Shown here in pieces: positions 1-64,000 of a DNA stretch of 64,000 nt (the first letter of the stretch is position 1; each line of letters opens with the position of its first letter). Where the stretch lies: assembly GCA_025463135.1 (NCBI GenBank), contig JAOAPY010000049.1:1-64000 (forward strand). Reading direction: 5' to 3'. This DNA is from Acidobacteriota bacterium. Its GTDB lineage: Bacteria; Acidobacteriota; Blastocatellia; Pyrinomonadales; Pyrinomonadaceae. The translations under genes and the position numbers were made by a program. The notes beneath the pieces were generated by a model that was not told the origin of the DNA, made no database searches, and saw only the letters and a list, made by a program, of their open reading frames with translations.

Positions 1-42
1 CAGCGATCTTGTTGGGAGCAGACCCACCCGCTACCGCGTGGT

Positions 43-196
43 GGTACTGACCTCATTACCTTCGAAGAGGTGCGAGTTGAGTAATGAGGTCGGTGCCGGG
101 AGCGGTAAGCGACCGGATTCCACCATCAACTCTCTAAAGGTCGTTTTAACGCGACTCACAGGTTGAATGAAAGATCCCGTCGCTTACCGCTCCCGG
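43..196. repeat. Paired palindromes (REP-like element, copy 1)
   Basis: Two nested inverted repeats fill the non-coding start of the window. Arms 43-59 and 81-97 pair over 17 bp (15 Watson-Crick, 2 G-U). Arms 96-113 and 179-196 are a perfect 18-bp inverted repeat. The second right arm runs into the 17-mer CCGCTCCCGGTTCTGTA, which recurs near 7469-7485 beside another hairpin. This suggests a dispersed element family. I see no gene in 1-252. Confidence 0.6.
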
Positions 197-252
197 TTCT
201 GTATTAATCGTGCCACTTGTGACGCTATGAAACTCCGCCAAGAGGGAAGACC

Positions 253-3200
253 TTAACTCTTCACCGGCGAGCGTCTCAGCAACGAATAGACAGTCGGAGT
301 GACGATTAGCGACAGCAGGAGCGCGACAGCCAGGCCGCCGATGACGGCGATGGCCAGGGGTTGCAAGAGTTCAGAGCCGGCGCCGAGCGCCAGGGCCAGC
401 GGCAGCATTCCCAGCATGGCCGCGAGCGAAGTCATCAACACCGGACGAAAGCGCCGCCGGCCGGAGCGCAACAGGGCCTGTCGCAGTGTGTCGCCCGCCG
501 CTAAATGATCCTCAACTGCATCGAGCATCAGGATGCCGTTTTTAGCGACAATGCCGACAATCATGATCATGCCCATCAGTGAGACCACGTTGAGCGTGGT
601 ACCGGTGATGAAGAGGCCCAACAGCACGCCCCCCAGTGCCAGCACGGCGCCGGTAACAATCGCGATCGGATGCGCGAAGGAACGAAATTCAATGAGCAGA
701 GTCAAAAAAACCAGTACTACAGCCAGGATGAGTGAAATTGCCAACTCGCGAAAACTTGCCTGCTGCTCCTGATACAGACCGGCGTATTCGATCGTCATGC
801 CGGGCGGGAGTTTGACCTCGCGGGCCAGCAGGGTTTTGATTTCCGCAATCGCGGTTCCCAGATCCTTACCCTCCAAACGTCCGCTGACGGCTACCGTTTG
901 GCGCAACCCATCTCTCTCGATCTCCGTCTGCCCCTTGTCGTATTCGATGTCCGCAACCTGGTCCAGACGGAACAGCGCACCCGAAGCCGAGCGCACCTGC
1001 AAACCACGCACCTTGTCCAGCGAAGTGCGCACGTCGGGCGGAAATATGACCCGCACAGCGATCAAGCGATCCTGCTGCAGGATTGAAGAGGCCGCGTCGC
1101 CGGACATCGCAGTGGTTACAGTGTTCGCCACGTCCGTGGCCGTTACCCCGAACAGGGATGCCCGCTTGGGATCAATATTGAAAGTGATCGCTGGACCACT
1201 AACGACCACACCACTCTTGGTGTCTACTATGCCTGGAATTTTTTTGATCGCTGCTTCAATCAGGTCTGCCTGGTCGTGCAGGGCATTCGCGTCCTCACTG
1301 AAGAGTTTGATCTCGATGGGTTCGGGAGAGCTGGTCAAGTCGCCGATCACATCAGAGAGGATGCCAACGAATTCGACATCCAAAGCAGGTTCTGAATTTG
1401 TGACCTGCCGGCGCACATCGGCGATCACTTCCTCAGTGGAACGCGCGTGGCCGGGCCTTAACTTGACCGCGAAATCGCCGCGGTTTGGTTCGGTGATGAA
1501 CAGTCCCAATTCCAAACCGGTGCGTCGCGAATAGCTCTCAATTTCAGGAGTCTGGACGAGTAGTTTTTCCACGTGCTGGAGCATGCGATCGGTTTCCGCC
1601 AGCGACGCGCCCGGCGGCGCCCAGTAGTCGAGAATGAAAGCGCTCTCATCAAATACCGGGAGGAACTCCGAACCCAATTGCCGGTAAAGCAAATACGAGC
1701 CCGCCAGGACGACCGCCACAATAACCAGAACGAGCCAGCGATTGTCGAGGGCATGGCCCAACAACCAGTCATAGCGCCCGATGATCGCGCCGAGAAACCT
1801 GCCGTGTTCTTCTTCTTCTTCGCGTTCATTGGCCAGTGACTCATGGTCGTGTCTGCGGTCGGGATCTTCTTTCCAACCCTGGCGTCGTTTGGCTCGCACG
1901 AATTTTTCGGCCAGCACCGGAGTGAAAGACAAAGCGAGGACCAGTGAAGTGAGCAGCGCCACGGCCATGGTCAACGCGAGCGAGCGAAAGAAACTGCCGG
2001 TCACGCCGGTCAGCAACGTGAGCGGCAGAAATACTACGACCGGGGTAATCGTGGAGCCAATGATCGGCACCGTAATTTCCGAGACTGCGCTTTGGACGGC
2101 CTGGCGTCGCGATTGCCCGCGCGCCATGTGCGTATAAATGTTTTCGACCACCACGATGGCGTCGTCGATTACCAATCCGATCGCGGCGGCAACTCCACCC
2201 AGCGTCATCAGATCAAAGCTGAGCCCGGCCAGCCACATCGCCAGAAACGTCGTTAGCACTGTTACGGGAATCACCAGCACCGCGACGAAGGTTGTGCCCC
2301 AGTTGCGCAGAAAGGCGAACAGGATCACCACCGAAAGCAGCAGACCGATCAGAATCGAATCGCGCACCGAGTTCATCGATTCGCGGACGAGCAGCGACTG
2401 ATCATAGTAAGGAGCGATTTTGATATCTTTGGGAATCTGGCTGCGCATTGCCGCCAGCTCGGCGTTGACCTCGTCGACGACGGCGACAGTGTTTGCGTCG
2501 GGTTGACGATTGATATTCAAAAGCACGGCGGGCTTTCCCGGATAAGCACTGACGAGGGTGTATTGCGGTTCTACTCCTTCGCCGACAGTAGCGACATCGG
2601 CCAAAGTGACCGGCGCGTTGTTGACGGTGGCCACGACGATGCCGATCAGTTCTTCAGGCTTCTTTGCCTGACCGCTAATCAGGGCGAGTTCGAGCTGATG
2701 ATTCTCCTCAATCAGTCCCGGGCTGGTAATGATGTTCGAGTTGTGGACCGCGTCGACCACCTGTTGTACCGAAACGTTGTGGGCCACCAATCGCTCCGGA
2801 TCGATGGTGATGTGAAATTCCCGTGCTTTACCTCCGGCCACGCCGACAGTAGCGATACCCGGCAGACGAGCGAGTCGCGGACGAATGGTGTAGTTGGCGA
2901 TGTCGCGCAGGCTGGCCAGGTCGCGAGTGTCCGAGGTTAGACTGTAGCCGGTCACCGGAAAGACGGCGAAAGTGAGCCGCTCAACGTGCTGGATCCGCGC
3001 AGTAGACGGCAAGGTCGAAGCCAGCTGCGAAAGACGCGCCTGGACCAGTTGCAGCGATTGAACAATATCTACATTCCAGTTGAAAAACAGGCTTACTTCC
3101 GACGAGCCGCGCGAGGTCTTTGACTTGATGCGCTGTATGCCCGGAATCCCGTTCATCGCTTCTTCGATGGGACGGGTGACTGAGACCAGGGTTTGTGCCG

Positions 3201-3366
3201 CCGGCGCCACGCCGTTATCCACGATGATCACGACGCGAGGAAAATCGGTTGCGGGAAAGATCGCAATCGGCAACTGCAAGGCCGCATAGATACCGGTCGC
3301 GCATAACAGAGCGACCAGCACCATGACCGCGCGCGATTGATTGGAGATGAGACGAGCGAGGGTCAT
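253..3366 (-). CDS. RND efflux pump, inner-membrane permease (AcrB/HAE type)
   Basis: A proton-driven inner-membrane pump of the resistance-nodulation-division superfamily. Its 1037 residues match the usual family length of 1020-1060. It has the N-terminal helix and two periplasmic porter halves, and the transmembrane-4 proton-relay motif GLVIDDAIVVVEN with D401/D402. The TM10 counterpart IVGIVAKNGILMLD carries the relay lysine. The DD...K triad is typical of drug/hydrophobe (HAE) pumps rather than CzcA metal pumps. It lies downstream of the membrane-fusion and TolC-like genes on the same strand, so the three should form one tripartite exporter. The 255-bp gap before it is unusually long for such an operon and holds short repeats, so it may have its own promoter. 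The substrate cannot be read from sequence. Confidence 0.95.
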   Translation of the reverse strand: MTLARLISNQSRAVMVLVALLCATGIYAALQLPIAIFPATDFPRVVIIVDNGVAPAAQTLVSVTRPIEEAMNGIPGIQRIKSKTSRGSSEVSLFFNWNVDIVQSLQLVQARLSQLASTLPSTARIQHVERLTFAVFPVTGYSLTSDTRDLASLRDIANYTIRPRLARLPGIATVGVAGGKAREFHITIDPERLVAHNVSVQQVVDAVHNSNIITSPGLIEENHQLELALISGQAKKPEELIGIVVATVNNAPVTLADVATVGEGVEPQYTLVSAYPGKPAVLLNINRQPDANTVAVVDEVNAELAAMRSQIPKDIKIAPYYDQSLLVRESMNSVRDSILIGLLLSVVILFAFLRNWGTTFVAVLVIPVTVLTTFLAMWLAGLSFDLMTLGGVAAAIGLVIDDAIVVVENIYTHMARGQSRRQAVQSAVSEITVPIIGSTITPVVVFLPLTLLTGVTGSFFRSLALTMAVALLTSLVLALSFTPVLAEKFVRAKRRQGWKEDPDRRHDHESLANEREEEEEHGRFLGAIIGRYDWLLGHALDNRWLVLVIVAVVLAGSYLLYRQLGSEFLPVFDESAFILDYWAPPGASLAETDRMLQHVEKLLVQTPEIESYSRRTGLELGLFITEPNRGDFAVKLRPGHARSTEEVIADVRRQVTNSEPALDVEFVGILSDVIGDLTSSPEPIEIKLFSEDANALHDQADLIEAAIKKIPGIVDTKSGVVVSGPAITFNIDPKRASLFGVTATDVANTVTTAMSGDAASSILQQDRLIAVRVIFPPDVRTSLDKVRGLQVRSASGALFRLDQVADIEYDKGQTEIERDGLRQTVAVSGRLEGKDLGTAIAEIKTLLAREVKLPPGMTIEYAGLYQEQQASFRELAISLILAVVLVFLTLLIEFRSFAHPIAIVTGAVLALGGVLLGLFITGTTLNVVSLMGMIMIVGIVAKNGILMLDAVEDHLAAGDTLRQALLRSGRRRFRPVLMTSLAAMLGMLPLALALGAGSELLQPLAIAVIGGLAVALLLSLIVTPTVYSLLRRSPVKS

Positions 3367-3455
3367 TGGTTGTCTGGTGGCAATTGGATTGACGCCGCAA
3401 GCAAGCGATCATTTGTCATTTGGGATTTGCAGACGTGCATTCGCTTATGAGCGTT

Positions 3456-3545
3456 TATAAGTTCAAAGTATCGCCCACGCATATAAGTTCAAATATCCGC
3501 GGGCGCATATAGGTTCAAACTATTATGAGTTCAAAGTATCGCCGG
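3456..3545. repeat. Four imperfect copies of TATAAGTTCAAA within the efflux operon
   Basis: Between the pump gene and the membrane-fusion gene, a unit close to TATAAGTTCAAAGTATCGCC occurs at about 3457, 3482, 3508 and 3523. The last two copies are shortened or altered. Flanking stretches at 3405-3440 and 3562-3610 show the ATTTGYC-type 7-bp periodicity seen elsewhere in the window. The role is unknown; it could be an operator array or inert repeats. Confidence 0.5.
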
Positions 3546-3621
3546 CCCACCAGGTACGGCTGCTGACAATGACAAATGAGAAGTGTCAAACCTCAAATGG
3601 CAAATTTCAGGGCTCATCAGC

Positions 3622-5025
3622 TTACGGTTTTGCCGCATCCGCCTTCGGTTCCTCTTTTGCCACCTCAACTTTCGTTCCGTCAGCCAGCGCAAAGTTCCCT
3701 TCGATCACGACGGTCTCGCCGCCATTTAAGCCGGATACGATCTCGATTTTGTCATTGGTGCGAATGCCAATCGTGACTTTCGTTTCATGAGCCACGGAAT
3801 CCGCGCCCACCACCATTACTGTGCCCTCGTCGGCGTTGCTGGCTTCAAGTGAGACAGCGGCGGCGGGGACGACGATCGCCTCATCCTTTGAGTTAGCGGA
3901 GATGGTTACCTGTGCCGCGCCATTGGCTCGCAAGTGACCCGCGCCATTGGCCAGGGTTACCCAGACTTCGACCGTGCGATTGGTCGGATCGCTGGCGCGG
4001 CTGAGCAGCGTTATTCGTCCTTTCATCTCTTCACTTGAAGAATCGGTTGGCAGGACGGTGGCGGCGTCACCAACTTTCAGTTGGGCGACGACGGTATCGG
4101 CAAAAGGGGCTTTGACAATCACTTCGCTGATGTCGGCAATGGTGACCAGCTTCCCACCGGCCGCGGCAAACTCGCCTTCATATTGAAATTGATCGGTGAC
4201 TATGCCGGTGATCGGCGCGCGAATCGTGGCGTAACTCAACTGAGCGTCCAGGGTGGCGACGTGCTGTTGTGCCGCCTGCACCCGGGCGGCGGCCAGGCTG
4301 CGATCATTTGGATTGAGTGACTTCGCGCGCAGAGTGATCGTTTGTTCGGCGAGCCGCAATTCGTTCTCGGCAGTGGTCAGGTCCAACTGCGAGGCGTCCA
4401 GATCTTTTCTGGAGATGCCGCCCTTTTGATAGAGCGCCAGCCGGCGTTCGTAAAGGGTGCGAGCGTTGTTAACTTTGGCGCGCGCATCGCGAACCGCCTT
4501 CTCATCCTGCGCGTTTGCCTGGGGAATCGTGCCCGTGGTTACACTGCGCTCGTTGGCCAACTCCTGCTTCAAAGCCGCCACAGCTTCGGCCCGCTGAGCC
4601 TGCAAGTCGCGCGACTCGAGTTGGGCGATGACTTCTCCCGCTCTGACGATCTTATTCTTCAAGAGCGCCATGCGTTTGATCTGAGCACTTACCTTGGCCG
4701 CGACCTCGGCCTTCTCGCGCGGGAAGATGGTGCCCACGGCCTGTACCTGAGCGGCGATGGCTTCCTTTTCGGCTTTGGCGACTTTAACACTGACGATGGG
4801 CTCTACCTCTTTCTCCGCTACAGTAGCGTGCTTCCAACGCCACAGCAGTACGCCGATAACGATAATGACCACGGTGGCAAGTATCGCCGTGACCATCAGG
4901 ATTTGCCTTTGTTGCGGAGTCAACGGTTGATTACGACGCAGGCGGGCACGCTCATCGACGGTGAGCGCATGGTCCGACCCTGCCGTCTCGTCATGCGTTT
5001 TTTTGAACTCGTCTTCTGGCTTCAT
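3622..5025 (-). CDS. RND efflux periplasmic adaptor (membrane-fusion protein, HlyD type)
   Basis: The adaptor that links the inner-membrane pump to the outer-membrane channel. It has 467 residues: a charged cytoplasmic tail, one transmembrane anchor at about 41-65 (no lipoprotein box), a biotinyl-lipoyl-like half, a long alpha-helical hairpin rich in Ala/Glu/Arg (about 120-260), the second lipoyl half (AQLSYATIRAPITGIVTDQ), and beta-barrel/proximal domains (about 270-450). Its ATG overlaps the TGA of the TolC-like gene as ATGA, a sign of translational coupling. The gene order channel-adaptor-pump differs from the more common adaptor-pump-channel order. Confidence 0.93.
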   Translation of the reverse strand: MKPEDEFKKTHDETAGSDHALTVDERARLRRNQPLTPQQRQILMVTAILATVVIIVIGVLLWRWKHATVAEKEVEPIVSVKVAKAEKEAIAAQVQAVGTIFPREKAEVAAKVSAQIKRMALLKNKIVRAGEVIAQLESRDLQAQRAEAVAALKQELANERSVTTGTIPQANAQDEKAVRDARAKVNNARTLYERRLALYQKGGISRKDLDASQLDLTTAENELRLAEQTITLRAKSLNPNDRSLAAARVQAAQQHVATLDAQLSYATIRAPITGIVTDQFQYEGEFAAAGGKLVTIADISEVIVKAPFADTVVAQLKVGDAATVLPTDSSSEEMKGRITLLSRASDPTNRTVEVWVTLANGAGHLRANGAAQVTISANSKDEAIVVPAAAVSLEASNADEGTVMVVGADSVAHETKVTIGIRTNDKIEIVSGLNGGETVVIEGNFALADGTKVEVAKEEPKADAAKP

Positions 5026-6659
5026 TGTCCTGTCGCCTGTCGCAGACGCGCGAGCGCCGTCTGATAGTCAAAGATTGCCTGATAAAGCGCAGAGCGCTGC
5101 GCCGCCAGAGTGGTCAACGCGTCGGTGACTTCTATTATCTGCGCTTCGCCGGCGCGATAGCGCGCAATTGAAGCGCTGAGATTGCTTTGGGCCCTCGTGA
5201 CTCCTGTACCGGCCAGTCGGATGCGCGTGGCGGCGGAAGTTATCTGCGCCTGGGCCGCATAAAACTGTTGTGTAAAGCCGCGCAGTGCCAGTGCGTTTTC
5301 ATTCTCTGCGATCTGCGCGCGCAACCGCGCCTGCTTTTCTTTGCTGCGGATCGCGCCCCAATCAAAAATTGGTATGGTCAAAGAGACTGCGCCCGATACT
5401 CCGGTGTGTTCCTTGAGGTTTGGAGGTCTAAACGAATCCGTGTCAAAGCCGCCGAGGAGGGAATAAGAAAGCTGCGGCAAGCGTTCGGCCCGAGCGATGC
5501 GCCCCTCTTGCTCGGCGGCGCGGAGTTGTGCTTCGAATTGTCGCAACTCGGGCCGCCGGGAAATGTCTTCGACTCGGAACTGCTGGTACTCGGAACCGAC
5601 CGGCGCTGCCAGGGCCAGGTCTGTTGTACTGATGGGCGTCAAGAAATCATAGCCCACCAGAACGCGCAAAGATCCCGCCGCCACTACTTCACCGGCGCGA
5701 GCACGTTCCAATTCGTCGCGGCGCGCGAGTGTTTGTAATTGAGCGCGCGTGAAATCAACTGAAGCAACTTCGCCGCCGGTCAAGAGCAGGTAAGTGACCT
5801 GTTCGAACTCTTCTGCCGCTGACAAATTTTCTTCAGCGGCGATTCGCTGGGCCGTAGCCAGGGCGAGGCCGTAATACGATTCAATAACTGCCTGGGCCAG
5901 CGCGCGTCGCGCGACTTCAGTCCCCGCGTGCGCCGCGATCAGGAGGGCGCGATTTTTCTCGAGCGTCGCGCGCAAGCGTCCGGCGATATCAATGTCGCCG
6001 GCCACGTTAACATAAGCCTGGTACTCGTTGATGGCGTTATTGGCGAGAAAGCTCTGCGTCCGTGGTGTGCCCGGCGGCAAGCCCAGCGCCGGCGAGGTGT
6101 AGAGATAGCTTAGCGGCGCACTGACGCGCGGAAGAAAAGCTACCCGCGCTTGTTTCACATCTTCAGCGGCGATCTGTTCGTTCAGAGTTGCCTGCTGATA
6201 ACCGGAAGCCAGACCGTTTGCCCGACGTAATGCTTCATCAAGCGTAAGCGGAGGAACATTCTGAGCATTCTGAGGTGTTGACCCTGCGATGGGTGATGGA
6301 GTTGCCGCGGCTGCCGGCGTATTCGAATTGACCGGCGATGGACCAGGCAAGCTCGGTCCGGCAAATGGAGTAGATTGGGGCGACGGTTTGGCCTGGCTGG
6401 ATGGAGTTGCCTGCGGAGATGTGGTGTTGGCCGGGGTCCCTGCGGGCGACGGATGTGGGGTTGGTCCAGCCGGCGTTTGGGGCACTGGGGTCGGTTTTGG
6501 CGGCGCGGTTTGAGCCGGCATTGCCGGCTTAGAAGGTTGGCCCGGCGACGACGGCTGTTGACTTTGCACAGTCACAAAACAAGCCAGCACGAATAGAACT
6601 AGTAAGAATGCCCGCCATCGCCGCCGCAAACATTTTTTTTGAAAGCAGAAGGCGCGCAT
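5022..6659 (-). CDS. TolC-family outer-membrane efflux channel with long Pro/Ser/Thr-rich linker
   Basis: The outer-membrane channel of the tripartite efflux pump. I take the ATG at 6659 as start because it gives a compact signal peptide (basic n-region KKCLRRRWR, then FLLVLFVLACFV). A TTG at 6686 would add nine residues. The signal is followed by about 100 residues dominated by Pro, Ser, Thr, Ala and Gln before the TolC repeat begins at PPLTLDEALRRA. Two OEP repeats follow, with the usual Ala/Gln/Arg-rich helices. A low-complexity stalk this long is uncommon in TolC homologues and would sit in the periplasm. It is the first gene of the efflux set and is coupled to the adaptor by a 4-bp overlap. 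Confidence 0.93.
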   Translation of the reverse strand: MRAFCFQKKCLRRRWRAFLLVLFVLACFVTVQSQQPSSPGQPSKPAMPAQTAPPKPTPVPQTPAGPTPHPSPAGTPANTTSPQATPSSQAKPSPQSTPFAGPSLPGPSPVNSNTPAAAATPSPIAGSTPQNAQNVPPLTLDEALRRANGLASGYQQATLNEQIAAEDVKQARVAFLPRVSAPLSYLYTSPALGLPPGTPRTQSFLANNAINEYQAYVNVAGDIDIAGRLRATLEKNRALLIAAHAGTEVARRALAQAVIESYYGLALATAQRIAAEENLSAAEEFEQVTYLLLTGGEVASVDFTRAQLQTLARRDELERARAGEVVAAGSLRVLVGYDFLTPISTTDLALAAPVGSEYQQFRVEDISRRPELRQFEAQLRAAEQEGRIARAERLPQLSYSLLGGFDTDSFRPPNLKEHTGVSGAVSLTIPIFDWGAIRSKEKQARLRAQIAENENALALRGFTQQFYAAQAQITSAATRIRLAGTGVTRAQSNLSASIARYRAGEAQIIEVTDALTTLAAQRSALYQAIFDYQTALARLRQATGQ

Positions 6660-6767
6660 GATCACAGTCGTACTCACCAGGAGCAATCTTCAAATACTTC
6701 GTTTCTAAGGGGAAGCCGTAGTCTAGCATAGGAAGATAAATCATGGCCCGCCCCCCAGCAGGAAAGT

Positions 6768-6798
6768 GGCTGACATGGCCCACGGAACCATGTCAGCC
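6768..6798. promoter_or_regulatory. Perfect 11-bp inverted repeat before the efflux operon
   Basis: Arms GGCTGACATGG (6768-6778) and CCATGTCAGCC (6788-6798) are separated by 9 nt. The repeat lies between the end of the PepSY gene and the start of the TolC-like gene, both on the minus strand. No T-run follows on either strand, so an operator or mRNA processing hairpin is as likely as a terminator. Confidence 0.45.
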
Positions 6799-6825
6799 TG
6801 CATATCTCAAGTGTTAACGGAACCG

Positions 6826-7218
6826 CTATGGCTTCTTTTTAGCATCTTTGCGCTTCTCGGCGGCTTCCTGTGCTTTGCTCTCGTGCTCGACGCGCACGAC
6901 CTTGCCGGTAATGGCGCTCACCTGAATTTCCGTGATCGTGCCCCTGGCGTTACGAATGTCGAATGAATAGACCAACTTGCCGTGCTCCCGCTCAAGTTCG
7001 CCTTCCTCGACCGTTCCCGGTGCGCGCTTCAGAGCTGTCTCACGCGCCTGTTCCAGCGTGATCTTTGCCTGACGCTGAAGCTTATCCTGTTCAGCTTTTT
7101 TGTTCGCCTCGACGTCCTGGCCATTTGCGGCCCGAAGCGAAGCGGCCGTCGCCGTCATCAAGCTGCCGGATAGAAGGATGCCCACGGCAATTGCGAGTAA
7201 TAGTGAATAGCGTTTCAT
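6826..7218 (-). CDS. Secreted PepSY-domain protein
   Basis: A small exported protein of 130 residues. The ATG at 7218 is preceded by an excellent ribosome site (GAGGAGGAG) 5-7 nt upstream, so I prefer it over the 11-residue longer reading. A signal peptide (KRYSLLLAIAVGILLSGSL) is followed by a Lys/Gln-rich helix and one PepSY unit: ITLEQARETALKRAPG, a beta-rich middle, and VSAITGKVVRVE. The C-terminus is a Lys/Glu-rich tail ending KKKP. PepSY domains are known as periplasmic inhibitory or sensory modules. The gene sits about 170 bp upstream of the efflux genes on the same strand, which hints at a role in sensing for, or regulating, the pump. That link is inference. Confidence 0.85.
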   Translation of the reverse strand: MKRYSLLLAIAVGILLSGSLMTATAASLRAANGQDVEANKKAEQDKLQRQAKITLEQARETALKRAPGTVEEGELEREHGKLVYSFDIRNARGTITEIQVSAITGKVVRVEHESKAQEAAEKRKDAKKKP

Positions 7219-7394
7219 ATATCTCCTCCTCGAATTTCTCGAGAGCCACACAGTTCCGTGGCGCCCTCAGTTGTTAGGGCTGTCATCTTACATTAGCGAA
7301 CATTACGGCAAGATGAAGGTGAGTCCGAATATGAATGGAGTTCCAGAGAGCTGATGCCAATGCGGTAGTTCAGATGCCCTGAAAAGTCTTCGAC

Positions 7395-7485
7395 CTCATT
7401 CTCACCCGGTTGAAACCTGGTGAGAATGAGAAGAAGCACCCTCAGCAGTCCGGCTCGGGACTCCGGTCCGCTCCCGGTTCTGTAA
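7395..7485. repeat. Hairpin plus shared 17-mer (REP-like element, copy 2)
   Basis: A perfect 12-bp stem (7395-7406 / 7419-7430) is followed by CCGCTCCCGGTTCTGTA at about 7469-7485. The same order, a CCTCAT-type hairpin and then this 17-mer, occurs at 43-204. I therefore treat both as copies of one dispersed element. Confidence 0.5.
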
Positions 7486-7548
7486 CTGCGCTCCTCCAGA
7501 CACTCTGCGAACCTGCAAAGCCACTCCATCACATCATGTCGCCCTTCC

Positions 7549-7556
7549 GTCACAAA
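7549..7556 (+). promoter_or_regulatory. GTCACAAA motif, copy a
   Basis: The sequence CCTTCCGTCACAAAG lies 157 bp upstream of the HELGH gene start. It matches motifs found before the LytS-type kinase, the LytTR regulator and the Fis-type gene. The leading CCCTTCCGTC resembles the AlgR (LytTR) box CCGTTCGTC. Function is inferred only. Confidence 0.35.
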
Positions 7557-7712
7557 GCTCCGCTGTGGGCCAAACACGATTCGTAATGTCTTTCCTACGT
7601 TGCCTGGTCTATTCACATTTCCGATCTGCCGTTTGAGATTTGCAGTCTCAGGTCGAGATATGAAGACAAATTATTCGCCGGCGGTTACGGGTTTCGCAAC
7701 GGAGGTGCGGTC

Positions 7713-8600
7713 ATGCTACACAATCGACATTCTATACTGGCAAGCGTCCTCGCGGCTGTCCTGGGACTGGGTAGCCTGCTCAATCTCGCAGAAACGCGAG
7801 CGCGGCAAATAGACGATACACTTGCAAAAGAAACCAGCCCGCCAACTCAATTAGATCCGGATTTCGAACCGGCCGCGAACCCCGCTCCCGCCGGCTCCGT
7901 CACTGACACACGCGCAAGTGCCACGATTCACGAAGCGCCTGGGCTACGCGTGCCAACCTGGCTCCGCGCTTTGGAACTACCATCGTTGGCGAAACTTACG
8001 ACACTGGATAAGGCTTATCTCGACGCCTTCAGCATCCTGCGCGAAGACAACGATTGCAGTCGCTTCTACGGCGGGCCGCGCGCTGTTGAAGCTCTCAATC
8101 AATTGAAACTTCAGTTGAAGATGTCTTACTTCGATCGCTCGATCGGATTGCGGATGCATGGCAATACCTCATATACGACCAATAATTTATCCGGCCTTGC
8201 TTATCGTTTGTTTGAAAAGGCGGAATTGAACATCAATGGTCCATTCTATAAGACCAGCATCTCTCCACTGGACTCGAAGATTCCACGGATAGGCGAATTC
8301 TCGCCGAACACCAGAGAAGCTCGCGTGACCATCCTGCTGCATGAACTGGGTCATTTGATCCTGACTTCGGACAATCAATATTTGCTTCCCAACGACGGCA
8401 GCGATTCGCAGGTCAGCAGGCAAAATACGGCGCGCGTAATAGAAATTTGTCGCCGGCAAATTAAAGCTCAAAGTCAGGTCAGCTTTGAGCACGCTCTGGC
8501 CTCCTTGCAGGCACCTTCCAATGCAAAGCGTTCTCAGCTCGCGGCCATTACTGGGCCGTCTGGTCCTGGAGGGACCAACATCAGCCGCAGCACTCCCTGA
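7713..8600 (+). CDS. Secreted putative zinc metallopeptidase (HELGH protein)
   Basis: 295 residues with a good ribosome site (GGAGGT) 7 nt before the ATG. An N-terminal signal or anchor (SILASVLAAVLGLGSLLNL) is followed by a low-complexity Pro/Thr segment to about residue 75. Then comes a conserved-looking core with DNDCSRFYGGPRAVEALNQL, a central beta-rich part, NTREARVTILLHELGHLIL and LLPNDGSDSQVSRQNTARV. HELGH fits the HExxH zinc-binding motif of zincins; a third metal ligand is not obvious. The overall pattern resembles an uncharacterised exported family common in Acidobacteria (recalled, not searched). It appears monocistronic. Confidence 0.7.
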   Translation: MLHNRHSILASVLAAVLGLGSLLNLAETRARQIDDTLAKETSPPTQLDPDFEPAANPAPAGSVTDTRASATIHEAPGLRVPTWLRALELPSLAKLTTLDKAYLDAFSILREDNDCSRFYGGPRAVEALNQLKLQLKMSYFDRSIGLRMHGNTSYTTNNLSGLAYRLFEKAELNINGPFYKTSISPLDSKIPRIGEFSPNTREARVTILLHELGHLILTSDNQYLLPNDGSDSQVSRQNTARVIEICRRQIKAQSQVSFEHALASLQAPSNAKRSQLAAITGPSGPGGTNISRSTP

Positions 8601-8998
8601 TTTGATACGACAAATTGGAAGTCACGGCGCGGAACTCGAGAGTCCAGGAGCGAGGAAATCCAAATCTCGCAAGATCGCGCGCGAGCAATATCCAAAAGAG
8701 AGAAGTTCCGAATGAAACGAAGCAAGGCTTACCTCTCAAAACCGCTTGTTGCTCATTCAACTCTTTACTCGTTGATGGACGACGGCATGGACATTGCGCT
8801 TGGCAGTATTGGGAAAAGAGGGCGAGTGGCGTGACTTACGAGAATGCGTAAGCCACGCGGGTTCCCGGCATCCTTCCCGCATCTTCGACAGTAGCAACAG
8901 TAGGTAGCAACAGAAGGACGACAAGCTGCTCTGGTAGTCCAGTGGACGAGTTACCAAAGAGTTTGACTTGTCGAAAGGAAGCAAAGACCAGGAGAGGA
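8601..8998. other. Intergenic region before the first TonB receptor
   Basis: About 400 bp without a supported gene. Short open frames on both strands lack ribosome sites and family resemblance. I see no strong hairpin. The receptor promoter and leader presumably lie here. Confidence 0.4.
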
Positions 8999-11900
8999 AT
9001 GAATATGAATAAAACTACACTGAAAGAATTTCGCGCCGGTGCTTGTCGACTTGTATTGGCATTGCTGGCGTTGACGATGATAGTTGGATCAGCTCTGGCC
9101 CAGACGGAAACGGGGCAGATCAACGGTAAGGTTGTCGACCCTAACGGCGCGGTGGTTGCCGGCGCCACAATCTCCGTCAAGTCCGTGCAGACCGGTCGCG
9201 AAGTGACCGTTACTTCTGATAACCAGGGTCTCTATACAGTCACGTCGCTGCAATCCGGACTCTACGATGTGACGACCCAGGGAAGTAGTTTCAAGCCAAC
9301 CACACAACGTGTGCAGGTTACGGTTGGCTCGAGAGTCTCCCTGGAAACTCCGCTTTCATTAACCGAGGTTAGCGGCGGTACCATCAACGTGGTAGCGAGC
9401 GAAGGCGTTGAGGTCAATACGCAAACGCAGGAGCTTTCGAACGTTGTCAGCGGCACGCAGATTCGCCAGTTGCCGACGTTGACGCGTAATCCCTATGACC
9501 TGGTCGGACTGTCCAGCAATGTTGGTAGTGACGATCCCGGTCCGCCGGTGCCGGGCATCGGCGCAACGGGACGCGGCGCAGGGTTCACCATCAATGGACA
9601 ACGCGCATCGAGCACCAATGTCCTGCTCGACGGTGTTGACAACACCAACCTTTACTACGCCGCCGTCGGCCAGAACATTCCGCTCGACGCAGTCGGCGAG
9701 TTTCGCGTCATCACCAGCAACTTCTCAGCCGAATATGGTCGCGCCTCGGGTGGCGTGATTAATGTTTCGACGCGTGGCGGCAGCAACAGCTTTCACGGTT
9801 CGGGTTTTGAATTCAATCGCATTTCTCGATTGGCTGCCAACGGATTTAACAACAATGCAAACGGCGTCAATCGTGGCCTCTTCACCCGCAATCAATATGG
9901 CTACACGATCGGTGGGCCAGTCGTTAAGAACAAGCTGTTCTTCTTCAACAGTATTGAATGGACCAAAGTGCGCAGCACGGGTCCGGTGCTGTCGGTGGTG
10001 CCGACTCCGCAATTGATTGCGGCTTCAGCAGCAACGACGCGGAATTACTTCGCCCCGTTCAATATGACGGCAACTCCCACGGGCACCGTCTACACTGCCG
10101 GCCAGGTCAAGGATCTCTTAATCCCCGCCGCCCAGCAGGCTGGGAACGCCTTTGCCGCATTGCCGGCCAGCTTACCCGCGTTCCAATTAGTGCAGTTCAA
10201 TACGCCGGTAAATCTCGGGGGTGGTAATCCACAGGACACGTATTCGATGGCCACGCGCATCGATTACAACCTGAGCAACAAAACTTCACTCTATGGTCGC
10301 TGGGCGCGTGAGAGTATCAAGAACCCAATCGGCAGTTCGGGCTTCAGCCCATACGCCGGGTTCAGTACTCCCTTCACGCAACTGCGCAACAACTTCATCG
10401 TTTCGATGAGCCACACGTTCTCGTCGAGTTTTGTCTCTGATACGAAGCTCGCTTTCAACCGTCTGGTCGAGGACTCGCCTTACGGTGATCAACCAATTGG
10501 TCCAGGTCTGTTCATGTTTCCCGGTGTTAGTGGCACGATCGGCGGCCAGGCAATCGCGTTTCCAGGCTACTGGCCCTATAACGCTGCGAGTTCGCCGGTG
10601 GGATTTGCCGGGGCGCAGAACATGGGACAGTTTTACCAGGACTTCAGTCTGACCCGCGGTCGTCATCAGTTCAAAGCCGGCGGCGTGATCTATTACATCC
10701 AGGACAACCGCTTCTTTGGCGCTTACCAGAACGCAGTTGAAAGTCTGGCCTCGACCCAGAATAACTATTCACAGGCGCTGGACAACTTTGTCAATGGCAG
10801 TGTCCAACAGTTTCAGGCCGCCATTTATCCGCAGGGAAAATTCCCCGGACAAAGCGTGAATCTGCCCGTTGGTCCGCCGGACTTTACGCGCAGTAATCGC
10901 TATAAGGAATGGGGCGCTTACGTCAACGATTCATGGCGGTTCAATAATCGGTTAGTACTGAACCTCGGTCTCCGCTATGAGTATTACGGCGTGCAGCACA
11001 ACAAGAATCCCAATTTGGATTCCAACTTCTATTTCGGAAGCGGCAGCACGCTCCAGCAGAAGATACAAAACGGTAGCGTGCAGATTGCGCAAAACAGTCC
11101 GGTCGGCGGATTGTGGAAGCCCGACAAAAATAACTTCGCACCACGCGTGGGTTTTGCCTGGGACGTGTTTGGCGATGGCAAGACAAGCTTCCGTGGTGGT
11201 TATGGTTTGGCCTATGAGCGGAATTTCGGCAACGTTACTTTCAACGTGATCCAGAATCCGCCCAACTACCTGGTCCTGTCCCTGCAGAAGGGCGTCGACA
11301 TCGCGGCTCTGCCGATAACCAGCAACAACTTTGGACCACTGGCGGGCAACACGCCGCCAACCAAGGTGATTCCCAAGGGAAGTCTGCGCCACGTTCGTGA
11401 AGACATCACCAATGCCTATGCTCATTTCTGGAGCGCGGCCTTGCAGCACGAGATGTTCGGCGGCGGCAACGTCCTGTCATTGGAGTATTCAGGATCCGCA
11501 GGACGCAGTCTCTACTCGATCAATCCCTACAACCAGGCAGGTGCAGGGGCCTTTTACCTGGGCAAAGCGAACCCGACTTCTCGGCTGAATGATCAGTATT
11601 CGGGAATCAATGCCCGCGGCAACGATGGCTATTCGAACTACAACGCGTTGATCATTAACTTTGACGCGAATAACTTCCGCCAGAAGGGCGTTCAGTTTAC
11701 GGCCCACTACACTTACGCCGCAAACAAAGACAACCTGAGCACCACCTTTAGTGAAGGGGCGTTTAACGGAAACCTCGGCTTGACCAATCCCTTCAATCCC
11801 AGTCTTGACTACGGTTATGCCGATGCCGATGTCCGGCACCGCTTTGTGGGCAGCATGATTTGGGACGTCCCACTCGGGAAGACCGGTGATGGCTGGAGCA

Positions 11901-12412
11901 AGCAGGCGTTGGGCGGTTGGCAGGTGACGACTATCTTCAATGCTCGGACCGGCACGCCGTTTACGATTTACGACTCGACAAATGCGCTGGGATCGTCACC
12001 TCGTTTGGTGGCCAATGGACCGTTGAATGTAAACGTTTCGGCGAGTCCGACCCAAGCTAACTTCTTTAATTACATCAACCTGGCCGGCCAACCAGTAGGT
12101 GCGTTCATCAATCCGGTGTGCGGCTGTTCAGACTTTGGTCCGTTCCCGGCGAATATGACGAAGCGAAACCAGTTCCGAGGCCCCGGCCTATGGAACCTGG
12201 ACGCAGGTGTGTACAAGAACTTCAAGATCAACGAGCGATACAGCCTGCAATTGCGCGGCGAGATGTTCAATGCGCTTAATCACGCCAATCTTTATCTTCT
12301 GGTCGGGACCAACGACGTCGCCAATGGCGTCGTCGGAGCCACCAAAGGCTTGACCCCGAATGGAAATCTGGAGCGGCGCAACGTTCAACTCGCAGTCAAG
12401 TTCATCTTCTAG
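8999..12412 (+). CDS. TonB-dependent receptor, Oar-like, with carboxypeptidase-regulatory domain
   Basis: A large outer-membrane beta-barrel of 1137 residues. AGGAGAGG lies just before the ATG at 8999, with another ATG at 9005; a GTG at 8942 would only add a non-signal extension. The order is a signal peptide ending SALAQ, then a carboxypeptidase-regulatory-like/CNA-B domain (about 35-115, GQINGKVVDPNGAVVAGATI). A plug domain follows (about 120-270, with VLLDGVDNTNLYY and FRVITSNFSAEYGRASGGVI), then an Oar-type barrel ending in a terminal Phe (VKFIF), as expected for BAM insertion. Barrel strands alternate with loops rich in Asn, Gly and Ser. Such receptors are expanded in Acidobacteria and thought to import complex polymers or siderophores; the ligand here is unknown. 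The gene is followed by a strong terminator. Confidence 0.93.
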   Translation: MNMNKTTLKEFRAGACRLVLALLALTMIVGSALAQTETGQINGKVVDPNGAVVAGATISVKSVQTGREVTVTSDNQGLYTVTSLQSGLYDVTTQGSSFKPTTQRVQVTVGSRVSLETPLSLTEVSGGTINVVASEGVEVNTQTQELSNVVSGTQIRQLPTLTRNPYDLVGLSSNVGSDDPGPPVPGIGATGRGAGFTINGQRASSTNVLLDGVDNTNLYYAAVGQNIPLDAVGEFRVITSNFSAEYGRASGGVINVSTRGGSNSFHGSGFEFNRISRLAANGFNNNANGVNRGLFTRNQYGYTIGGPVVKNKLFFFNSIEWTKVRSTGPVLSVVPTPQLIAASAATTRNYFAPFNMTATPTGTVYTAGQVKDLLIPAAQQAGNAFAALPASLPAFQLVQFNTPVNLGGGNPQDTYSMATRIDYNLSNKTSLYGRWARESIKNPIGSSGFSPYAGFSTPFTQLRNNFIVSMSHTFSSSFVSDTKLAFNRLVEDSPYGDQPIGPGLFMFPGVSGTIGGQAIAFPGYWPYNAASSPVGFAGAQNMGQFYQDFSLTRGRHQFKAGGVIYYIQDNRFFGAYQNAVESLASTQNNYSQALDNFVNGSVQQFQAAIYPQGKFPGQSVNLPVGPPDFTRSNRYKEWGAYVNDSWRFNNRLVLNLGLRYEYYGVQHNKNPNLDSNFYFGSGSTLQQKIQNGSVQIAQNSPVGGLWKPDKNNFAPRVGFAWDVFGDGKTSFRGGYGLAYERNFGNVTFNVIQNPPNYLVLSLQKGVDIAALPITSNNFGPLAGNTPPTKVIPKGSLRHVREDITNAYAHFWSAALQHEMFGGGNVLSLEYSGSAGRSLYSINPYNQAGAGAFYLGKANPTSRLNDQYSGINARGNDGYSNYNALIINFDANNFRQKGVQFTAHYTYAANKDNLSTTFSEGAFNGNLGLTNPFNPSLDYGYADADVRHRFVGSMIWDVPLGKTGDGWSKQALGGWQVTTIFNARTGTPFTIYDSTNALGSSPRLVANGPLNVNVSASPTQANFFNYINLAGQPVGAFINPVCGCSDFGPFPANMTKRNQFRGPGLWNLDAGVYKNFKINERYSLQLRGEMFNALNHANLYLLVGTNDVANGVVGATKGLTPNGNLERRNVQLAVKFIF

Positions 12413-12435
12413 ATAGACAGGATTGCGAGCCAATG

Positions 12436-12475
12436 ACTCGAGGAAGAGCCCGCAGGCTCTTCCTCGAGTTTCACA
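12436..12475 (+). terminator. Rho-independent terminator after the first TonB receptor
   Basis: A perfect 15-bp stem with arms 12436-12450 and 12455-12469, loop CGCA, followed by TT and nearby T-rich sequence. It starts 24 bp after the receptor stop codon. It separates the receptor from the downstream TPR gene. Confidence 0.8.
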
Positions 12476-12486
12476 CTTTTCGATCC

Positions 12487-12581
12487 CAGATCTCAGATTT
12501 CAGATTTCAGATCTCAGACTTCAGATCTCAGATCTCAGATCCGAGACCACTAAATCAAAGACCAAAGATCAAAGATCAAAA
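12487..12581 (+). repeat. Degenerate 7-bp tandem tract running into the TPR gene start
   Basis: Units such as AGATCTC, AGATTTC, AGACTTC and AGATCCG repeat with a period of 7. They then switch to CAAAGAC/CAAAGAT units that end directly at the ATG at 12582. No Shine-Dalgarno sequence lies between tract and start. Confidence 0.8.
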
Positions 12582-13595
12582 ATGCGCGGATTTCTATTCG
12601 CAATTCTAATTCTTACTTTCCTTCCCACTCTCTCCAGGGCGCAAAACTCCGGATTGGATCCCGACATTGGCAACCCGGGACTGGGAGGCAGGAACACGAT
12701 CCAGGGCCGTATCTATTACCCTTCGGGTAAGCCCCTGGATCGACGCCTGCGGGTGCGCGTCAACAGCGTCAGAGGTGGTCCAACGACCGTTACCAGCGAC
12801 GATAACGGCGCCTTCACGATTTATCGACTGACGGACGGCAACTACGATTTGACTGTAGACGTCGGTGGAGATTATCAGCCGACCAGCGAGTCCGTTCAAA
12901 TCATTGGGAGCGGTTTAAGAGGGAGCCCCGGACAAATAGCCTACGTTCAGATTACTCTCAAGTTAAAAGAGGCAGCCACCAAACCCCCCGGTGTGCTCAA
13001 CGCGGCGTTCGCCGGCGTTCCCAAGCCGGCCCTCGATTCCTATCAGCAAGCTATCGTGGCGGCACAGAAAGGCGACCATAAAAAAGCTGTCGAACACTTG
13101 AAGAAGGCGATTGCCGCATTTCCCGAATTCATGTTGGCGTTTAATGAGCTGGGTCTCGAGTATTTTCAGCTCAACGAATTGGACCATGCTGCCGAGTCCT
13201 TGCGCGTCGCGCTGAAATTAGCGCCTGAAGCTTTTCTGCCGCGTCTGAATTACGGCTTGGTGCTGCTGCAACAGAAGAAGCCTGTGGAGGCGGAGGCCGA
13301 GCTGCGGTTGGCGATCGCGAAGAGCGATGCTTCAGCTTCCGCGCATGAGTATCTCGGACGGGCGTTGATCGGTCTTAAGAAATTGGAGGAAGCAGAGAAG
13401 GAGTTGTTGCGAGCGTTGGTGCTCGGGGGCGAGCAGGCGGCAAATGCGCATCGGTATCTGGCCGCCATTTATATGCAGGTTGGCGAGGACGCGCGCGCCC
13501 TTGCTGAACTTCAGGAATATCTGCGTTTGCAGCCAAAGGTCAAAGATGCGGAACAGATAAAGCAGATTATTAAGGAACTGAGTGCGAAAAAATAG
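12582..13595 (+). CDS. Secreted TPR protein with N-terminal carboxypeptidase-regulatory domain
   Basis: 337 residues from the ATG at 12582, chosen because it opens a clean signal peptide (RGFLFAILILTFLPTLSRAQ). The longer frame upstream only translates the 7-bp repeats. After a Gly/Asn-rich stretch comes a beta-sandwich carboxypeptidase-regulatory domain (about 40-125, IQGRIYYPSGKPLDRRLRV). Then there are about five TPR units (about 150-325, e.g. AVEHLKKAIAAFPEFMLAFNE, ALKLAPEAFLPRLNYGLVLL). TPRs act as protein-binding scaffolds; export suggests a periplasmic role. The first domain is the same type as in the preceding receptor, so the two may work together, though a terminator separates them. 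Confidence 0.88.
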   Translation: MRGFLFAILILTFLPTLSRAQNSGLDPDIGNPGLGGRNTIQGRIYYPSGKPLDRRLRVRVNSVRGGPTTVTSDDNGAFTIYRLTDGNYDLTVDVGGDYQPTSESVQIIGSGLRGSPGQIAYVQITLKLKEAATKPPGVLNAAFAGVPKPALDSYQQAIVAAQKGDHKKAVEHLKKAIAAFPEFMLAFNELGLEYFQLNELDHAAESLRVALKLAPEAFLPRLNYGLVLLQQKKPVEAEAELRLAIAKSDASASAHEYLGRALIGLKKLEEAEKELLRALVLGGEQAANAHRYLAAIYMQVGEDARALAELQEYLRLQPKVKDAEQIKQIIKELSAKK

Positions 13596-13660
13596 GTCTT
13601 TGGTCTCTGGTCTCTGGTCTCTGGTCTTAGGTCTTAGGTCTTTGATCTTTGATCTTTGAC
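13595..13660 (+). repeat. Degenerate 7-bp tract starting in the TPR stop codon
   Basis: The stop TAG is continuous with repeats of GGTCTTT/GGTCTCT and then GATCTTT (period 7). This is the reverse complement of the tract that precedes the same gene's start. The same TAGGTCTT junction occurs at two other stop codons in this window. Confidence 0.8.
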
Positions 13661-13697
13661 CGGGCGTGGGGCGATTCGTTTAGCGTGTGGAGGCGAT

Positions 13698-13792
13698 CGT
13701 TTAGATAGCGGACTAGTGCGGCACGCGATGAAATCAGCAAGCCTCGAGGCGCTCTCGCCGTAAGACGGGCGCACAAGTGCGCTTTCTAAACG
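13698..13792. repeat. CGTTTAGAAAGCG-family inverted repeat, copy 1
   Basis: Arms 13698-13720 and 13770-13792 match at 20 of 23 positions as an inverted repeat. The right arm reads CGCACAAGTGCGCTTTCTAA(ACG). Near-identical right arms occur at 50220-50243 and 32966-32988. Confidence 0.7.
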
Positions 13793-13829
13793 GCCGTCGT
13801 TGCAAAACAAAATTCCAGGGACAGAGGAT

Positions 13830-13882
13830 TAGATCTCAGATCAAAGATCAAAGGTCAAAGATCAAAGATCAAAGACCCAAGA
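13830..13882 (+). repeat. Degenerate 7-bp tract (CAAAGAT units)
   Basis: Runs of AGATCTC, AGATCAA and AGGTCAA units with a period of 7. They lie about 175 bp upstream of the LytS-type kinase gene, after the palindromic element. Confidence 0.75.
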
Positions 13883-13918
13883 GCCGCCTGCCCCTTCGTC
13901 CCGTTCATAGGCCTGTTG

Positions 13919-13961
13919 GTCACAAAAGGATCGAGGGAGTACTCTAAATATCGGATAAGGG
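13919..13961 (+). promoter_or_regulatory. GTCACAAA...GATCG...GGATAAGG cluster, copy b
   Basis: GTCACAAAAGGATCG begins 138 bp before the kinase start. CCTTCGTC lies 26 bp before it and GGATAAGG 34 bp after its first base. The same three blocks in the same order precede the LytTR regulator gene at 15594-15648, suggesting that both genes share a control element, possibly one bound by the LytTR domain itself. Confidence 0.45.
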
Positions 13962-14056
13962 TAGGTTGGCAAGGAAAATTGATTACACCCCCGCTTCTGG
14001 TTCAGTCTTTGCCGGATGAAACCTTCCTACGCATTATCTCGTTTCAGTAGGCGCAT

Positions 14057-15178
14057 ATGGACAACACGCTTGAGTTTCCGGCTATTCCGTCAAAAACGGT
14101 TCAGCGACTCCAACGCCCCTTGGTTCGCTTCGGATTAATTTTCGTGGCGTGGACGTTGGTCGGCTTGTTTTTCACCAGCCAGGTCCTCTTTAACAGCATC
14201 TACATGGAAAAGCGCATGCCTCTCGGCTATGTGTTTTTTATGCAGATGAGCATCTGCTACCTCTGGGCCCTGACAACGCCATTGGTGCTCTGGCTGGCGC
14301 GGCGATTTCGCATTGATCGTGCGAATTGGCCACGGCGCACGCTGCTGCACGCTGTCATGAGCGTGCTCTTAGTGGGGTCGATGTCCGCCATTCACTACGT
14401 GCTTTTCATCAAATATTTCGGCAAAACCGAATTCCTGACGCTGTTCAGAGACTTGCAGTATGTTCTCTACAATCTCGATCGCCAGTTGTGCATTTACTGG
14501 CTGATGCTACTGTTCAGTCACGCTCTTAATTATTACCAGAGTTATCGACGGGGTGAACTCCGGGCCTCGCGTTTGGAGACGCAGTTAGCGCAGTCGCAAC
14601 TCGAAGCGCTGAAGATGCAGGTCCATCCGCACTTCCTCTTCAATACGCTGCATTCGATTTCGGCCCTGCTCAACAGAGATACCGAAGCCGCCCGCCGGAT
14701 GATTGCTCGCCTTGGCGATTTTCTGCGCATGACTCTGGAGAACGCCGGCAGCCAGGAAGTAACGCTTCAGGAAGAAATGGAATTCCTGAACGGATACCTT
14801 GAAATTGAACGCATCCGTTTCCGCGATCGTCTGACTACTCACGTCGATGTGGATCCGAGCGTGCTCGATGTTCGCGTACCCAATTTGATTCTGCAACCGA
14901 TTGTTGAGAACGCCATGCGCCATGCGATCGCCAGCCAGCATGATGGAAGAATCGAGATCAGCGCCTTTCCGCGCAATGGCTGCGTCAGGATCCAGGTCAA
15001 AGACAATGGACCGGGTTTGACCGACGAGGGCCTGACCAATCAATTCGGCAAGGGCGTGGGGTTGGCTAATACAAAAGCTCGCCTGGAGCGGTTATATGGC
15101 GCCGAGCATCGCCTCGAGCTTGCCAATGGTCCTCAGGGCGGATTGATCGTCACGCTTGAAGTGCCGCGAAAGACTTAA
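14057..15178 (+). CDS. LytS/YehU-type sensor histidine kinase
   Basis: A membrane sensor kinase of 373 residues. Four transmembrane helices fill about 24-46, 58-82, 95-119 and 140-158, with short loops and no large sensor domain. A coiled coil (about 163-187) leads to the His_kinase domain LKMQVHPHFLFNTLH with phosphoacceptor H192, then a GHKL ATPase domain with VENAMRHAI, VKDNGPGL and GVGLANTKARL. Members of this family phosphorylate LytTR regulators, and one follows 532 bp downstream. A full ATP-binding domain argues that it is active. The tiny sensor region suggests it reads membrane state or a partner protein. Confidence 0.92.
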   Translation: MDNTLEFPAIPSKTVQRLQRPLVRFGLIFVAWTLVGLFFTSQVLFNSIYMEKRMPLGYVFFMQMSICYLWALTTPLVLWLARRFRIDRANWPRRTLLHAVMSVLLVGSMSAIHYVLFIKYFGKTEFLTLFRDLQYVLYNLDRQLCIYWLMLLFSHALNYYQSYRRGELRASRLETQLAQSQLEALKMQVHPHFLFNTLHSISALLNRDTEAARRMIARLGDFLRMTLENAGSQEVTLQEEMEFLNGYLEIERIRFRDRLTTHVDVDPSVLDVRVPNLILQPIVENAMRHAIASQHDGRIEISAFPRNGCVRIQVKDNGPGLTDEGLTNQFGKGVGLANTKARLERLYGAEHRLELANGPQGGLIVTLEVPRKT

Positions 15179-15710
15179 GGTCGATCTCTTCGGACGAAAC
15201 ACGCCTCTCCATTATTCCGGATTTCTAATATCAAATCGTGGATATCCTGCGTTGGAGATCTTGAATAATCGATCTCTGGCGAGTCCAAACTCTGTTTCAC
15301 TCCATCCGCTAAAAACTTGGGATTGCGATCTGAAAATTTGTGGACCGTCCCACCGGTGGCACGAATACATCCCGAAATCGGAACTCGGCGTTGAAAAATC
15401 CTGCTTCAGGTAAAAGAAAACAAACGTCGCGAGCGGAACCTGCATCAAAACGCGCAGCAGCGACGACGTCCTGGTAGTTCAGTTTTTCGGAAAGCGAAAT
15501 CAGTGTTTCGTGCCGCCCGGCACGAAGATAGCATGAACTATTCGCATTTCTGATTCGTAGGTGGCACCAGACGAAGCTGATATCGGCAACTTTCCTTCGT
15601 CATACTTTTTGTCACAAAGCGATCGGTAGTGGTGTTCATTGGATAAGGCACGGTTTCTGCATCCAGGAAGTCGGTGATCTCTATACTTCGACAATCGGGC
15701 AGGAGAAAAT
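15179..15710. other. 532-bp gap between kinase and regulator
   Basis: Unusually long for a cognate pair. I find no supported gene: short frames on both strands lack ribosome sites. The last 120 bp hold CCTTCGTC (15594), GTCACAAAGCGATCG (15611) and GGATAAGG (15641), shared with the kinase promoter region. This implies that the regulator has its own promoter. Confidence 0.45.
15611..15648 (+). promoter_or_regulatory. GTCACAAA...GATCG...GGATAAGG cluster, copy c
   Basis: Same blocks in the same order as upstream of the kinase, 100 bp before the regulator GTG. The GTCACAAA to GGATAAGG distance is 30 here and 34 in copy b. Confidence 0.45.
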
Positions 15711-16490
15711 GTGACAAGCGCAACCAGCATTCGCGCGTTAGTCATTGACGACGAACCGTTAGCGCGCGAGATGATTCGCGAGATGCTCGAGGGTGACTCG
15801 GAAGTCGAGATCATCGGCGAGTGTGCGAATGGGCGTGAGGCGGTGGACGCTATTCGCTCGTTGTCGCCCGACCTAATCTTTTTGGATATTCAAATGCCGG
15901 AGCTTGGAGGTTTCGAAGTACTCGAAGCCCTCAAGACTGAGACGGTGCCTTACATCATCTTCGCCACGGCGTATGATCAATACGCGGTGCGCGCCTTTGA
16001 AGTGCACGCCCTGGATTACCTCCTCAAACCATTCGATCGCGAACGGTTCGAAGCTGCCTGGAAAAGAGCTAAGGGCCTGATTCGCGATGACCGTTTCAAT
16101 CAGCGCGATCAGCATATCCTGGCATTATTGGAAGAGTTGAAGGCCGGCCCCCGCTATCTCGAGCGGTTGGTAATCAAGACCGAGGGGCGAGTTTTCTTTC
16201 TGGATATTGACGATATTCACTGCATCGAGTCCGAAGGGAACTACGTTCGCGTTTACAACGGAAAGAAGACCTACCTTTTGCGGGAAACCATCAGTGGGCT
16301 CGAGTCGCAGCTTGATCCGAAAAAGTTCCTCAGAATTCACCGCTCGAGCATTGTACGTATTGACAAGATCAAAGAACTGCAGCCGTGGTTTCATGGCGAG
16401 TATCACGTGGTCCTCGAAAACGGCAAGCAGCTGACACTCAGTCGCAATTATCGATCGAACCTCCAGGAAGCCGTGGGCAGACCGTTGTAA
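15711..16490 (+). CDS. LytTR-family response regulator (AlgR/LytR type)
   Basis: 259 residues with a GTG start; AGGAG lies 5 nt upstream, and an ATG two bases earlier is out of frame and hits a stop at once. The receiver domain has the acidic pair at D13/D14, phosphorylated D59 in LIFLDIQMPE, a Thr/Ala switch (FATAYD) and Lys in LLKPFDRE. A linker at about 125-150 leads to a LytTR DNA-binding domain (about 155-255, LVIKTEGRVFFLDIDDIHCI and FLRIHRSSIVRIDKI). It is the likely partner of the LytS-type kinase upstream. LytTR proteins bind short direct repeats; AlgR-box-like motifs occur before this gene, the kinase, the HELGH gene and the Fis-type gene. Confidence 0.93.
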   Translation: MTSATSIRALVIDDEPLAREMIREMLEGDSEVEIIGECANGREAVDAIRSLSPDLIFLDIQMPELGGFEVLEALKTETVPYIIFATAYDQYAVRAFEVHALDYLLKPFDRERFEAAWKRAKGLIRDDRFNQRDQHILALLEELKAGPRYLERLVIKTEGRVFFLDIDDIHCIESEGNYVRVYNGKKTYLLRETISGLESQLDPKKFLRIHRSSIVRIDKIKELQPWFHGEYHVVLENGKQLTLSRNYRSNLQEAVGRPL

Positions 16491-16650
16491 GAATTGCGGA
16501 TTGCGGATTGCGAATTGCGGATTTCAAGATGGAAGGCTCGATCGGAGAGCTGAGAGCTGCGTTCTGAGATCTGGGATCCCCGATCTGAAATCCAAAGAGC
16601 AGAGAGCAGAGAGCAAAGAGCAAAGAGCAAAGACCAAAGTCCAAAGACCC
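16491..16650 (+). repeat. Long mixed 7-bp tandem tract starting at the regulator stop codon
   Basis: Directly after TAA come GAATTGC/GGATTGC units, then GAGAGCT, GAGATCT, and finally AAAGAGC and AAAGACC units, all with a period of 7. It is the most diverse tract in the window and shows that the unit sequence drifts while the period stays fixed. Confidence 0.8.
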
Positions 16651-16729
16651 TACCCTCGTTCTCCAATTCCCCCAGAACCAGCAGCTTGTCTTTTGCAGCA
16701 GCCGACCCATCACAAGTTTTAGCCGTTTC

Positions 16730-16737
16730 GTCACAAA
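16730..16737 (+). promoter_or_regulatory. GTCACAAA motif, copy d
   Basis: CCGTTTCGTCACAAAATCCG lies about 178 bp before the Fis-type gene. It contains CCGTTTCGTC, one base longer than the AlgR box CCGTTCGTC. Confidence 0.4.
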
Positions 16738-16907
16738 ATCCGTCTGTGCGGAAACGAACCTACGTATAGTTACCATTACCGACACCCGCGGCAACGCGAA
16801 CCATGGGAAGTTCATTAAGTAGTGCAAGCGGGCAACACGAACAAATGGTGGATCCCCAGCCACACATTGGGCAACAGGCAACGACAAACGTTGCAGGAGG
16901 AGAATAG

Positions 16908-17294
16908 ATGAGCAGTTCAATGATGTGGAGATCGGACGAGCCTGGCGCCGGCGATGCTGCGGGAGCGGCCGTCGTACGGAGTGAAGTAGCGATGGACAAC
17001 AGGTTGAATACCCTGCGGGAAGTTGCGCTGACTCTGTTGCGCGAGGTCGAATCATTTAGAGTTTCACAGCCGGCCACCAAGCGGAGCGTCAGGCTGCACG
17101 AGGAAGTGCGACGGTTCGAGATCGATCTTATTCGCAGCGCCCTAAGCCGCACCGCCGGCAACCAGACTCGCGCCGCCCAGTTGCTGGGTGTGAAGATCAC
17201 TACGCTTAATACGAAGATCAAACGCTATAAGATAGCGCCGGTCGGCTATGAAGCAGTCGAGGACGAACTCCAGAATCAATCAAACGCCGCCTGA
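16908..17294 (+). CDS. Small Fis-type helix-turn-helix DNA-binding protein
   Basis: 128 residues with a strong ribosome site (GGAGGAG, 7 nt spacing). The N-terminal 60 residues have no recognisable fold. Residues about 64-112 form an HTH_8/Fis domain (EEVRRFEIDLIRSALSRTAG, NQTRAAQLLGVKITTLNTKI) of the type found at the C-terminus of NtrC-family activators. There is no AAA+ or receiver domain, so this is a stand-alone Fis-like protein that probably acts as a nucleoid or local regulator. A GTCACAAA/AlgR-like motif upstream and a clean terminator downstream suggest a monocistronic unit possibly controlled by the LytTR regulator. Confidence 0.85.
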   Translation: MSSSMMWRSDEPGAGDAAGAAVVRSEVAMDNRLNTLREVALTLLREVESFRVSQPATKRSVRLHEEVRRFEIDLIRSALSRTAGNQTRAAQLLGVKITTLNTKIKRYKIAPVGYEAVEDELQNQSNAA

Positions 17295-17345
17295 TTTCCA
17301 CGTACTCGAACACCCATCTAAAAACGAGGGGGCCGGCAACAACGC

Positions 17346-17371
17346 AGGGCCGGGAGCAATCCCGGCCCTTT
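17346..17371 (+). terminator. Terminator after the Fis-type gene
   Basis: A 10-bp perfect GC-rich stem AGGGCCGGGA / TCCCGGCCCT (17346-17355, 17360-17369) with loop GCAA, then TTTG. Confidence 0.75.
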
Positions 17372-17896
17372 GTCGATGTGATTGAACTTTGTCTTCGGTC
17401 GTGACGCCCGGGGGCGATCGAACACTTCGCCGTTCTATTTTCCAGCCGGCATTTTATCATCTGTCATTTGTCATCGAGAAGACCGGTCGTGTGAACCACC
17501 CAACCCTAGCCGCAAATAAATGAGAAATGAGAAATGCCAAATGGCAAATGAGAACGGAAACCTGAGGACCACAAGCAAGAATGTTTAAGATCAGAACCTT
17601 CCATTTATTCGTACGTGCCGCTTCAAGCGGTTGAAGACAATATCCAAAATCCTCAACTTCGACACTACCCCGAATCCAATTCCTGCAATCTCGAGCGCGC
17701 CTTCCGGTACCGATCTGAATAGAAACCGAATTCTTCTTCAATGTAAGTCTGAAGGAATACCCCTTGCACTTTACCTGAGTCGTAATCAGGAACCCTGATC
17801 AGTTGTTACGAACTTTCGGAAGGTCTGGAGTTACTGGTCGGTGGTCCCGGTTACAGGTTGAAAGATAATTTTGGAAATTGGAATAGGAGTTCATGT
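17372..17896. other. Intergenic region before the second TonB receptor
   Basis: No gene seen. It contains a 7-bp-periodic tract ATGAGAA/ATGCCAA/ATGGCAA at about 17520-17556 and a related CATTTGTC stretch at about 17460-17475. A hairpin at 17780-17811 pairs TCGTAA with TTACGA and, inside it, TCAGG with CCTGA. This hairpin could be a regulatory site of the receptor. Confidence 0.4.
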
Positions 17897-20800
17897 ATGA
17901 GAACAGCGATGAAACTTTTTCTGGTACTTTGGCTGGCCGCGTTGCCGGCCTTTGGGCAATCGAGCACCGGCCGCCTCGTCGGCACCGTCTCGGACGCCAG
18001 TGGCGTCATTCCCGGCGCCACCGTTACCATCAGGGACAATCAGACGAGCAAGGAGCGCAGCCTGACGACGAGCGGTGAGGGCATTTTTAACGTGCCTCAG
18101 CTCGATGTCGGCTCGTACACCGTTACCATTTCCGCTTCGGGTCACAAGGCCTTCAGCGCCACCGATGTGAAGATCAATATCGGCCAGGAATACTCACTCA
18201 ATGCGATCCTGGAAGTAGGCCAGGTATCCGAAAGCGTGACCGTCATTGCGGGTGGCGATGTAGTCAATTCCACCAACGCCGAATTGAGTAACACCATCAG
18301 CACGCGCCAGGTGCTGGAGTTACCGCTGAACGGGCGCAACCCGCTGGCGTTGCTGAACACCGTGGCCGGCGCGAATCCAACCAACGCTTCAATCAATGGT
18401 GAGCGATCGTCATCCGTGAACTTCACGCGCGATGGCGTCAACGTGCAGGATAATTTCATTCGTACCGGTGGGTTCGTACAGGATAGACCGACCGTTGATG
18501 ATACCGGTGAATTCACTGTGGTCACTCAGAACGCCAGCGCTGACCAGGGTGGCGGTGGTTCTACGCAGGTGCAGTTAGTCACTCCGCGCGGCGGCCAGGA
18601 ATTTCACGGCGCGCTCTGGGAGTACAATCGCAACGTCAAGTTTGCGGCCAACGATTTTTTCAATAACGCAGCCGGCATCAGGAGACCGTTCCTCAATCGT
18701 AATCAGTTCGGCGGCAAAGTTGGCGGCCCGCTGCCGCTGCCGCGCTTTGGCGAAGGCGGTCCTTCGATCATTAAAGGCAAAGCTTTCTTCTTTGCTTCCT
18801 ACGAACGTTTCATGCTGCGTCAGCAACGTTCGATCACGCGCAACATTCTGTTGGGTCCGGCGCGGACGGGAAACTTTACCTATACCGACAACAGCGGCGT
18901 TACGCGCACGGTAAATGTCTTGAGTGGCGCGGGCTTTACGGGAGCGATTCCGGCGTCCGCGGGCGGCGTCATCGGCGTCGACCCCACGATTCAGGCCCGC
19001 GTGCTTAATGGCATGCCGGCCGTTGGCAATTCGACCATTGCCAATAACGGACTCACTCAGCTCTTGCAGTTCAATCAGTCGGACAATGATACCCGCAACG
19101 GGTTCACGACGCGGTTTGACTTTGACATCAATCCTAAAAACAGCCTGAACTTTGTTTACAAGTACAACAACAATGGTGACGAGCGGCAAACGGATACCGG
19201 AGGATACGGTACGCATCCGTTTGTGACTCAAAGTGGCCCAACCAAGTTGTACATCCTGTCCTACCGGTCGACTATCACTTCAAACTTCGTGAATGAAGTA
19301 CGCGGCGCCTTTGAGCCGGCCGAACCATTCTTCAAACAAAGCGCACTGCCCGGCGATTTCATCATCGGCCAGATTGCCGCGAACGGTTTGCCGGCATCCG
19401 GTTTGCCGCTGACGTTGAGCAGCCCTGAGGCGAGCTTTGAAGATCAAGGCCGCAATACGAGACAGTACACCTTCCAGGACAACGCTTCGTATAGTTTTGG
19501 AAATCATTCGTTGCGCTTCGGCACAGATTTTAATGCGCAGCGAATTCAGGTGATCAGCAACTTCAACAAGACACCGATATATTCGATTACCAACACCAAC
19601 AACACACTGACGCCACGTCTGCCGGCGGCACTGTATCCCGGCGGAATCAGCGCCACTCAGCGAACTCGGGCCGATACGCTGCGCTACCTCTTGGGTGGGT
19701 TCATCGGCGCCGGATCGGTAGCCGCGAATTTTGTTAATCCCAGCCTCGGCGCGCAACTACGCGCTCCACTGATTCAGCAGCTCAACTTCGATACCATCGG
19801 TTCCTACGTCAGCGACCAATGGCGCATTACACCCAGGCTTACGCTCAACCTGGGATTGCGCTACGACATCTTTACGCCGTTGACCAATCCCGATCGAGTG
19901 TTTCTGGAACCTGTGATCCCCGCCGGATCAAATCTGGTGGATGCTTTGACGAATCCGAACGGTCGTTATGATCTGGTCGGCACCAACTCCGGCGTGCCCG
20001 GACGTTTTTACAAGACTGACAAGAATAACTTTGCTCCGGTACTCAGTCTTGCGTACGCTCCGGAATTCAAGAACAAATTCCTGAGTTCGCTGATGCCCGG
20101 ACAGGGGCGCACCGTGATTCGCGGTGGTTTCCGCAGCAGTTATGTCAACGATGAGTATGTTACGTCGGCGCTTAATGCCGCGGGTGGCAATGCGGGTTTG
20201 AATCTTACCGGTCTGGCCGGGGGCGCTGTGAACGTGAACGCGCGCTTCAGTAACCTGCCGAACCTTCAGCTGCCGCCTTCGCGAACGCCGCCGATTACCT
20301 TTGCTCAGGCGAATGCCGACAACGGAACTTTCTTCAATACCGTGTTTGCCATTGATCCGAACATTCAGGTTCAGCGCAATGACGAATTCAACTTTGGTAT
20401 TCAGAGAGAGATTGGCCATGCGACCGCAATTGAGATTCGGTACGTGGGCGGGCGCAGCAACAACATGGTGCGCGGAGTAGATCTGAATCAGATCAATATC
20501 AACGCCAACAATTTCCTGCGAGATTTCAACGTCGCACGGAACAACTGCCGACTTCAGGGAGCGACCCTTGCCGGGACCGGCGATCCGCTCCAGCGTTGCA
20601 CGGATGCGAGTTTCAATCCGGCGATTGCCGGCAGCCAGCCGTTGCCTGCTTTCAATCTCCTGCCATTTGGCGCATTTCTGAATAACTCGGCAGTAACCTC
20701 ACCGATTATCAACGGCACTCCAGCGGACCTGGCCCTGATCTACATTACCAATGGTTTGGATTTCGATCCGACCACCAGCACGGGCATCAACTTCCGCCGG

Positions 20801-21703
20801 AATATCTTTGCCGGGCCGGTTGACCTTTTGGTCAACGGCGGGAAGTACCGCTACAACTCGCTGCAGGCAGAGGTTCGCCGTCGCTTTAGCAACGGCCTGA
20901 GCTTCCAGGCTAACTACACGTTCCAGAAGATTCTTTCGAACATCGAGACGGATGGCCAATCACGCTTCGATCCTTATCTGGACAACGGGAACAAGCAGCT
21001 GGACTATGCACGTACCGATTATGATCGCACGCATAGTGTGAACATCAACTCGATCTATGAGCTGCCGTTCGGCAAGGGCAAGTCGTTCCTGAGCAATGGC
21101 ACGGGAATCAATCGCCTGTTTGGTGGTTTTCAGATTACCTCGTTGATAAATATCAGCTCAGGTACTCCGATATCGGTGCGTGACTTGACCGGAACGCTGA
21201 ATCGCGGAGGACGATCGACGCGCCAAACCGCCAACTCGAATCTGAGTCCGAACGAGATCAAGAAGCTGGTGGGAATCTACAAGCAGAACGGAAAGATTTA
21301 TTTCATCAATCCCTCGGCGATTGCGCCGGACGGCACGGCCACCGGAGGCAATCTTGGAACATCGCCAACCGCTGGTTTCCCCGGCCAGGTGTTCTTCAGG
21401 GCACAGCCGGGCCAGACCGGAAATCTACCGCGCACCTTCATCAACGGACCGAGGTACTTCAATTGGGACGCCGGCTTAATCAAGAACGTAGCGTTCAATG
21501 AAAGGGCCCGACTTCAATTGCGTATGGAAGTCTTTAACGTTTTGAATAACGTCAACTTTTTTGCTCCCTCAGGCGGCAATGCGACGAGCCTTGGCGAGGA
21601 CAGCAATATCTTCAACATCAACAGCGCAACCTTCGGGCAAATCACCAGCGGCAATGCTTATCCGCCGCGCATTATCCAGTTTGCCGCAAGGTTTGAGTTC
21701 TAA
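17897..21703 (+). CDS. TonB-dependent receptor, Oar-like, second copy
   Basis: About 1268 residues from the ATG at 17897 (AGGAG 7 nt upstream). The longer frame to 17858 lacks a signal character. Order: signal peptide MKLFLVLWLAALPAFGQ, carboxypeptidase-regulatory domain (about 25-105, RLVGTVSDASGVIPGATVTI), plug (about 115-250, LELPLNGRNPLALLNTVAGA and VNFTRDGVNVQDN), and an Oar-type barrel ending IIQFAARFEF with terminal Phe. LELPLNGRNP is the hallmark of the acidobacterial Oar-like receptors. Compared with the first receptor it is about 130 residues longer in the barrel loops. It stands alone, with a terminator after it. The ligand is unknown. Confidence 0.93.
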   Translation: MRTAMKLFLVLWLAALPAFGQSSTGRLVGTVSDASGVIPGATVTIRDNQTSKERSLTTSGEGIFNVPQLDVGSYTVTISASGHKAFSATDVKINIGQEYSLNAILEVGQVSESVTVIAGGDVVNSTNAELSNTISTRQVLELPLNGRNPLALLNTVAGANPTNASINGERSSSVNFTRDGVNVQDNFIRTGGFVQDRPTVDDTGEFTVVTQNASADQGGGGSTQVQLVTPRGGQEFHGALWEYNRNVKFAANDFFNNAAGIRRPFLNRNQFGGKVGGPLPLPRFGEGGPSIIKGKAFFFASYERFMLRQQRSITRNILLGPARTGNFTYTDNSGVTRTVNVLSGAGFTGAIPASAGGVIGVDPTIQARVLNGMPAVGNSTIANNGLTQLLQFNQSDNDTRNGFTTRFDFDINPKNSLNFVYKYNNNGDERQTDTGGYGTHPFVTQSGPTKLYILSYRSTITSNFVNEVRGAFEPAEPFFKQSALPGDFIIGQIAANGLPASGLPLTLSSPEASFEDQGRNTRQYTFQDNASYSFGNHSLRFGTDFNAQRIQVISNFNKTPIYSITNTNNTLTPRLPAALYPGGISATQRTRADTLRYLLGGFIGAGSVAANFVNPSLGAQLRAPLIQQLNFDTIGSYVSDQWRITPRLTLNLGLRYDIFTPLTNPDRVFLEPVIPAGSNLVDALTNPNGRYDLVGTNSGVPGRFYKTDKNNFAPVLSLAYAPEFKNKFLSSLMPGQGRTVIRGGFRSSYVNDEYVTSALNAAGGNAGLNLTGLAGGAVNVNARFSNLPNLQLPPSRTPPITFAQANADNGTFFNTVFAIDPNIQVQRNDEFNFGIQREIGHATAIEIRYVGGRSNNMVRGVDLNQININANNFLRDFNVARNNCRLQGATLAGTGDPLQRCTDASFNPAIAGSQPLPAFNLLPFGAFLNNSAVTSPIINGTPADLALIYITNGLDFDPTTSTGINFRRNIFAGPVDLLVNGGKYRYNSLQAEVRRRFSNGLSFQANYTFQKILSNIETDGQSRFDPYLDNGNKQLDYARTDYDRTHSVNINSIYELPFGKGKSFLSNGTGINRLFGGFQITSLINISSGTPISVRDLTGTLNRGGRSTRQTANSNLSPNEIKKLVGIYKQNGKIYFINPSAIAPDGTATGGNLGTSPTAGFPGQVFFRAQPGQTGNLPRTFINGPRYFNWDAGLIKNVAFNERARLQLRMEVFNVLNNVNFFAPSGGNATSLGEDSNIFNINSATFGQITSGNAYPPRIIQFAARFEF

Positions 21704-21730
21704 ACAGAGTCAGAAAACCTGACCGCAACA

Positions 21731-21770
21731 ATCGGGCGTTGCTTCGCAAGAGGCAGCGCTCGATTTTTTT
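21731..21770 (+). terminator. Rho-independent terminator after the second TonB receptor
   Basis: A 12-bp stem (21731-21742 with 21753-21764, two G-U pairs) is followed by a run of seven Ts. It lies 28 bp after the stop. The rest of 21771-22061 shows no gene. Confidence 0.82.
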
Positions 21771-22061
21771 GACCTTGATATGACCTTGATAGGACATCGG
21801 CTGCGTTTCATGCGAGGCGCTATCGAATGTTTCCGAAAAATTGTAAGCACCCCAGTGATCATTGCATTGCTCCTATCCTTAATTCCCAAGTTGCAACTGA
21901 TTGCTTATCCAAATCTCACAACGTAAGACACGCAAGAGGCGCCCTGCCACAGTCAAACAACCACCCCACTTACAGCGAGTACGCAGATTAGTGTTGGCAG
22001 AGTATAATCCCGCTTCGCATCGCTTAAGATCTCCGAAACTACAATCGAATAAGACCCGCAC

Positions 22062-23711
22062 TTGTCACTGAAACTTCTGAAGAATCTCGTCAAAAACCTG
22101 GCCAAAATCGCCGTCGGCAGTTTTGTTTTTGTGCTCTTACTCGAAGGCGGAATCAGAGTAGCGTACAAGATCCGAAACTCGCGCGTGCAATACGTGCCTA
22201 TTCCTTATCTGGTGCGCAACCCTGGTCTGTCGCCGCCGCCCTGGATGGATGGGTTGCGCATTATCGAGCCCGATGATCTGCTGCTTTACCACGGCCGTCC
22301 CAATGCCCATCGAACGTACCTTGACCTGTTCTGTCCCATGCCTTCGGAGGAATACCGCCAGGGCCTGCTGCGACGATTCAGCTCTTCAATTCCGGAGGAG
22401 CTCAGAAACAATCCGACCTGGGATGTGAAATTGAATTCTCAGGGGTTCCGCAACGCGGAGTTCTCAACGGTTAAGCCGCCCCACACGCTGCGCATCGTTT
22501 GCATCGGGGATTCCTGGACCTTTGGGCACAACGCCGACCAGGACAAGACATATCCAAGTCGCCTCGAGGCCCTGCTCAAGGAATCGTTTCCCAACGTGGC
22601 CATTGAGGTGATTAACCTTGGCATGCTGGCATCCACTTCACATGAAGGAATCGAGTTGTTGCATCAACGTGTCCTGGGCATGAGCCCGGATATTGTCCTG
22701 ATCGGTTACTCAATGAACGATGCATCTATCTCGGGCTGGCATGACAAGGATGTGCTGGGACCGAAGATCCATAAATTCAAACTGCGAAAGTTTCTCACCG
22801 AGAATTCAGAGTTGTATAAGCTGATGACTTATCTTGGTCAGGCGAAAAAGTTTGAAACGATCACGATGACCGACCACTTGAAAGCCAGCAGCGATCCTCA
22901 TGGGCAATTCGTTTATGAATCGTGGGTCAGCGCTGAAGCTCTGGAAGCGAAGGACTATGAACGATTGGAACCGCGACTGCGAGTCACCCCGTCGGATTAC
23001 GAAAAAAACATCAGGGAGATGATCCGGCTGGTACGCGAGCACGGATCACTTCCGATCCTGCTGCATAACGAGCTGCGAGCGGGTAGCCCTTATCAAGCGG
23101 CGCTGCGAAAAGTCTCGGCAGAAGAGAAGGTCGCGTTGGTAGACAATTGCGAACTGTTAGGCGACGCCCGGCGACAAATCGAAAAGGACATTGAGCAGCG
23201 GTTGGCCCTCCAACCACCGTCCGCACCGCTTGAGACAAAACAACCTGAGGCTGTTGAAGTTGTGTTTCGTGTCTATCTTGAAAAGACGGTCGTCCCCAGG
23301 GCGATGCACATCGCAGGTCCCCATCCGCAGCTTGGGAACAGCGAGCCTAATAAGATCGTGATGTATGACGATGGCACTCATGGGGACCAGAAAGCCGGGG
23401 ACCAGGTATGGTCCACGACGGTGACATTCTCTCCAGGGCAGAAAGTCTTCTATGTGTACACCAACAGCGGTGAAGCAGGTCAGTGGCAGAACCTTGATTT
23501 GCCAAAGGTGCGCATGTTCACTGTACCTTCGAATGAGGGAGGGCATGTCTACCATCCGATTGAAACTTTTGGCAAGCTCTATCTACAGGCGGATGGTTTT
23601 CACACGAATGTCCAGGGATATGAACTAATCGCGCGCGCAGTTCGCGAGGCCATAATGCAAACTGAGAAATTCAAGTCGGCGGCAACTCGCCCGGCGCCGG
23701 TAGTGCCGTAG
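22062..23711 (+). CDS. Membrane-anchored SGNH hydrolase with an inserted beta-sandwich domain
   Basis: 549 residues with a TTG start, bounded upstream by an in-frame TAA at 22050. It has one N-terminal membrane anchor (about 17-36). The SGNH/GDSL esterase core has IVCIGDSWTFG (nucleophile S151), the oxyanion blocks NLGMLA and SPDIVLIGYSMND, and the catalytic block DGFHTNVQGY (D511, H514). Between core and catalytic block, residues about 397-493 form a separate domain (RVYLEKTVVPRAMHIAG, MYDDGTHGDQKAGDQVW) that resembles immunoglobulin-like/carbohydrate-binding E-set modules. The enzyme probably adds or removes acyl groups on the surface glycan made by the neighbouring genes; the insert may bind that glycan. 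A relative without the insert lies at 37496-38722. Confidence 0.85.
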   Translation: MSLKLLKNLVKNLAKIAVGSFVFVLLLEGGIRVAYKIRNSRVQYVPIPYLVRNPGLSPPPWMDGLRIIEPDDLLLYHGRPNAHRTYLDLFCPMPSEEYRQGLLRRFSSSIPEELRNNPTWDVKLNSQGFRNAEFSTVKPPHTLRIVCIGDSWTFGHNADQDKTYPSRLEALLKESFPNVAIEVINLGMLASTSHEGIELLHQRVLGMSPDIVLIGYSMNDASISGWHDKDVLGPKIHKFKLRKFLTENSELYKLMTYLGQAKKFETITMTDHLKASSDPHGQFVYESWVSAEALEAKDYERLEPRLRVTPSDYEKNIREMIRLVREHGSLPILLHNELRAGSPYQAALRKVSAEEKVALVDNCELLGDARRQIEKDIEQRLALQPPSAPLETKQPEAVEVVFRVYLEKTVVPRAMHIAGPHPQLGNSEPNKIVMYDDGTHGDQKAGDQVWSTTVTFSPGQKVFYVYTNSGEAGQWQNLDLPKVRMFTVPSNEGGHVYHPIETFGKLYLQADGFHTNVQGYELIARAVREAIMQTEKFKSAATRPAPVVP

Positions 23712-23953
23712 TTTGGCGACCAGCGTTCAGAGTAACGACTTCAGTCGGGTTTTCTGCTGGGCCAAGACCCGCCTAAAAGGCGGCACTCTAAGCACCCGTG
23801 AAAATCTAAGACACCGCGGAGTGGCGCAACGGCCCAGGCACCACCTGGCCCTCCCCTTTTGGACAATAGCGGCGGAATTCGGTAGGTTAATGGTTTGCAT
23901 AGAGTTCCTGGATTTACGGCGTTGTTACCGTGAGCAGGAGTCAGGATTTGGTA

Positions 23954-24181
23954 ATGAGTTTTCTTAAGAAGGTCTGGAAAAAGTGGCGAGCGTTCGGCCA
24001 GATAATGGGCGACTTTGTCGCGCGCATTTTTATGACCGTGTTTTATTTTACGGTGGCTGTACCGTTTGGTATTGGGGTGCGGCTGTTCAAGGATCCGCTG
24101 AACTTAAAATCGAAAGACTCGGGTTGGTTGCCGCGCGAAACTAAACAAGAGACGCTCGAAGATGCAAGACGGCCGTATTGA
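23954..24181 (+). CDS. Small membrane protein next to the carbamoyltransferase
   Basis: 75 residues from the ATG at 23954 (AGGA 7 nt before); a longer reading from 23930 adds eight residues. It has a basic amphipathic start (SFLKKVWKKWRAF), one hydrophobic segment (IFMTVFYFTVAVPFGIGVRLF) and a polar tail. I do not assign a named family. Similar tiny membrane proteins flank NodU/CmcH-type carbamoyltransferases in glycan loci, and here it directly precedes one. Together with the DUF5989-like gene after the enzyme it may form a membrane platform for it. That role is inference. Confidence 0.7.
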   Translation: MSFLKKVWKKWRAFGQIMGDFVARIFMTVFYFTVAVPFGIGVRLFKDPLNLKSKDSGWLPRETKQETLEDARRPY

Positions 24182-24189
24182 GGGGGTAG

Positions 24190-24368
24190 GGGAAAGGGGC
24201 AAAGAGCAAAGGGCAAAGAGCAAACCCAAGAACTGAAATCCAAGAACTAAGAACTAAGTAGGAACTAAGAATCAGGAACCAGGAACCCAAGAATTAAGAA
24301 TTTAAGAATTAAGAGCGAATTACCAGAAGCCAAAGACCAAAGACCAAAGACCCAAGACCCAAAGATCA
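24190..24368 (+). repeat. Long 7-bp tandem tract running into the carbamoyltransferase start
   Basis: Units AAAGAGC, CAAGAAC, TAAGAAC, GAACCAG, AGAATTA and CAAAGAC follow each other with a period of 7 over about 180 bp. The tract ends AAAGATCAATG, so the start codon is part of it. No Shine-Dalgarno is visible. Confidence 0.82.
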
Positions 24369-26153
24369 ATGAATATTCTAGGCATTTCCTGTTTTTATCA
24401 CGACGCGGCAGCCGCCCTGATCCAGGACGGTGATCTAATCGCGGCCGCGGAGGAAGAACGTTTTAGCCGTAAGAAGCACGACTACGGTTTTCCCGATTTG
24501 GCCGTTGATTTCTGTCTGGAACAGGGCGGCATCAAGGCCGGCGATCTGGATTACGTGGTCTTCCACGAAAAGCCTCTGGTCAAGTTCGAACGCATCCTCA
24601 TGACTGTGCTCGGCGCCTTTCCCAGGACTTCAACCGTCTTCCGCGAAGCGATGGTTGCCTGGTTCAATGAAAAGCTTTGGATCAAAGGGCGCATTCTCAA
24701 GAAATTGAATCTGCCGCCGGATCGCATCCTCTTCAGTGAACATCACATGTCCCATGCGGCCAGCACACTCTTCTGCTCATCGTTTGAAGAAGCCGCAATC
24801 ATGACAGTTGACGGTGTGGGCGAATGGACCACCACCACGCTGGGACGCGGGCGCGTGGATTGGCAGGGCGGTGGGGAAAACCGCATCGAGTTGTTTGAAG
24901 AGATCAAGTTTCCGAATTCACTGGGATTGCTCTATTCAGGCTTTACCGCTTTCCTCGGCTTTGAAGTGAACGAAGGCGAGTACAAAGTGATGGGGATGGC
25001 GCCTTACGGCGAGCCACGTTACCTCGACAAGGTATACAAGCTGGTCCAGGTGAATGATGACGGCAGCTTTCGCCTGAACATGGAGTACTTTGCTTTCCAT
25101 AAATCGACGGAGCAGACCATTAATTCAAAGTTCACCGATCTGTTTGGCCCGCCACGCCGCTCGGATGTTGATTTCTATACCGCGACGACCCATCCAAATC
25201 GCGACCATCCACAATGGGACGATCGCATTGCTGAAGAGAATCAGATGTATGCGGATGTGGCGGCCAGTATTCAGCGCGCCACTGAAGAGATTCTTTTAAA
25301 GATGGCCAACCACCTGCACCAGAAGACTGGTCTGAAAAAGCTTTGTGTCGCGGGTGGTGTGATGCTCAACAGCGTCGCCAACGGACGCATCCTGCGAGAG
25401 ACTGCGTTCGACGATATCTTTGTGCAACCGGCCGCCGGTGACGCAGGTGCAGCGTTAGGCGCCGCGTTATGGGCCTATCATATTGTCTTGCAGCGTCCGA
25501 GAAAGTTTGTAATGGACCATTGCTATTGGGGCGATCAGTTTTCCGATGCGCAAATTGGTGATTTCCTGCGCGCAAACGGTATCCCGTACGAGCACATCGA
25601 TGACGAGGAGCGCATGCTGGATCGCGTAGTCGAAAACATGATGCAGGGAAAGGTGTTCGGCTGGTTCAAGGGCCGCTTTGAATGGGGACCGCGCGCGCTG
25701 GGCAATCGCAGCATTCTTGCGGACCCGCGCTTCGCGGCAATGAAAGGCATAGTAAACGAGAAGATCAAGTTCCGCGAACCATTTCGGCCATTCGCGCCGG
25801 TGATCCTTGACGAGCGTGTGGATGAATACTTTGATTTGCCCGAAGGCAAGAACCATCATGCCGCGCGGTTCATGCAGTTTGTTACGCCCATACGTAAAGA
25901 TAAGCAGGACTTGATCCAGGCAGTGAATCATCAGGGCACCGGGCGGCTGCAAACAATTCAACGTGAGGTCAATCCGTCGTACTACCGCCTGGTGGAAAAA
26001 TTTGGCGAGGCCACCGGCGTGCCGGTACTGTTGAATACATCGTACAATCTGCGCGGTGAGCCGATGGTGTCGAGTCCGGCGAATGCGTTTAGCACTTTTA
26101 GCAACAGCGGTTTGGATTTGCTCGTGATGGAGAACTTTTTAATTAGGAAGTAG
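24369..26153 (+). CDS. Carbamoyltransferase (NodU/CmcH family)
   Basis: Transfers a carbamoyl group from carbamoyl phosphate, through carbamoyl-adenylate, to a hydroxyl of a sugar or similar acceptor. 594 residues, the normal length. The N-terminal Kae1-like part starts MNILGISCFYHDAAAAL and has the metal-binding histidines in FSEHHMSHAAS (H125, H126, H129) and MTVDGVGEWTTT (D148). The C-terminal half has GRFEWGPRALGNRSILADPR and LNTSYNLRGEPMV. Placement between two tiny membrane proteins within a glycosyltransferase cluster indicates that it decorates the surface glycan rather than an antibiotic. No polyketide or peptide synthetase genes are nearby. Confidence 0.93.
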   Translation: MNILGISCFYHDAAAALIQDGDLIAAAEEERFSRKKHDYGFPDLAVDFCLEQGGIKAGDLDYVVFHEKPLVKFERILMTVLGAFPRTSTVFREAMVAWFNEKLWIKGRILKKLNLPPDRILFSEHHMSHAASTLFCSSFEEAAIMTVDGVGEWTTTTLGRGRVDWQGGGENRIELFEEIKFPNSLGLLYSGFTAFLGFEVNEGEYKVMGMAPYGEPRYLDKVYKLVQVNDDGSFRLNMEYFAFHKSTEQTINSKFTDLFGPPRRSDVDFYTATTHPNRDHPQWDDRIAEENQMYADVAASIQRATEEILLKMANHLHQKTGLKKLCVAGGVMLNSVANGRILRETAFDDIFVQPAAGDAGAALGAALWAYHIVLQRPRKFVMDHCYWGDQFSDAQIGDFLRANGIPYEHIDDEERMLDRVVENMMQGKVFGWFKGRFEWGPRALGNRSILADPRFAAMKGIVNEKIKFREPFRPFAPVILDERVDEYFDLPEGKNHHAARFMQFVTPIRKDKQDLIQAVNHQGTGRLQTIQREVNPSYYRLVEKFGEATGVPVLLNTSYNLRGEPMVSSPANAFSTFSNSGLDLLVMENFLIRK

Positions 26154-26202
26154 AGGCGTTCCACTCCTTCGGAGCTTAAGAGGGATTTTGGTAACGCTTG
26201 AT

Positions 26203-26297
26203 CTATAAACATTTCGTCCCGCTGGGACTGGTAACAAAAACACTTGGGTCGTTCGTAAATTGCTGTTGCTATAAACATTCGGCTCCTCCGGAGCTGA
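26203..26297. repeat. Two ATAAACAT...CTGGGG-type repeats
   Basis: CTATAAACATTTCGTCCCGC followed by TGGGACTGG (26203-26230) and CTATAAACATTCGGCTCCTC followed by CGGAGCTGAGG (26267-26297) share a leader and a short hairpin. A third copy is at 37404-37429. Confidence 0.55.
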
Positions 26298-26360
26298 GGC
26301 GATGAAGACGCAGCTAAGCAGTTCAGTATAATCTCGAAAGCGCTCAACACCGCGACAGCC

Positions 26361-26479
26361 AAAAATTGGGTAGTGGGTCAGTTTCGCGGCAAATGTCCCA
26401 CAAACTTTAGTTTGTCGCGGCGTTACGACAAGCTAAATAAAGCTTATCGGACATCAAACTGACCCACTACCAAAAATTG
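26361..26479. mobile_element. 103-bp miniature inverted-repeat element with 8-bp target duplication
   Basis: Element 26369-26471 begins GGTAGTGGGTCAGTTT and ends with its exact reverse complement (26456-26471), a perfect 16-bp terminal repeat. Identical AAAAATTG octamers flank it at 26361-26368 and 26472-26479, as expected for a target-site duplication. The interior holds a second imperfect palindrome, TGTCCCACAAACTTTA against TAAAGCTTATCGGACA. This relates it to the GTCCGACAAACTT repeats at 40992-41071 and 48921-49004. It has no coding capacity and would need a transposase in trans. Confidence 0.75.
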
Positions 26480-26504
26480 ATACACGCGACGGTAAGTCCT
26501 AAGA

Positions 26505-26696
26505 ATGAGTCAAATGAAAAAATGGTTTCAACGGCTTGGTGCTAACGCCGGCGTGCTGGGCGATTTTGTGGTCTTCCTCTGGAAGCGAAAAATGTGGTGG
26601 CTGATTCCGATGGTTCTGACCCTGCTGATTTGCGGTCTGCTGCTGGTTTTTGCGTCCTCGACGGGATTGGGACCATTCATTTATTCACTTTTTTAG
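26505..26696 (+). CDS. DUF5989-family small membrane protein
   Basis: 63 residues: a polar N-terminus (MSQMKKWFQRLGANAG), FVVFLWKRKMWWLIPMVLTL with a strong hydrophobic helix to about residue 50, then a short end (GPFIYSLF). The KRKMWWLIP signature followed by GPFIYxLF is what I recognise as DUF5989, small proteins that accompany carbamoyltransferases and SGNH hydrolases. It follows the carbamoyltransferase after a 350-bp repeat-filled gap. No strong ribosome site is seen. The palindromic repeat at 26699 begins three bases after its stop. Confidence 0.82.
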   Translation: MSQMKKWFQRLGANAGVLGDFVVFLWKRKMWWLIPMVLTLLICGLLLVFASSTGLGPFIYSLF

Positions 26697-26698
26697 AT

Positions 26699-26788
26699 CG
26701 TGGCATCGGCATCCTGCCGATGTTGCGGTGCGGTTACACTCTATCGGGCTTTACCTTCAACGACCACGGGCGAGATGCCCGTGCCACG
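26699..26788. repeat. HGRDARAT-type palindromic repeat, copy A
   Basis: Ends CGTGGCA and TGCCACG form terminal inverted repeats, with an internal hairpin CATCGGCATCCTGCCGATG and a CGGGCGAGATGCCCG stem. Translated, the right part reads NDHGRDARAT, a well-known artefact peptide of this repeat type. It starts just after the DUF5989 stop codon and is open in the frame of the next gene. Confidence 0.8.
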
Positions 26789-26791
26789 CTC

Positions 26792-28393
26792 TTGCCCACA
26801 ACTAAAATAAAGACTCTGATCATTGCCCTGATAGGCGTCGGCGGCGTCCTTCTGATGCTCGCGGCCACGCGTTATGGCATTGGCGTCTATCCTGATTCAA
26901 CAGTCTATCTTGATGCGGCGCGAAACCTGGCTGCCGGCTCAGGCCTACGCGTCCTCTCAGGACGCACTGGCGAATTGATACCACTCACGCATTATCCCCC
27001 CTTGTATTCCGCGGTTCTTGCCCTAATCGCCGAGGGCGGCACGTCTTTAGTGAGCGCTGCCCGAATTCTCAATGCCACTCTCTTCGGCGGTAACATTATC
27101 CTTACCGGAATAGCAATCTGGTTTTACGCGCGCGACTCATTTTGGCTGCCCGTGATGGGCTCCATTCTGGCGTTAACGGCGGTCGACGTTGCTGGTGGCC
27201 ACTCAATCGCGTTGGCTGAACCGCTTTTTGTTTTTCTCACAATCATTGGGTTGCTTTCTTTGGCGCGATACCTCGAGCGACGGCAGCGTCGTTGGGTGCT
27301 GGCGGCCGCACTGGCGACTGCTTTGAGTCTGCTGACCAGATATGTCGGCGTCACCACTGTGATCACTGGCTGTCTGGTATTACTTGCCGCCGCCGCGCGT
27401 TTGATGCGTGCTGAAACACCGCCGCCATCCGGTCGCAATGGACGGGCTCTGCGCCGCATTTTGCTCGACACACTTCTTTTTGGCGTCATCTCTACTTTGC
27501 CGATCCTTTCGTGGGCCGTTAGCTTCCGATCGGTTTTCTCAAGCGCAGGCGATCGCCAGTTTGCTTTTCATCTGTTTAGCCTGCGGCAGTTTGTCTCAGG
27601 CTCTTCCACTGTTGCCCAATGGTTCCTGCTGGGGAAAGTATCGGGCGGCTTGCGAGTAACGGGGTTTCTGATCCAGATTGTGATCGTCGGTGGTCTGATT
27701 GTTTTTTTGAGACGTGGTGACCGCGTGCCGTTATCTGTGGAGCTTGCCGGCAGGGCCACAATGCTGCCACAGATTCTCGGCGGCTTCATCTTGGTTAATA
27801 TTGTTCTCCTTGTTTTCACTGCCTCGTTCGTTGATGCCGACACGGTGTTCGACAGTCGCAGTCTGCTGCCAGTGCATTTCGCAACGATTATTTTGGGTCT
27901 TGTTGTGGCGCGGGATATCTACGTTCGCTCCCGAGCGCAGCCAGCGCGAATGGCGTTGGTTGTGCTGGCTATGCTGCTCTTGTGTTCGCAGAGTTTGCGG
28001 CTGGCTGGTTGGTTCATAAGGACCAGCAGTGATGGGCAGGGATATGCCAGCCGCACCTGGATTGAATCGGAAACGATAAGGGCGGTCCAACAACAACCAC
28101 CGAATATTCTTATCTATTCGAATGGGTACGATGCCATTCATTACCTCACCGGCCGATCGGCTCGGTTGATTCCGGAGAAAATCGTGCATGGTACAGGGCG
28201 TGTGAATATCAACCATGATAGGGAACTCGACGAGATGAAGAATGACCTCAATGAGCACCGTGGCATGCTGGTCTATTTTCACAACCTGAGCGAGCGTACA
28301 TATCTGCCTTCCGAAGACGAGTTGCGAAGCCGCCTTTCGCCGCAGGTTCGCAACTTGAATGATGGATCGATCTTCGAGATCCTCACAAAGTAA
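26792..28393 (+). CDS. Multi-spanning GT-C-type membrane glycosyltransferase
   Basis: About 533 residues with roughly ten membrane helices. The first loop has YPDSTVYLDAARNLAAGSGL and THYPPLYSAVLAL, where acidic residues follow the first helix as in GT39/ArnT-like transferases that use lipid-linked sugars. The C-terminal 120 residues are soluble (NILIYSNGYDAIHYLTGR). The open frame extends upstream to 26594 through the HGRDARAT repeat, so the true start is uncertain. I place it at a TTG (26792) just after the repeat, where coding character begins. A repeat insertion may have altered its translation signals. Confidence 0.75.
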   Translation: MPTTKIKTLIIALIGVGGVLLMLAATRYGIGVYPDSTVYLDAARNLAAGSGLRVLSGRTGELIPLTHYPPLYSAVLALIAEGGTSLVSAARILNATLFGGNIILTGIAIWFYARDSFWLPVMGSILALTAVDVAGGHSIALAEPLFVFLTIIGLLSLARYLERRQRRWVLAAALATALSLLTRYVGVTTVITGCLVLLAAAARLMRAETPPPSGRNGRALRRILLDTLLFGVISTLPILSWAVSFRSVFSSAGDRQFAFHLFSLRQFVSGSSTVAQWFLLGKVSGGLRVTGFLIQIVIVGGLIVFLRRGDRVPLSVELAGRATMLPQILGGFILVNIVLLVFTASFVDADTVFDSRSLLPVHFATIILGLVVARDIYVRSRAQPARMALVVLAMLLLCSQSLRLAGWFIRTSSDGQGYASRTWIESETIRAVQQQPPNILIYSNGYDAIHYLTGRSARLIPEKIVHGTGRVNINHDRELDEMKNDLNEHRGMLVYFHNLSERTYLPSEDELRSRLSPQVRNLNDGSIFEILTK

Positions 28394-28433
28394 TACTGCT
28401 GTCGGTTAACCCGGGTGGAGGGAATAACAAATC

Positions 28434-29468
28434 ATGACAACTCAATTCACGGCCATGCAAGTGATGTTGACGCTGGCCTTCATAGCCGAAGCCGGTGCGC
28501 TGATCGATAAGAGTGAGTGCGAGTCGGAACGCGAACTAAGCGGGACGATCGCCAAACATCTGAACACCATGGCTCCGGTTAAGGGTAACTGGCAGTTGGT
28601 TTGGGGTCCGTGTATTTACAAGATTCCGCTGATCGCAAAATACAGCGACAACACGGTCTATGTAGTGCAGAACACGAGCGATCGATCTCAATATGTGCTG
28701 GCGCTCAGTGGCACCAATCCTTACGAGATCACTGACTGGGTGTTTGAAGACCTGTTGGTTGGCACTACCGCATCGTGGGCTTATGGAAATCATCCACCAG
28801 GCGCCCGGATTTCAACTTCGGCGGCGCTGAGCTTGTCTATTCTGCAAAACATGAAACCGTGTCAGGGAATCGCCGGTGCGGACACGCGTTTGATCGATTT
28901 TCTCAACAACACAGCGGGCATCTCAAAACTTATGATTACGGGCCACAGCCTGGGTGGCGAGATGTCTACGACCGCTGCGTTGTGGTTGGCGGATACTCAG
29001 GGGCTCTTGTGGGACATGCAGAAACGGGTCCAGGTTTCGTCCTACGGCTACGCGGGACCGACTGCGGGTAACAAAATTTGGGCCGACTATTTTCATCAAA
29101 GGTTGGGAGACAATGCGCACCGCATCTGGAACAACCTGGACGTGGTGCCGCATGCGTGGCAGCTCAGTGATCTAAAGCTTATCCCGAATCTTTATCGTCC
29201 CCAGATTCGCGCGCCTTTTTGGGTAAAGCTGGCGTTGGATGCGGGAGAGTTGGCGGTGCGAGATATAGACTATACGCAGATTGCGGCGGTGGCAGCGGAC
29301 CAGCAGCCGCTAAAAGGTAAGGTCAATACTGCTGCGCCCTGGGACAGTTTTACCGGACAGATGACTTATCAGCACGTTAATGCGTATGCGGAGATACTGA
29401 ACATTCCGGATGTGAAGGTGATAACAGATATGCTGGCGGCGTTTGCGAAGCCGCGAAAGCTGGCTTGA
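28434..29468 (+). CDS. Class-3 lipase family protein
   Basis: 344 residues with ribosome site GGAGGG about 10 nt before the ATG. It has an alpha/beta-hydrolase fold with the nucleophile elbow LMITGHSLGGE, an acid in NNLDVVPHAW (NxDxVP is the usual class-3 context) and a late histidine in MTYQHVNAYAEIL. The oxyanion stretch VLALSGTN precedes it. There is no clear signal peptide. The start MTTQFTAMQVMLTLAF is mildly hydrophobic, so the location is unsure. Lipase-3 proteins hydrolyse acyl esters. Its position inside the glycan locus, 40 bp after the GT-C gene, suggests the same transcript, though a role in glycan work is only inferred. Confidence 0.85.
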   Translation: MTTQFTAMQVMLTLAFIAEAGALIDKSECESERELSGTIAKHLNTMAPVKGNWQLVWGPCIYKIPLIAKYSDNTVYVVQNTSDRSQYVLALSGTNPYEITDWVFEDLLVGTTASWAYGNHPPGARISTSAALSLSILQNMKPCQGIAGADTRLIDFLNNTAGISKLMITGHSLGGEMSTTAALWLADTQGLLWDMQKRVQVSSYGYAGPTAGNKIWADYFHQRLGDNAHRIWNNLDVVPHAWQLSDLKLIPNLYRPQIRAPFWVKLALDAGELAVRDIDYTQIAAVAADQQPLKGKVNTAAPWDSFTGQMTYQHVNAYAEILNIPDVKVITDMLAAFAKPRKLA

Positions 29469-29472
29469 TGAT

Positions 29473-29546
29473 GTGGCACGCGCATCCTGCGCGTGTTGCG
29501 GCGCTGTCGTTCTTCCTTCGAATGACCACGGGCGGGACGCCCGTGC
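29473..29546. repeat. HGRDARAT-type palindromic repeat, copy B
   Basis: Reads GTGGCACGCGCATCCTGCGC then GTGTTGCGG, ending GACCACGGGCGGGACGCCCG. It has the same design as copy A at 26699-26788. It begins five bases after the lipase stop and fills the space to the convergent GT4 gene. Confidence 0.75.
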
Positions 29547-29554
29547 TGAACGCA

Positions 29555-30646
29555 TCACTTCACGATTTGTTCATAAGCCTCGAGATATTCCCGCGTCACC
29601 GCCGCCGCTGAAAACTCTGCCGCAAGTCTCTTGTTATTCGCACGCATCGCCGCTCGTCTCTCTGCATCGCCAAGCAGGTCTCGAATTCTTTCGGCAACGA
29701 GTTCAGGGCTCCTGGGCTCGACCCACAAACAATTGTCCGGTTCTTTCAGATAGTCAGCCGCGGCGCGTATGCGGGTGGTGATAATCGGCAAGCCCGCGGC
29801 AGCGGCATTGAAGATCACCATCGGAAATCCCTCATAGTGGTAAGTGGGAAAGAGCAGCGCAGTGCTGTTGGCATAAAAGCCCACCGTTTCTTGTTCCGGA
29901 ATGTACCCCGGAAATCGAACATGGTCGCGCAGTCCCAAACGGGCCACTTCGTTTTCCGCTTCTAACCGTGCCGGACCGTCACCCACCGCCAATAACATAA
30001 ATTGTTGACCGCGGTCGCGCAGCAAAGCACATGCTCGAATGACGTCCAGTAATCCCTTCGCGGGTATGAAGCGCCCAATGAAGAGTAGCAATGGCAAGCC
30101 TTTTGATAGATCCAACTGCTGGCGGAATTCTTCGCTGGGTTGCTGCTGGTTCCTAGCGACCACATTCTTGATCACAAAAACTTTCTCTTTTATGACGCCG
30201 GCCCGCAGGAAATTCTCGCGCTCTTCCGATGAAAGAAGTCCCACGCCGTCTGCGTGGGATAACACGCGGCGCCGCGCCAGCACGAGCGCCGGATTTTTCG
30301 TCTTCAGCAGGTCGGCGTCAGAGCCGTGAAACTTCAAAAAGATTTTGGCTCTGCCGCTCTTCAGGCGCGGCACGATGGCCGCGTCACGCAGGAGGGCTTT
30401 GGTGTCGAATGAAGTATTTATGTGAACCAGATCGTAGCCGCCGGCGTCAACGCGTTCCTGAAAGCGTCGCCCGGTGCGCATCACTCTGGCAATTCTTTTG
30501 GGCAGGGCCGATTCCGATGCGGAATAGGCGTAGATGTCTTCGTCGACTTTGTGGCCCAGGCGGCGAAGTTCGGCAATGAAGGGTGGTTCGCAGGCGCCTG
30601 GACCACCGCGCGAACCCCTTTCGGGCATGCCGACTAGTATGCGCAC
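29555..30646 (-). CDS. Glycosyltransferase family 4
   Basis: 363 residues, GTG start. GT-B fold: an N-terminal acceptor domain opening MRILVGMPERGSRGGPGACE (the glycine loop near the sugar-donor site) and a C-terminal donor domain with LLLFIGRFIPAKGLLDVIRA, VRFPGYIPEQE and the EX7E-like stretch FPTYHYEGFPMVIFNAAAAG. NTSFDTKALLRD and GSDADLLK belong to the acceptor side. It adds one sugar, probably from a nucleotide sugar, to the lipid-linked glycan on the cytoplasmic face. It is transcribed against its left neighbours. No strong ribosome site is seen. Confidence 0.92.
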   Translation of the reverse strand: MRILVGMPERGSRGGPGACEPPFIAELRRLGHKVDEDIYAYSASESALPKRIARVMRTGRRFQERVDAGGYDLVHINTSFDTKALLRDAAIVPRLKSGRAKIFLKFHGSDADLLKTKNPALVLARRRVLSHADGVGLLSSEERENFLRAGVIKEKVFVIKNVVARNQQQPSEEFRQQLDLSKGLPLLLFIGRFIPAKGLLDVIRACALLRDRGQQFMLLAVGDGPARLEAENEVARLGLRDHVRFPGYIPEQETVGFYANSTALLFPTYHYEGFPMVIFNAAAAGLPIITTRIRAAADYLKEPDNCLWVEPRSPELVAERIRDLLGDAERRAAMRANNKRLAAEFSAAAVTREYLEAYEQIVK

Positions 30647-30712
30647 CGAGATTCGGGGCGGAAGTTGAGGAGAGTGCTTTTGCGACCAGTGGATTTCAAT
30701 TGGTTGCGGGCT

Positions 30713-31080
30713 TCAAGCGAATTTCGAGCACCTTCGCATCAAAGAGACGATAGGTACCTTTACGGTCTGGCCGAGCTTATAGTGACCCAAAGTGATGTCC
30801 TTTTTGCCGGCCAACACCGTCTTCTTGTCTGCTCGTATTTTGGAGTCGTGGTTAACGAACAGCTTAATCGGTTCCACCTCACGCTCGTTAATCACAATGT
30901 AACCTTCATATCGATGCTCCTGGAGGGTAAGATCAGTCCCGGGAAGTGGTCAGCGGCCTTACGATACTCCCGGTCGCGAGCAGGCGTCAACCGAGATTCA
31001 GTCGCAGGCAGAAGTTGTATGGCCCATGCCGGACAGCCAATCGTTAGCAGTTGCTGCCATGTCGCCCTCAGTGCATTATC
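30713..31080 (-). pseudogene. Possible frameshifted relic of a short exported protein
   Basis: On the minus strand one frame (31080 to about 30894, no ATG) reads LLTIGCPAWAIQLLPAT, like a signal peptide, then REYRKAADHFPGLIL. A second frame takes over near 30930 and reads YEGYIVINEREVEPIKLFVN, KTVLAGKKDITLGHYKLGQT and VKVPIVSL down to 30713. The two segments join naturally if one indel is assumed near 30920-30935. I do not recognise the family. The rest of 30647-31150 holds no clear gene. It could also be two chance frames. Confidence 0.3.
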
Positions 31081-31150
31081 TCACTAGTTCGCGCCCAACG
31101 ACGACGATACATTCGATTGAGGCATTTTTTCTCGTAAGACATCGGCAAGC

Positions 31151-31792
31151 ATGTTTCCTAACCTGCGCGAAGACCTGCGACGTTACGGTGGCCCATGGCA
31201 GCGGCTGAAGGCACTTGTGCTTGCGCCGAGAGTCTGGGCCATCGTGGCTTTTCGATTCGGACACTGGGTCCATACTGCTCGATCCGCTGCAATCCTGCGA
31301 CTGCCGTTGAAAATACTTGTTTCGCTAATCGCAGTTTTCATCGAGGTGGCAACGAATATCGATCTACCCCCTCAGGCGGCGATTGGGCCAGGTCTGTTTC
31401 TCCCGCACCCTGGCTATATCGTTGTGGCTTTCAATGTAGTGATCGGAAGGCATTGCACCTTAGCGCAGGGTGTCACCATTGGGCACCGCAGTGGCGGGAG
31501 CATAGGGTCTCTTGCAGGACCGGCAATCGGCGATCGAGTTTACATTGGTCCCGGAGCAGTAATCCTTGGACCAATCAAGATCGGCAGTGATGTTTTGATT
31601 GGAGCGAATGCCGTGGTGACTCGCTCAGTGCCGGATCGCGCGGTCGTCGTCGGTAACCCGGCGCGTGTGATTTCAATGAAAGGTTCGTTCGACCTCATCA
31701 AATACGATGGGATGGACCGTGACGGGCCGCGAGTCGCGGCGTTGGCCGAAGGCTCGCCCAAAACAAATGAGCAAACGATTGCCGAAGATTAG
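31151..31792 (+). CDS. Serine-acetyltransferase-like hexapeptide transferase
   Basis: 213 residues. The N-terminal helical part (MFPNLREDLRRYGGPWQRLK) is followed by a left-handed beta helix of hexapeptide repeats (about 75-175), including IDLPPQAAIGPGLFLPHPGY, VVIGRHCTLAQGVTIGHRSG and VYIGPGAVILGPIKIGSDVL. It ends with the cap VPDRAVVVGNPARVI. The fold and the catalytic His in FLPHPGYIV match the CysE-like serine O-acetyltransferase group as used in capsule loci. A transferase that O-acetylates a sugar of the surface glycan is more likely here than cysteine synthesis, since no CysK is adjacent. The acceptor is unknown. Confidence 0.85.
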   Translation: MFPNLREDLRRYGGPWQRLKALVLAPRVWAIVAFRFGHWVHTARSAAILRLPLKILVSLIAVFIEVATNIDLPPQAAIGPGLFLPHPGYIVVAFNVVIGRHCTLAQGVTIGHRSGGSIGSLAGPAIGDRVYIGPGAVILGPIKIGSDVLIGANAVVTRSVPDRAVVVGNPARVISMKGSFDLIKYDGMDRDGPRVAALAEGSPKTNEQTIAED

Positions 31793-31805
31793 TATCACCG
31801 CCTGC

Positions 31806-32912
31806 TTAGCTCGAGAGTGAAAAGTACAGCTTCAACAACTTCGCGATATGCGTCTCAATACTGTACTGCTTGATGGCCCACACCTTCGCTAGTGAAGCCA
31901 GCCGTGCGCGATACTCGCCGTCACCGGCGAGTTGGATTAACTTCGAAGCCAGATCGTCCGCGTCGCCGGTACGAAAAAGAACTGCGAACTCGCCATCGGC
32001 AGAGACTTCTTTGAGCGGAGTAATGTCGGAGAGGACTGTGGGCACCCCCAGCATCATCGCCTCAATCGCAGAAATGGGTGAACCCTCCCAACGAGAAGAC
32101 AAAACAAAAAGATCCAACGAGATGAGCACATCCGGAATATCCGAGCGCTGGCCCAGAAAATGAACGCGATGGGAAATGTTTTGTTGCCGGCAAAGGCTGA
32201 CGCACTCTTCCATAAGGGCAGGAGCAGTATTACTGCTTCCGACAAAAACAAACTGGGCCCGGGGATCGCGATTGAAAAACTGAGGCAACGCCTGGCAGAC
32301 TGTTAACTGATCTTTTCGCCGGTCCGGGTAAAAGTTAGCCACCATACCGCACAGTATTGCTTCGTCGGCCAATCCCAGCTCGGTACGAAGCCTTCTTCCG
32401 GTGACTACCAATCGTCTCGGATCGACACCATTGTTGATGACAATGAAGTCGGTTCCTACATCAATACCCTGTTCCTTGCCCAGCCAGGCTGCCAATTCTT
32501 TGCCCAGCAGCACGCGCGCGTGCAGGCGTGGAAGGACGAATCTCAGGGCCAGCGTGTTCTTCGCACCGGCATAGACTCCGTGAAGAGTCAGTACCCGCTT
32601 GACCTCGGAGCCACGCGTCGCCAGATGAAGATGCAGGGCTTCGACTGGTTGATGGCTGTGGACCACCTCAATCTTTCGTTCGGCGATGATTTGGCGAAGT
32701 TGAGAAGCGAGGCTGAGGTCTACGGGGAGCCGCCGATTAAGGCGTATGAATTCAACGCCGGAGTGGCGAAAATCGTCCTCCAAATCGCCGCCGCCAGTGG
32801 CGACAAAAGTAAGATCGAGTCCGTTCGCGCCGGCATTGCGGCATAGATCCAGCGCCATGACTTCGGCGCCGCCGCGATTCAATGAATCCAGGATGTGCAG
32901 GACTTTTGGCAA
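31806..32912 (-). CDS. Glycosyltransferase family 4 (start displaced by a repeat)
   Basis: About 368 residues. I place the start at a TTG (32912) because the protein then opens LPKVLHILDSLNRGGAEVMA, the normal GT4 N-terminus. The frame continues to 32972, but those residues are encoded by the CGTTTAGAAAGCG palindrome. The donor domain has ILCGMVANFYPDRRKDQLTV, FVFVGSSNTAP, VHFLGQRSDIPDVLISLDLF and the EX7E region SSRWEGSPISAIEAMMLGVP. It would act on the cytoplasmic face in building the glycan. It is convergent with the hexapeptide transferase (14 bp apart). Confidence 0.9.
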   Translation of the reverse strand: MPKVLHILDSLNRGGAEVMALDLCRNAGANGLDLTFVATGGGDLEDDFRHSGVEFIRLNRRLPVDLSLASQLRQIIAERKIEVVHSHQPVEALHLHLATRGSEVKRVLTLHGVYAGAKNTLALRFVLPRLHARVLLGKELAAWLGKEQGIDVGTDFIVINNGVDPRRLVVTGRRLRTELGLADEAILCGMVANFYPDRRKDQLTVCQALPQFFNRDPRAQFVFVGSSNTAPALMEECVSLCRQQNISHRVHFLGQRSDIPDVLISLDLFVLSSRWEGSPISAIEAMMLGVPTVLSDITPLKEVSADGEFAVLFRTGDADDLASKLIQLAGDGEYRARLASLAKVWAIKQYSIETHIAKLLKLYFSLSS

Positions 32913-32928
32913 GATGTTCTTAACCCAC

Positions 32929-32988
32929 CGTTTAGAAAGCGGCTTGTCCGCCTCCGCAATAGGGGGCCACAAGTGCTCTTTCTAAACG
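32929..32988. repeat. CGTTTAGAAAGCG-family inverted repeat, copy 2
   Basis: Arms 32929-32951 and 32966-32988 (CCACAAGTGCTCTTTCTAAA then CG) form a compact palindrome 17 bp upstream of the GT4 start. It is related to 13698-13792 and 50149-50243. Confidence 0.7.
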
Positions 32989-33106
32989 AATCAGTTATTT
33001 GGGCCCCACCGTTGCGATTTGTAATCAGCTCGCGAATAAAATATAAGGTCATGACTTCTGCTCGGCCAATCCGACAGCTTGCTGATTCGCGCCGTTTGCC
33101 ACTCAG

Positions 33107-34423
33107 ATGAAACAGACTGCTACTCTCGCCCTGTTGGCCGGCACTAACATCCTGGTCATATTGCTGTTTCAGTGGTACGTCATAACACAACTGGGTGTGG
33201 GAATCGAAACGGACGCGTTGTTTGCCGGCATGGCGGTGCCGCAATTGATCCTGACAGTTGTCGGCAGCTCGCTGACACATGTGCTGGTACCGTTGTTGGC
33301 GACCGAAGACGCCGGCACCTTTCGCCAGAACGCCTGGGGATTTTTCCTGGGCATCTCGGCTATCTTCACCGTGCTCGCGTTGGGCCTTTACGTTACTGCC
33401 ACGTTCTGGGTCGCGTGGCTGGTGCCTGGCTTCTCAAAGCCGGCGCAGGCGCTTACTGTCACTCTGACGCGGATTCAACTTGTCAGCATGATCTTTACCG
33501 CCTCTGTCTCGGTCTTGTGGTCGGTCTATCACGCGAAGCAAAAGTTTATTTGGGTCGAGTTGTCAACACTACTTTCCAGTGTGATAGCTCTCGGCCTATT
33601 GATTTGGTTGTTGCCTGCCTACGGAGTAGCGGGCGCGGCACTCTTGATCGTAATGCGCACCGGTCTGCAAGTAGCATGGTTAATGCCGGGCTTGGGTCAC
33701 TGGGAGTGGCCCGATTGGAGTTCGTCCGCAATGCGCGAGGCTTGGCGTCGCATCAGGCCGCTGTTGTTGGGAACGGCTTACTACCGTACGGATCCATTGG
33801 TTGATCGCTACCTGGCATCGATGGCCCCGGCGGGAGGTTTGTCGCTTCTCTATATTGCGCAACAGATTTATGGCGTAGCGAATGTGGTTGCAGAGAAAGC
33901 CATAGCCGCACCCATGGTCCCGCTGCTGGCACGGCAGGCGGGAGCCGCGAAATGGGCTGCGTTCCGTCATGTGTATCGAAGACGATTGCTGGCCATGGGT
34001 GGCTTGACGGTGCTCGGTTACCTGGTCCTGCTGGTCACCGGCGAGCGGATCCTGAACCTGCTGATTGGACACGGCGGCGTTACCGCGAACAACGTTCACC
34101 TGCTTTGGGTGATCATGGTGGCGCTGGTGGGATTCTTCATTGCCGGGGCCATGGGAGTCGTGACTTCCAAAACTTTCTATGCCATGGGGGACACGAGCAC
34201 GCCTACAAGAATGTCGATTGTGACTTACACCCTGTATATTCCGGCAAAGGTGTGGGGCTTTTATCGTTATGGGCTGGTGGGGTTGGCAGTAGTGACCAGT
34301 GCCTATTTATTTTTGAATCTTGTTATTCAGATTCTGCTTTTAGAAGGCTACGTAATTCCCAAACGAGAGCGAAACTCGGATCTTAAAACTCAAAACGAAG
34401 GTCTCCGATCGCAAACGAGATGA
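33107..34423 (+). CDS. MurJ/Wzx-like lipid-linked oligosaccharide flippase
   Basis: 438 residues with about twelve to fourteen membrane helices (MOP/MATE superfamily). The start ILVILLFQWYVITQLGVGIE and TDALFAGMAVPQLILTV match the MviN/MurJ opening, where a conserved ETDAxxAA-like motif lines the cavity; this one has ETDALFAG. Later come RPLLLGTAYYRTDPLVDRYL and AMGDTSTPTRMSIVTYTLYI. It is probably the transporter that turns the finished lipid-linked glycan across the inner membrane, rather than the essential lipid II flippase, because of its position. Its last four bases overlap the next gene (ATGA). Confidence 0.88.
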   Translation: MKQTATLALLAGTNILVILLFQWYVITQLGVGIETDALFAGMAVPQLILTVVGSSLTHVLVPLLATEDAGTFRQNAWGFFLGISAIFTVLALGLYVTATFWVAWLVPGFSKPAQALTVTLTRIQLVSMIFTASVSVLWSVYHAKQKFIWVELSTLLSSVIALGLLIWLLPAYGVAGAALLIVMRTGLQVAWLMPGLGHWEWPDWSSSAMREAWRRIRPLLLGTAYYRTDPLVDRYLASMAPAGGLSLLYIAQQIYGVANVVAEKAIAAPMVPLLARQAGAAKWAAFRHVYRRRLLAMGGLTVLGYLVLLVTGERILNLLIGHGGVTANNVHLLWVIMVALVGFFIAGAMGVVTSKTFYAMGDTSTPTRMSIVTYTLYIPAKVWGFYRYGLVGLAVVTSAYLFLNLVIQILLLEGYVIPKRERNSDLKTQNEGLRSQTR

Positions 34424-35421
34424 TCAAAGTAACGGCGTTGACCGGCAGCAAGCATGATCCTTCGAGCCGCTTTCGCATTAGGCAATTCATAAGACCCCTG
34501 AGTGCGCTTGGAGTCGAGGTCGCCGAATACTGGCCCCTTATCAGTCGTTATAAAATTGAGCCGCTACCATGGCTGGTGACTGCGATGCGCGTCCCCGGGC
34601 TGTTGGCGTCACGCTTCAGCGATATCACGTGGCTGGGTCGCGAGTTGATTTCGGGAAGGAGTTCCTTCGAACGCCTGGCGGGAAGCAAACGCCTATTTGA
34701 CGTTGACGATGCCATCTGGCTTTCTTCCAACAAAGACTTCTCAGCCGAAATCGTCAGAAGCTGCGATGGTGTAATCGCCGGAAACCGTTTTCTGGCAGAG
34801 CATTACGAGCAACTCGGAGCAAAGGTGTGGCTGGTTCCGACTTCGGTGGATACTGAATTGTGGCGACCGAGAACAACACCAATCGAAAATAAATGGACCA
34901 TAGGCTGGAGCGGCTCGTTCGCCAATCTGCAATTCCTTTACCCCATCGAAGACGCGCTGGCGGATTTTCTAGCGCAGAACCCAGACAGTCGTTTGCTAAT
35001 CGTTTGTGATCGTCGCCCGCTATTGAAAAAGCTGCCTGCCGGCAGTTGGGAATTCGTGGCGTGGTCGATTGCAAACGAGATTGAGCTTGTACAGCAAATG
35101 GACGCCGGTCTGATGCCGTTGGCTGGTTCCGAACTCGCGCGTGGTAAGTGTGGATTCAAGATGCTGTCGTACATGTCTTGTGAGATCCCGGTGGTGGTGA
35201 GTCCGGTGGGCGTCAACAACGAAATATTGCAGCGTGGCGAGGTTGGCTTTGCCGCGGGAGTACCGGACGAATGGTTCGCGGCGCTGACAAACTTACACAA
35301 CGACAGGTCGCTTTGCGCTCGGCTGGGGACTAGCGGGAGACAGGTAGTGACAGAGCACTATTCGGTTGCCAGGAGCGCGGTACTGCTGGCTGAAATTTTC
35401 CGCGGTGTCGCAAGGGGCTAA
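34420..35421 (+). CDS. Glycosyltransferase family 4-like, coupled to the flippase
   Basis: 333 residues, overlapping the flippase stop by 4 bp, so translationally coupled. N-terminus MIKVTALTGSKHDPSSRFRI (the glycan-locus GT4 variant that starts with an Arg-rich loop), then KRLFDVDDAIWL and VIAGNRFLAEHY. The donor domain contains WTIGWSGSFANLQFL, LLIVCDRRP and MPLAGSELARGKCGFKMLSY, where GKCGFK sits at the usual donor-phosphate position. SCEIPVVVSPVGVNNEIL completes the nucleotide site. The donor sugar cannot be predicted. Confidence 0.88.
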   Translation: MIKVTALTGSKHDPSSRFRIRQFIRPLSALGVEVAEYWPLISRYKIEPLPWLVTAMRVPGLLASRFSDITWLGRELISGRSSFERLAGSKRLFDVDDAIWLSSNKDFSAEIVRSCDGVIAGNRFLAEHYEQLGAKVWLVPTSVDTELWRPRTTPIENKWTIGWSGSFANLQFLYPIEDALADFLAQNPDSRLLIVCDRRPLLKKLPAGSWEFVAWSIANEIELVQQMDAGLMPLAGSELARGKCGFKMLSYMSCEIPVVVSPVGVNNEILQRGEVGFAAGVPDEWFAALTNLHNDRSLCARLGTSGRQVVTEHYSVARSAVLLAEIFRGVARG

Positions 35422-35441
35422 GGAGCGCCGGTGACTCTCTT

Positions 35442-37124
35442 CTATTTTTCTGCGACGCGATAAATTTTCACGACGCGCCGCGGTCCTTCCTGATGATGAA
35501 TGGGAATGCCGGTGCTGTAATAGCCGAGCATTGTGCCGAGCGGCAGACGGTCCCCAAACTCCAGGGTCGTCACCGGCTCGAGGCGATAGTGGCTGATGTG
35601 CTCGGTCACGGCTTTGGTATTGGCGGGTCCGTCGCTGAGGGCAAGCCAATCACCCGGCTGGAACTTTGATTCATCGGGATAGATGGGCTTCATGCCCGCG
35701 CGCTCGGCGTAAAATTGAAAGCCCCAGCGGGCAACGTACCACGTGGTCGGATGGGTGTTAGGCGAGTGTCTGTCAAATTCGGATATGGTTTTCGCCGCAG
35801 TTTCGGCTGCCGTCTTCTCAACTTGAGCGTCGTGAAAATCGACTGCATAAAAGAGCAGCGCAAGCGGCATTCCCGCAAATGCGACTCTGCGAACCAGCGA
35901 TCTTCGTTGCGGTGTCCGGCAGGTTCGCACTGCCAGCCGGCCAATGATCAAAGTGGTGACAACCAACAAACCGAGGAAGCGCCGCACGGCGGGGATCGGC
36001 GAGAAACCAAAGTAGGCAACGATCTCGATCAGCAGCCATCCCGCCAGGAACAGTTCCGCCTGGAACCTTTTCCGGCGCCGAATCAGAGTTGCCACTCCTT
36101 TGGAGAGTCTTGTCAGGCGCCATAAGACGGCGCCGAATACAGTTCCAAAGAAGACTCCGTAGACACTGAAGATCAACCAGGCCAGCGTGAGTCGCGGTTC
36201 ACCAGTGCGTGCGTCTCTGGCCAGCACCTGGTAGGACCCGGGAATGAATGCGATCAGGAAGTAGCCCAGGCACAAAACCGCGCCGACAATCACAATCGTT
36301 CGCTTTGAGGCGCGCAGGACCACCAGCGCCAGCACGGTGGTCGCCGGACCAACCGCACCAGTGATAGTTACCAGGGGCCAGGCGAGATAGATATACTTGG
36401 CCATCAAATTCACGGAGCCATAAACGTGCGATTGTGCCAGGAAGTGCGAACGACCCGCCCGCCAGAATATGAAGCCTTCCCAGGAAAGAAAAGTGAGCGC
36501 GACAGCGAAAGCGGCAACGATACCCAGGCGAAGTTTCCGCGCGAGGATCGCGTACAACAGAATCACCGGCACCACGACCAATCCGTTGTACTTTGTCTGC
36601 GCCGCAATCCCTCCCATCAGGCCGGCCATCGTCGCGAGCGGAAGGGAGTTCTGATCTGCAGCCCGCAAGAAGACAGCAATGGAGCAGAGAATCAAAGCGG
36701 CTACCGGAACATCAAGCATGAGGTTGAAACTCGGCAGGAAAACTGGAGAGATAATGATCATCCAGGTCAGTGTCAGCTCGAAGTCCGCCACAAAGCGTCG
36801 CAAGAGTGCGTGCAACGAAAAGACCAGGATGAGCGCGTAAGGTAAAAGCCATAGCTTCCATAGGAAGGGTCGGTCGCCAACTAACCGCAAGGCGATCGCC
36901 CACCAATACGGCATCATTACCGGGGCCAGATTCTGTACCGCGGGCTCGGGCCGGTCATTCCAAAAGATCCGAAAGCGATACGGTTCGAGAGGATGAAAGG
37001 CAAGCTGTTCCGCGTGATAATAATAGAGAGCATCGTCAATGCAGAGCGGCTTAAAAGCGTTCAGCAGAGTGAACAGCAGGGCCAGTAAGAGAAGTGATCT
37101 GACGAATGGCTGTCTGAGATTCAT
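35442..37124 (-). CDS. GT39/ArnT-like membrane glycosyltransferase
   Basis: 560 residues from the ATG at 37124 (a TTG precedes it). It has about eleven membrane helices and a C-terminal soluble domain. The first periplasmic loop carries CIDDALYYYHAEQLAF, where the Asp pair after helix 1 is the GT-C catalytic signature. PVMMPYWWAIALRLVGDRPF also fits PMT-type enzymes. Such enzymes take a sugar from a polyprenyl carrier and add it to a lipid or protein at the outer face of the inner membrane. It is convergent with the flippase-GT4 pair (21 bp) and diverges from the second SGNH gene. Confidence 0.85.
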   Translation of the reverse strand: MNLRQPFVRSLLLLALLFTLLNAFKPLCIDDALYYYHAEQLAFHPLEPYRFRIFWNDRPEPAVQNLAPVMMPYWWAIALRLVGDRPFLWKLWLLPYALILVFSLHALLRRFVADFELTLTWMIIISPVFLPSFNLMLDVPVAALILCSIAVFLRAADQNSLPLATMAGLMGGIAAQTKYNGLVVVPVILLYAILARKLRLGIVAAFAVALTFLSWEGFIFWRAGRSHFLAQSHVYGSVNLMAKYIYLAWPLVTITGAVGPATTVLALVVLRASKRTIVIVGAVLCLGYFLIAFIPGSYQVLARDARTGEPRLTLAWLIFSVYGVFFGTVFGAVLWRLTRLSKGVATLIRRRKRFQAELFLAGWLLIEIVAYFGFSPIPAVRRFLGLLVVTTLIIGRLAVRTCRTPQRRSLVRRVAFAGMPLALLFYAVDFHDAQVEKTAAETAAKTISEFDRHSPNTHPTTWYVARWGFQFYAERAGMKPIYPDESKFQPGDWLALSDGPANTKAVTEHISHYRLEPVTTLEFGDRLPLGTMLGYYSTGIPIHHQEGPRRVVKIYRVAEK

Positions 37125-37155
37125 CAAGATAAGGGCATTGCCAAACTTGCAGGAG

Positions 37156-37180
37156 CTTATCGGTTATAGTAACCGATAAG
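37156..37180. promoter_or_regulatory. Perfect 11-bp palindrome between divergent genes
   Basis: CTTATCGGTTA and TAACCGATAAG (37156-37166, 37170-37180) with a 3-nt spacer, 32 bp upstream of the GT39-like gene. The symmetry and position suit an operator for a dimeric repressor. No known regulator family is assigned. Confidence 0.5.
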
Positions 37181-37199
37181 TTCTGAAAAGAGGACGGAG

Positions 37200-37274
37200 T
37201 TGTAACGCAAACTGTTAGTTTGCGATGATTGAAAGGCATTCAACGCGGCCGCAGACTAACAGTTTGCGTTACAA
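37200..37274. repeat. GTAACGCAAACTG palindromic element
   Basis: Arms 37200-37224 and 37250-37274 match at 24 of 25 positions as an inverted repeat. The layout (25-bp arms, short loop) is like the GTCCGACAAACTT elements but with a different sequence. Farther on, 37404-37429 is the third ATAAACAT...CTGGGGCG repeat. The remainder of 37125-37495 has no gene. Confidence 0.7.
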
Positions 37275-37495
37275 AAGCTAAGAGCGTCCGGTCCAAAGAT
37301 CTTCGCTCCGTCAGGAGCGAAAGCCGGCAGCGGAACCTTCGGTGGGGCGGGAGAAATCGATTGCGCTTCCATGGAGCTTCGGAGTAAAGAATGACTGCCA
37401 GGCGATAAACATCCCGCCCCTCTGGGGCGAAGCGACAAACAATGTTCTGTCGCACTTCCCTGTTGCATTTGCCTTAGTCCGCGAGAACACTTTTT

Positions 37496-38722
37496 GTGAG
37501 TAACGATCTAAAACAAGGCAGAGTCAGGCGCATCGCCGCAAAGCTTTTGCTGATTGCGTTCGGCCTGTTATTTGGCTGCGTGCTGGCCGAGATCGCGCTG
37601 CGCGTGGCCGGATATTCTTATCCGGAGTTCTACCAACCTGACGAAATGCGCGGTTATGCCTTGCGGCCAAACATGGAAGGTTGGTATCGCAAGGAAGGCG
37701 CGGCGTACATCCATATCAACAGCGACGGCTTGCGCGATCGGGAGCACGCAAAGACTAAATCACCTGACACCATCAGAATCGCCGTCATCGGGGATTCATA
37801 TCCGGAAGCTTTGCCGGTCTCGATCGAAGAGACGTTTTGGTCGGTGATGGCAGGCAACCTGGCAACATGCAACGCCTGGGGCAAGAAGATCGAGGTAATC
37901 AATTTTGGTGTTTCAGGTTATGGCACGGCTCAGGAGTTGATCACCCTGCGCGAGCATGTCTGGCAATATTCCCCAGACATCGTGATGCTGGCGGTCACGA
38001 CCAATAACGACGTCAGCGATAATCTGCGAGAGTTGAAGAAGACGGACCAGGTGCCGTATTTTGCCGATCGCGATGGCAAGCTAACCCTGGATGATTCGTT
38101 CAGAGTAACTCGCAATTTTCGCTGGCGTCAGTCAGCGCTGAGCCGGATGGGACGCTGGATTCGCGATCACTCGCGCGTTATTCAAGCGATCAATGAAGGG
38201 CATCATGGCTTCAAGATTTGGTTGGCAGCGCGCCGGGCGCGCAACGCTCCGGCCAACTCGACGCAGACTAAAAATGCTGAACCGGCCACGGAAGAGTTGG
38301 GCATCGACAATGTTATCTATCGAGAGCCCGCCGATCCAACCTGGCTGGATGCCTGGCGTGTCACCGAGGATCTGTTGGTACAAATGCGCGACGAGGTAAG
38401 AAGCAAAGGAGCGGAGCTCGTAGTTGTTACACTAAGTAATGGCGTACAGGTCTATCCCGATCCAAACGTGCGCCAGATCTTCATGAAACGTGTGGGTGTC
38501 AGCGATCTATTCTATCCCGACCATCGCATCCACCAACTTGCTGTGCGGGAGCATATCTCGGTCATTACTCTGGCGCCCGAGATGCAAGCGTACGCCGATC
38601 AGAATAAAGTGTTTCTCCACGGTTTCAGGAACAATCAAGGCAACGGTCACTGGAACCAATTGGGCCATCGCGTGGCCGGAGAGATCATTGCGCGGAGGCT
38701 CTGTGAAGGACCGCTGAATTAA
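37496..38722 (+). CDS. Membrane-anchored SGNH hydrolase
   Basis: 408 residues with a GTG start. One N-terminal helix (KLLLIAFGLLFGCVLAEIAL) anchors it in the inner membrane. Then RIAVIGDSYPEALPVS gives the nucleophile (S101), INFGVSGYGTAQELI block II, SPDIVMLAVTTNNDVSDN block III, and GNGHWNQLGHRVAGE the catalytic His (H385). GHWNxxGH is the form seen in AlgX/AlgJ-like alginate acetyltransferases and their relatives, so acetyl transfer to the surface glycan is possible as well as ester hydrolysis. It is a relative of the hydrolase at 22062 but lacks the inserted domain. Confidence 0.87.
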   Translation: MSNDLKQGRVRRIAAKLLLIAFGLLFGCVLAEIALRVAGYSYPEFYQPDEMRGYALRPNMEGWYRKEGAAYIHINSDGLRDREHAKTKSPDTIRIAVIGDSYPEALPVSIEETFWSVMAGNLATCNAWGKKIEVINFGVSGYGTAQELITLREHVWQYSPDIVMLAVTTNNDVSDNLRELKKTDQVPYFADRDGKLTLDDSFRVTRNFRWRQSALSRMGRWIRDHSRVIQAINEGHHGFKIWLAARRARNAPANSTQTKNAEPATEELGIDNVIYREPADPTWLDAWRVTEDLLVQMRDEVRSKGAELVVVTLSNGVQVYPDPNVRQIFMKRVGVSDLFYPDHRIHQLAVREHISVITLAPEMQAYADQNKVFLHGFRNNQGNGHWNQLGHRVAGEIIARRLCEGPLN

Positions 38723-38925
38723 TGTAGTTCTCGACGCCTAGCGTCGGCATGACTTTAGCCCGTTTCAACGCGGGAATCATCGTCAACAGATTGACCTCGT
38801 CGCCTTAGGGACGACTGAAGATTTCAACCGTCGCCGCGCGACGAAAAGCGGTCCGCATCACCAACCCTGGCCTAAAAAGGCCAAGGCTAAATTCAGGCGT
38901 CGCTCTGCGACGAAAACCGCCAGGC
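38723..38925. repeat. Short palindromes between SGNH and GT2 genes
   Basis: A repeat-rich spacer: TCGTCGCCTTAGGGACGA, TCGCCGCGCGACGAAAA and GTCGCTCTGCGACGAAAA are small hairpins, and TTTAGCCCGTTTCAACGCGG is a typical REP-type phrase. The last copy ends 11 bp before the GT2 ATG, leaving no room for a clear ribosome site. Confidence 0.5.
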
Positions 38926-40125
38926 ATGTCAACCGATACAAAAACCTTGCCAGCCGCATCTGAAATAATTATCGAGCACGGAATCGAAGTGTCTGTTGTC
39001 ATGCCCTGCCTGAACGAGGCGGAAACACTTGCCACCTGTATTGAGAAAGCGCAGAAATCTCTGCGCGAACTAAATGTCTCCGGCGAAATTGTGATTGCCG
39101 ACAACGGCAGCACGGATGGCTCACAGGAGATTGCACGGGCCCTCGGCGCTCGCGTTGTGGACATCCCGCTTAAGGGATACGGCAATGCTTTGATGGGGGG
39201 CATCGCCGCCGCCGCCGGTCAATACGTGATCATGGGCGATGCGGACGACAGCTATGAGTTTTCATCGCTGGGCCCCTTCATCGCAAAACTACGCGAGGGC
39301 TATGAACTGGTAATGGGCAACCGCTTTCTCGGTGGCATTAAGCCGGGCGCGATGCCGCCGCTGCATCGCTATCTCGGTAACCCGGTGCTCACATTTGTTG
39401 GACGTCTATTCTTTCGCAGCCCAGTGGGTGATTTTCATTGTGGCTTGCGGGGCTTCACTAAGGCCGCGGTCGCCAGACTTGATCTGCGCACCACCGGAAT
39501 GGAGTTCGCCAGTGAGATGGTGGTCAAGGCTACGCTCCAAAAGATGCGGATTGCGGAAGTGCCTACTACACTTTCACCAGATGGGCGCAGCCGTCCACCG
39601 CATCTGCGCAGCTGGCGTGACGGCTGGCGCCACTTGCGGTTTCTGTTGCTTTACAGTCCACGTTGGTTATTTCTTTATCCGGGTTTTCTGCTGATGATTG
39701 TTGGTCTGCTGGCAGCCTTGTGGTTGCTGCCCGGGCCGCGAGTTGTCGGCAGTGTTACCTTCGATGTCCACACACTCTTGTACGCCGCGATGGCGGTGAT
39801 TCTGGGATTTCAGGCAATCGTGTTTGCGATGTTCACCAAGGTGTTTGCGATTAGCGAAGGCCTGCTTCCTGACGATGCTCGGCTCGATAGGGTTATGAAA
39901 GTGATCACACTGGAAGTCGGTTTGATTGTCGGCCTGTTGCTGGTGGTCCTGGGTCTGGCCGGCTCGATTTATGCGGTGGTTTTCTGGGACCGTGGCTCGT
40001 TTGGAGCACTCGATCCGGGGAAGACATTGCGCATTGTCATTCCGGCGGTCACCTCGCTGATGCTGGGTTGTCAAATCCTGTTGTCCAGTTTTTTCCTCAG
40101 CATCCTCGGTCTGCGACGACGTTGA
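38926..40125 (+). CDS. Glycosyltransferase family 2, polyprenyl-phosphate sugar transferase type
   Basis: 399 residues. GT-A domain: VSVVMPCLNEAETLATCIEK, IVIADNGSTDGSQEIA, MGDADDSYEF (DxD metal site) and GDFHCGLRGFTKAA. After about residue 245 there are four membrane helices (FLYPGFLLMIVGLLAALWLL onward), as in DPM1/ArnC-like enzymes. It likely transfers a sugar from a nucleotide donor to polyprenyl phosphate, supplying the GT-C enzymes of this locus. It is followed after 18 bp by a methyltransferase, which suggests one transcript. Confidence 0.92.
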   Translation: MSTDTKTLPAASEIIIEHGIEVSVVMPCLNEAETLATCIEKAQKSLRELNVSGEIVIADNGSTDGSQEIARALGARVVDIPLKGYGNALMGGIAAAAGQYVIMGDADDSYEFSSLGPFIAKLREGYELVMGNRFLGGIKPGAMPPLHRYLGNPVLTFVGRLFFRSPVGDFHCGLRGFTKAAVARLDLRTTGMEFASEMVVKATLQKMRIAEVPTTLSPDGRSRPPHLRSWRDGWRHLRFLLLYSPRWLFLYPGFLLMIVGLLAALWLLPGPRVVGSVTFDVHTLLYAAMAVILGFQAIVFAMFTKVFAISEGLLPDDARLDRVMKVITLEVGLIVGLLLVVLGLAGSIYAVVFWDRGSFGALDPGKTLRIVIPAVTSLMLGCQILLSSFFLSILGLRRR

Positions 40126-40143
40126 GCTGCCTTTTCGTGAAGT

Positions 40144-40989
40144 ATGCCTGTCCCCATTCCTCAAAGCGAAACGCGGTCGTTTGAGCGGATCAAAGATCAC
40201 TATCTGATCGAGAAGGAACTGGCGGCCCGCCTGCGCACCGGCACCAAAGACGAGCGTCGCCTTTTATACGCGACAGTCTATGACGAGCTGTTTCGTCGCG
40301 TTCCAGATCATCCGCAGTTGCGGTCAAAGCGCGACACCCGGGGGCGCCGGCGCGAAGTTCTGGAACGGCTGAAGCTGCTGGGCCATTATCTCCAGGCGGA
40401 TGCGACCTATCTGGAAATTGGACCAGGTGATTGTGCTCTGGCGATCGAAGTAGCGCGGCGAGTGCGTAAGGTTTTTGCCGTTGATGTCTCCCGCGAAATT
40501 GCGGCCAATATTCTGCTGTTAAAAAATCTGGAATTGACGATATCTGATGGGAGCAGCATGCCGGTTCCCTCCGGCAGCATCGATGTTGCATACAGCGACC
40601 AGTTAATGGAGCACTTGCACCCGGATGATGCCGCGGAACAATTGGCAAATATTTTCGGCGCACTGAGACCGGGAGGCACATATCTGTGCTTAACACCTAA
40701 TCGTTGGTCGGGCCCACATGATGTGTCCCGGTACTTTGACGAAGAAGCTACCGGATTTCATTTACATGAATACACGGTAAGCGAATTAACGCTGATTTTC
40801 AGGAAAGCAGGATTTCGCAAATTGAGAGTTCTGGTTGGAGCCCGCGGGTCCCACGTGTCGCTGCCGGCTACTTTGGTTCAAGCTTTGGAGACATTGCTGG
40901 CCATGCTTCCAGGGCAATTCGGAAGAACACTGGCTCGTCGGTTACCATTGCGGCTGATCCTTGGTGCGAAGTTTGTGGTGCAGAAGTAG
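40144..40989 (+). CDS. Class I SAM-dependent methyltransferase
   Basis: 281 residues. Glycine-rich SAM site YLEIGPGDCALAIEVARRV (motif I) with the acidic residue in VFAVDVSREIAAN, then IDVAYSDQLMEHLHPDDA and LRPGGTYLCLTPNRWSGPHD. The first 75 residues (KDHYLIEKELAARLRTGTKD) are typical of glycan-locus methyltransferases. The SGPHDVS segment after motif IV is common in Methyltransf_11/23 members. It lies 18 bp after the GT2 gene. The substrate is probably a sugar of the surface glycan (inferred). Confidence 0.88.
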   Translation: MPVPIPQSETRSFERIKDHYLIEKELAARLRTGTKDERRLLYATVYDELFRRVPDHPQLRSKRDTRGRRREVLERLKLLGHYLQADATYLEIGPGDCALAIEVARRVRKVFAVDVSREIAANILLLKNLELTISDGSSMPVPSGSIDVAYSDQLMEHLHPDDAAEQLANIFGALRPGGTYLCLTPNRWSGPHDVSRYFDEEATGFHLHEYTVSELTLIFRKAGFRKLRVLVGARGSHVSLPATLVQALETLLAMLPGQFGRTLARRLPLRLILGAKFVVQK

Positions 40990-40991
40990 GA

Positions 40992-41071
40992 GTCCGACGA
41001 ACTTCAGTTTGTCGATTTCCCGGGAGGAAACCCTTTGTCGCAAACAGACGACAAACTAAAGTTCGTCGAAC
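40992..41071. repeat. GTCCGACAAACTT palindromic element, copy 1
   Basis: Arms 40992-41014 and 41049-41071 match at 21 of 23 positions. The loop contains GGGAGGAAACCCTTTG, which looks like a ribosome site with a TTG start. The right arm is read as codons at the start of the next methyltransferase. Confidence 0.72.
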
Positions 41072-41763
41072 ATCCTCAAAGCATGTACCAAACGGGAGAA
41101 TATCTCGAAAAAAATCCCACCTATCACGTCGAGGATTCCCCCTGGAAGGCTGGCCAGATCCTCCGCATGATTCAAAGGCATGAACTGCGCCCCCGCACGA
41201 TTTGCGAAGTGGGTTGCGGCGCGGGCGAGATTTTGAAACAGCTCCAGGGGAGTTTGCCGGCGGATACAACTCTCTTCGGTTATGAAATTTCTCCGCGCGC
41301 TTTCGCGCTTTGTCAGGAACGCGAAAACGATCGCCTGCATTTTGTTTGTGCAGATCTGATTACGCAGAGTGAAAAGTTCGATCTGCTACTTTGCCTCGAT
41401 GTTTTTGAACACGTGGAAGACTATTTAGGTTTTCTGCGGGGCTTGCGCGAGAAAGGGACTTACAAGATCTTTCACATTCCCCTGGACCTCTCGGTGCAAT
41501 GGCTTTGGCGCCGGCGACCAATCATGCGCGAGCGCGAACAAGCAGGTCATCTGCATTACTTCATGAAGGAAACCGCTTTGGCGACTTTGCAGGACGCCGG
41601 CTACGAAGTGCTGGATTGGTTCTACACTCCGGGCGCGATTGCCAATCCCCGCAGCGTCAAGGCAAAATTGGCGAGCTTACCCAGACGTTTACTTTCTGCA
41701 ATCAATCAGGATCTGGTAGTGCGGATTCTCGGCGGCTATTCGTTGCTGGTGCTGGCAAAATGA
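41035..41763 (+). CDS. Class I SAM-dependent methyltransferase, N-terminus from a repeat
   Basis: A Methyltransf_23-like enzyme. Motif I is TICEVGCGAGEILKQLQ, motif II GYEISPRAFALC, and motif IV is around LLLCLDVFEHVEDYLGFLRG. Two starts are possible. A TTG at 41035, with GGGAGG 7 nt upstream, would make the first 12 residues from the arm of the palindromic element. The ATG at 41086 gives the cleaner start MYQTGEYLEKNPTYH but has no ribosome site. I keep 41035 as the frame limit with a signal. The gene closes the glycan locus; the acceptor is unknown. Confidence 0.85.
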   Translation: MSQTDDKLKFVEHPQSMYQTGEYLEKNPTYHVEDSPWKAGQILRMIQRHELRPRTICEVGCGAGEILKQLQGSLPADTTLFGYEISPRAFALCQERENDRLHFVCADLITQSEKFDLLLCLDVFEHVEDYLGFLRGLREKGTYKIFHIPLDLSVQWLWRRRPIMREREQAGHLHYFMKETALATLQDAGYEVLDWFYTPGAIANPRSVKAKLASLPRRLLSAINQDLVVRILGGYSLLVLAK

Positions 41764-41853
41764 GCAGCACAGACTTTCAGTCCGCGATCCGCCTCTGAAG
41801 AAAATCACAGACTGAATTCTGTGCTGCGTAAATTGAACTGGTTAGGGAGACAC

Positions 41854-43221
41854 ATGCAATATTCTGAAAATATTCTCGGGCTGATCGGCCACACCCCGCT
41901 GGTCAAACTCAGTCGTTTGACCAAAGGCATCAAAGCCACGGTGCTGGCAAAAATGGAGAACCTCAATCCCGGGTTCTCTGTGAAAGATCGTATCGGCATT
42001 TCGATGATCGAAGCCGCCGAGCGCGAAGGGACCTTGAAACCGGGCGGCACCGTCGTGGAAGCGACCTCCGGCAATACCGGCATCGGCCTGGCCCTCGCCG
42101 CTGCGGTCAAAGGTTACAAATGCATCTTTGTAATGACTGACAAGGCCTCGGTGGAAAAGTCGAGGTATCTGAAAGCTTTGGGTGCGGACGTAGTGATCAC
42201 ACCCGTGTCCGCCAAACACGGAACGCCTGACCATTACGTTTCGACTGCCAAGCGCATTGCGGCTGAAACGCCGAATTCTTTTTACCCCGATCAGTATTCG
42301 CATCCGGCAAATCCCGAGGCGCACTATCGCACCACCGGTCCGGAAATCTGGGAACAGACTGAGGGCAAGATCACGCATTTTGTCGCGGGCATCGGCACGG
42401 GCGGTACTATCTCCGGCACCGGACGCTTTCTTAAAGAAAAAAATCCGCAGGTCAGAATCATCGGCGCCGATCCGTACGGTTCGGTTTTCAAGACCTACAA
42501 GGAAACAGGGAAACTTGTGGAGGCGACACCTTATCTGGTTGAGGGGATCGGCCAGGAAGTGATCCCACCCAACGTGCACATCAAATACATCGACGATGTT
42601 ATTAACGTCACCGATCGAGAGTCTTTTGATCTGGCCCGGCAACTTGGTCGCACCGAGGGCATCTTCTGCGGCGGTTCGACGGGAACGAACCTGGCCGTTG
42701 CTCTGCGAGTGGCGCGCGATGCGGACGCGGATGCGGTGATAGTTTTTATCGTCTGTGACACCGGCGAACACTACCTCACGAAATTCCATTCGGATGAGTG
42801 GATGAAGGAAAAGCAACTTTTGGAACCGCAGAAGATCACCGCCGGCTTGATCAGCGGCACCAAGAAAGCGCACGCTCCCAAGACGCTTGTGTGGGTAACA
42901 CCGGAAGAAAAGGTCGCTGATGCGTTGGCGAAGATGGATGAGCTGGGATTGACTCAGCTTCCGGTATTGGAAGAAGGGCGGCCCGTCGGCTCAGTGCGCG
43001 AAGGCCGCGTGCTCGCCAAGGTCGTGCGCAATCGCGATTTGCTGGAGGCCAAAGTCAGCGAAGTGATGGAAGCGAGCTTTCCCACGGTTGATGTTGACGC
43101 CAGCTCCAACGAGATCACGCGCCGGCTTCAGACCAGCCCGGCAATTCTGGTTGAGGAATATGGCCGCATCGTGGGCATCATCACGCGGCATGACGTGCTG
43201 GACATGTCGGTTAAGGGATAG
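41854..43221 (+). CDS. cbs: Cystathionine beta-synthase-like PLP enzyme with CBS domain pair
   Basis: 455 residues; the ATG at 41854 follows AGGGAGA, and the longer frame is not needed. PLP-dependent fold II enzyme: N-terminal [18 protein letters not shown] lysine K44 in [11 protein letters not shown], the phosphate/substrate loop [12 protein letters not shown], and [18 protein letters not shown]. Then [19 protein letters not shown]. Residues about 335-455 are two CBS motifs ([40 protein letters not shown]) that in this family respond to adenosyl ligands. This architecture makes cystathionine from homocysteine and serine; cysteine-synthase activity cannot be ruled out. Homoserine dehydrogenase lies 6 kb downstream. 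Confidence 0.9.
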
Positions 43222-43365
43222 CTATACAGTGGCTATCCTGGTTACTTCGCGTCTGTGCGGTTTGCGGGAGAAATCATTTCCCGCGGAGGCGCAAAGGAGC
43301 AAAGAGGGCACTCGGTCGATTCGCGCAAACCGATTTTTCCCATCAAACACGAGGAGATCAAATTT

Positions 43366-45426
43366 ATGCGCCCCCGAAGACTATTCGTCATTGTCCTAGT
43401 GATTGCGGCCCTGGCAGCTGCATCCTTCGCGCAGACTACGCGTCACGCGCTCAAGCTGGATGACATCGCTCGTCTGCGTGACGTGCGCGACCCACAGGTC
43501 TCGCCTGATGGCCAATGGATCGCTTATGTAGTAGCGACGATCGATACGAAAGAGGACAAAAGTAACTCACACATTTGGATGGTGAGCTACGACGGCAAAA
43601 GCGATCGCCAGATAACTTTCAGTCAGGACAGCGAGTCATCGCCGCGCTGGACTCCCGACGGAAACTTTCTTTCATTCACTTCGTCCCGCCCGGGCAAGGC
43701 CAAAGGCAATCAGGTCTGGCTTTTGGATCGCAAGGGCGGGGAAGCGATGCAGCTCACCGAATTCAAAGGCCGCTTGCAGGGCTATGAATGGTCTCCGGAC
43801 TCGAAGCGTCTGGCATTGGTCATCGGCGATCCGGATCCGGAAGCCGAAGCCGCAGCCAGCCCTTCACCCGGCGGGGCACCGAAACCACCCAAGCCGATCG
43901 TAATCGACCGCTACCGCTACAAGCAGGACGGCCAGGGTTATCTCCTGTCAGGCCGCCACAGTTACATCTACCTATACGACATCGAGTCAAAGAAGTTAGA
44001 GCGGCTGACGAGCGGCAAGTGGGACGAGTCTTCGATGTCCTGGTCTCCCGATGGGCACACCATCGCCTTTATGAGCAACCACTCCGACGATCCTGATCGC
44101 GATCCGTCGGCGCAATTGTTTGTCGCCGAGGCTAAAGCCGGCGCCACGGAAAAACAATTGACCCAGCCGGCCAATCGCGCCGGACGAACGCGGCCTGAGT
44201 GGAGTCCCGACGGAAAATGGCTTGTGTTCACTGAAGGAGATGAAAAGAAATACGGCGCTTACAGCATGGATCGTTTGCTCTTTGTGCCCGCGGACGGCAG
44301 CAGCGCGCCCACTCGCGTAAAAGCAGTCGATGATCTTGATCGCGGCGTGTCGGGTCTTCGCTTTGGTGTGGACGACAAGTCGCTCACGGTGCTGGTCACT
44401 GACGATCGCTCTGTCTATCCCGCGAACGTTTCGCGTAACGCGGTCCAGCGGCTAATGGCTTCCCCGGTTGTCGTTTCCAGCTTAACGAGCGGCGGCGGTC
44501 ACGTCGCTCTGCTCTCCGGTAACGATGCAAAGCCTACTGAGATTTACGCGCTGGAAGGCGGCTCGCTGCGGCAGCTAAGCCATCAGAACGATGCCCTGCT
44601 GGCGGAACTGGAATTGGGCGCTACTGAAGAGATCAATTTCAAGAGTAAAGACGGCACCGAAGTGCACGGCTTGTTGACTTATCCGGTCGGCTACGTGAAG
44701 GGCAGCAAGGTCCCGCTGTTGCTGCGCATTCATGGCGGACCCAACGGACAGGACCAGCATTCCTTTAGCACTGAGCGGCAGTGGTTTGCGGCCAACGGAT
44801 ATGCGGTGCTGGCCGTGAACTATCGCGGCAGCTCAGGTCGTGGCCAGCAATTCTCGCGCGCGATCTTTGCTGACTGGGGCCACTACGAAGTTGAGGACCT
44901 GCTGGCGGGTGTCGACCACGTCATCAAAATGGGAGTGGCCGATCCGGATCGACTGGGTGTTGGTGGCTGGAGCTATGGGGGAATTCTGACCGACTACATC
45001 ATCGCCAGCGACGCGCGCTTCAAAGCGGGGACCAGTGGTGCGGGCACGGCCTTTACAGTAGCGTTTTACGGCACGGATCAATACATCATCCAATATGATT
45101 ATGAAATCGGTCCACCATGGAACCCAAAGTCGTGGGAGACTTATCAGAAGATCTCTTATCCTTTTCTGCACGCCGATCGGATCAAGACGCCGACGCTTTT
45201 TCTCGGCGGCGAGCGTGACTTCAACGTGCCGGTCCAGGGCGGGCAGCAGATGTATCAGGCCCTGCGCAGTCTGGGTATCGACACGCAGCTCGTGATTTAT
45301 CCGAACGAGAACCACGGCATCCAACGCCCGAGTTATGTGCGCGATCGTTATGAGCGTTACCTGGCGTGGTATGACAAGTACTTGAAGAAGTCGCCCGCTC
45401 AAACACCTGCCGTTGCGAAGCAGTGA
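43366..45426 (+). CDS. Secreted S9-family (prolyl-oligopeptidase-like) peptidase
   Basis: 686 residues from the ATG at 43366 (GAGGAGA upstream). The longer frame to 43255 has no signal. Signal peptide FVIVLVIAALAAASFAQ; then a WD40/beta-propeller of TolB-like repeats (about 30-420, ISPDGQW-type units such as PQVSPDGQWIAYVV, SWSPDGHTIAFMSNH). The alpha/beta-hydrolase domain has GVGGWSYGGILTDY (S536), GGERDFNVPVQGG (D618) and NENHGIQRP (H650). The propeller filters substrates so that only small peptides reach the site. It is an exported scavenging peptidase, of a type numerous in Acidobacteria. The VWA gene follows with an overlapping GTGA. Confidence 0.93.
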   Translation: MRPRRLFVIVLVIAALAAASFAQTTRHALKLDDIARLRDVRDPQVSPDGQWIAYVVATIDTKEDKSNSHIWMVSYDGKSDRQITFSQDSESSPRWTPDGNFLSFTSSRPGKAKGNQVWLLDRKGGEAMQLTEFKGRLQGYEWSPDSKRLALVIGDPDPEAEAAASPSPGGAPKPPKPIVIDRYRYKQDGQGYLLSGRHSYIYLYDIESKKLERLTSGKWDESSMSWSPDGHTIAFMSNHSDDPDRDPSAQLFVAEAKAGATEKQLTQPANRAGRTRPEWSPDGKWLVFTEGDEKKYGAYSMDRLLFVPADGSSAPTRVKAVDDLDRGVSGLRFGVDDKSLTVLVTDDRSVYPANVSRNAVQRLMASPVVVSSLTSGGGHVALLSGNDAKPTEIYALEGGSLRQLSHQNDALLAELELGATEEINFKSKDGTEVHGLLTYPVGYVKGSKVPLLLRIHGGPNGQDQHSFSTERQWFAANGYAVLAVNYRGSSGRGQQFSRAIFADWGHYEVEDLLAGVDHVIKMGVADPDRLGVGGWSYGGILTDYIIASDARFKAGTSGAGTAFTVAFYGTDQYIIQYDYEIGPPWNPKSWETYQKISYPFLHADRIKTPTLFLGGERDFNVPVQGGQQMYQALRSLGIDTQLVIYPNENHGIQRPSYVRDRYERYLAWYDKYLKKSPAQTPAVAKQ

Positions 45427-47348
45427 AGTTATCTCCTTCATTCCCGGTTTCAACCGAGTCATCTGAGTTGAAGACTTGTGTGAAAATCCAATTCGATGTT
45501 GAGGGCTTACGCCAAAGGCGTACGCCAATTCCAGCCCGGGGTTGTTGCAACCCTGGGAAACCGGTGCGGCAGCGTTGGCAACTCTGTAGGAGTTGCCGAA
45601 CGCGGTGGGAAAGCTTCGCAAACGCCTTCAGCGTTTTCAATCATTGGCGACGTCGATCCCAGGGTTGCAACAACCCTGGGCTGGAATTCGCCTACGCCTT
45701 CGGCGTAATAAGCAGAGCAAAACTCTGGAATCCACTTCTCAAATTTCTGATTGTCGTTGTTTCGATTTTGTCGTGTTGGCCGATTGCTCTGGGCCAGTCC
45801 TGCGTTACTCGCGAAGAAGTGATGGGCATGATCTCGCGATTGAACACGCAGGGCGGCGGCCCGCCAAACGACAAACTAAGATCAGAGTTTCTAAAGCTGC
45901 GTACTAAGGATGACGAGTTGCTTCAAGTCTACATGACGCAACCGAAACAGAAAGATGCGAGACTGAAACTGGATCAGTCGAGAGCAAAGAATAGCAACCG
46001 GCTCTGCGAGATCCTCAAACAATTTGGTTGGCCCACGATAAGTCTCGTGGGACCGGATGGCGCTGCGGCGGCTTTCTCAATACTCCAAAACAGCCCGTCG
46101 TACGCTTTGCAGATCGATCTAATGCCTCTGGTGGTGGCCGCCGTGAAGAAGAACGAACTCGATAAACCGCATTTTGCGGCGTACTTCGACCGCATGCGAA
46201 TGCGAGTGGGCATGATGCAATATTTTGGGACGCAGGCTTCGCTTGTTAATGGCTTGCTGGTTCTGGTCCCGATTGAAGCAGAAGCGCAATTGGGTGCCAG
46301 ACGTGGCCAAATGGATCTGCCGCCGATGGCTGACTACCTTCGGTCATTGGAACAAATGTACCGCACCCCAGTAATCAGGTCGCCTTTCCAACCACCCCCA
46401 GCGCCCGCCACTGGATCTGATTCTCTGTCGCAGAAATCGTTAGAAAATCTGGTCTCGCCTGAACCGGCAGATGACGTCGAAGTCCTTCGCATTGAGACGA
46501 ATTTGGTGAGTCTCAACGTCAGTGTGTACAACAACAAACTTGGAACGCACGTCGGCACGCTCGACCAAAAGGATTTTTCGGTTCTTGAAGATGGGCAACA
46601 GCAAACCATTTCGTTCTTTGCTGCCACTGATGTTCCGTTTGATCTCGCGCTATTGATCGATTTATCCGGTTCGACCTCTGATAAGCGAGACTTGATTCGT
46701 AAAACAACGCGCCGGTTTATCGAAGCGGCACGACCCGGAGACAGGCTGGCTATTATTACGTTTTCAAATGCCCCGGAGGTCGTGGCTCCTTTGACGGCGG
46801 ATCATGCTCAGCTCCTGTCCAGCCTTAAGAAGATAGACGCAACCACCGGCTCTTCGAACGTTTGGGACGCCGTGAAATTCGCCCTTGACCAGGTCATGGG
46901 CTCGAAATCGCTCGACCGGCGCAGGGCTGTGGTACTGATGTCTGATGGCGTTGATAATGACCTTGGTTATTATGGCAAGGGTTCCAGGATAAGCTTTTCG
47001 GACCTGCTCGAAAGCGTAAGACACAGTGATGTGATGTTGATTCCGATCTATCTCGACACTGAAACTGATCGCCAAAGTTATCCGAGGCTGAGGCAGATGT
47101 ATGAGAATGCCCGCCGGACCATGGCCCTGTTGGCGGAAGAGAGTGGTGGGCTCTATTACAAAGCGCGCAAGGTGGATGACCTCAACGGCGTCTACGAGCA
47201 GGTGCTCAATGACCTGGGTAAGGTCTATAGTTTGGGATACAAACCCACTAACGAGAAACGCGACGGCAGTTGGCGCGTGGTCAAGATACAAACACCAACC
47301 CACCCGGAAGTGACTACGCGATCGCGCCCGGGCCATTACGCAAATTAG
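45423..47348 (+). CDS. VWFA-related protein with N-terminus running through a repeat
   Basis: The frame starts at GTG 45423, overlapping the TGA of the peptidase. Its first 95 or so residues translate the large palindrome at 45507-45708. The native protein seems to begin with a hydrophobic signal/anchor LLKFLIVVVSILSCWPIALG (about 107-125), but no ATG, GTG or TTG precedes it outside the repeat. Residues about 360-400 form the acidobacterial VWFA-related N-part (LRIETNLVSLNVSVYNN, LDQKDFSVLEDGQQQTI). A von Willebrand A domain follows with MIDAS DLSGSTSD, Thr near SNAPEVV, and LMSDGVDND. Such proteins are exported adhesion or scaffold factors of unknown role. The repeat may have replaced the original start. 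Confidence 0.82.
   Translation: MKLSPSFPVSTESSELKTCVKIQFDVEGLRQRRTPIPARGCCNPGKPVRQRWQLCRSCRTRWESFANAFSVFNHWRRRSQGCNNPGLEFAYAFGVISRAKLWNPLLKFLIVVVSILSCWPIALGQSCVTREEVMGMISRLNTQGGGPPNDKLRSEFLKLRTKDDELLQVYMTQPKQKDARLKLDQSRAKNSNRLCEILKQFGWPTISLVGPDGAAAAFSILQNSPSYALQIDLMPLVVAAVKKNELDKPHFAAYFDRMRMRVGMMQYFGTQASLVNGLLVLVPIEAEAQLGARRGQMDLPPMADYLRSLEQMYRTPVIRSPFQPPPAPATGSDSLSQKSLENLVSPEPADDVEVLRIETNLVSLNVSVYNNKLGTHVGTLDQKDFSVLEDGQQQTISFFAATDVPFDLALLIDLSGSTSDKRDLIRKTTRRFIEAARPGDRLAIITFSNAPEVVAPLTADHAQLLSSLKKIDATTGSSNVWDAVKFALDQVMGSKSLDRRRAVVLMSDGVDNDLGYYGKGSRISFSDLLESVRHSDVMLIPIYLDTETDRQSYPRLRQMYENARRTMALLAEESGGLYYKARKVDDLNGVYEQVLNDLGKVYSLGYKPTNEKRDGSWRVVKIQTPTHPEVTTRSRPGHYAN
45507..45708. repeat. Large REP palindrome with 52-bp arms (GCAACAACCCTGGG type)
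   Basis: Arms 45507-45558 and 45657-45708 are inverted copies with only a few mismatches, including GTTGTTGCAACCCTGGG and its complement. Between them lies a perfect 8-bp hairpin GGCAACTC/GAGTTGCC and other small stems. It sits between the S9 peptidase and the conserved part of the VWA gene, and stays open in the VWA frame. Confidence 0.8.
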
Positions 47349-47403
47349 TAGCTGGCCCGAACGCATTTAACCGATTCGCTCCCATTCCGATCACACTAAC
47401 CTC

Positions 47404-47417
47404 CGTTTAGAAAGCGG
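47404..47417. repeat. Half copy of the CGTTTAGAAAGCG repeat
   Basis: CGTTTAGAAAGCGG, identical to the left end of the element at 32929. No partner arm is seen. It lies between the convergent VWA and folA genes. Confidence 0.5.
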
Positions 47418-47425
47418 ATCTCTGC

Positions 47426-47905
47426 CTAACGCTCGGCGCGCTTGTAGAACGAGACGGCAAGGTGGTCGTCAATATTCCGCGATTCTTCCAGTTGGAAGTC
47501 GTCGAGATAACCGCTCGGCGCGAATGCGTCGGCATCCTCGACCGTTACCGGCACCTCGGTAACCATCCACTTCTCAATGAATGGCAAAAAGGATCGATAG
47601 ACTTGCTCTCCGCCGATCACAAAAAGATCGCCTTTCAGAGTCTTGATCAGTGCCAGCACCGACTCGAGGTCACGAACCACCAACAGGGAATCCTGCGGTT
47701 CGATTTCTGCCTGGCGAGTAAGCACGATGTTCAAACGATTAGGCAAAGGTTTTTTTAGTGTGAGCCATGTCTTGTAACCCATGACGCAGGCGTGACCCGT
47801 CGTTGTCTCTTTAAAGAATTTCATGTCGGCAGAGTAGTGCCACGGCAGTTGGCCCCCTTTGCCGATGGCCCCGTTTCTATCTACCGCGACGATTCCAATG
47901 ATCAT
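47426..47905 (-). CDS. folA: Dihydrofolate reductase
   Basis: Reduces dihydrofolate to tetrahydrofolate with NADPH in the cytoplasm. It has 159 residues, the classic chromosomal length. Key features: IGIVAVDRNGAIGKGGQLPW (Met20-loop region), the catalytic acid D27 in LPWHYSADMKFFKE, VMGYKTWLTL (NADPH phosphate site), PLPNRLNIVLTRQ, and DLFVIGGEQVYRSFLP. It is downstream of thyA on the same strand, the usual pairing, since thymidylate synthase produces the dihydrofolate used here. About 160 bp holding a repeat separates the two. Confidence 0.97.
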   Translation of the reverse strand: MIIGIVAVDRNGAIGKGGQLPWHYSADMKFFKETTTGHACVMGYKTWLTLKKPLPNRLNIVLTRQAEIEPQDSLLVVRDLESVLALIKTLKGDLFVIGGEQVYRSFLPFIEKWMVTEVPVTVEDADAFAPSGYLDDFQLEESRNIDDHLAVSFYKRAER

Positions 47906-47929
47906 GTTTCTATTTCGCTCAAGAATAGG

Positions 47930-48037
47930 GCCACAGATTTCCGCGGATCAATACAGATAGGAAGAAAAATAATAAGAAAGGCAACGCTCCAGCTCTATTT
48001 ACTTTCAGATCAGTGAATATCTGTGTTTGTCTGTGGC
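47930..48037. repeat. GCCACAGA...TCTGTGGC inverted repeat between folA and thyA
   Basis: GCCACAGATTTCCGCGGATC with ACAGAT (to 47958) pairs in part with ATCTGTGTTTGTCTGTGGC (48019-48037). This phrase is a common dispersed repeat in several bacterial phyla. It occupies the thyA-folA spacer. Confidence 0.55.
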
Positions 48038-48064
48038 TACAGTTCGTCAGCTAAACAGGTGCTC

Positions 48065-48913
48065 TCAAACCGCGACGGTCGCGGCGATCTTTCCATGAGA
48101 TTGATAGCCCACGAGGCCCAGATGTTCGTAACGCATTTTCAGCAGGCCTTCAAGTCCACGCAATCGCTTACTTTCGTCTATTATCTTCAGTTCCGGCAAC
48201 GGGAAAGGCTCCCGCGCCAGCAACGCTTCTACCTGCTGCACATGATTTTTGTAGATGTGAAAGTCACCGAGCGTATAGACAAACTCACCCACTTCCAGAT
48301 CGCATACGTGCGCGATCAAATGCATTAAGAGAGCGTACGAGCTGATATTGAACGGAACACCAAGAAATGCATCCGCCGATCGCTGATAAAGCTGGCAGTG
48401 AAGAATGCGCGCATCCTGAACCTTGAACTGAAAGAGTGTATGGCAGGGTGGAAGATCGACATTATCAGCCTGCCTCGGATCCCATCCCGTGACGATATGC
48501 CGGCGTGAATTCGGATTACTTGTGATCTGGTCGACAAGTTTCGCGATCTGGTCAACACCGTCCCGCGCGGGATAGTGACCGCCAAAGGATCGCCAGAGAT
48601 AGCCATACACCGGGCCGAGGTCGCCGGACTCGCGACCAAAGCGGCTGGTGTGTGCCTCATCCGCCCACTCGGCCCAAATGTCGACTCCCCGGGCGCGCAA
48701 ATTCGCTTCGTTGGTATCGCCGGAAAGAAACCAAAACAGTTCTTCCGCGACCCAGCGAAACGGTATTTTTTTCGTCGTCACAATCGGAAAACCCGCGCGC
48801 AGATCGAAGCGCGTCTGGTGACCGAAGTGGGAAATGGTACCCACACCAGTGCGGTCGTTGTGCTCGTGGCCATGCGACAGAATTGATTTGAGCAGATCGT
48901 GGTATTGTTTCAT
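48065..48913 (-). CDS. thyA: Thymidylate synthase
   Basis: Methylates dUMP to dTMP using methylene-tetrahydrofolate. 282 residues from the ATG at 48913 (MKQYHDLLKSILSHG). A longer frame to 49027 only translates the palindromic element upstream and should be dropped. Catalytic C157 sits in DLPPCHTLFQF; the dUMP phosphate arginines are in NDRTGVGT and SRRHIV; the C-terminus ends AATVAV as in active enzymes. NISSYALLMHLIAH and GDFHIYKNH complete the nucleotide and folate sites. folA follows on the same strand. Confidence 0.97.
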   Translation of the reverse strand: MKQYHDLLKSILSHGHEHNDRTGVGTISHFGHQTRFDLRAGFPIVTTKKIPFRWVAEELFWFLSGDTNEANLRARGVDIWAEWADEAHTSRFGRESGDLGPVYGYLWRSFGGHYPARDGVDQIAKLVDQITSNPNSRRHIVTGWDPRQADNVDLPPCHTLFQFKVQDARILHCQLYQRSADAFLGVPFNISSYALLMHLIAHVCDLEVGEFVYTLGDFHIYKNHVQQVEALLAREPFPLPELKIIDESKRLRGLEGLLKMRYEHLGLVGYQSHGKIAATVAV

Positions 48914-48920
48914 CGCTTGA

Positions 48921-49004
48921 GTCCGACAAACTTCAGTTTGTCGTTTGTAATACTGGCAGCTAGCCTGTTTAGTACAGTTAACGACAAACTGAAGTTCGTC
49001 GGAC
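48921..49004. repeat. GTCCGACAAACTT palindromic element, copy 2
   Basis: Arms 48921-48945 and 48980-49004 are 25-bp inverted copies with one G/A difference. It begins 8 bp from the thyA ATG and ends 40 bp from the homoserine dehydrogenase ATG, so it fills the divergent promoter region. No target duplication is seen. Confidence 0.78.
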
Positions 49005-49043
49005 AGACTGCCTATAATACTTCGCAAAGGATTCCAAAGACGA

Positions 49044-50060
49044 ATGCAACGTTACAACCTCTGTTTTTTGGGCTTTGGTAATGTGGGCCGAGCATTGGCG
49101 CGATTGTTTGGGACCAAGGCTGCCGAGCTGGCCCAGCTTTATGGCATCGATTGTCGCATAACAGGAGTGGCGACTCGACGGCTGGGTTGGTTGTGGAATG
49201 CTGAAGGCTTCAAGCTTGAAACGCTAATTGCCGGCAATATGGATCAAGCGAACATACAACAGGCACGCGACCTGGGCGAGTGGCTGGAAAAGGCCCAGCC
49301 TGCCGCCGTGCTTGAAACCACCTCGTTGAATGTGGAAACAGGGCAGCCGGCCATCAACTATTTGCGCGCAAGCCTGCAGGCAGGCGCGCATGCCATAACT
49401 GCCAACAAGGGAGCCGTGGTCTATGGATATGAGGAATTAACGGACCTGGCGCGGCGGGTGGGCAAACGCTTTTTGTTTGAATCGACAGTGCTGGACAGCG
49501 CACCGGTCTTTTCGCTCTTTCGCGAATGTTTACCTGCCGTGCGTCTGCGAGGTTTTGACGGCGTGTTCAATTCAACCACTAACGTAATCCTGGAAGCGAT
49601 GGAAACCGGACGAACATTTGCAGAAGGCGTAAAGGCCGCGCAGGAGTTGGGAGTGACTGAGACCGATCCGAGTCACGATGTCGAGGGTTGGGATTCGACC
49701 GTAAAGGTCTGTGCTCTGGCCACGGTCCTGATGAAAACTTCAGTCAGACCCAGCGACGTTCGGCGCGAAGGGATTCGCGCCCTGGATGCGCAAACGTTGC
49801 GTCAGGCACGGGCGGAGGGCCGACCGTTCAAATTAGTCTCCCGGGCGAAGGTTGCCGCCGACGGATCTGTAAGTGCCAGCGTCCGCCCTGAACAGCTCAG
49901 TGCCACTGATCCGCTCTCGTGCGTCCGCGGCACATCGCTGGCAGTGCATTTTGAACTCGACATGATGCCGGGTCTGACGATCATGTCGCACCGCCCGAAT
50001 TTGCAAAGCACGGCTTACGGTTTGTTAGCGGATTTTATTAATGCCATCAGAGGGTCTTAG
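49044..50060 (+). CDS. hom: Homoserine dehydrogenase (without ACT domain)
   Basis: NAD(P)-dependent reduction of aspartate semialdehyde to homoserine, on the way to threonine and methionine. It has 338 residues. Rossmann motif CFLGFGNVGRALARLF; AHAITANKGAVV and the substrate segment FESTVLDSAPVFSLF; NSTTNVILEAM; DPSHDVEGWDSTVKVC, where the Asp/Lys pair is catalytic in the family. It ends after the catalytic domain, so the C-terminal ACT regulatory domain found in the longer form is absent, and feedback by threonine is doubtful. AAGGA precedes the ATG. Its product feeds the methionine and cystathionine routes, in line with the cbs gene nearby. Confidence 0.93.
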   Translation: MQRYNLCFLGFGNVGRALARLFGTKAAELAQLYGIDCRITGVATRRLGWLWNAEGFKLETLIAGNMDQANIQQARDLGEWLEKAQPAAVLETTSLNVETGQPAINYLRASLQAGAHAITANKGAVVYGYEELTDLARRVGKRFLFESTVLDSAPVFSLFRECLPAVRLRGFDGVFNSTTNVILEAMETGRTFAEGVKAAQELGVTETDPSHDVEGWDSTVKVCALATVLMKTSVRPSDVRREGIRALDAQTLRQARAEGRPFKLVSRAKVAADGSVSASVRPEQLSATDPLSCVRGTSLAVHFELDMMPGLTIMSHRPNLQSTAYGLLADFINAIRGS

Positions 50061-50115
50061 GTCTTGGGTCTTTGGTCTTTGGTCTTGGGTCTTTGGTCTT
50101 TGATTTTTGATCGAG
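50058..50115 (+). repeat. 7-bp tract starting in the hom stop codon
   Basis: The stop TAG continues as GTCTTGGGTCTTTGGTCTTT and on with a period of 7, ending near GATTTTTGATCG. It is the same junction as after the TPR gene and the desulfurase gene. Confidence 0.8.
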
Positions 50116-50148
50116 TGACGATCGTCGCTCGCTCACTGCTATACGTTT

Positions 50149-50243
50149 CGTTTAAAAATCAGATTTGTCCGCTGCGTGGCGACATCAGAATCTTTGACAT
50201 GCGCGTCAACGCACCGCGGGCGCACAAGTGCGCTTTCTAAACG
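50149..50243. repeat. CGTTTAGAAAGCG-family inverted repeat, copy 3
   Basis: The left arm 50149-50172 is degraded. The right arm 50220-50243 is GCGCACAAGTGCGCTTTCTA then AACG, identical over 24 bp to the right arm at 13769-13792. It lies between two 7-bp tracts, the same arrangement as at 13595-13882. Confidence 0.7.
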
Positions 50244-50253
50244 GGAGTGATTA

Positions 50254-50349
50254 AGGGGCAAAGTGTGAGGTGCAAAGACCAAAAGATCAATGATCAAAGA
50301 CCAAAGACCAAAGACCAAAGACCAAGACCGAGACCGAGACCAAAGACCT
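50254..50349 (+). repeat. 7-bp tract ending in the stop codon of the desulfurase-like gene
   Basis: CAAAGAC/CAATGAT/CGAGACC units run to AAAGACCTA. On the minus strand the gene therefore ends TAGGTCTTTGGTCTC. The convergent hom and desulfurase genes thus both end in the same repeat in the same orientation relative to the gene. Confidence 0.8.
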
Positions 50350-51604
50350 ACCGCTTAACAATCTCACTAACGCCTGCGATCAATCGTTCGACTTCGTCTG
50401 TTGTCGTGTAACAGGCACAGCCCGCGCGGACCAAACCTTCCGGCCCCAGTCCCAGGCGCTCGATAACCGTTGCAGCATAAAAATCGCCGTGCGAGAGGAA
50501 CAATCCACTCGCGGCCAGTCGCCGGGCGACGTCTGTCGATGGAACACCGTCAACCACGAACGAAACAGTTGCCGTACGGGGTGACTCTGGCGTGGGGCCG
50601 TAAAGATGCACGCCCTTGATTGCGTTGAGTCCGTTCCATAACTGTTGGACCAGGGCGGTGCTGCGCCGATGCAACTCCCGGTAAGTCACGTGTAGCCGAT
50701 CACGATTGCCACCGGCCCCTTCATCCGCAAGTGAGGACAGAAAATCGATGGCGGCTGCGGTGCCCACCATACCTTCCTGATTTTGGGTGCCGGTCTCCAC
50801 TCGTTCCGGTCCGTTGTCTGGTGAGGGAATCAGCTTTGGAAAATCGATCGTTTCGAGCAAATCGCTTTTGCAATACAAGACTCCGATGTGAGGGCCATAG
50901 AATTTGTAGCCAGACATCGCCAGAAAATCACAGTCGAGCGCGCGCACGTCCGCCAGCTCATGCGGCACGTAATGAACGGCATCGACAAAGACCAGGGCCT
51001 TTACACTGCGCGCCAAACTAACCGCGCGCGCGACATCGTTAATAGTTCCCAGCGCGTTGGAAGCGGCGCCAATCGCCACCAGCCGAGTGCGTCCGCTAAC
51101 TGCTTTTTCAAAGTCCTGCCAGTCAAGCTGGCCCGTCTCAGGTTCCATGCGCACCGCACGTATGGTCATTCCGCGTTCCCGAACCAGCCGCCGCCAGGGA
51201 TCGATGTTCGCGTGGTGATCCAATTCGGTCACCACGATCTCGTCACCAATACCCCAATTCATTTCCAGCGCCCTCGCCAGATGGAAAGTCAGCGTCGTCA
51301 TGTTGGCGCCAAAGGCGATCTCTGCCGCCGTCGCATTCAGGAACTCAGCACAAGTCCGACGCGCTGCTTCGATGGCGGCATCGGTTTCTTCGCTGGTTGG
51401 ATAGGCCCAATGGGTATTGGCGTTGTGGTGATAAAGGTAGTCGGACATAGCTGCGACTACCGGTCGCGGCACCTGCGTTCCGCCTGGACCATCAAAGTAA
51501 GCGACGGGTCGATCCTGATGGATTCTATCGAGCGCGGGAAATTGCGCGCGGATCGTCTCGACCGACGACACGGGTGCGTTTGCTGATGGTGATGTGCTGG
51601 ACAT
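50348..51604 (-). CDS. Cysteine desulfurase-like aminotransferase class V enzyme
   Basis: About 418 residues from the ATG at 51604. The open frame goes on to 51862, but those residues look non-coding; another ATG at 51631 is possible. PLP fold-I enzyme: PVAYFDGPGGTQVPRPVVAA, the HHANI stretch EIVVTELDHHANIDPWRRLV, VDAVHYVPHELADVRAL, and Schiff-base Lys in FLAMSGYKFYGPHIGVLYCK. GTQNQEGMVGTAAAIDFLSS replaces the GTxN motif. GGTQVP and the lack of a clear SufS active-site Cys loop match the 'cysteine desulfurase-like' subgroup, whose substrate is not settled; RAGCACYTTTDEV near the end has cysteines that could take part. It is not next to suf or isc genes. Confidence 0.88.
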   Translation of the reverse strand: MSSTSPSANAPVSSVETIRAQFPALDRIHQDRPVAYFDGPGGTQVPRPVVAAMSDYLYHHNANTHWAYPTSEETDAAIEAARRTCAEFLNATAAEIAFGANMTTLTFHLARALEMNWGIGDEIVVTELDHHANIDPWRRLVRERGMTIRAVRMEPETGQLDWQDFEKAVSGRTRLVAIGAASNALGTINDVARAVSLARSVKALVFVDAVHYVPHELADVRALDCDFLAMSGYKFYGPHIGVLYCKSDLLETIDFPKLIPSPDNGPERVETGTQNQEGMVGTAAAIDFLSSLADEGAGGNRDRLHVTYRELHRRSTALVQQLWNGLNAIKGVHLYGPTPESPRTATVSFVVDGVPSTDVARRLAASGLFLSHGDFYAATVIERLGLGPEGLVRAGCACYTTTDEVERLIAGVSEIVKR

Positions 51605-51918
51605 GAGGCGCTGATGATAAGCGGGTTGCATCGTGAAAAGCCAACGTCCACGACTCATTGACACCGCAACTTTGGAGACTTTGTGAAAGCAGGAAACCGC
51701 TGCCACGGCTTTGCGCCATGGAGCCTTTAAGGCAGGTCCAGGCACTGATAGTAAAAGATCGGAGCGTGAAACTCCACGGGGCAAGCCCAAGGCATCTCGG
51801 AGAATCCCTGCGATCCTTTTCGTAGCTGCGACCGTGACCCTCCACGGACCAGGCGGTGGCATCTAACCGGGTTTCACACAAGCTCTTCGGTGAACGCGCG
51901 GTATGGGCGCGAGTTCGA
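51605..51918. other. Spacer between desulfurase-like and RHS/M23-like genes
   Basis: No supported gene or strong hairpin. It is covered by an upstream extension of the desulfurase frame that lacks family similarity and probably holds the promoter. Confidence 0.35.
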
Positions 51919-53352
51919 CTAATCCGACCGCCGAGGTGTTGCGTTTCTCATTCGCGTTGCGGCCAGTGAGCTGGATGCAAACACAGTCGCGGGATCGATG
52001 CGTAGATGCTCACGGGCAGTGGCGGAGGGTAAACCTACATCGCCGCGATAGAACTCAATGTGCGAGTGTTTGTAAATTGCGCATGAGCCGCCGGGACCCC
52101 CAATTGATCCGATGCGCACGCGGCCGCTCACGGGCGAGACGCTCGTGCCGCCTTCAACTGCAAAGTGCGCGACATGAAATAGGGCCAGAGTCACGTTTGT
52201 CAGGTTGCCGAGCCGCGGATAGAAAAAGGTGACCGCTGCATCTGTTGGCCCTGGTTCAGAGCTATGCGTCGTGAAACCCGCCGGAACAAATAGGGCCGAC
52301 TCTCCAGTACCTTCCGCATTCCCATACAGGTGCATTGCATAAGAAAGATGCCCACGGAGCAGGCGGCCGTCGAAGGCCGTTAGATCACCACGGTACAGAG
52401 GATATTGCTCTCCCAGTTCCTCGGGCTCGAAACCGTTGGCTGCGGCGACTGCACCGGGGCCGCCAAATATTGCCGCAAGCTGCCGGTCGCTGCCGGCCAT
52501 CGACGCAGTGTATTCAGGCGTCACAGCGTTATTAGGGACGGGTTTCATCGATCTGGCTTTGTTGCCGGCGAAACCCACTGAGGTGACAGGCGCGACGGGA
52601 GCGATGCGGGCACGACTGGCATGAGCAAGTTTAAGCTGACTACGATTATTTCCTACCGGCCAGGTGCGATTAAGCAGACCTGAGGCGGCGGTCCATGTTT
52701 GGCTAATCGAACACACCTGCCGCCCTTCATAGTTAAATTTGATGGTCCTTCCCGCAGCGTCGACAATGCTATGAATCAGATTGTCTTTCGCATAAACAAT
52801 GGTAATTATCAACCCTGCGGCGGGTTTGATTCTGATGCATTTGGTGGTGTTGTCGCTGAAGCGGATAAACGTGTATTCAGTCTTATCACAGGCCTGAACA
52901 GTTATGACGCCCCGGTTGTCTGACAGGTACACATATGAGCTATCCTTCGAGACATACCTGCCGGGCGTGCCTGCCGATTTGAACTCAACTTTTCGGCCGG
53001 TTGTATCGCTCAACAGCAGTGTATATCTGTCTGTCTGGGCATCGAACTCAAGCGATTGAAATAAAGGAAATACAAGCGAGCTGATCGAAAGGGATGGAGA
53101 GAGATCAAAGTGGGCGCCTAATTCATCCGGCAAGTTCAGCAGCGGTCGCTCCATCTGCTTTAGATTCCAATCGTAAGTGGCCAGCGCGTTCGTAGCTTCA
53201 GACTCGTCAGGGTCGGAAGGCATGTGGCCAACCTTCCCGTAGACCGAGCCTGCGGCGCAGCACATTCCCAGCGCCAGGTAAAAGATACACAGCGCAGTGT
53301 GAAATTTTTGCGCGAAGAAGAAGCTAAAAAGCTCCCTTAAGCGTTGATGCAT
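51919..53352 (-). CDS. Exported protein: YD/RHS-like region with M23-like C-terminal domain
   Basis: 477 residues. Signal peptide FHTALCIFYLALGMCCAAGS. Residues about 60-225 resemble the start of RHS/YD proteins (FDAQTDRYTLLLSDTTGRKV, NLIHSIVDAAGRTIKFNYEG). The middle is a linker. Residues about 395-455 look like a LytM/M23 fold: VAHFAVEGGTSVSPVSGRVR is the HxxxD-GTxV-AxxxGxV element with Glu in place of Asp, and KHSHIEFYRGDVG is the HxH strand. Zinc ligands would be H, E and the second H. M23 enzymes cut peptidoglycan cross-bridges, but the family link is my reading and needs testing. The protein is shorter than full RHS toxins, and no immunity gene is obvious. Confidence 0.65.
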   Translation of the reverse strand: MHQRLRELFSFFFAQKFHTALCIFYLALGMCCAAGSVYGKVGHMPSDPDESEATNALATYDWNLKQMERPLLNLPDELGAHFDLSPSLSISSLVFPLFQSLEFDAQTDRYTLLLSDTTGRKVEFKSAGTPGRYVSKDSSYVYLSDNRGVITVQACDKTEYTFIRFSDNTTKCIRIKPAAGLIITIVYAKDNLIHSIVDAAGRTIKFNYEGRQVCSISQTWTAASGLLNRTWPVGNNRSQLKLAHASRARIAPVAPVTSVGFAGNKARSMKPVPNNAVTPEYTASMAGSDRQLAAIFGGPGAVAAANGFEPEELGEQYPLYRGDLTAFDGRLLRGHLSYAMHLYGNAEGTGESALFVPAGFTTHSSEPGPTDAAVTFFYPRLGNLTNVTLALFHVAHFAVEGGTSVSPVSGRVRIGSIGGPGGSCAIYKHSHIEFYRGDVGLPSATAREHLRIDPATVFASSSLAATRMRNATPRRSD

Positions 53353-53886
53353 AGTAAGACCTTGTCGAAAGTAAGTGCGGCCCGGCGCCGCGGAGGTTAG
53401 TTTTCGAAGCGAGCTTCGTACGGGCTAGAGCGTGTAGTTTGCTGACTTATGAGGTGACGCGAGGTTGCCGGTGCGACTTGGGGCGGCGCCGATGGATGCA
53501 AACTCAGGAGCGGGTAACTGCGAACGATCCAAAACTTGATGGCCAGACTTTGACCCGCCTATGCTACAGCGGAGCAATCATTGTGCCGGAAAGGAAGTGA
53601 TCCTCTTGTGTGGCGCTGCGTTCTCTACCGCTTGCCGCCTTCTCGTAACTCGCTTTGCAAGCGAGCGACACTGCGAGCAACGCTGTGCGGACTGTTATCC
53701 CGAGGACGGAAGTGTTGGCACGATTAATGCTGAGTAGGGCTTTGGTTTGTATTTGACCCGCTCAAGCGGGCAAAGCGGGCAATTATCCACGGCCGCTCGC
53801 CGCAAACTGGTCTTTTCTGACCGACACCATTCCTGCCGATTACACCGCTGTCTTCCCAGCCGCACACAGATAAGTTTCGAGTAAGC
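53353..53886. other. Divergent 534-bp intergenic region
   Basis: No gene is seen. The region separates the RHS/M23-like gene from the signalling block and carries a sigma-54-type promoter at 53716-53730 pointing right. Confidence 0.45.
53716..53730 (+). promoter_or_regulatory. Sigma-54-type promoter candidate
   Basis: TTGGCACGATTAATGC: GG at 53717-53718 and GC at 53729-53730 are exactly 10 nt apart. The sequence matches TGGCAC-N5-TTGC except for one base (ATGC). It lies about 157 bp before the receiver-kinase gene. No enhancer-binding protein is encoded nearby. Confidence 0.5.
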
Positions 53887-55281
53887 ATGATAGACACTGC
53901 AACAACATCATCTGCCATCCCCGCCGTGCTCCCTGACGAGAACGCGGCACCTGTCCTCATGGAGTTTGGGGAATCTGAAGAAGTGACTGACAACCGCATC
54001 CTGATCGTCGACGACGAAGAAGCTATCCGCAATATGTTCGCAGAGTGCTTGCGCGATGATTACGATTGCACGACGGCAGGCTCAGCCAATGAAGCTCTGG
54101 AGCGTTTGGCTGAGAGATCTTATTCACTGGTGATCAGTGACGTCATGATGCCCGGCCGTAACGGAGTTGAGCTGTTGCGTGAAATCACTGCGCGATATCC
54201 AGAGACCGCGGTAATCATGGTTTCAGGGGTAGATCGATCGCAACGCGTGCGCGATGCGTTGAGTTTGGGAGCCGCTGATTATCTAATTAAACCCTGCGAA
54301 CTGGATGTCCTGTTGATTGCTGTAGAGCGGGCCCTTGAGCGTCGTAAATTGCAGTGCACCGCGAGAAAATACAAGGCCGACATTGAGAAGCAGAACAAGG
54401 AACTGGCGCTGCGGGCAGCCGAGTTGCAACGACTTCAGGCGCAAATCATTCACAGTGAGAAGATGGCGAGTCTCGGCCAGTTGGCCGCCGGCGTGGCGCA
54501 CGAATTGAATAATCCGGCCGGTTTCATCTATGGCAACATGGACCTGCTGAAAGGTGAAATTGGCGGCCTTCAGGAATTGATGGCTGCTTATGACCAGCTT
54601 GACCTGCCGCCGGCAGCGCTGGTTTTGATTCAGCCCATAAAACTTCGGATCGGCTACGACGATCTTGCCGGCGACTTGAACTCGATCGTCAAGGATTGTT
54701 TTGAGGGTGCCGAGCGCATACGCGATGTCGTTCAGAACCTGCGTCTCTTTTCTCGCCTGGATGAAGCTGAGTTGAAGCAGGTGGATCTTCACGAAGGAAT
54801 TGAGTCAACCATCAGGCTGCTTTCTCAATACTACAGCTCGGGCCGGGTAGCGTTGAGTCGCGACTTTGGCGAGTTGCCGCCCGTCAGTTGTTATGCAGCG
54901 CAGCTCAACCAGGTTTGGATGAATCTCCTGGCGAACGCGGCACAGGCAGTTTCCGGGAACGGTGAAGTTCACATCACGACCCGGCTGGAGGACAACTGGG
55001 CTGTCATCGCGATTCGAGATTCCGGCTGTGGCATCTCTCCGGACTTGCAGGCTCGGATTTTCGATCCGTTCTTTACCACCAAACCGGTAGGAGAAGGTAC
55101 GGGACTCGGCCTCTCCATTTCCTACGGCATCATCGAAAGACATGGAGGGACGATAAAAGTGCAAAGCATGCCCGGCGCCGGCACCACTTTCACCATTCGA
55201 ATTCCGATCGCACCTGATTTTGCGCTTCGAGCGTCTAACGAAACTATTTCAAGCAGCACCCCGGAGGGTTTTGAACAGTGA
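53887..55281 (+). CDS. Receiver-histidine kinase fusion
   Basis: 464 residues, with no membrane helix, so cytoplasmic. An N-terminal receiver (about 36-150) has ILIVDDEEAIRNMF, phosphorylated D85 in LVISDVMMPG, and LIKPCE. A coiled coil (about 160-190) follows. The HisKA domain has SLGQLAAGVAHELNNPAGFI with H205, and then HATPase with NLLANAAQAVSG, IRDSGCGISPDLQARIFDPF and GTGLGLSISYGIIERHGG. Receiver-first kinases take phosphate from an upstream kinase or control their own kinase. The next gene overlaps by four bases (GTGA), so the two products likely act together. Confidence 0.92.
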   Translation: MIDTATTSSAIPAVLPDENAAPVLMEFGESEEVTDNRILIVDDEEAIRNMFAECLRDDYDCTTAGSANEALERLAERSYSLVISDVMMPGRNGVELLREITARYPETAVIMVSGVDRSQRVRDALSLGAADYLIKPCELDVLLIAVERALERRKLQCTARKYKADIEKQNKELALRAAELQRLQAQIIHSEKMASLGQLAAGVAHELNNPAGFIYGNMDLLKGEIGGLQELMAAYDQLDLPPAALVLIQPIKLRIGYDDLAGDLNSIVKDCFEGAERIRDVVQNLRLFSRLDEAELKQVDLHEGIESTIRLLSQYYSSGRVALSRDFGELPPVSCYAAQLNQVWMNLLANAAQAVSGNGEVHITTRLEDNWAVIAIRDSGCGISPDLQARIFDPFFTTKPVGEGTGLGLSISYGIIERHGGTIKVQSMPGAGTTFTIRIPIAPDFALRASNETISSSTPEGFEQ

Positions 55282-56363
55282 TACATAAGCTACTAATCGT
55301 TGATGACGAGATGCCGAACCTGCGGCTTCTCAAACGGTTATTTCGAGATGATTACCATTGTCTGACGGCGTCGTCGGGCGAAGAAGCAATTGAACTAATG
55401 AGCCAGCACGACGTGGCGATTCTGATTACCGATCAGCGAATGCCGAATATGTCCGGTATTGAACTCCTGACGCGAACGGCAGAACTTCGTCCCCATATGG
55501 CGCGAATTCTTCTAACCGGATACACGGATGTCGAGGCACTGGTCGAGGCTATCAATTGTGGTCTGGTTAGTTGTTACGTCACGAAGCCATGGAACAACGA
55601 TGATTTGAAACTCACGGTGGGTCGCGCGCTCGAGGAGTACGAGAACAATAAGAAACGCCATGCCTTAAAAGTGGCCAATGATCGGCTGCAAATGAGGATC
55701 GAAGAAATGAAGCTCGGCGTGGCAAATGCCCTCGACTCGGTCTTGAGGATCAAGGACGAGTACTCGTGCGAACATGCCGGTCGGGTGGCGAATCAAGCGG
55801 CGAAAATTGCTCAGAAGTTTGGGCTCAGTATCGAGGAGTGCGGGGACCTCGCCCTCGCGGCTTCGCTTCATTGCATTGGACATCTCGGGACGCCGGACGA
55901 GTTACTATGGAAAAACGGCTCGCTCGCCGCCTCAGACGCAAAAATCTATCAACAACATTCCGAGCGAGGGGCGCGCCTGTTATCCATGATTCCGGAACTC
56001 AGAAGCGTCGCGGACCTGGTCAGGTTGTATCATGAGAACTTTGACGGCTCGGGCTATCCTCGCGGAATTCTGGGCGAGCAGATACCGCTGGCTTGCCGCA
56101 TCCTAAGGGTGGCCGATGAGTATGATCTGCTTACCAACCCCCGGGCCCTGTCTGCGGCGGTCACTTCCAGTGAAGCGATCCGAATCTTGTTTGAGAGAGG
56201 CGGAGTCGATCTTGATACGCAAGTCGTCGAGGTCTTGTCACAGAGTCTGGATGTCATTGCCGGGACAAATAAGGACGAGGATTTCTTATTCGAGTCACCG
56301 GTGAGTGACATGGAAGACGCGTTTACCGACGTGTTGTCAACTGAATTCCTGATAAGTTTTTAG
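55278..56363 (+). CDS. Response regulator with degenerate HD-GYP domain
   Basis: 361 residues with a GTG start overlapping the stop of the receiver-kinase gene. Receiver with D52 (LITDQRMPNMSG) and VTKPWNNDDL, as in RpfG. The C-terminal HD-GYP domain (about 145-330) keeps HAGRVANQA, HSERGARLL, DGSGYPRGILGE and RVADEYDLLT. The HD pair is H198-C199 instead of His-Asp (SLHCIGHLGTP), and the HHE motif is Y251-H252-E253. Both changed residues are metal ligands in active c-di-GMP phosphodiesterases. The protein may have lost catalysis and act as a c-di-GMP or protein sensor. A terminator follows. Confidence 0.88.
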   Translation: MIHKLLIVDDEMPNLRLLKRLFRDDYHCLTASSGEEAIELMSQHDVAILITDQRMPNMSGIELLTRTAELRPHMARILLTGYTDVEALVEAINCGLVSCYVTKPWNNDDLKLTVGRALEEYENNKKRHALKVANDRLQMRIEEMKLGVANALDSVLRIKDEYSCEHAGRVANQAAKIAQKFGLSIEECGDLALAASLHCIGHLGTPDELLWKNGSLAASDAKIYQQHSERGARLLSMIPELRSVADLVRLYHENFDGSGYPRGILGEQIPLACRILRVADEYDLLTNPRALSAAVTSSEAIRILFERGGVDLDTQVVEVLSQSLDVIAGTNKDEDFLFESPVSDMEDAFTDVLSTEFLISF

Positions 56364-56436
56364 GGTCAAGATCGAGATCAAAACACCGGGCAAAATAGTT
56401 CCGAGCACAAGCCGTGAACGAAACGAAAAGTTCATA

Positions 56437-56475
56437 GCGCCGTCCTGAACAATGAGGGCGGCGCCTTTTGCTTTT
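56437..56475 (+). terminator. Terminator after the HD-GYP gene
   Basis: Stem GCGCCGTCCT/AGGGCGGCGC (56437-56446, 56455-56464, one G-U pair) followed by CTTTTGCTTTT. The rest of 56364-56763 shows no gene. Confidence 0.7.
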
Positions 56476-56763
56476 GGCAGGCTGGCTATTGCAAGTCCAC
56501 CGCGACGCTAATAGAATGCCAGCCATAGTCGGACTACCCAAAGTCAATGGAGGAATTCGTTGACTTCTCGCCCACATGGGGGTCTGCTGATGTTGCCAGA
56601 TAATTTTCGCGAGATTGCGGGCGCGAGGGTTTACAGGCCCGATCTGGAAGACTCCGGCGACTGATCTTCAACGCGTCGTATCCATACTGCCGCACTTCAA
56701 AGTCGCGGCGGTCAGATCTAATCCCTTCTAATTGAACTGGCACAAGCCAGGCTGAGGAACAAG

Positions 56764-59700
56764 ATGATCGCAGACCTAAGGGATACCGGCATCCATGCTG
56801 TTGGCGGCATTCGCTGGGGCACACACTTCTGCCAATTCTACGAGACGCAGGCTGACTTGCTTGACACGCTGGTTCCATATTTTAAGGCCGGCGTCGAAAA
56901 CCGGGAGTGTTGTCTATGGATTCTCTCCCCGCCCCTGACTGCGGCAGTAGCATTGAAGGCTTTGAAAGCCGAGGTTCCGACAATCGATCGGCATCTGGCG
57001 GCCGGCGACATTACTCTCGTGTCCTACAGCGACTGGTACCTGCAAGGCGGCTCCTTTGACTTGCAGACGGTTATCAGTAGTTGGAAACAATATGTCACTG
57101 AGGCCCTGGCAAAGGGTTATGCCGGAGTTAGAGTCAGTGGCGAACTTGTCTGGGAGGAGCAGCAGAATGAATGGAAAAATCTGGCGGAATACGAGAGAGT
57201 CATAGCCGACTCTATCAGCGAACTACGCATGACAGCATTGTGTACCTACGCGTTAGGCAACTGTGGAGCGACGCAGGTCCTCGACGTAGTCTGTACCCAC
57301 GAGTTCGCGCTCGCTACTCGGAACGGCAAATTGGAAGTCGTCGAAACTTCGGAAACGAAGAAAGCGAAAGGTGAAATCCAAGAGTTGAACCGGGAGCTCG
57401 AAGGTCGCGTCATTGAACGCACGACCCAACTTGAAATCGCCAGCCAGGAACTCAAAAAGGAATCGGTCGAACGTGAGCGAACCGCCAAACAGAGCGCCGC
57501 CTTTGCCACTCTGGCGCGCAAGTTAAGTGGCGCCAGCGTGCTGCTGGATGCAGCCAGGATTATTGTTGACACCGCCCGAAATTTGTTTGGCTGGGATTCG
57601 TGCACCATTTATTTTTATGAAGCGGATCGGGACGTATTACGGCCGGTTCTGTACATAGATACCATCGCCGGCAGCCCAGTGGATGTGAGTGTATTGCCCC
57701 CTGAGAGCAAGCCGACCGCGCGCATTCGCAAGCTACTCCAACAAGGCGCTGTCTTAACTCTTCGTGAGGAGCCGTTTGCCTTCGAGGATGATTCTGTGCC
57801 CTTTGGCGACAAGACACGTCCGTCCGCGGCGATTATGGACGTGTTGATTCGGCACGCTTCGGAAATCATCGGGACTCTCTCGCTTCAGTGCTACACGCCT
57901 CGTTGCTATGACCTGGATGCGCTTAGTGATCTAGAGGCCCTGGCGGAGCATTGCGGTGAGGCCTTCAATCGCATTCGGGCTGAACAAGACTTGCGGGAAA
58001 GTGAAGAGCGCTATCGCGATCTCATCGAGCACAGCCAGGATTTGTTCTGCACGCACGATCTCGAAGGCCGCGTGCTTTCAGTCAATCGAGCGGCGGAAAA
58101 ACTCATGGATTGCGATTTAGCGGAATTCGAAGGCAAGAGTTTTCGTGAGATTCTGGTCCCGGAGGTTCGCGATCAATTTGATGAATACCTGGAAAGAATT
58201 CGCAGGGACGGAGTCGCAAGCGGCACCATGCTGGTGCAAACGAGCAAGGGGGAACGGCGGATCTGGGAATACTACAACACGCTGCGTACCGAAGGAGTCG
58301 CCGTGCCGATCGTCCGGGGTATGGCGCGTGACATTACTGAGCGCAAGCGCGCGGAGAATGCTCTGCGTGATAGCGAAAGGTTTCGGAGAACCATAATTGA
58401 ATCGGAACCCGAGAGCGTCAAACTAATATCGCCCGATTGCACCTTGCTTGATATAAACCCGGCGGGCCTGGAAATTATTGGCGCAAAGTCCAGGGAAGAA
58501 GTAATTGGTTTACCTCTACTTTCGCTGATTGCTCCCGAATGTCATCAGATCTTTCTGGACCTGCATCAACGCGTTTGTCAGGGAGAATCGATGGTGGCGG
58601 AATTCGAACTTATCGACCTCAACGGTGTGCGGCACTGGATGGAGACCCATGCGGCCCCACTGCGTGATCGAGAGTCCACGGTAATCGCGCACCTGGCTAT
58701 TACCCGGGACATCACCGAGCGAAAACGCGCCGAAGAATCATTGAAAGTATTTCGCGAGCTCATTGATCAATCCAACGATGCGATTGAGGTGATCGATAGA
58801 GGTACGTTTCGCTTTCTTGATTGTAACCAAAGTGCCTATCAGAGTTTGGGTTACACCCGTGAAGAGTTTCTTAATCTCAGTGTCTTCGACATCGACCCCC
58901 TAATAACTCGCGACACCATAGCCCAACGGGATGAGCAGATGACCGGGCCAGGCTTCGCCACTTTCGAAAGCATCCATCAACGTAAGGACGGGTCAACATT
59001 TCCAGTGGAAATTAATGTGAAGGTGGTGCAGCTGGAAAGAGAATATCGTTTGGCGGTGGTCCGAGACATCACTGAGCGCAGGCGCGCGGAAGAAGATCTG
59101 CGGCATGCAGAACAGAAATACCGCCGCATCTTTGAGAACGCCGGTGAAGGAATTTTTCAATCAACCGCCGAAGGCAGTTTCCTTACGGCGAACCCTGCGT
59201 TAGCACGCATGCTGGGTTATGAGTCTGCTGAAGAGTTGATGCTGACGCGCGTAGACATCGAGCATCAACACTATGTCGACCCCCTTCGGCGCCAGGAGTT
59301 CAAACGACTGGTGGAGAAAAACGGATATATACGGAACTTTGAGTATCAGGCTTATCGTAAGGATGGCTCTATACTCTGGGTCACAGCCAATGTGCGAGCG
59401 GTACGCGATGATGAGGGGGCGCTGCTTTACTACGAGGGAACGGCGCTGGACATCACAGATCGAAAATATGCCGAAGGCAATCTCATCACGCAAAAAGAGA
59501 TCCTGGAGAAAATAGTCGAGAATATTCCGGTAATGCTCAATTTCGTAGACAATGAGAATCGAATCAAATTAGTCAATCGAGAGTGGCAAAAAACACTGGG
59601 CTGGTCTCTGGAAGAAGTAACGAATAAAGATCTTGACGTTTTTGCGCAAGCCTATCCCGATCCGAAGGACTATGAGAAGACCATGGCTTTCGTTGCGGCC

Positions 59701-60909
59701 GGCGATGGAGTGTGGTCCGATTTCACGACTCGTACCAAGAGTGGCGCCGTGATCGACACCAGCTGGGCTCGCGTGAAATTGTCGGATGGCACAACTGTCG
59801 GCATTGGCCAGGACATCACTGCGCGCAAGCGTGCTGAAGAAGCCATGAGAGAGGCTGAACAGAAATATCGCGAGTTATTTGAAAATGCTAAAGACGCTAT
59901 TTACGTTCACGACTTGAACGGCCGGTACACTTCGATAAACCCGGCTGCCGAAGCCCTCTCGGGCTATTCGCGCGAAGAAATCCTCGGCCGGAGTTTTGCC
60001 GAATTCATTGCTCCTGAGTATCTGGGACCCGTGCACGAGAACCTCTGCAGGAAGCTGAGCGACGCGGGCGAAACATCATACGAAGTCGAAGTGATAGCCA
60101 AAGATGGAAGACGCGTTCCGGTGGAAATCAACAGTCGGCTGATTCGCAAGAACGGTGAGGCTGTTGGTATCCAGGGGATTGCTCGTGACATTACTGAACG
60201 AAAACGGGCGCAGGAGGCAATGCGCAGCTACCCGCGCCGTTTGATCGAGGCCCAGGAGACAGAGCGAGAGAATATAGCGCGCGAACTGCACGATGAGATC
60301 GGCCAGGTGCTCACTGCGGTCCGCATCAACCTGCAGTCTGCTCTACGCTCATCCGGCAAGGAGACGTTTTTGCTGCGTATCGAAGACAGCATCGCGGTCG
60401 TCGACGAAGCGCTGAAGCAAGTACGAGAGTTATCTCTGCAACTGCGACCCTCACTGCTTGATGACATGGGTCTCACCGCCGCGCTTCGTTGGTACGCCAA
60501 CCGCTATGCGCTACGCACCGGCTTTACAGTCGAGATTCAGAGCGATTGCGAGAATGGACGTCTGCGGCGTGAGCTGGAGACCGCTTGCTTCCGCATCGCC
60601 CAGGAGGCCCTGACAAACATCGCCCGGTATACAGAGGCGACGCGCGTTTTGATCGAACTCAAGCGTGCGCAGGGAACCCTGGCGCTGTTAATCAGGGACG
60701 ACGGCCCTGGCTTTGACGTGGAAGCTTTGTTCAATAACGCCTCTGCGGGCGCCGCCCTGGGATTGCGTGGCATGGAAGAAAGAGCACTGTCACTTGAAGG
60801 ACATTTTCAGATCAACTCCGCGCCAGGCCGGGGAACGGAGGTGCGCGTCATTTTTCCGCTAACGTCAGGAAGTACAAGTCCTGAGCTAATTAGTCACGTA
60901 TCAAACTAG
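56764..60909 (+). CDS. MEDS-GAF-6xPAS sensor histidine kinase (NarL-type HisKA_3)
   Basis: A 1381-residue cytoplasmic kinase with no membrane helix. It opens with a MEDS/DcmR-type sensor domain (about 15-185, WGTHFCQFYETQADLLDTLV and YFKAGVENRECCLWILSPP). A coiled coil at about 205-235 is followed by a GAF domain (about 245-400). Six PAS units follow at about 412, 536, 660, 782, 905 and 1028, each closed by a DITERKRAE-type linker. The HisKA_3 box ENIARELHDEIGQVLTAVRI and a HATPase with DDGPGFD and GLRGMEERA end the protein. MEDS domains are best known from the dichloromethane-responsive DcmR and from methylotroph sensors and methanogens. The neighbour at 61105 is a NarL-type regulator and probably its partner. 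GAGGAAC precedes the ATG. Confidence 0.93.
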   Translation: MIADLRDTGIHAVGGIRWGTHFCQFYETQADLLDTLVPYFKAGVENRECCLWILSPPLTAAVALKALKAEVPTIDRHLAAGDITLVSYSDWYLQGGSFDLQTVISSWKQYVTEALAKGYAGVRVSGELVWEEQQNEWKNLAEYERVIADSISELRMTALCTYALGNCGATQVLDVVCTHEFALATRNGKLEVVETSETKKAKGEIQELNRELEGRVIERTTQLEIASQELKKESVERERTAKQSAAFATLARKLSGASVLLDAARIIVDTARNLFGWDSCTIYFYEADRDVLRPVLYIDTIAGSPVDVSVLPPESKPTARIRKLLQQGAVLTLREEPFAFEDDSVPFGDKTRPSAAIMDVLIRHASEIIGTLSLQCYTPRCYDLDALSDLEALAEHCGEAFNRIRAEQDLRESEERYRDLIEHSQDLFCTHDLEGRVLSVNRAAEKLMDCDLAEFEGKSFREILVPEVRDQFDEYLERIRRDGVASGTMLVQTSKGERRIWEYYNTLRTEGVAVPIVRGMARDITERKRAENALRDSERFRRTIIESEPESVKLISPDCTLLDINPAGLEIIGAKSREEVIGLPLLSLIAPECHQIFLDLHQRVCQGESMVAEFELIDLNGVRHWMETHAAPLRDRESTVIAHLAITRDITERKRAEESLKVFRELIDQSNDAIEVIDRGTFRFLDCNQSAYQSLGYTREEFLNLSVFDIDPLITRDTIAQRDEQMTGPGFATFESIHQRKDGSTFPVEINVKVVQLEREYRLAVVRDITERRRAEEDLRHAEQKYRRIFENAGEGIFQSTAEGSFLTANPALARMLGYESAEELMLTRVDIEHQHYVDPLRRQEFKRLVEKNGYIRNFEYQAYRKDGSILWVTANVRAVRDDEGALLYYEGTALDITDRKYAEGNLITQKEILEKIVENIPVMLNFVDNENRIKLVNREWQKTLGWSLEEVTNKDLDVFAQAYPDPKDYEKTMAFVAAGDGVWSDFTTRTKSGAVIDTSWARVKLSDGTTVGIGQDITARKRAEEAMREAEQKYRELFENAKDAIYVHDLNGRYTSINPAAEALSGYSREEILGRSFAEFIAPEYLGPVHENLCRKLSDAGETSYEVEVIAKDGRRVPVEINSRLIRKNGEAVGIQGIARDITERKRAQEAMRSYPRRLIEAQETERENIARELHDEIGQVLTAVRINLQSALRSSGKETFLLRIEDSIAVVDEALKQVRELSLQLRPSLLDDMGLTAALRWYANRYALRTGFTVEIQSDCENGRLRRELETACFRIAQEALTNIARYTEATRVLIELKRAQGTLALLIRDDGPGFDVEALFNNASAGAALGLRGMEERALSLEGHFQINSAPGRGTEVRVIFPLTSGSTSPELISHVSN

Positions 60910-61104
60910 GGTAAATCCTACTACTCACCTCAGGATTTCCCTGATTGAATACTTGAGTCGCCTTTTTGTAGGGTATTATGCATGAGCCTTCCCTCCCTGG
61001 GCGCTGGTTAATGTTTCTAGCGCGAGTCATCTCGGTCCTCTCAGCGAGATCCTTGCAATCTGGTTGGTCTGTCGAATGGAACTCACTCGAAGCGTGTTGA
61101 CGAA

Positions 61105-61821
61105 GTGTCAACTCGTTTCAAGGATTGCTTCACTGTGGGGCCGCTCGACCTGGACCAGCCATGGGACGCTGTGAAACCCATTCGTCTATTGTTAGCCGAC
61201 GATCATGTCCTCGTTCGGGCGGGAATACGTGTATTGGTCGAGGAGATCGATGGCATTGAGGTTGTTGCCGAGGCCGGCGATGGTCGCGAGGCGTTGCGTT
61301 TAGTTCGAGACCACGTTCCCGATGTGGTTCTCCTCGATATCGCAATGCCTTTGCTGAACGGCTTCGAGGTGCTGGACGAGGCGACGCGGGATTTTCCTGA
61401 CATACGAATAATAGTCCTCACGGTTCACGACACAGAAGAATATGCGCTCTATGCTTTTCGCCATGGCGCCAAAGGTTATTTGCCCAAGACGGCGGCTAGC
61501 GCAGAGTTGGAATTGGCGATCAAGGCCGTCGCCGGCGGTGGCACCTATCTGTCGCCGGCCCTTTCTCAGAAAACTTTCTTTCGTCGAGTCAACTCCGTTG
61601 TCGACGGAAGTGTTGCCCTGCGCGAACTCACACCGCGTCAGCAGGAGGTGCTGCGATTGCTGGCGCAGGGCCAATCGACCAAGGACATTGCCCTGACTTT
61701 AGATATTAGTGCTAAGACCGTGGAAGCACACCGGGCCCAGCTAATGTCTCGATTGAATATCCATGATGTCGCGGGCCTTGTTCGCTATGCGATAAGAACA
61801 GGACTGGTCGGCATCGATTAA
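61105..61821 (+). CDS. NarL/FixJ-family response regulator
   Basis: 238 residues from GTG 61105, or about 216 from GTG 61171; the receiver begins right after the second (KPIRLLLADDHVLVRAGI). Neither has a good ribosome site. Receiver with phosphorylated Asp in VVLLDIAMPLLNGF and Lys in GYLPKTAAS. LuxR-type DNA-binding domain at the end: RELTPRQQEVLRLLAQGQST, KDIALTLDISAKTVEAHRAQ and LMSRLNIHD. It probably receives phosphate from the MEDS-PAS kinase 195 bp upstream, which has the matching HisKA_3 domain. Targets are unknown. Confidence 0.92.
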   Translation: MSTRFKDCFTVGPLDLDQPWDAVKPIRLLLADDHVLVRAGIRVLVEEIDGIEVVAEAGDGREALRLVRDHVPDVVLLDIAMPLLNGFEVLDEATRDFPDIRIIVLTVHDTEEYALYAFRHGAKGYLPKTAASAELELAIKAVAGGGTYLSPALSQKTFFRRVNSVVDGSVALRELTPRQQEVLRLLAQGQSTKDIALTLDISAKTVEAHRAQLMSRLNIHDVAGLVRYAIRTGLVGID

Positions 61822-62581
61822 CAGGGCAGGCCCGATCAGGCGGCGCTCGATTCTCTTTTTCTTGCATCCCCATCACGTGACTGAGAGAGATCTAACTTAA
61901 GGGTTTTCCTATCGGGGAGCTAAGGTTCTTCCTACTTGCGCTCTGACCCACGCAGGCATAGTCTGCCAGCAGGATAATTCCTCAAATAGATGAAGGGCTT
62001 TCATGCTTCCGGGGGATCGAGTTATCCATGGCTGATAAGTTTTATTTAGTCATCCCCGGAAGTTAGAATTCGTCCCCGAAAATGTTTTTGACCATCCTGT
62101 TCATACTTTCCGATTTGGAGTAGAGGCGCGTTAGAGGATCGAGCTGCCAGGGCGTCAAATCCAAATTCCTCCCAAGCTGCTGGTAGGAAAAGAATGGTGA
62201 CGTTACGAATCTGGCGCTTTTGCGAAGCGGGTTTCGTCCCTGGTCTTCGCGACGGAAGGCATCGAGGCGACTTCTGAAAGCAGTCGTAGTTTTCGCGATT
62301 AGTAGAAGTTTTTTCGCTGGGAATTGGGTACCTGACAAAAGATTAGCTTTACGAGTCAGGATTGCGGGTCTTGTAAGGTACCTAAAAAAGAACGCGGAGC
62401 GCCCTGTGGGGGGAACGCCCGCGTCATGAAGAGGACGCCGCGATTGGGGGCGATAGCGGCGTCCTTCTTCTTCTTAAAAAATGACCGAGTCGTTTCTCTA
62501 ATTTCGCCACAAAGGTTTTTGCAGTCTGGCGAAAAATAGCTGACCCTCGAAAAGAAGAATGTCCCTCCCATCAAATCGGCT
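61822..62581. other. Gene-poor 760-bp region
   Basis: I can defend no gene here. A 91-residue minus-strand frame (62063-62338) ends in the protein-like stretch LTPWQLDPLTRLYSKSESMN, but it has no ribosome site I can see and no family I recognise. The promoter of the following sensor probably lies near 62450-62580. Confidence 0.4.
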
Positions 62582-64000
62582 ATGCGATCCAGGCGATTTT
62601 CGCTGTCGAATATTTCTATCCAGCACCGACTTCCGCTGCTGATCGGTTTATTGTTGCTCGGCATCCTCGTAGCCTCGACCTGGGCGTCGTATCTTGGGGT
62701 AAGAGATGCGGCCCTCGAAGTTGGACATCAGCGGTTACTTAATCTTACTCAGCAGTTGGCGGGTCTATCGCAGCAGTCAACCGCGCTCCACCTTGGTAAA
62801 ACCGTAGCCGTAGCGAACGACCCGGCGATTGTTGCCTATCTGCAGAATCCTTCGGATGCCGGCCGGCCAGCTGCGTTGGCAATCCTGCAGCACCTCAACG
62901 CGGCTCCGGATCCAAATACGCTTCAAACCGAATTGTGGAAGTCTAACAACTCTCTCGTTCTGACGAATGTAGAGGCTTCCGCCCCGATTGGCGATCTCAA
63001 CGAGGACTTCAAACTGTGCGCGGTCGAGCCCTTCAAGGTCGTCGGACCGATTCGGCTCGCTAAGAGCCTGGTCGTCTATCCCACGATCGCGGCTGTCAAA
63101 GGTGTTTCCGGAAATGCGATCGGCTTTCTTGTTAGATGGCGGCAAATTTCATCCAATCCCGAGGCTCGCAAGCAACTTCAGAATCTGGTCGGCAACGAAG
63201 CGGCCCTTTACTTTGGCAGCACACGCGGTGACATCTGGACTGATCTGGATAAGGTTGTGCCGGAGCCTCCGTCAGGTTTTCAGGCGACCCAGCAAGCGAC
63301 TCGCTTCACTCGAAGTGGAACTTCGATTATGGCTTTGGGGCGCCCAATTCACGGTACCCCTTTCTTTGTTGTCGTCGAATTTCCGGAGCGCGTCTTTCTA
63401 GCTCATGCCACAGGCTTCCTGCGACGCGTCATCGTTATTGACGTGGCCTTGATTGTCCTGGGACTGGTGGGCAGTTTTGCGCTCAGCGGCAGTATCACAC
63501 GGCCCCTTCAATCTCTGACGGTGGCTGCAAAAAGAATTCGCGGCGGAGACTATTCCCAATCGGTTGATATCCAGCAGAAGGATGAACTTGGTGAGCTCGC
63601 CAGTGCCTTCAACTCGATGGTCATACGTTTGACGGCCTCACAAGAAGATCTCGAGCGGAAGATTGATGAGCTCAAACTGGTCCAAAAGGCTGCTGTGAAA
63701 TTAGCAGCGATCGTAGAGTCCTCGCATGATGCCATCGTCGGAAAGACTTTGGATGGCACTATTACCAGTTGGAATACGAGCGCGGAAAGACTGTATGGCT
63801 ACACTGAAGCAGAAATAGTGGGGCGTTCGATCACCCTCCTGTCGCCCCCGGAGCACAACGGTCAAGTCAAAGCAATTCTGGAAAGACTCACCCAGGGTGA
63901 AATTATTGATCATTTCGAAACCGAGCGCATTACCAAAACAGGCATGCGAATCGCGGTGTCGCTGGCCATCTCTCCGATTAGGGACGAGTCGGGCGCCGTC
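62582..64000 (+). CDS. Membrane sensor with HAMP and PAS domains (cut off by window end)
   Basis: An open frame of 473 codons from the ATG at 62582 (MRSRRFSLSNISIQ) to the last base, so the C-terminus is missing. The first membrane helix is at about 19-40 (LLIGLLLLGILVASTWAS). An extracytoplasmic sensor part (about 45-280, LTQQLAGLSQQSTALHLGKT) looks like a single- or double-Cache fold. The second helix is at about 281-303 (VIVIDVALIVLGLVGSFAL). The HAMP linker (about 303-352) has SITRPLQSLTVAAKRI and DELGELASAFNSM. The PAS domain (about 371 on) has ESSHDAIVGKTLDGTITSWN and RLYGYTEAEIVG. A kinase or cyclase output domain is expected outside the window. Confidence 0.88.
   Translation, partial: MRSRRFSLSNISIQHRLPLLIGLLLLGILVASTWASYLGVRDAALEVGHQRLLNLTQQLAGLSQQSTALHLGKTVAVANDPAIVAYLQNPSDAGRPAALAILQHLNAAPDPNTLQTELWKSNNSLVLTNVEASAPIGDLNEDFKLCAVEPFKVVGPIRLAKSLVVYPTIAAVKGVSGNAIGFLVRWRQISSNPEARKQLQNLVGNEAALYFGSTRGDIWTDLDKVVPEPPSGFQATQQATRFTRSGTSIMALGRPIHGTPFFVVVEFPERVFLAHATGFLRRVIVIDVALIVLGLVGSFALSGSITRPLQSLTVAAKRIRGGDYSQSVDIQQKDELGELASAFNSMVIRLTASQEDLERKIDELKLVQKAAVKLAAIVESSHDAIVGKTLDGTITSWNTSAERLYGYTEAEIVGRSITLLSPPEHNGQVKAILERLTQGEIIDHFETERITKTGMRIAVSLAISPIRDESGAV

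Follow-up and report, generated by a model that had tools for sequence, protein, structure and literature searches.

The IS1 family of insertion sequences includes members whose transposase is encoded in a single open reading frame (ORF). Ends starting with GGTGGTG and 8-bp target duplications are given for an ISAba3-like IS1 element in PMC6382973. The passages of the same article on MITEAba12 of Acinetobacter describe a 113-bp miniature element (MITE) with 16-bp terminal inverted repeats (TIRs) and target duplications that are mostly 9 bp and in some cases 8 bp long, and whose identity to its putative IS parent is limited to the TIRs. REPINs and REP dimers, on the other hand, are short palindromes arranged in head-to-head inverted pairs, which are found in hundreds of copies per genome, have a sharp outer boundary, and show no target duplication (PMC3116915, PMC3733652). 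REP dimers have also been described within longer palindromes (GTAG-15 of A. variabilis and CGTC-1 of H. neapolitanus), and the REP class CGTC has no linked transposase (PMC3733652). The element described here lies in a stretch of 64,000 nucleotides, which is called the window below.

A 103-bp element in the window

The features of the element and of two related palindrome pairs are as follows (window positions; strand given where it applies).

26361..26368: left target-site duplication AAAAATTG, with an exact second copy at 26472-26479
26369..26471, plus strand: MITE of 103 bp, corresponding to the 99-bp family consensus with a 4-bp insertion (AAAT) in the second core arm
26369..26384, plus strand: left TIR of 16 bp, GGTAGTGGGTCAGTTT, common to IS1-type elements of relatives
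26395..26417, plus strand: first REP-like core palindrome, GTCCCACAAACTTTAGTTTGTCG, one base from GTCCGACAAACTTTAGTTTGTCG
26426..26452, minus strand: second REP-like palindrome, an inverted stem variant with the 4-bp insertion
26456..26471, minus strand: right TIR of 16 bp, the exact complement of the left repeat
26472..26479: right target-site duplication AAAAATTG
40992..41071: free inverted pair of REP-like palindromes with a 34-nt loop, without MITE ends
48921..49004: free inverted pair of REP-like palindromes with a 38-nt loop, without MITE ends

The initial annotation had claimed perfect 16-bp ends and an exact 8-bp duplication at 26361-26479, and the sequence reads exactly so: the order is AAAAATTG, GGTAGTGGGTCAGTTT ... 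AAACTGACCCACTACC, AAAAATTG, and the inverted ends match in 16 of 16 bases. The two core arms are separated by the 8-nt spacer cggcgtta. Compared with the 99-bp consensus, this copy differs in one core base, the 4-bp insertion, and one further base. With its 103 bp it stays below the size limit of MITEs (~600 bp) and has no coding capacity. The folding energy on the window strand is -27.7 kcal/mol, compared with a mean of -9.8 for shuffled sequences (z = -8), and an Rfam scan of the window gave no match.

The gap that holds the MITE measures 350 bp and separates a carbamoyltransferase-like gene (24369-26153) from a short gene (about 26507-26697). In one relative (L225), the same two flanking genes are only ~10 bp apart and the element is absent; L225 is too diverged for a base-by-base alignment, and no empty site exact to the base was obtained for the window copy. 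Just 3' of the MITE, at 26698-26790, there are more short palindromic repeats (GCATCGGCATCCTGCCGATG, CACGGGCGAGATGCCCGTG).

Copies, target duplications and tandem arrays in the host genome

The host genome (G000; 6.48 Mb in 56 contigs) was searched with the window element, which yielded at least 44 full-length copies on many contigs. The 14-bp end, with at most one mismatch, was matched 113 times compared with four times for the reversed control. Together, these two results exclude a chance arrangement. The family consensus of 99 bp was derived from 41 aligned copies (mean identity 97%), and the ends are almost invariant.

The flanks of 47 copies were read, and 2162 flank pairs taken from different copies served as control. 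Exact duplications of 9 bp were found at 14 of the 47 copies and of 8 bp at seven, including the window copy, so that 21/47 copies carry an exact duplication of either length compared with 7/2162 mismatched flank pairs. Eight further copies have an 8-9 bp duplication with one mismatch, which raises the count to 29/47 compared with 12/2162 in the control. Family-wide, 9-bp duplications are thus commoner than those of 8 bp. About one-third of the copies have no clean duplication; units from inside arrays and four copies of a repeat unrelated to the MITE are counted among them. As the 47 copies contain these four copies of another palindromic repeat as well as five or six units of tandem arrays, the true duplication rate must be higher than 29/47. 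This other repeat (accacctgcGGTAGC...GCTACCgcaggtggt; L315:19786, L089:18865, L090:93, and L103:17086) mimics the MITE ends and has an unrelated core.

Related empty sites were compared within one genome (the fetched host sequence) for three copies. The joined flanks with a single 9-mer match the uninterrupted sequence in 36/39 bases at C6:36552 and in 39/45 bases at C31:194053, both ungapped, and in 56/60 bases at C5:71894. The search for empty sites proposed in the initial annotation was therefore successful for three family copies, whose uninterrupted target relatives lie in the same genome, and gave none for the window copy itself. The reading of the 103-bp element as a product of transposition is strongly supported by the copy number, the duplications, and the related empty sites. 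Given the copies, their 8-9 bp duplications, and the uninterrupted target relatives, the window element is a genuine MITE.

Some copies are arranged in tandem. At C32:115130-115444 of the host genome, three MITE copies follow each other head to tail, separated by the 9-bp spacers cgccctcag and tgctcttgg, and an outer 9-bp duplication (cgctggctg) surrounds the three units. Contigs C17 (1-360) and C35 (25170-25340) break inside similar arrays with tgccctcag as spacer, and successive units in another genome of the family (G112) are separated by actttctg and actctctg. Because the inner spacers of the C32 array differ while its outer duplication matches, this arrangement suggests joint transposition of the whole array. 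Circle formation by IS1 is known (Turlan and Chandler 1995, cited in PMC12428005), and by analogy it could be the source of the 9-bp spacers. These could then be former donor-site duplications left behind by circular or tandem intermediates.

IS1-type elements with the same or similar ends

A parent of the MITE was searched for in 119 genomes of the same bacterial family. The exact 16-bp end is present in 25 of them, on elements from 67 to over 1000 bp with differing interiors. In G052, one exact end and one with a single change bound a 1445-bp element (L144, G052:C153, 433-1877), which has a 9-bp duplication with one mismatch and contains the remnant of a transposase and a gene of the cation-efflux family (PF01545). 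G103 encodes an intact 294-aa transposase with GGTAGTGGGTCATTTT 15 bp past its stop. This protein scores 31.9 bits against the Pfam model DDE_Tnp_IS1 (PF03400), above the cut-off of 24.1, and 60.1 bits against the NCBIfam IS1 model NF033558, below the cut-off of 100. In G109, a 319-aa transposase is located in a 3115-bp element (L205, G109:C61, 109-3223), which has an 8-bp duplication and whose perfect ends of 25 bp start with GGTAGTG; the N-terminus of the protein, read by eye, resembles the IS1 InsA zinc finger. The G109 element contains other ORFs too, one of which (187 aa) appears by eye to be a ClpP-like serine protease. Elements of 774-792 bp with GGTAGTGGCTCA ends carry clear IS1 domains, and the elements in G109 and G039 have duplications of 8-9 bp. 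In genomes of the same bacterial family, GGTAGTG ends flank IS1-type DDE transposases encoded in single ORFs, and the target duplications are 8-9 bp long. The ORFs of these partner transposases encode 276-319 aa and lack the programmed insA/insB frameshift, as do the single-ORF members of IS1.

Two adjacent units of 744 bp and 195 bp with 8 bp between them are found in G112 (L158, G112:C1, 1501-2450), without a transposase. The 744-bp unit has exact ends and was considered as a possible IS; it was rejected because it contains no transposase. The related ends of the 195-bp unit (GGTACTGGTTCAGTTT) may mark a sister MITE family.

No complete IS1-type element flanked by both ends in exact form was found in the host genome. 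The host has one intact homologous transposase gene (G000:C40:63219-64049, 276 aa, 48% identical to the G103 protein); upstream of it there is a possible end, and downstream none was found. The initial annotation had advised looking for a transposase gene with the same terminal repeats: partner genes with ends of this kind were seen in relatives, while the host gene has no matching pair of ends. Apart from the TIR, no segment of the MITE was matched to an IS1 element. It is highly probable that the 103-bp element is a non-autonomous MITE of IS1-family lineage, and its parent is likely an IS1-family transposon. Judging from the ends and duplications, an IS1-type DDE transposase would have recognised the 16-bp ends and integrated the element where the target had been cut with a stagger; repair of this cut would have produced the 8-9 bp duplication. 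As the MITE codes for nothing, this transposase would have acted in trans. It may have been supplied by an autonomous copy since lost from the host or by the intact relative on contig C40.

The REP-like core and its relation to known systems

In the core of the MITE family, GTCCGACAAACTTTAGTTTGTCG is followed after 8 nt by a variant of this palindrome in inverted orientation. When one mismatch was allowed, the 23-bp palindrome was matched at 348 places in the host genome, compared with none for the reversed control. Its usual arrangement is that of inverted pairs. The GTCCGACAAACTT palindromes that the initial annotation had noticed at 40992 and 48921 are real; its proposal that they are decayed or core-only copies of the MITE is unsupported, as they have no inner flanks and no duplication and their loops cannot be aligned. 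Free pairs were counted in 846 kb of fetched sequence, part of which had been chosen as palindrome-rich. Of the 116 palindrome copies found there, 34 are in or near MITEs and 60 form inverted pairs (30 pairs). One of these pairs is a MITE core with decayed ends; in the 29 others, the loop is 32-77 nt long, unrelated in sequence, and not alignable with the MITE. The free pairs have a sharp outer boundary, the inner flanks and outer ends of the MITE are absent from them, and no target duplication was seen at free pairs in this census. They carry no GTAG or CGTC tag (their outer bases read GTCC and are preceded by no conserved base). The palindrome is also present in genomes of the family without a full-length MITE among the matches listed. 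Because it forms a family of its own with ~350 members, has other loops, and occurs in genomes without a listed full-length MITE, the palindrome is to be regarded as cargo of the MITE and not as its remnant. The free palindromes are a separate, more abundant REPIN-like family.

The free palindrome of G095 and G096 is mostly GTCCGACATGCTTCAGCTTGTCG and the MITEs there have ATG-type arms, while host MITEs carry the host's own AAA-type arms. That the MITE arm variant follows the free palindromes of its host is a pointer and not a result, based on few genomes and on few MITEs in G095 and G096. The MITE arms mostly read CTTTAG, and the free palindromes mostly CTTCAG. The interior of the MITE consists of two 23-bp REP-like palindromes in inverted order and is a compact version of the REPIN-like pairs that occur free in the host. 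In the simplest history, an IS1-type MITE would have acquired a REP-like pair and then been amplified to dozens of copies, whereby the palindromes would have been spread by the DDE route as well. A more far-reaching idea, which we put forward with considerable reservation, is that a DDE-type MITE regularly serves REP palindromes as a second vehicle. In each lineage, it would take up the variant of its own host and spread it together with duplications, and one cargo would then be common to two unrelated mobile systems. These two systems may keep the cargo alike by exchange.

Three other explanations were weighed. The MITE could belong to another DDE family with 8-bp duplications (IS1595, IS6, or ISAs1 type) and resemble the local IS1-type ends by chance, given that 8-bp duplications and ends starting with GG occur in several families, that the G103 transposase also weakly matches IS6, and that an IS1595 fragment is present in the host genome. 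However, this fragment is the only one, is decayed, and has no such ends, so that IS1595 was rejected as parent. In G052, G077, and G103, exact or near-exact MITE ends belong to elements with an IS1-type transposase or to remnants of such elements, and GGTAGTG recurs close to IS1-type genes in many genomes, which makes another DDE family improbable. Alternatively, the whole unit including its outer inverted repeats could be a REP or REPIN moved by a tyrosine (HUH, RAYT) transposase, as would fit the inverted REP-like pair in the core and the six Y1 transposase genes of the host. Yet 8-9 bp duplications are frequent at the MITE, whereas Y1/RAYT transposition is not known to produce target duplications. 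In addition, the outer ends are absent from the free pairs, and no good copy of the palindrome was found near the Y1-transposase genes at the 56 loci examined (six in the host and 50 in relatives). This origin is therefore hardly credible.

The remaining explanation concerns the direction of descent. If the free palindromes were derived from MITE cores and had spread by deletion or recombination after amplification of the MITE, the 23-bp unit common to both and the agreement of the arm variants in G095, G096, and the host would be accounted for. However, the free palindromes outnumber the MITEs and mostly have CTTCAG in place of CTTTAG, their loops are unrelated and lack the inner flanks of the MITE, and they occur in genomes without a full-length MITE among the matches listed. 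Descent from the MITE is thus unlikely, and an IS1-type MITE with a REP-like cargo is the preferred reading.

As such, the MITE is an ordinary kind of element and well supported; its family, most likely IS1-type, is new as far as the searches show. In a bacterial group that has been little studied, an abundant MITE family of apparently rather recent origin is hereby given a likely transposase family and set apart from the more numerous free palindromes, for which it could be mistaken. For the spread of REP-type palindromes without a linked transposase, a DDE-type carrier offers a concrete and testable answer, at least for some copies. The REP-like core and its host-specific variants are of specialist interest.

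Compared with the single-ORF members of IS1, the family is alike in the DDE_Tnp_IS1 domain of the transposases found at these ends, the GGTAGTG starts, and the 8-9 bp duplications. It differs in that the MITE has no transposase and, with regard to classical IS1, in that the partner transposases are single ORFs that lack the insA/insB frameshift; the one partner transposase tested scores below the NCBIfam IS1 cut-off. MITEAba12 resembles the MITE in size, TIR length, duplications, and the restriction of parental identity to the TIRs. In contrast, the passages on it in PMC6382973 name ISAba12 as parent, describe an AT-rich element whose movement was demonstrated, and report no REP-like core. The free palindromes share the pairing, copy number, and boundaries of REPINs and REP dimers (PMC3116915, PMC3733652). 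Unlike REPINs, they have neither a GTAG or CGTC tag nor an adjoining RAYT gene that could be found, and a pair of them is also carried by a DDE-type MITE. As in GTAG-15 and CGTC-1, a REP dimer is embedded in a larger palindromic repeat; in contrast to both, the outer palindrome is here identified as a mobile element, with TIRs common to IS1-type elements and duplications of 8-9 bp.
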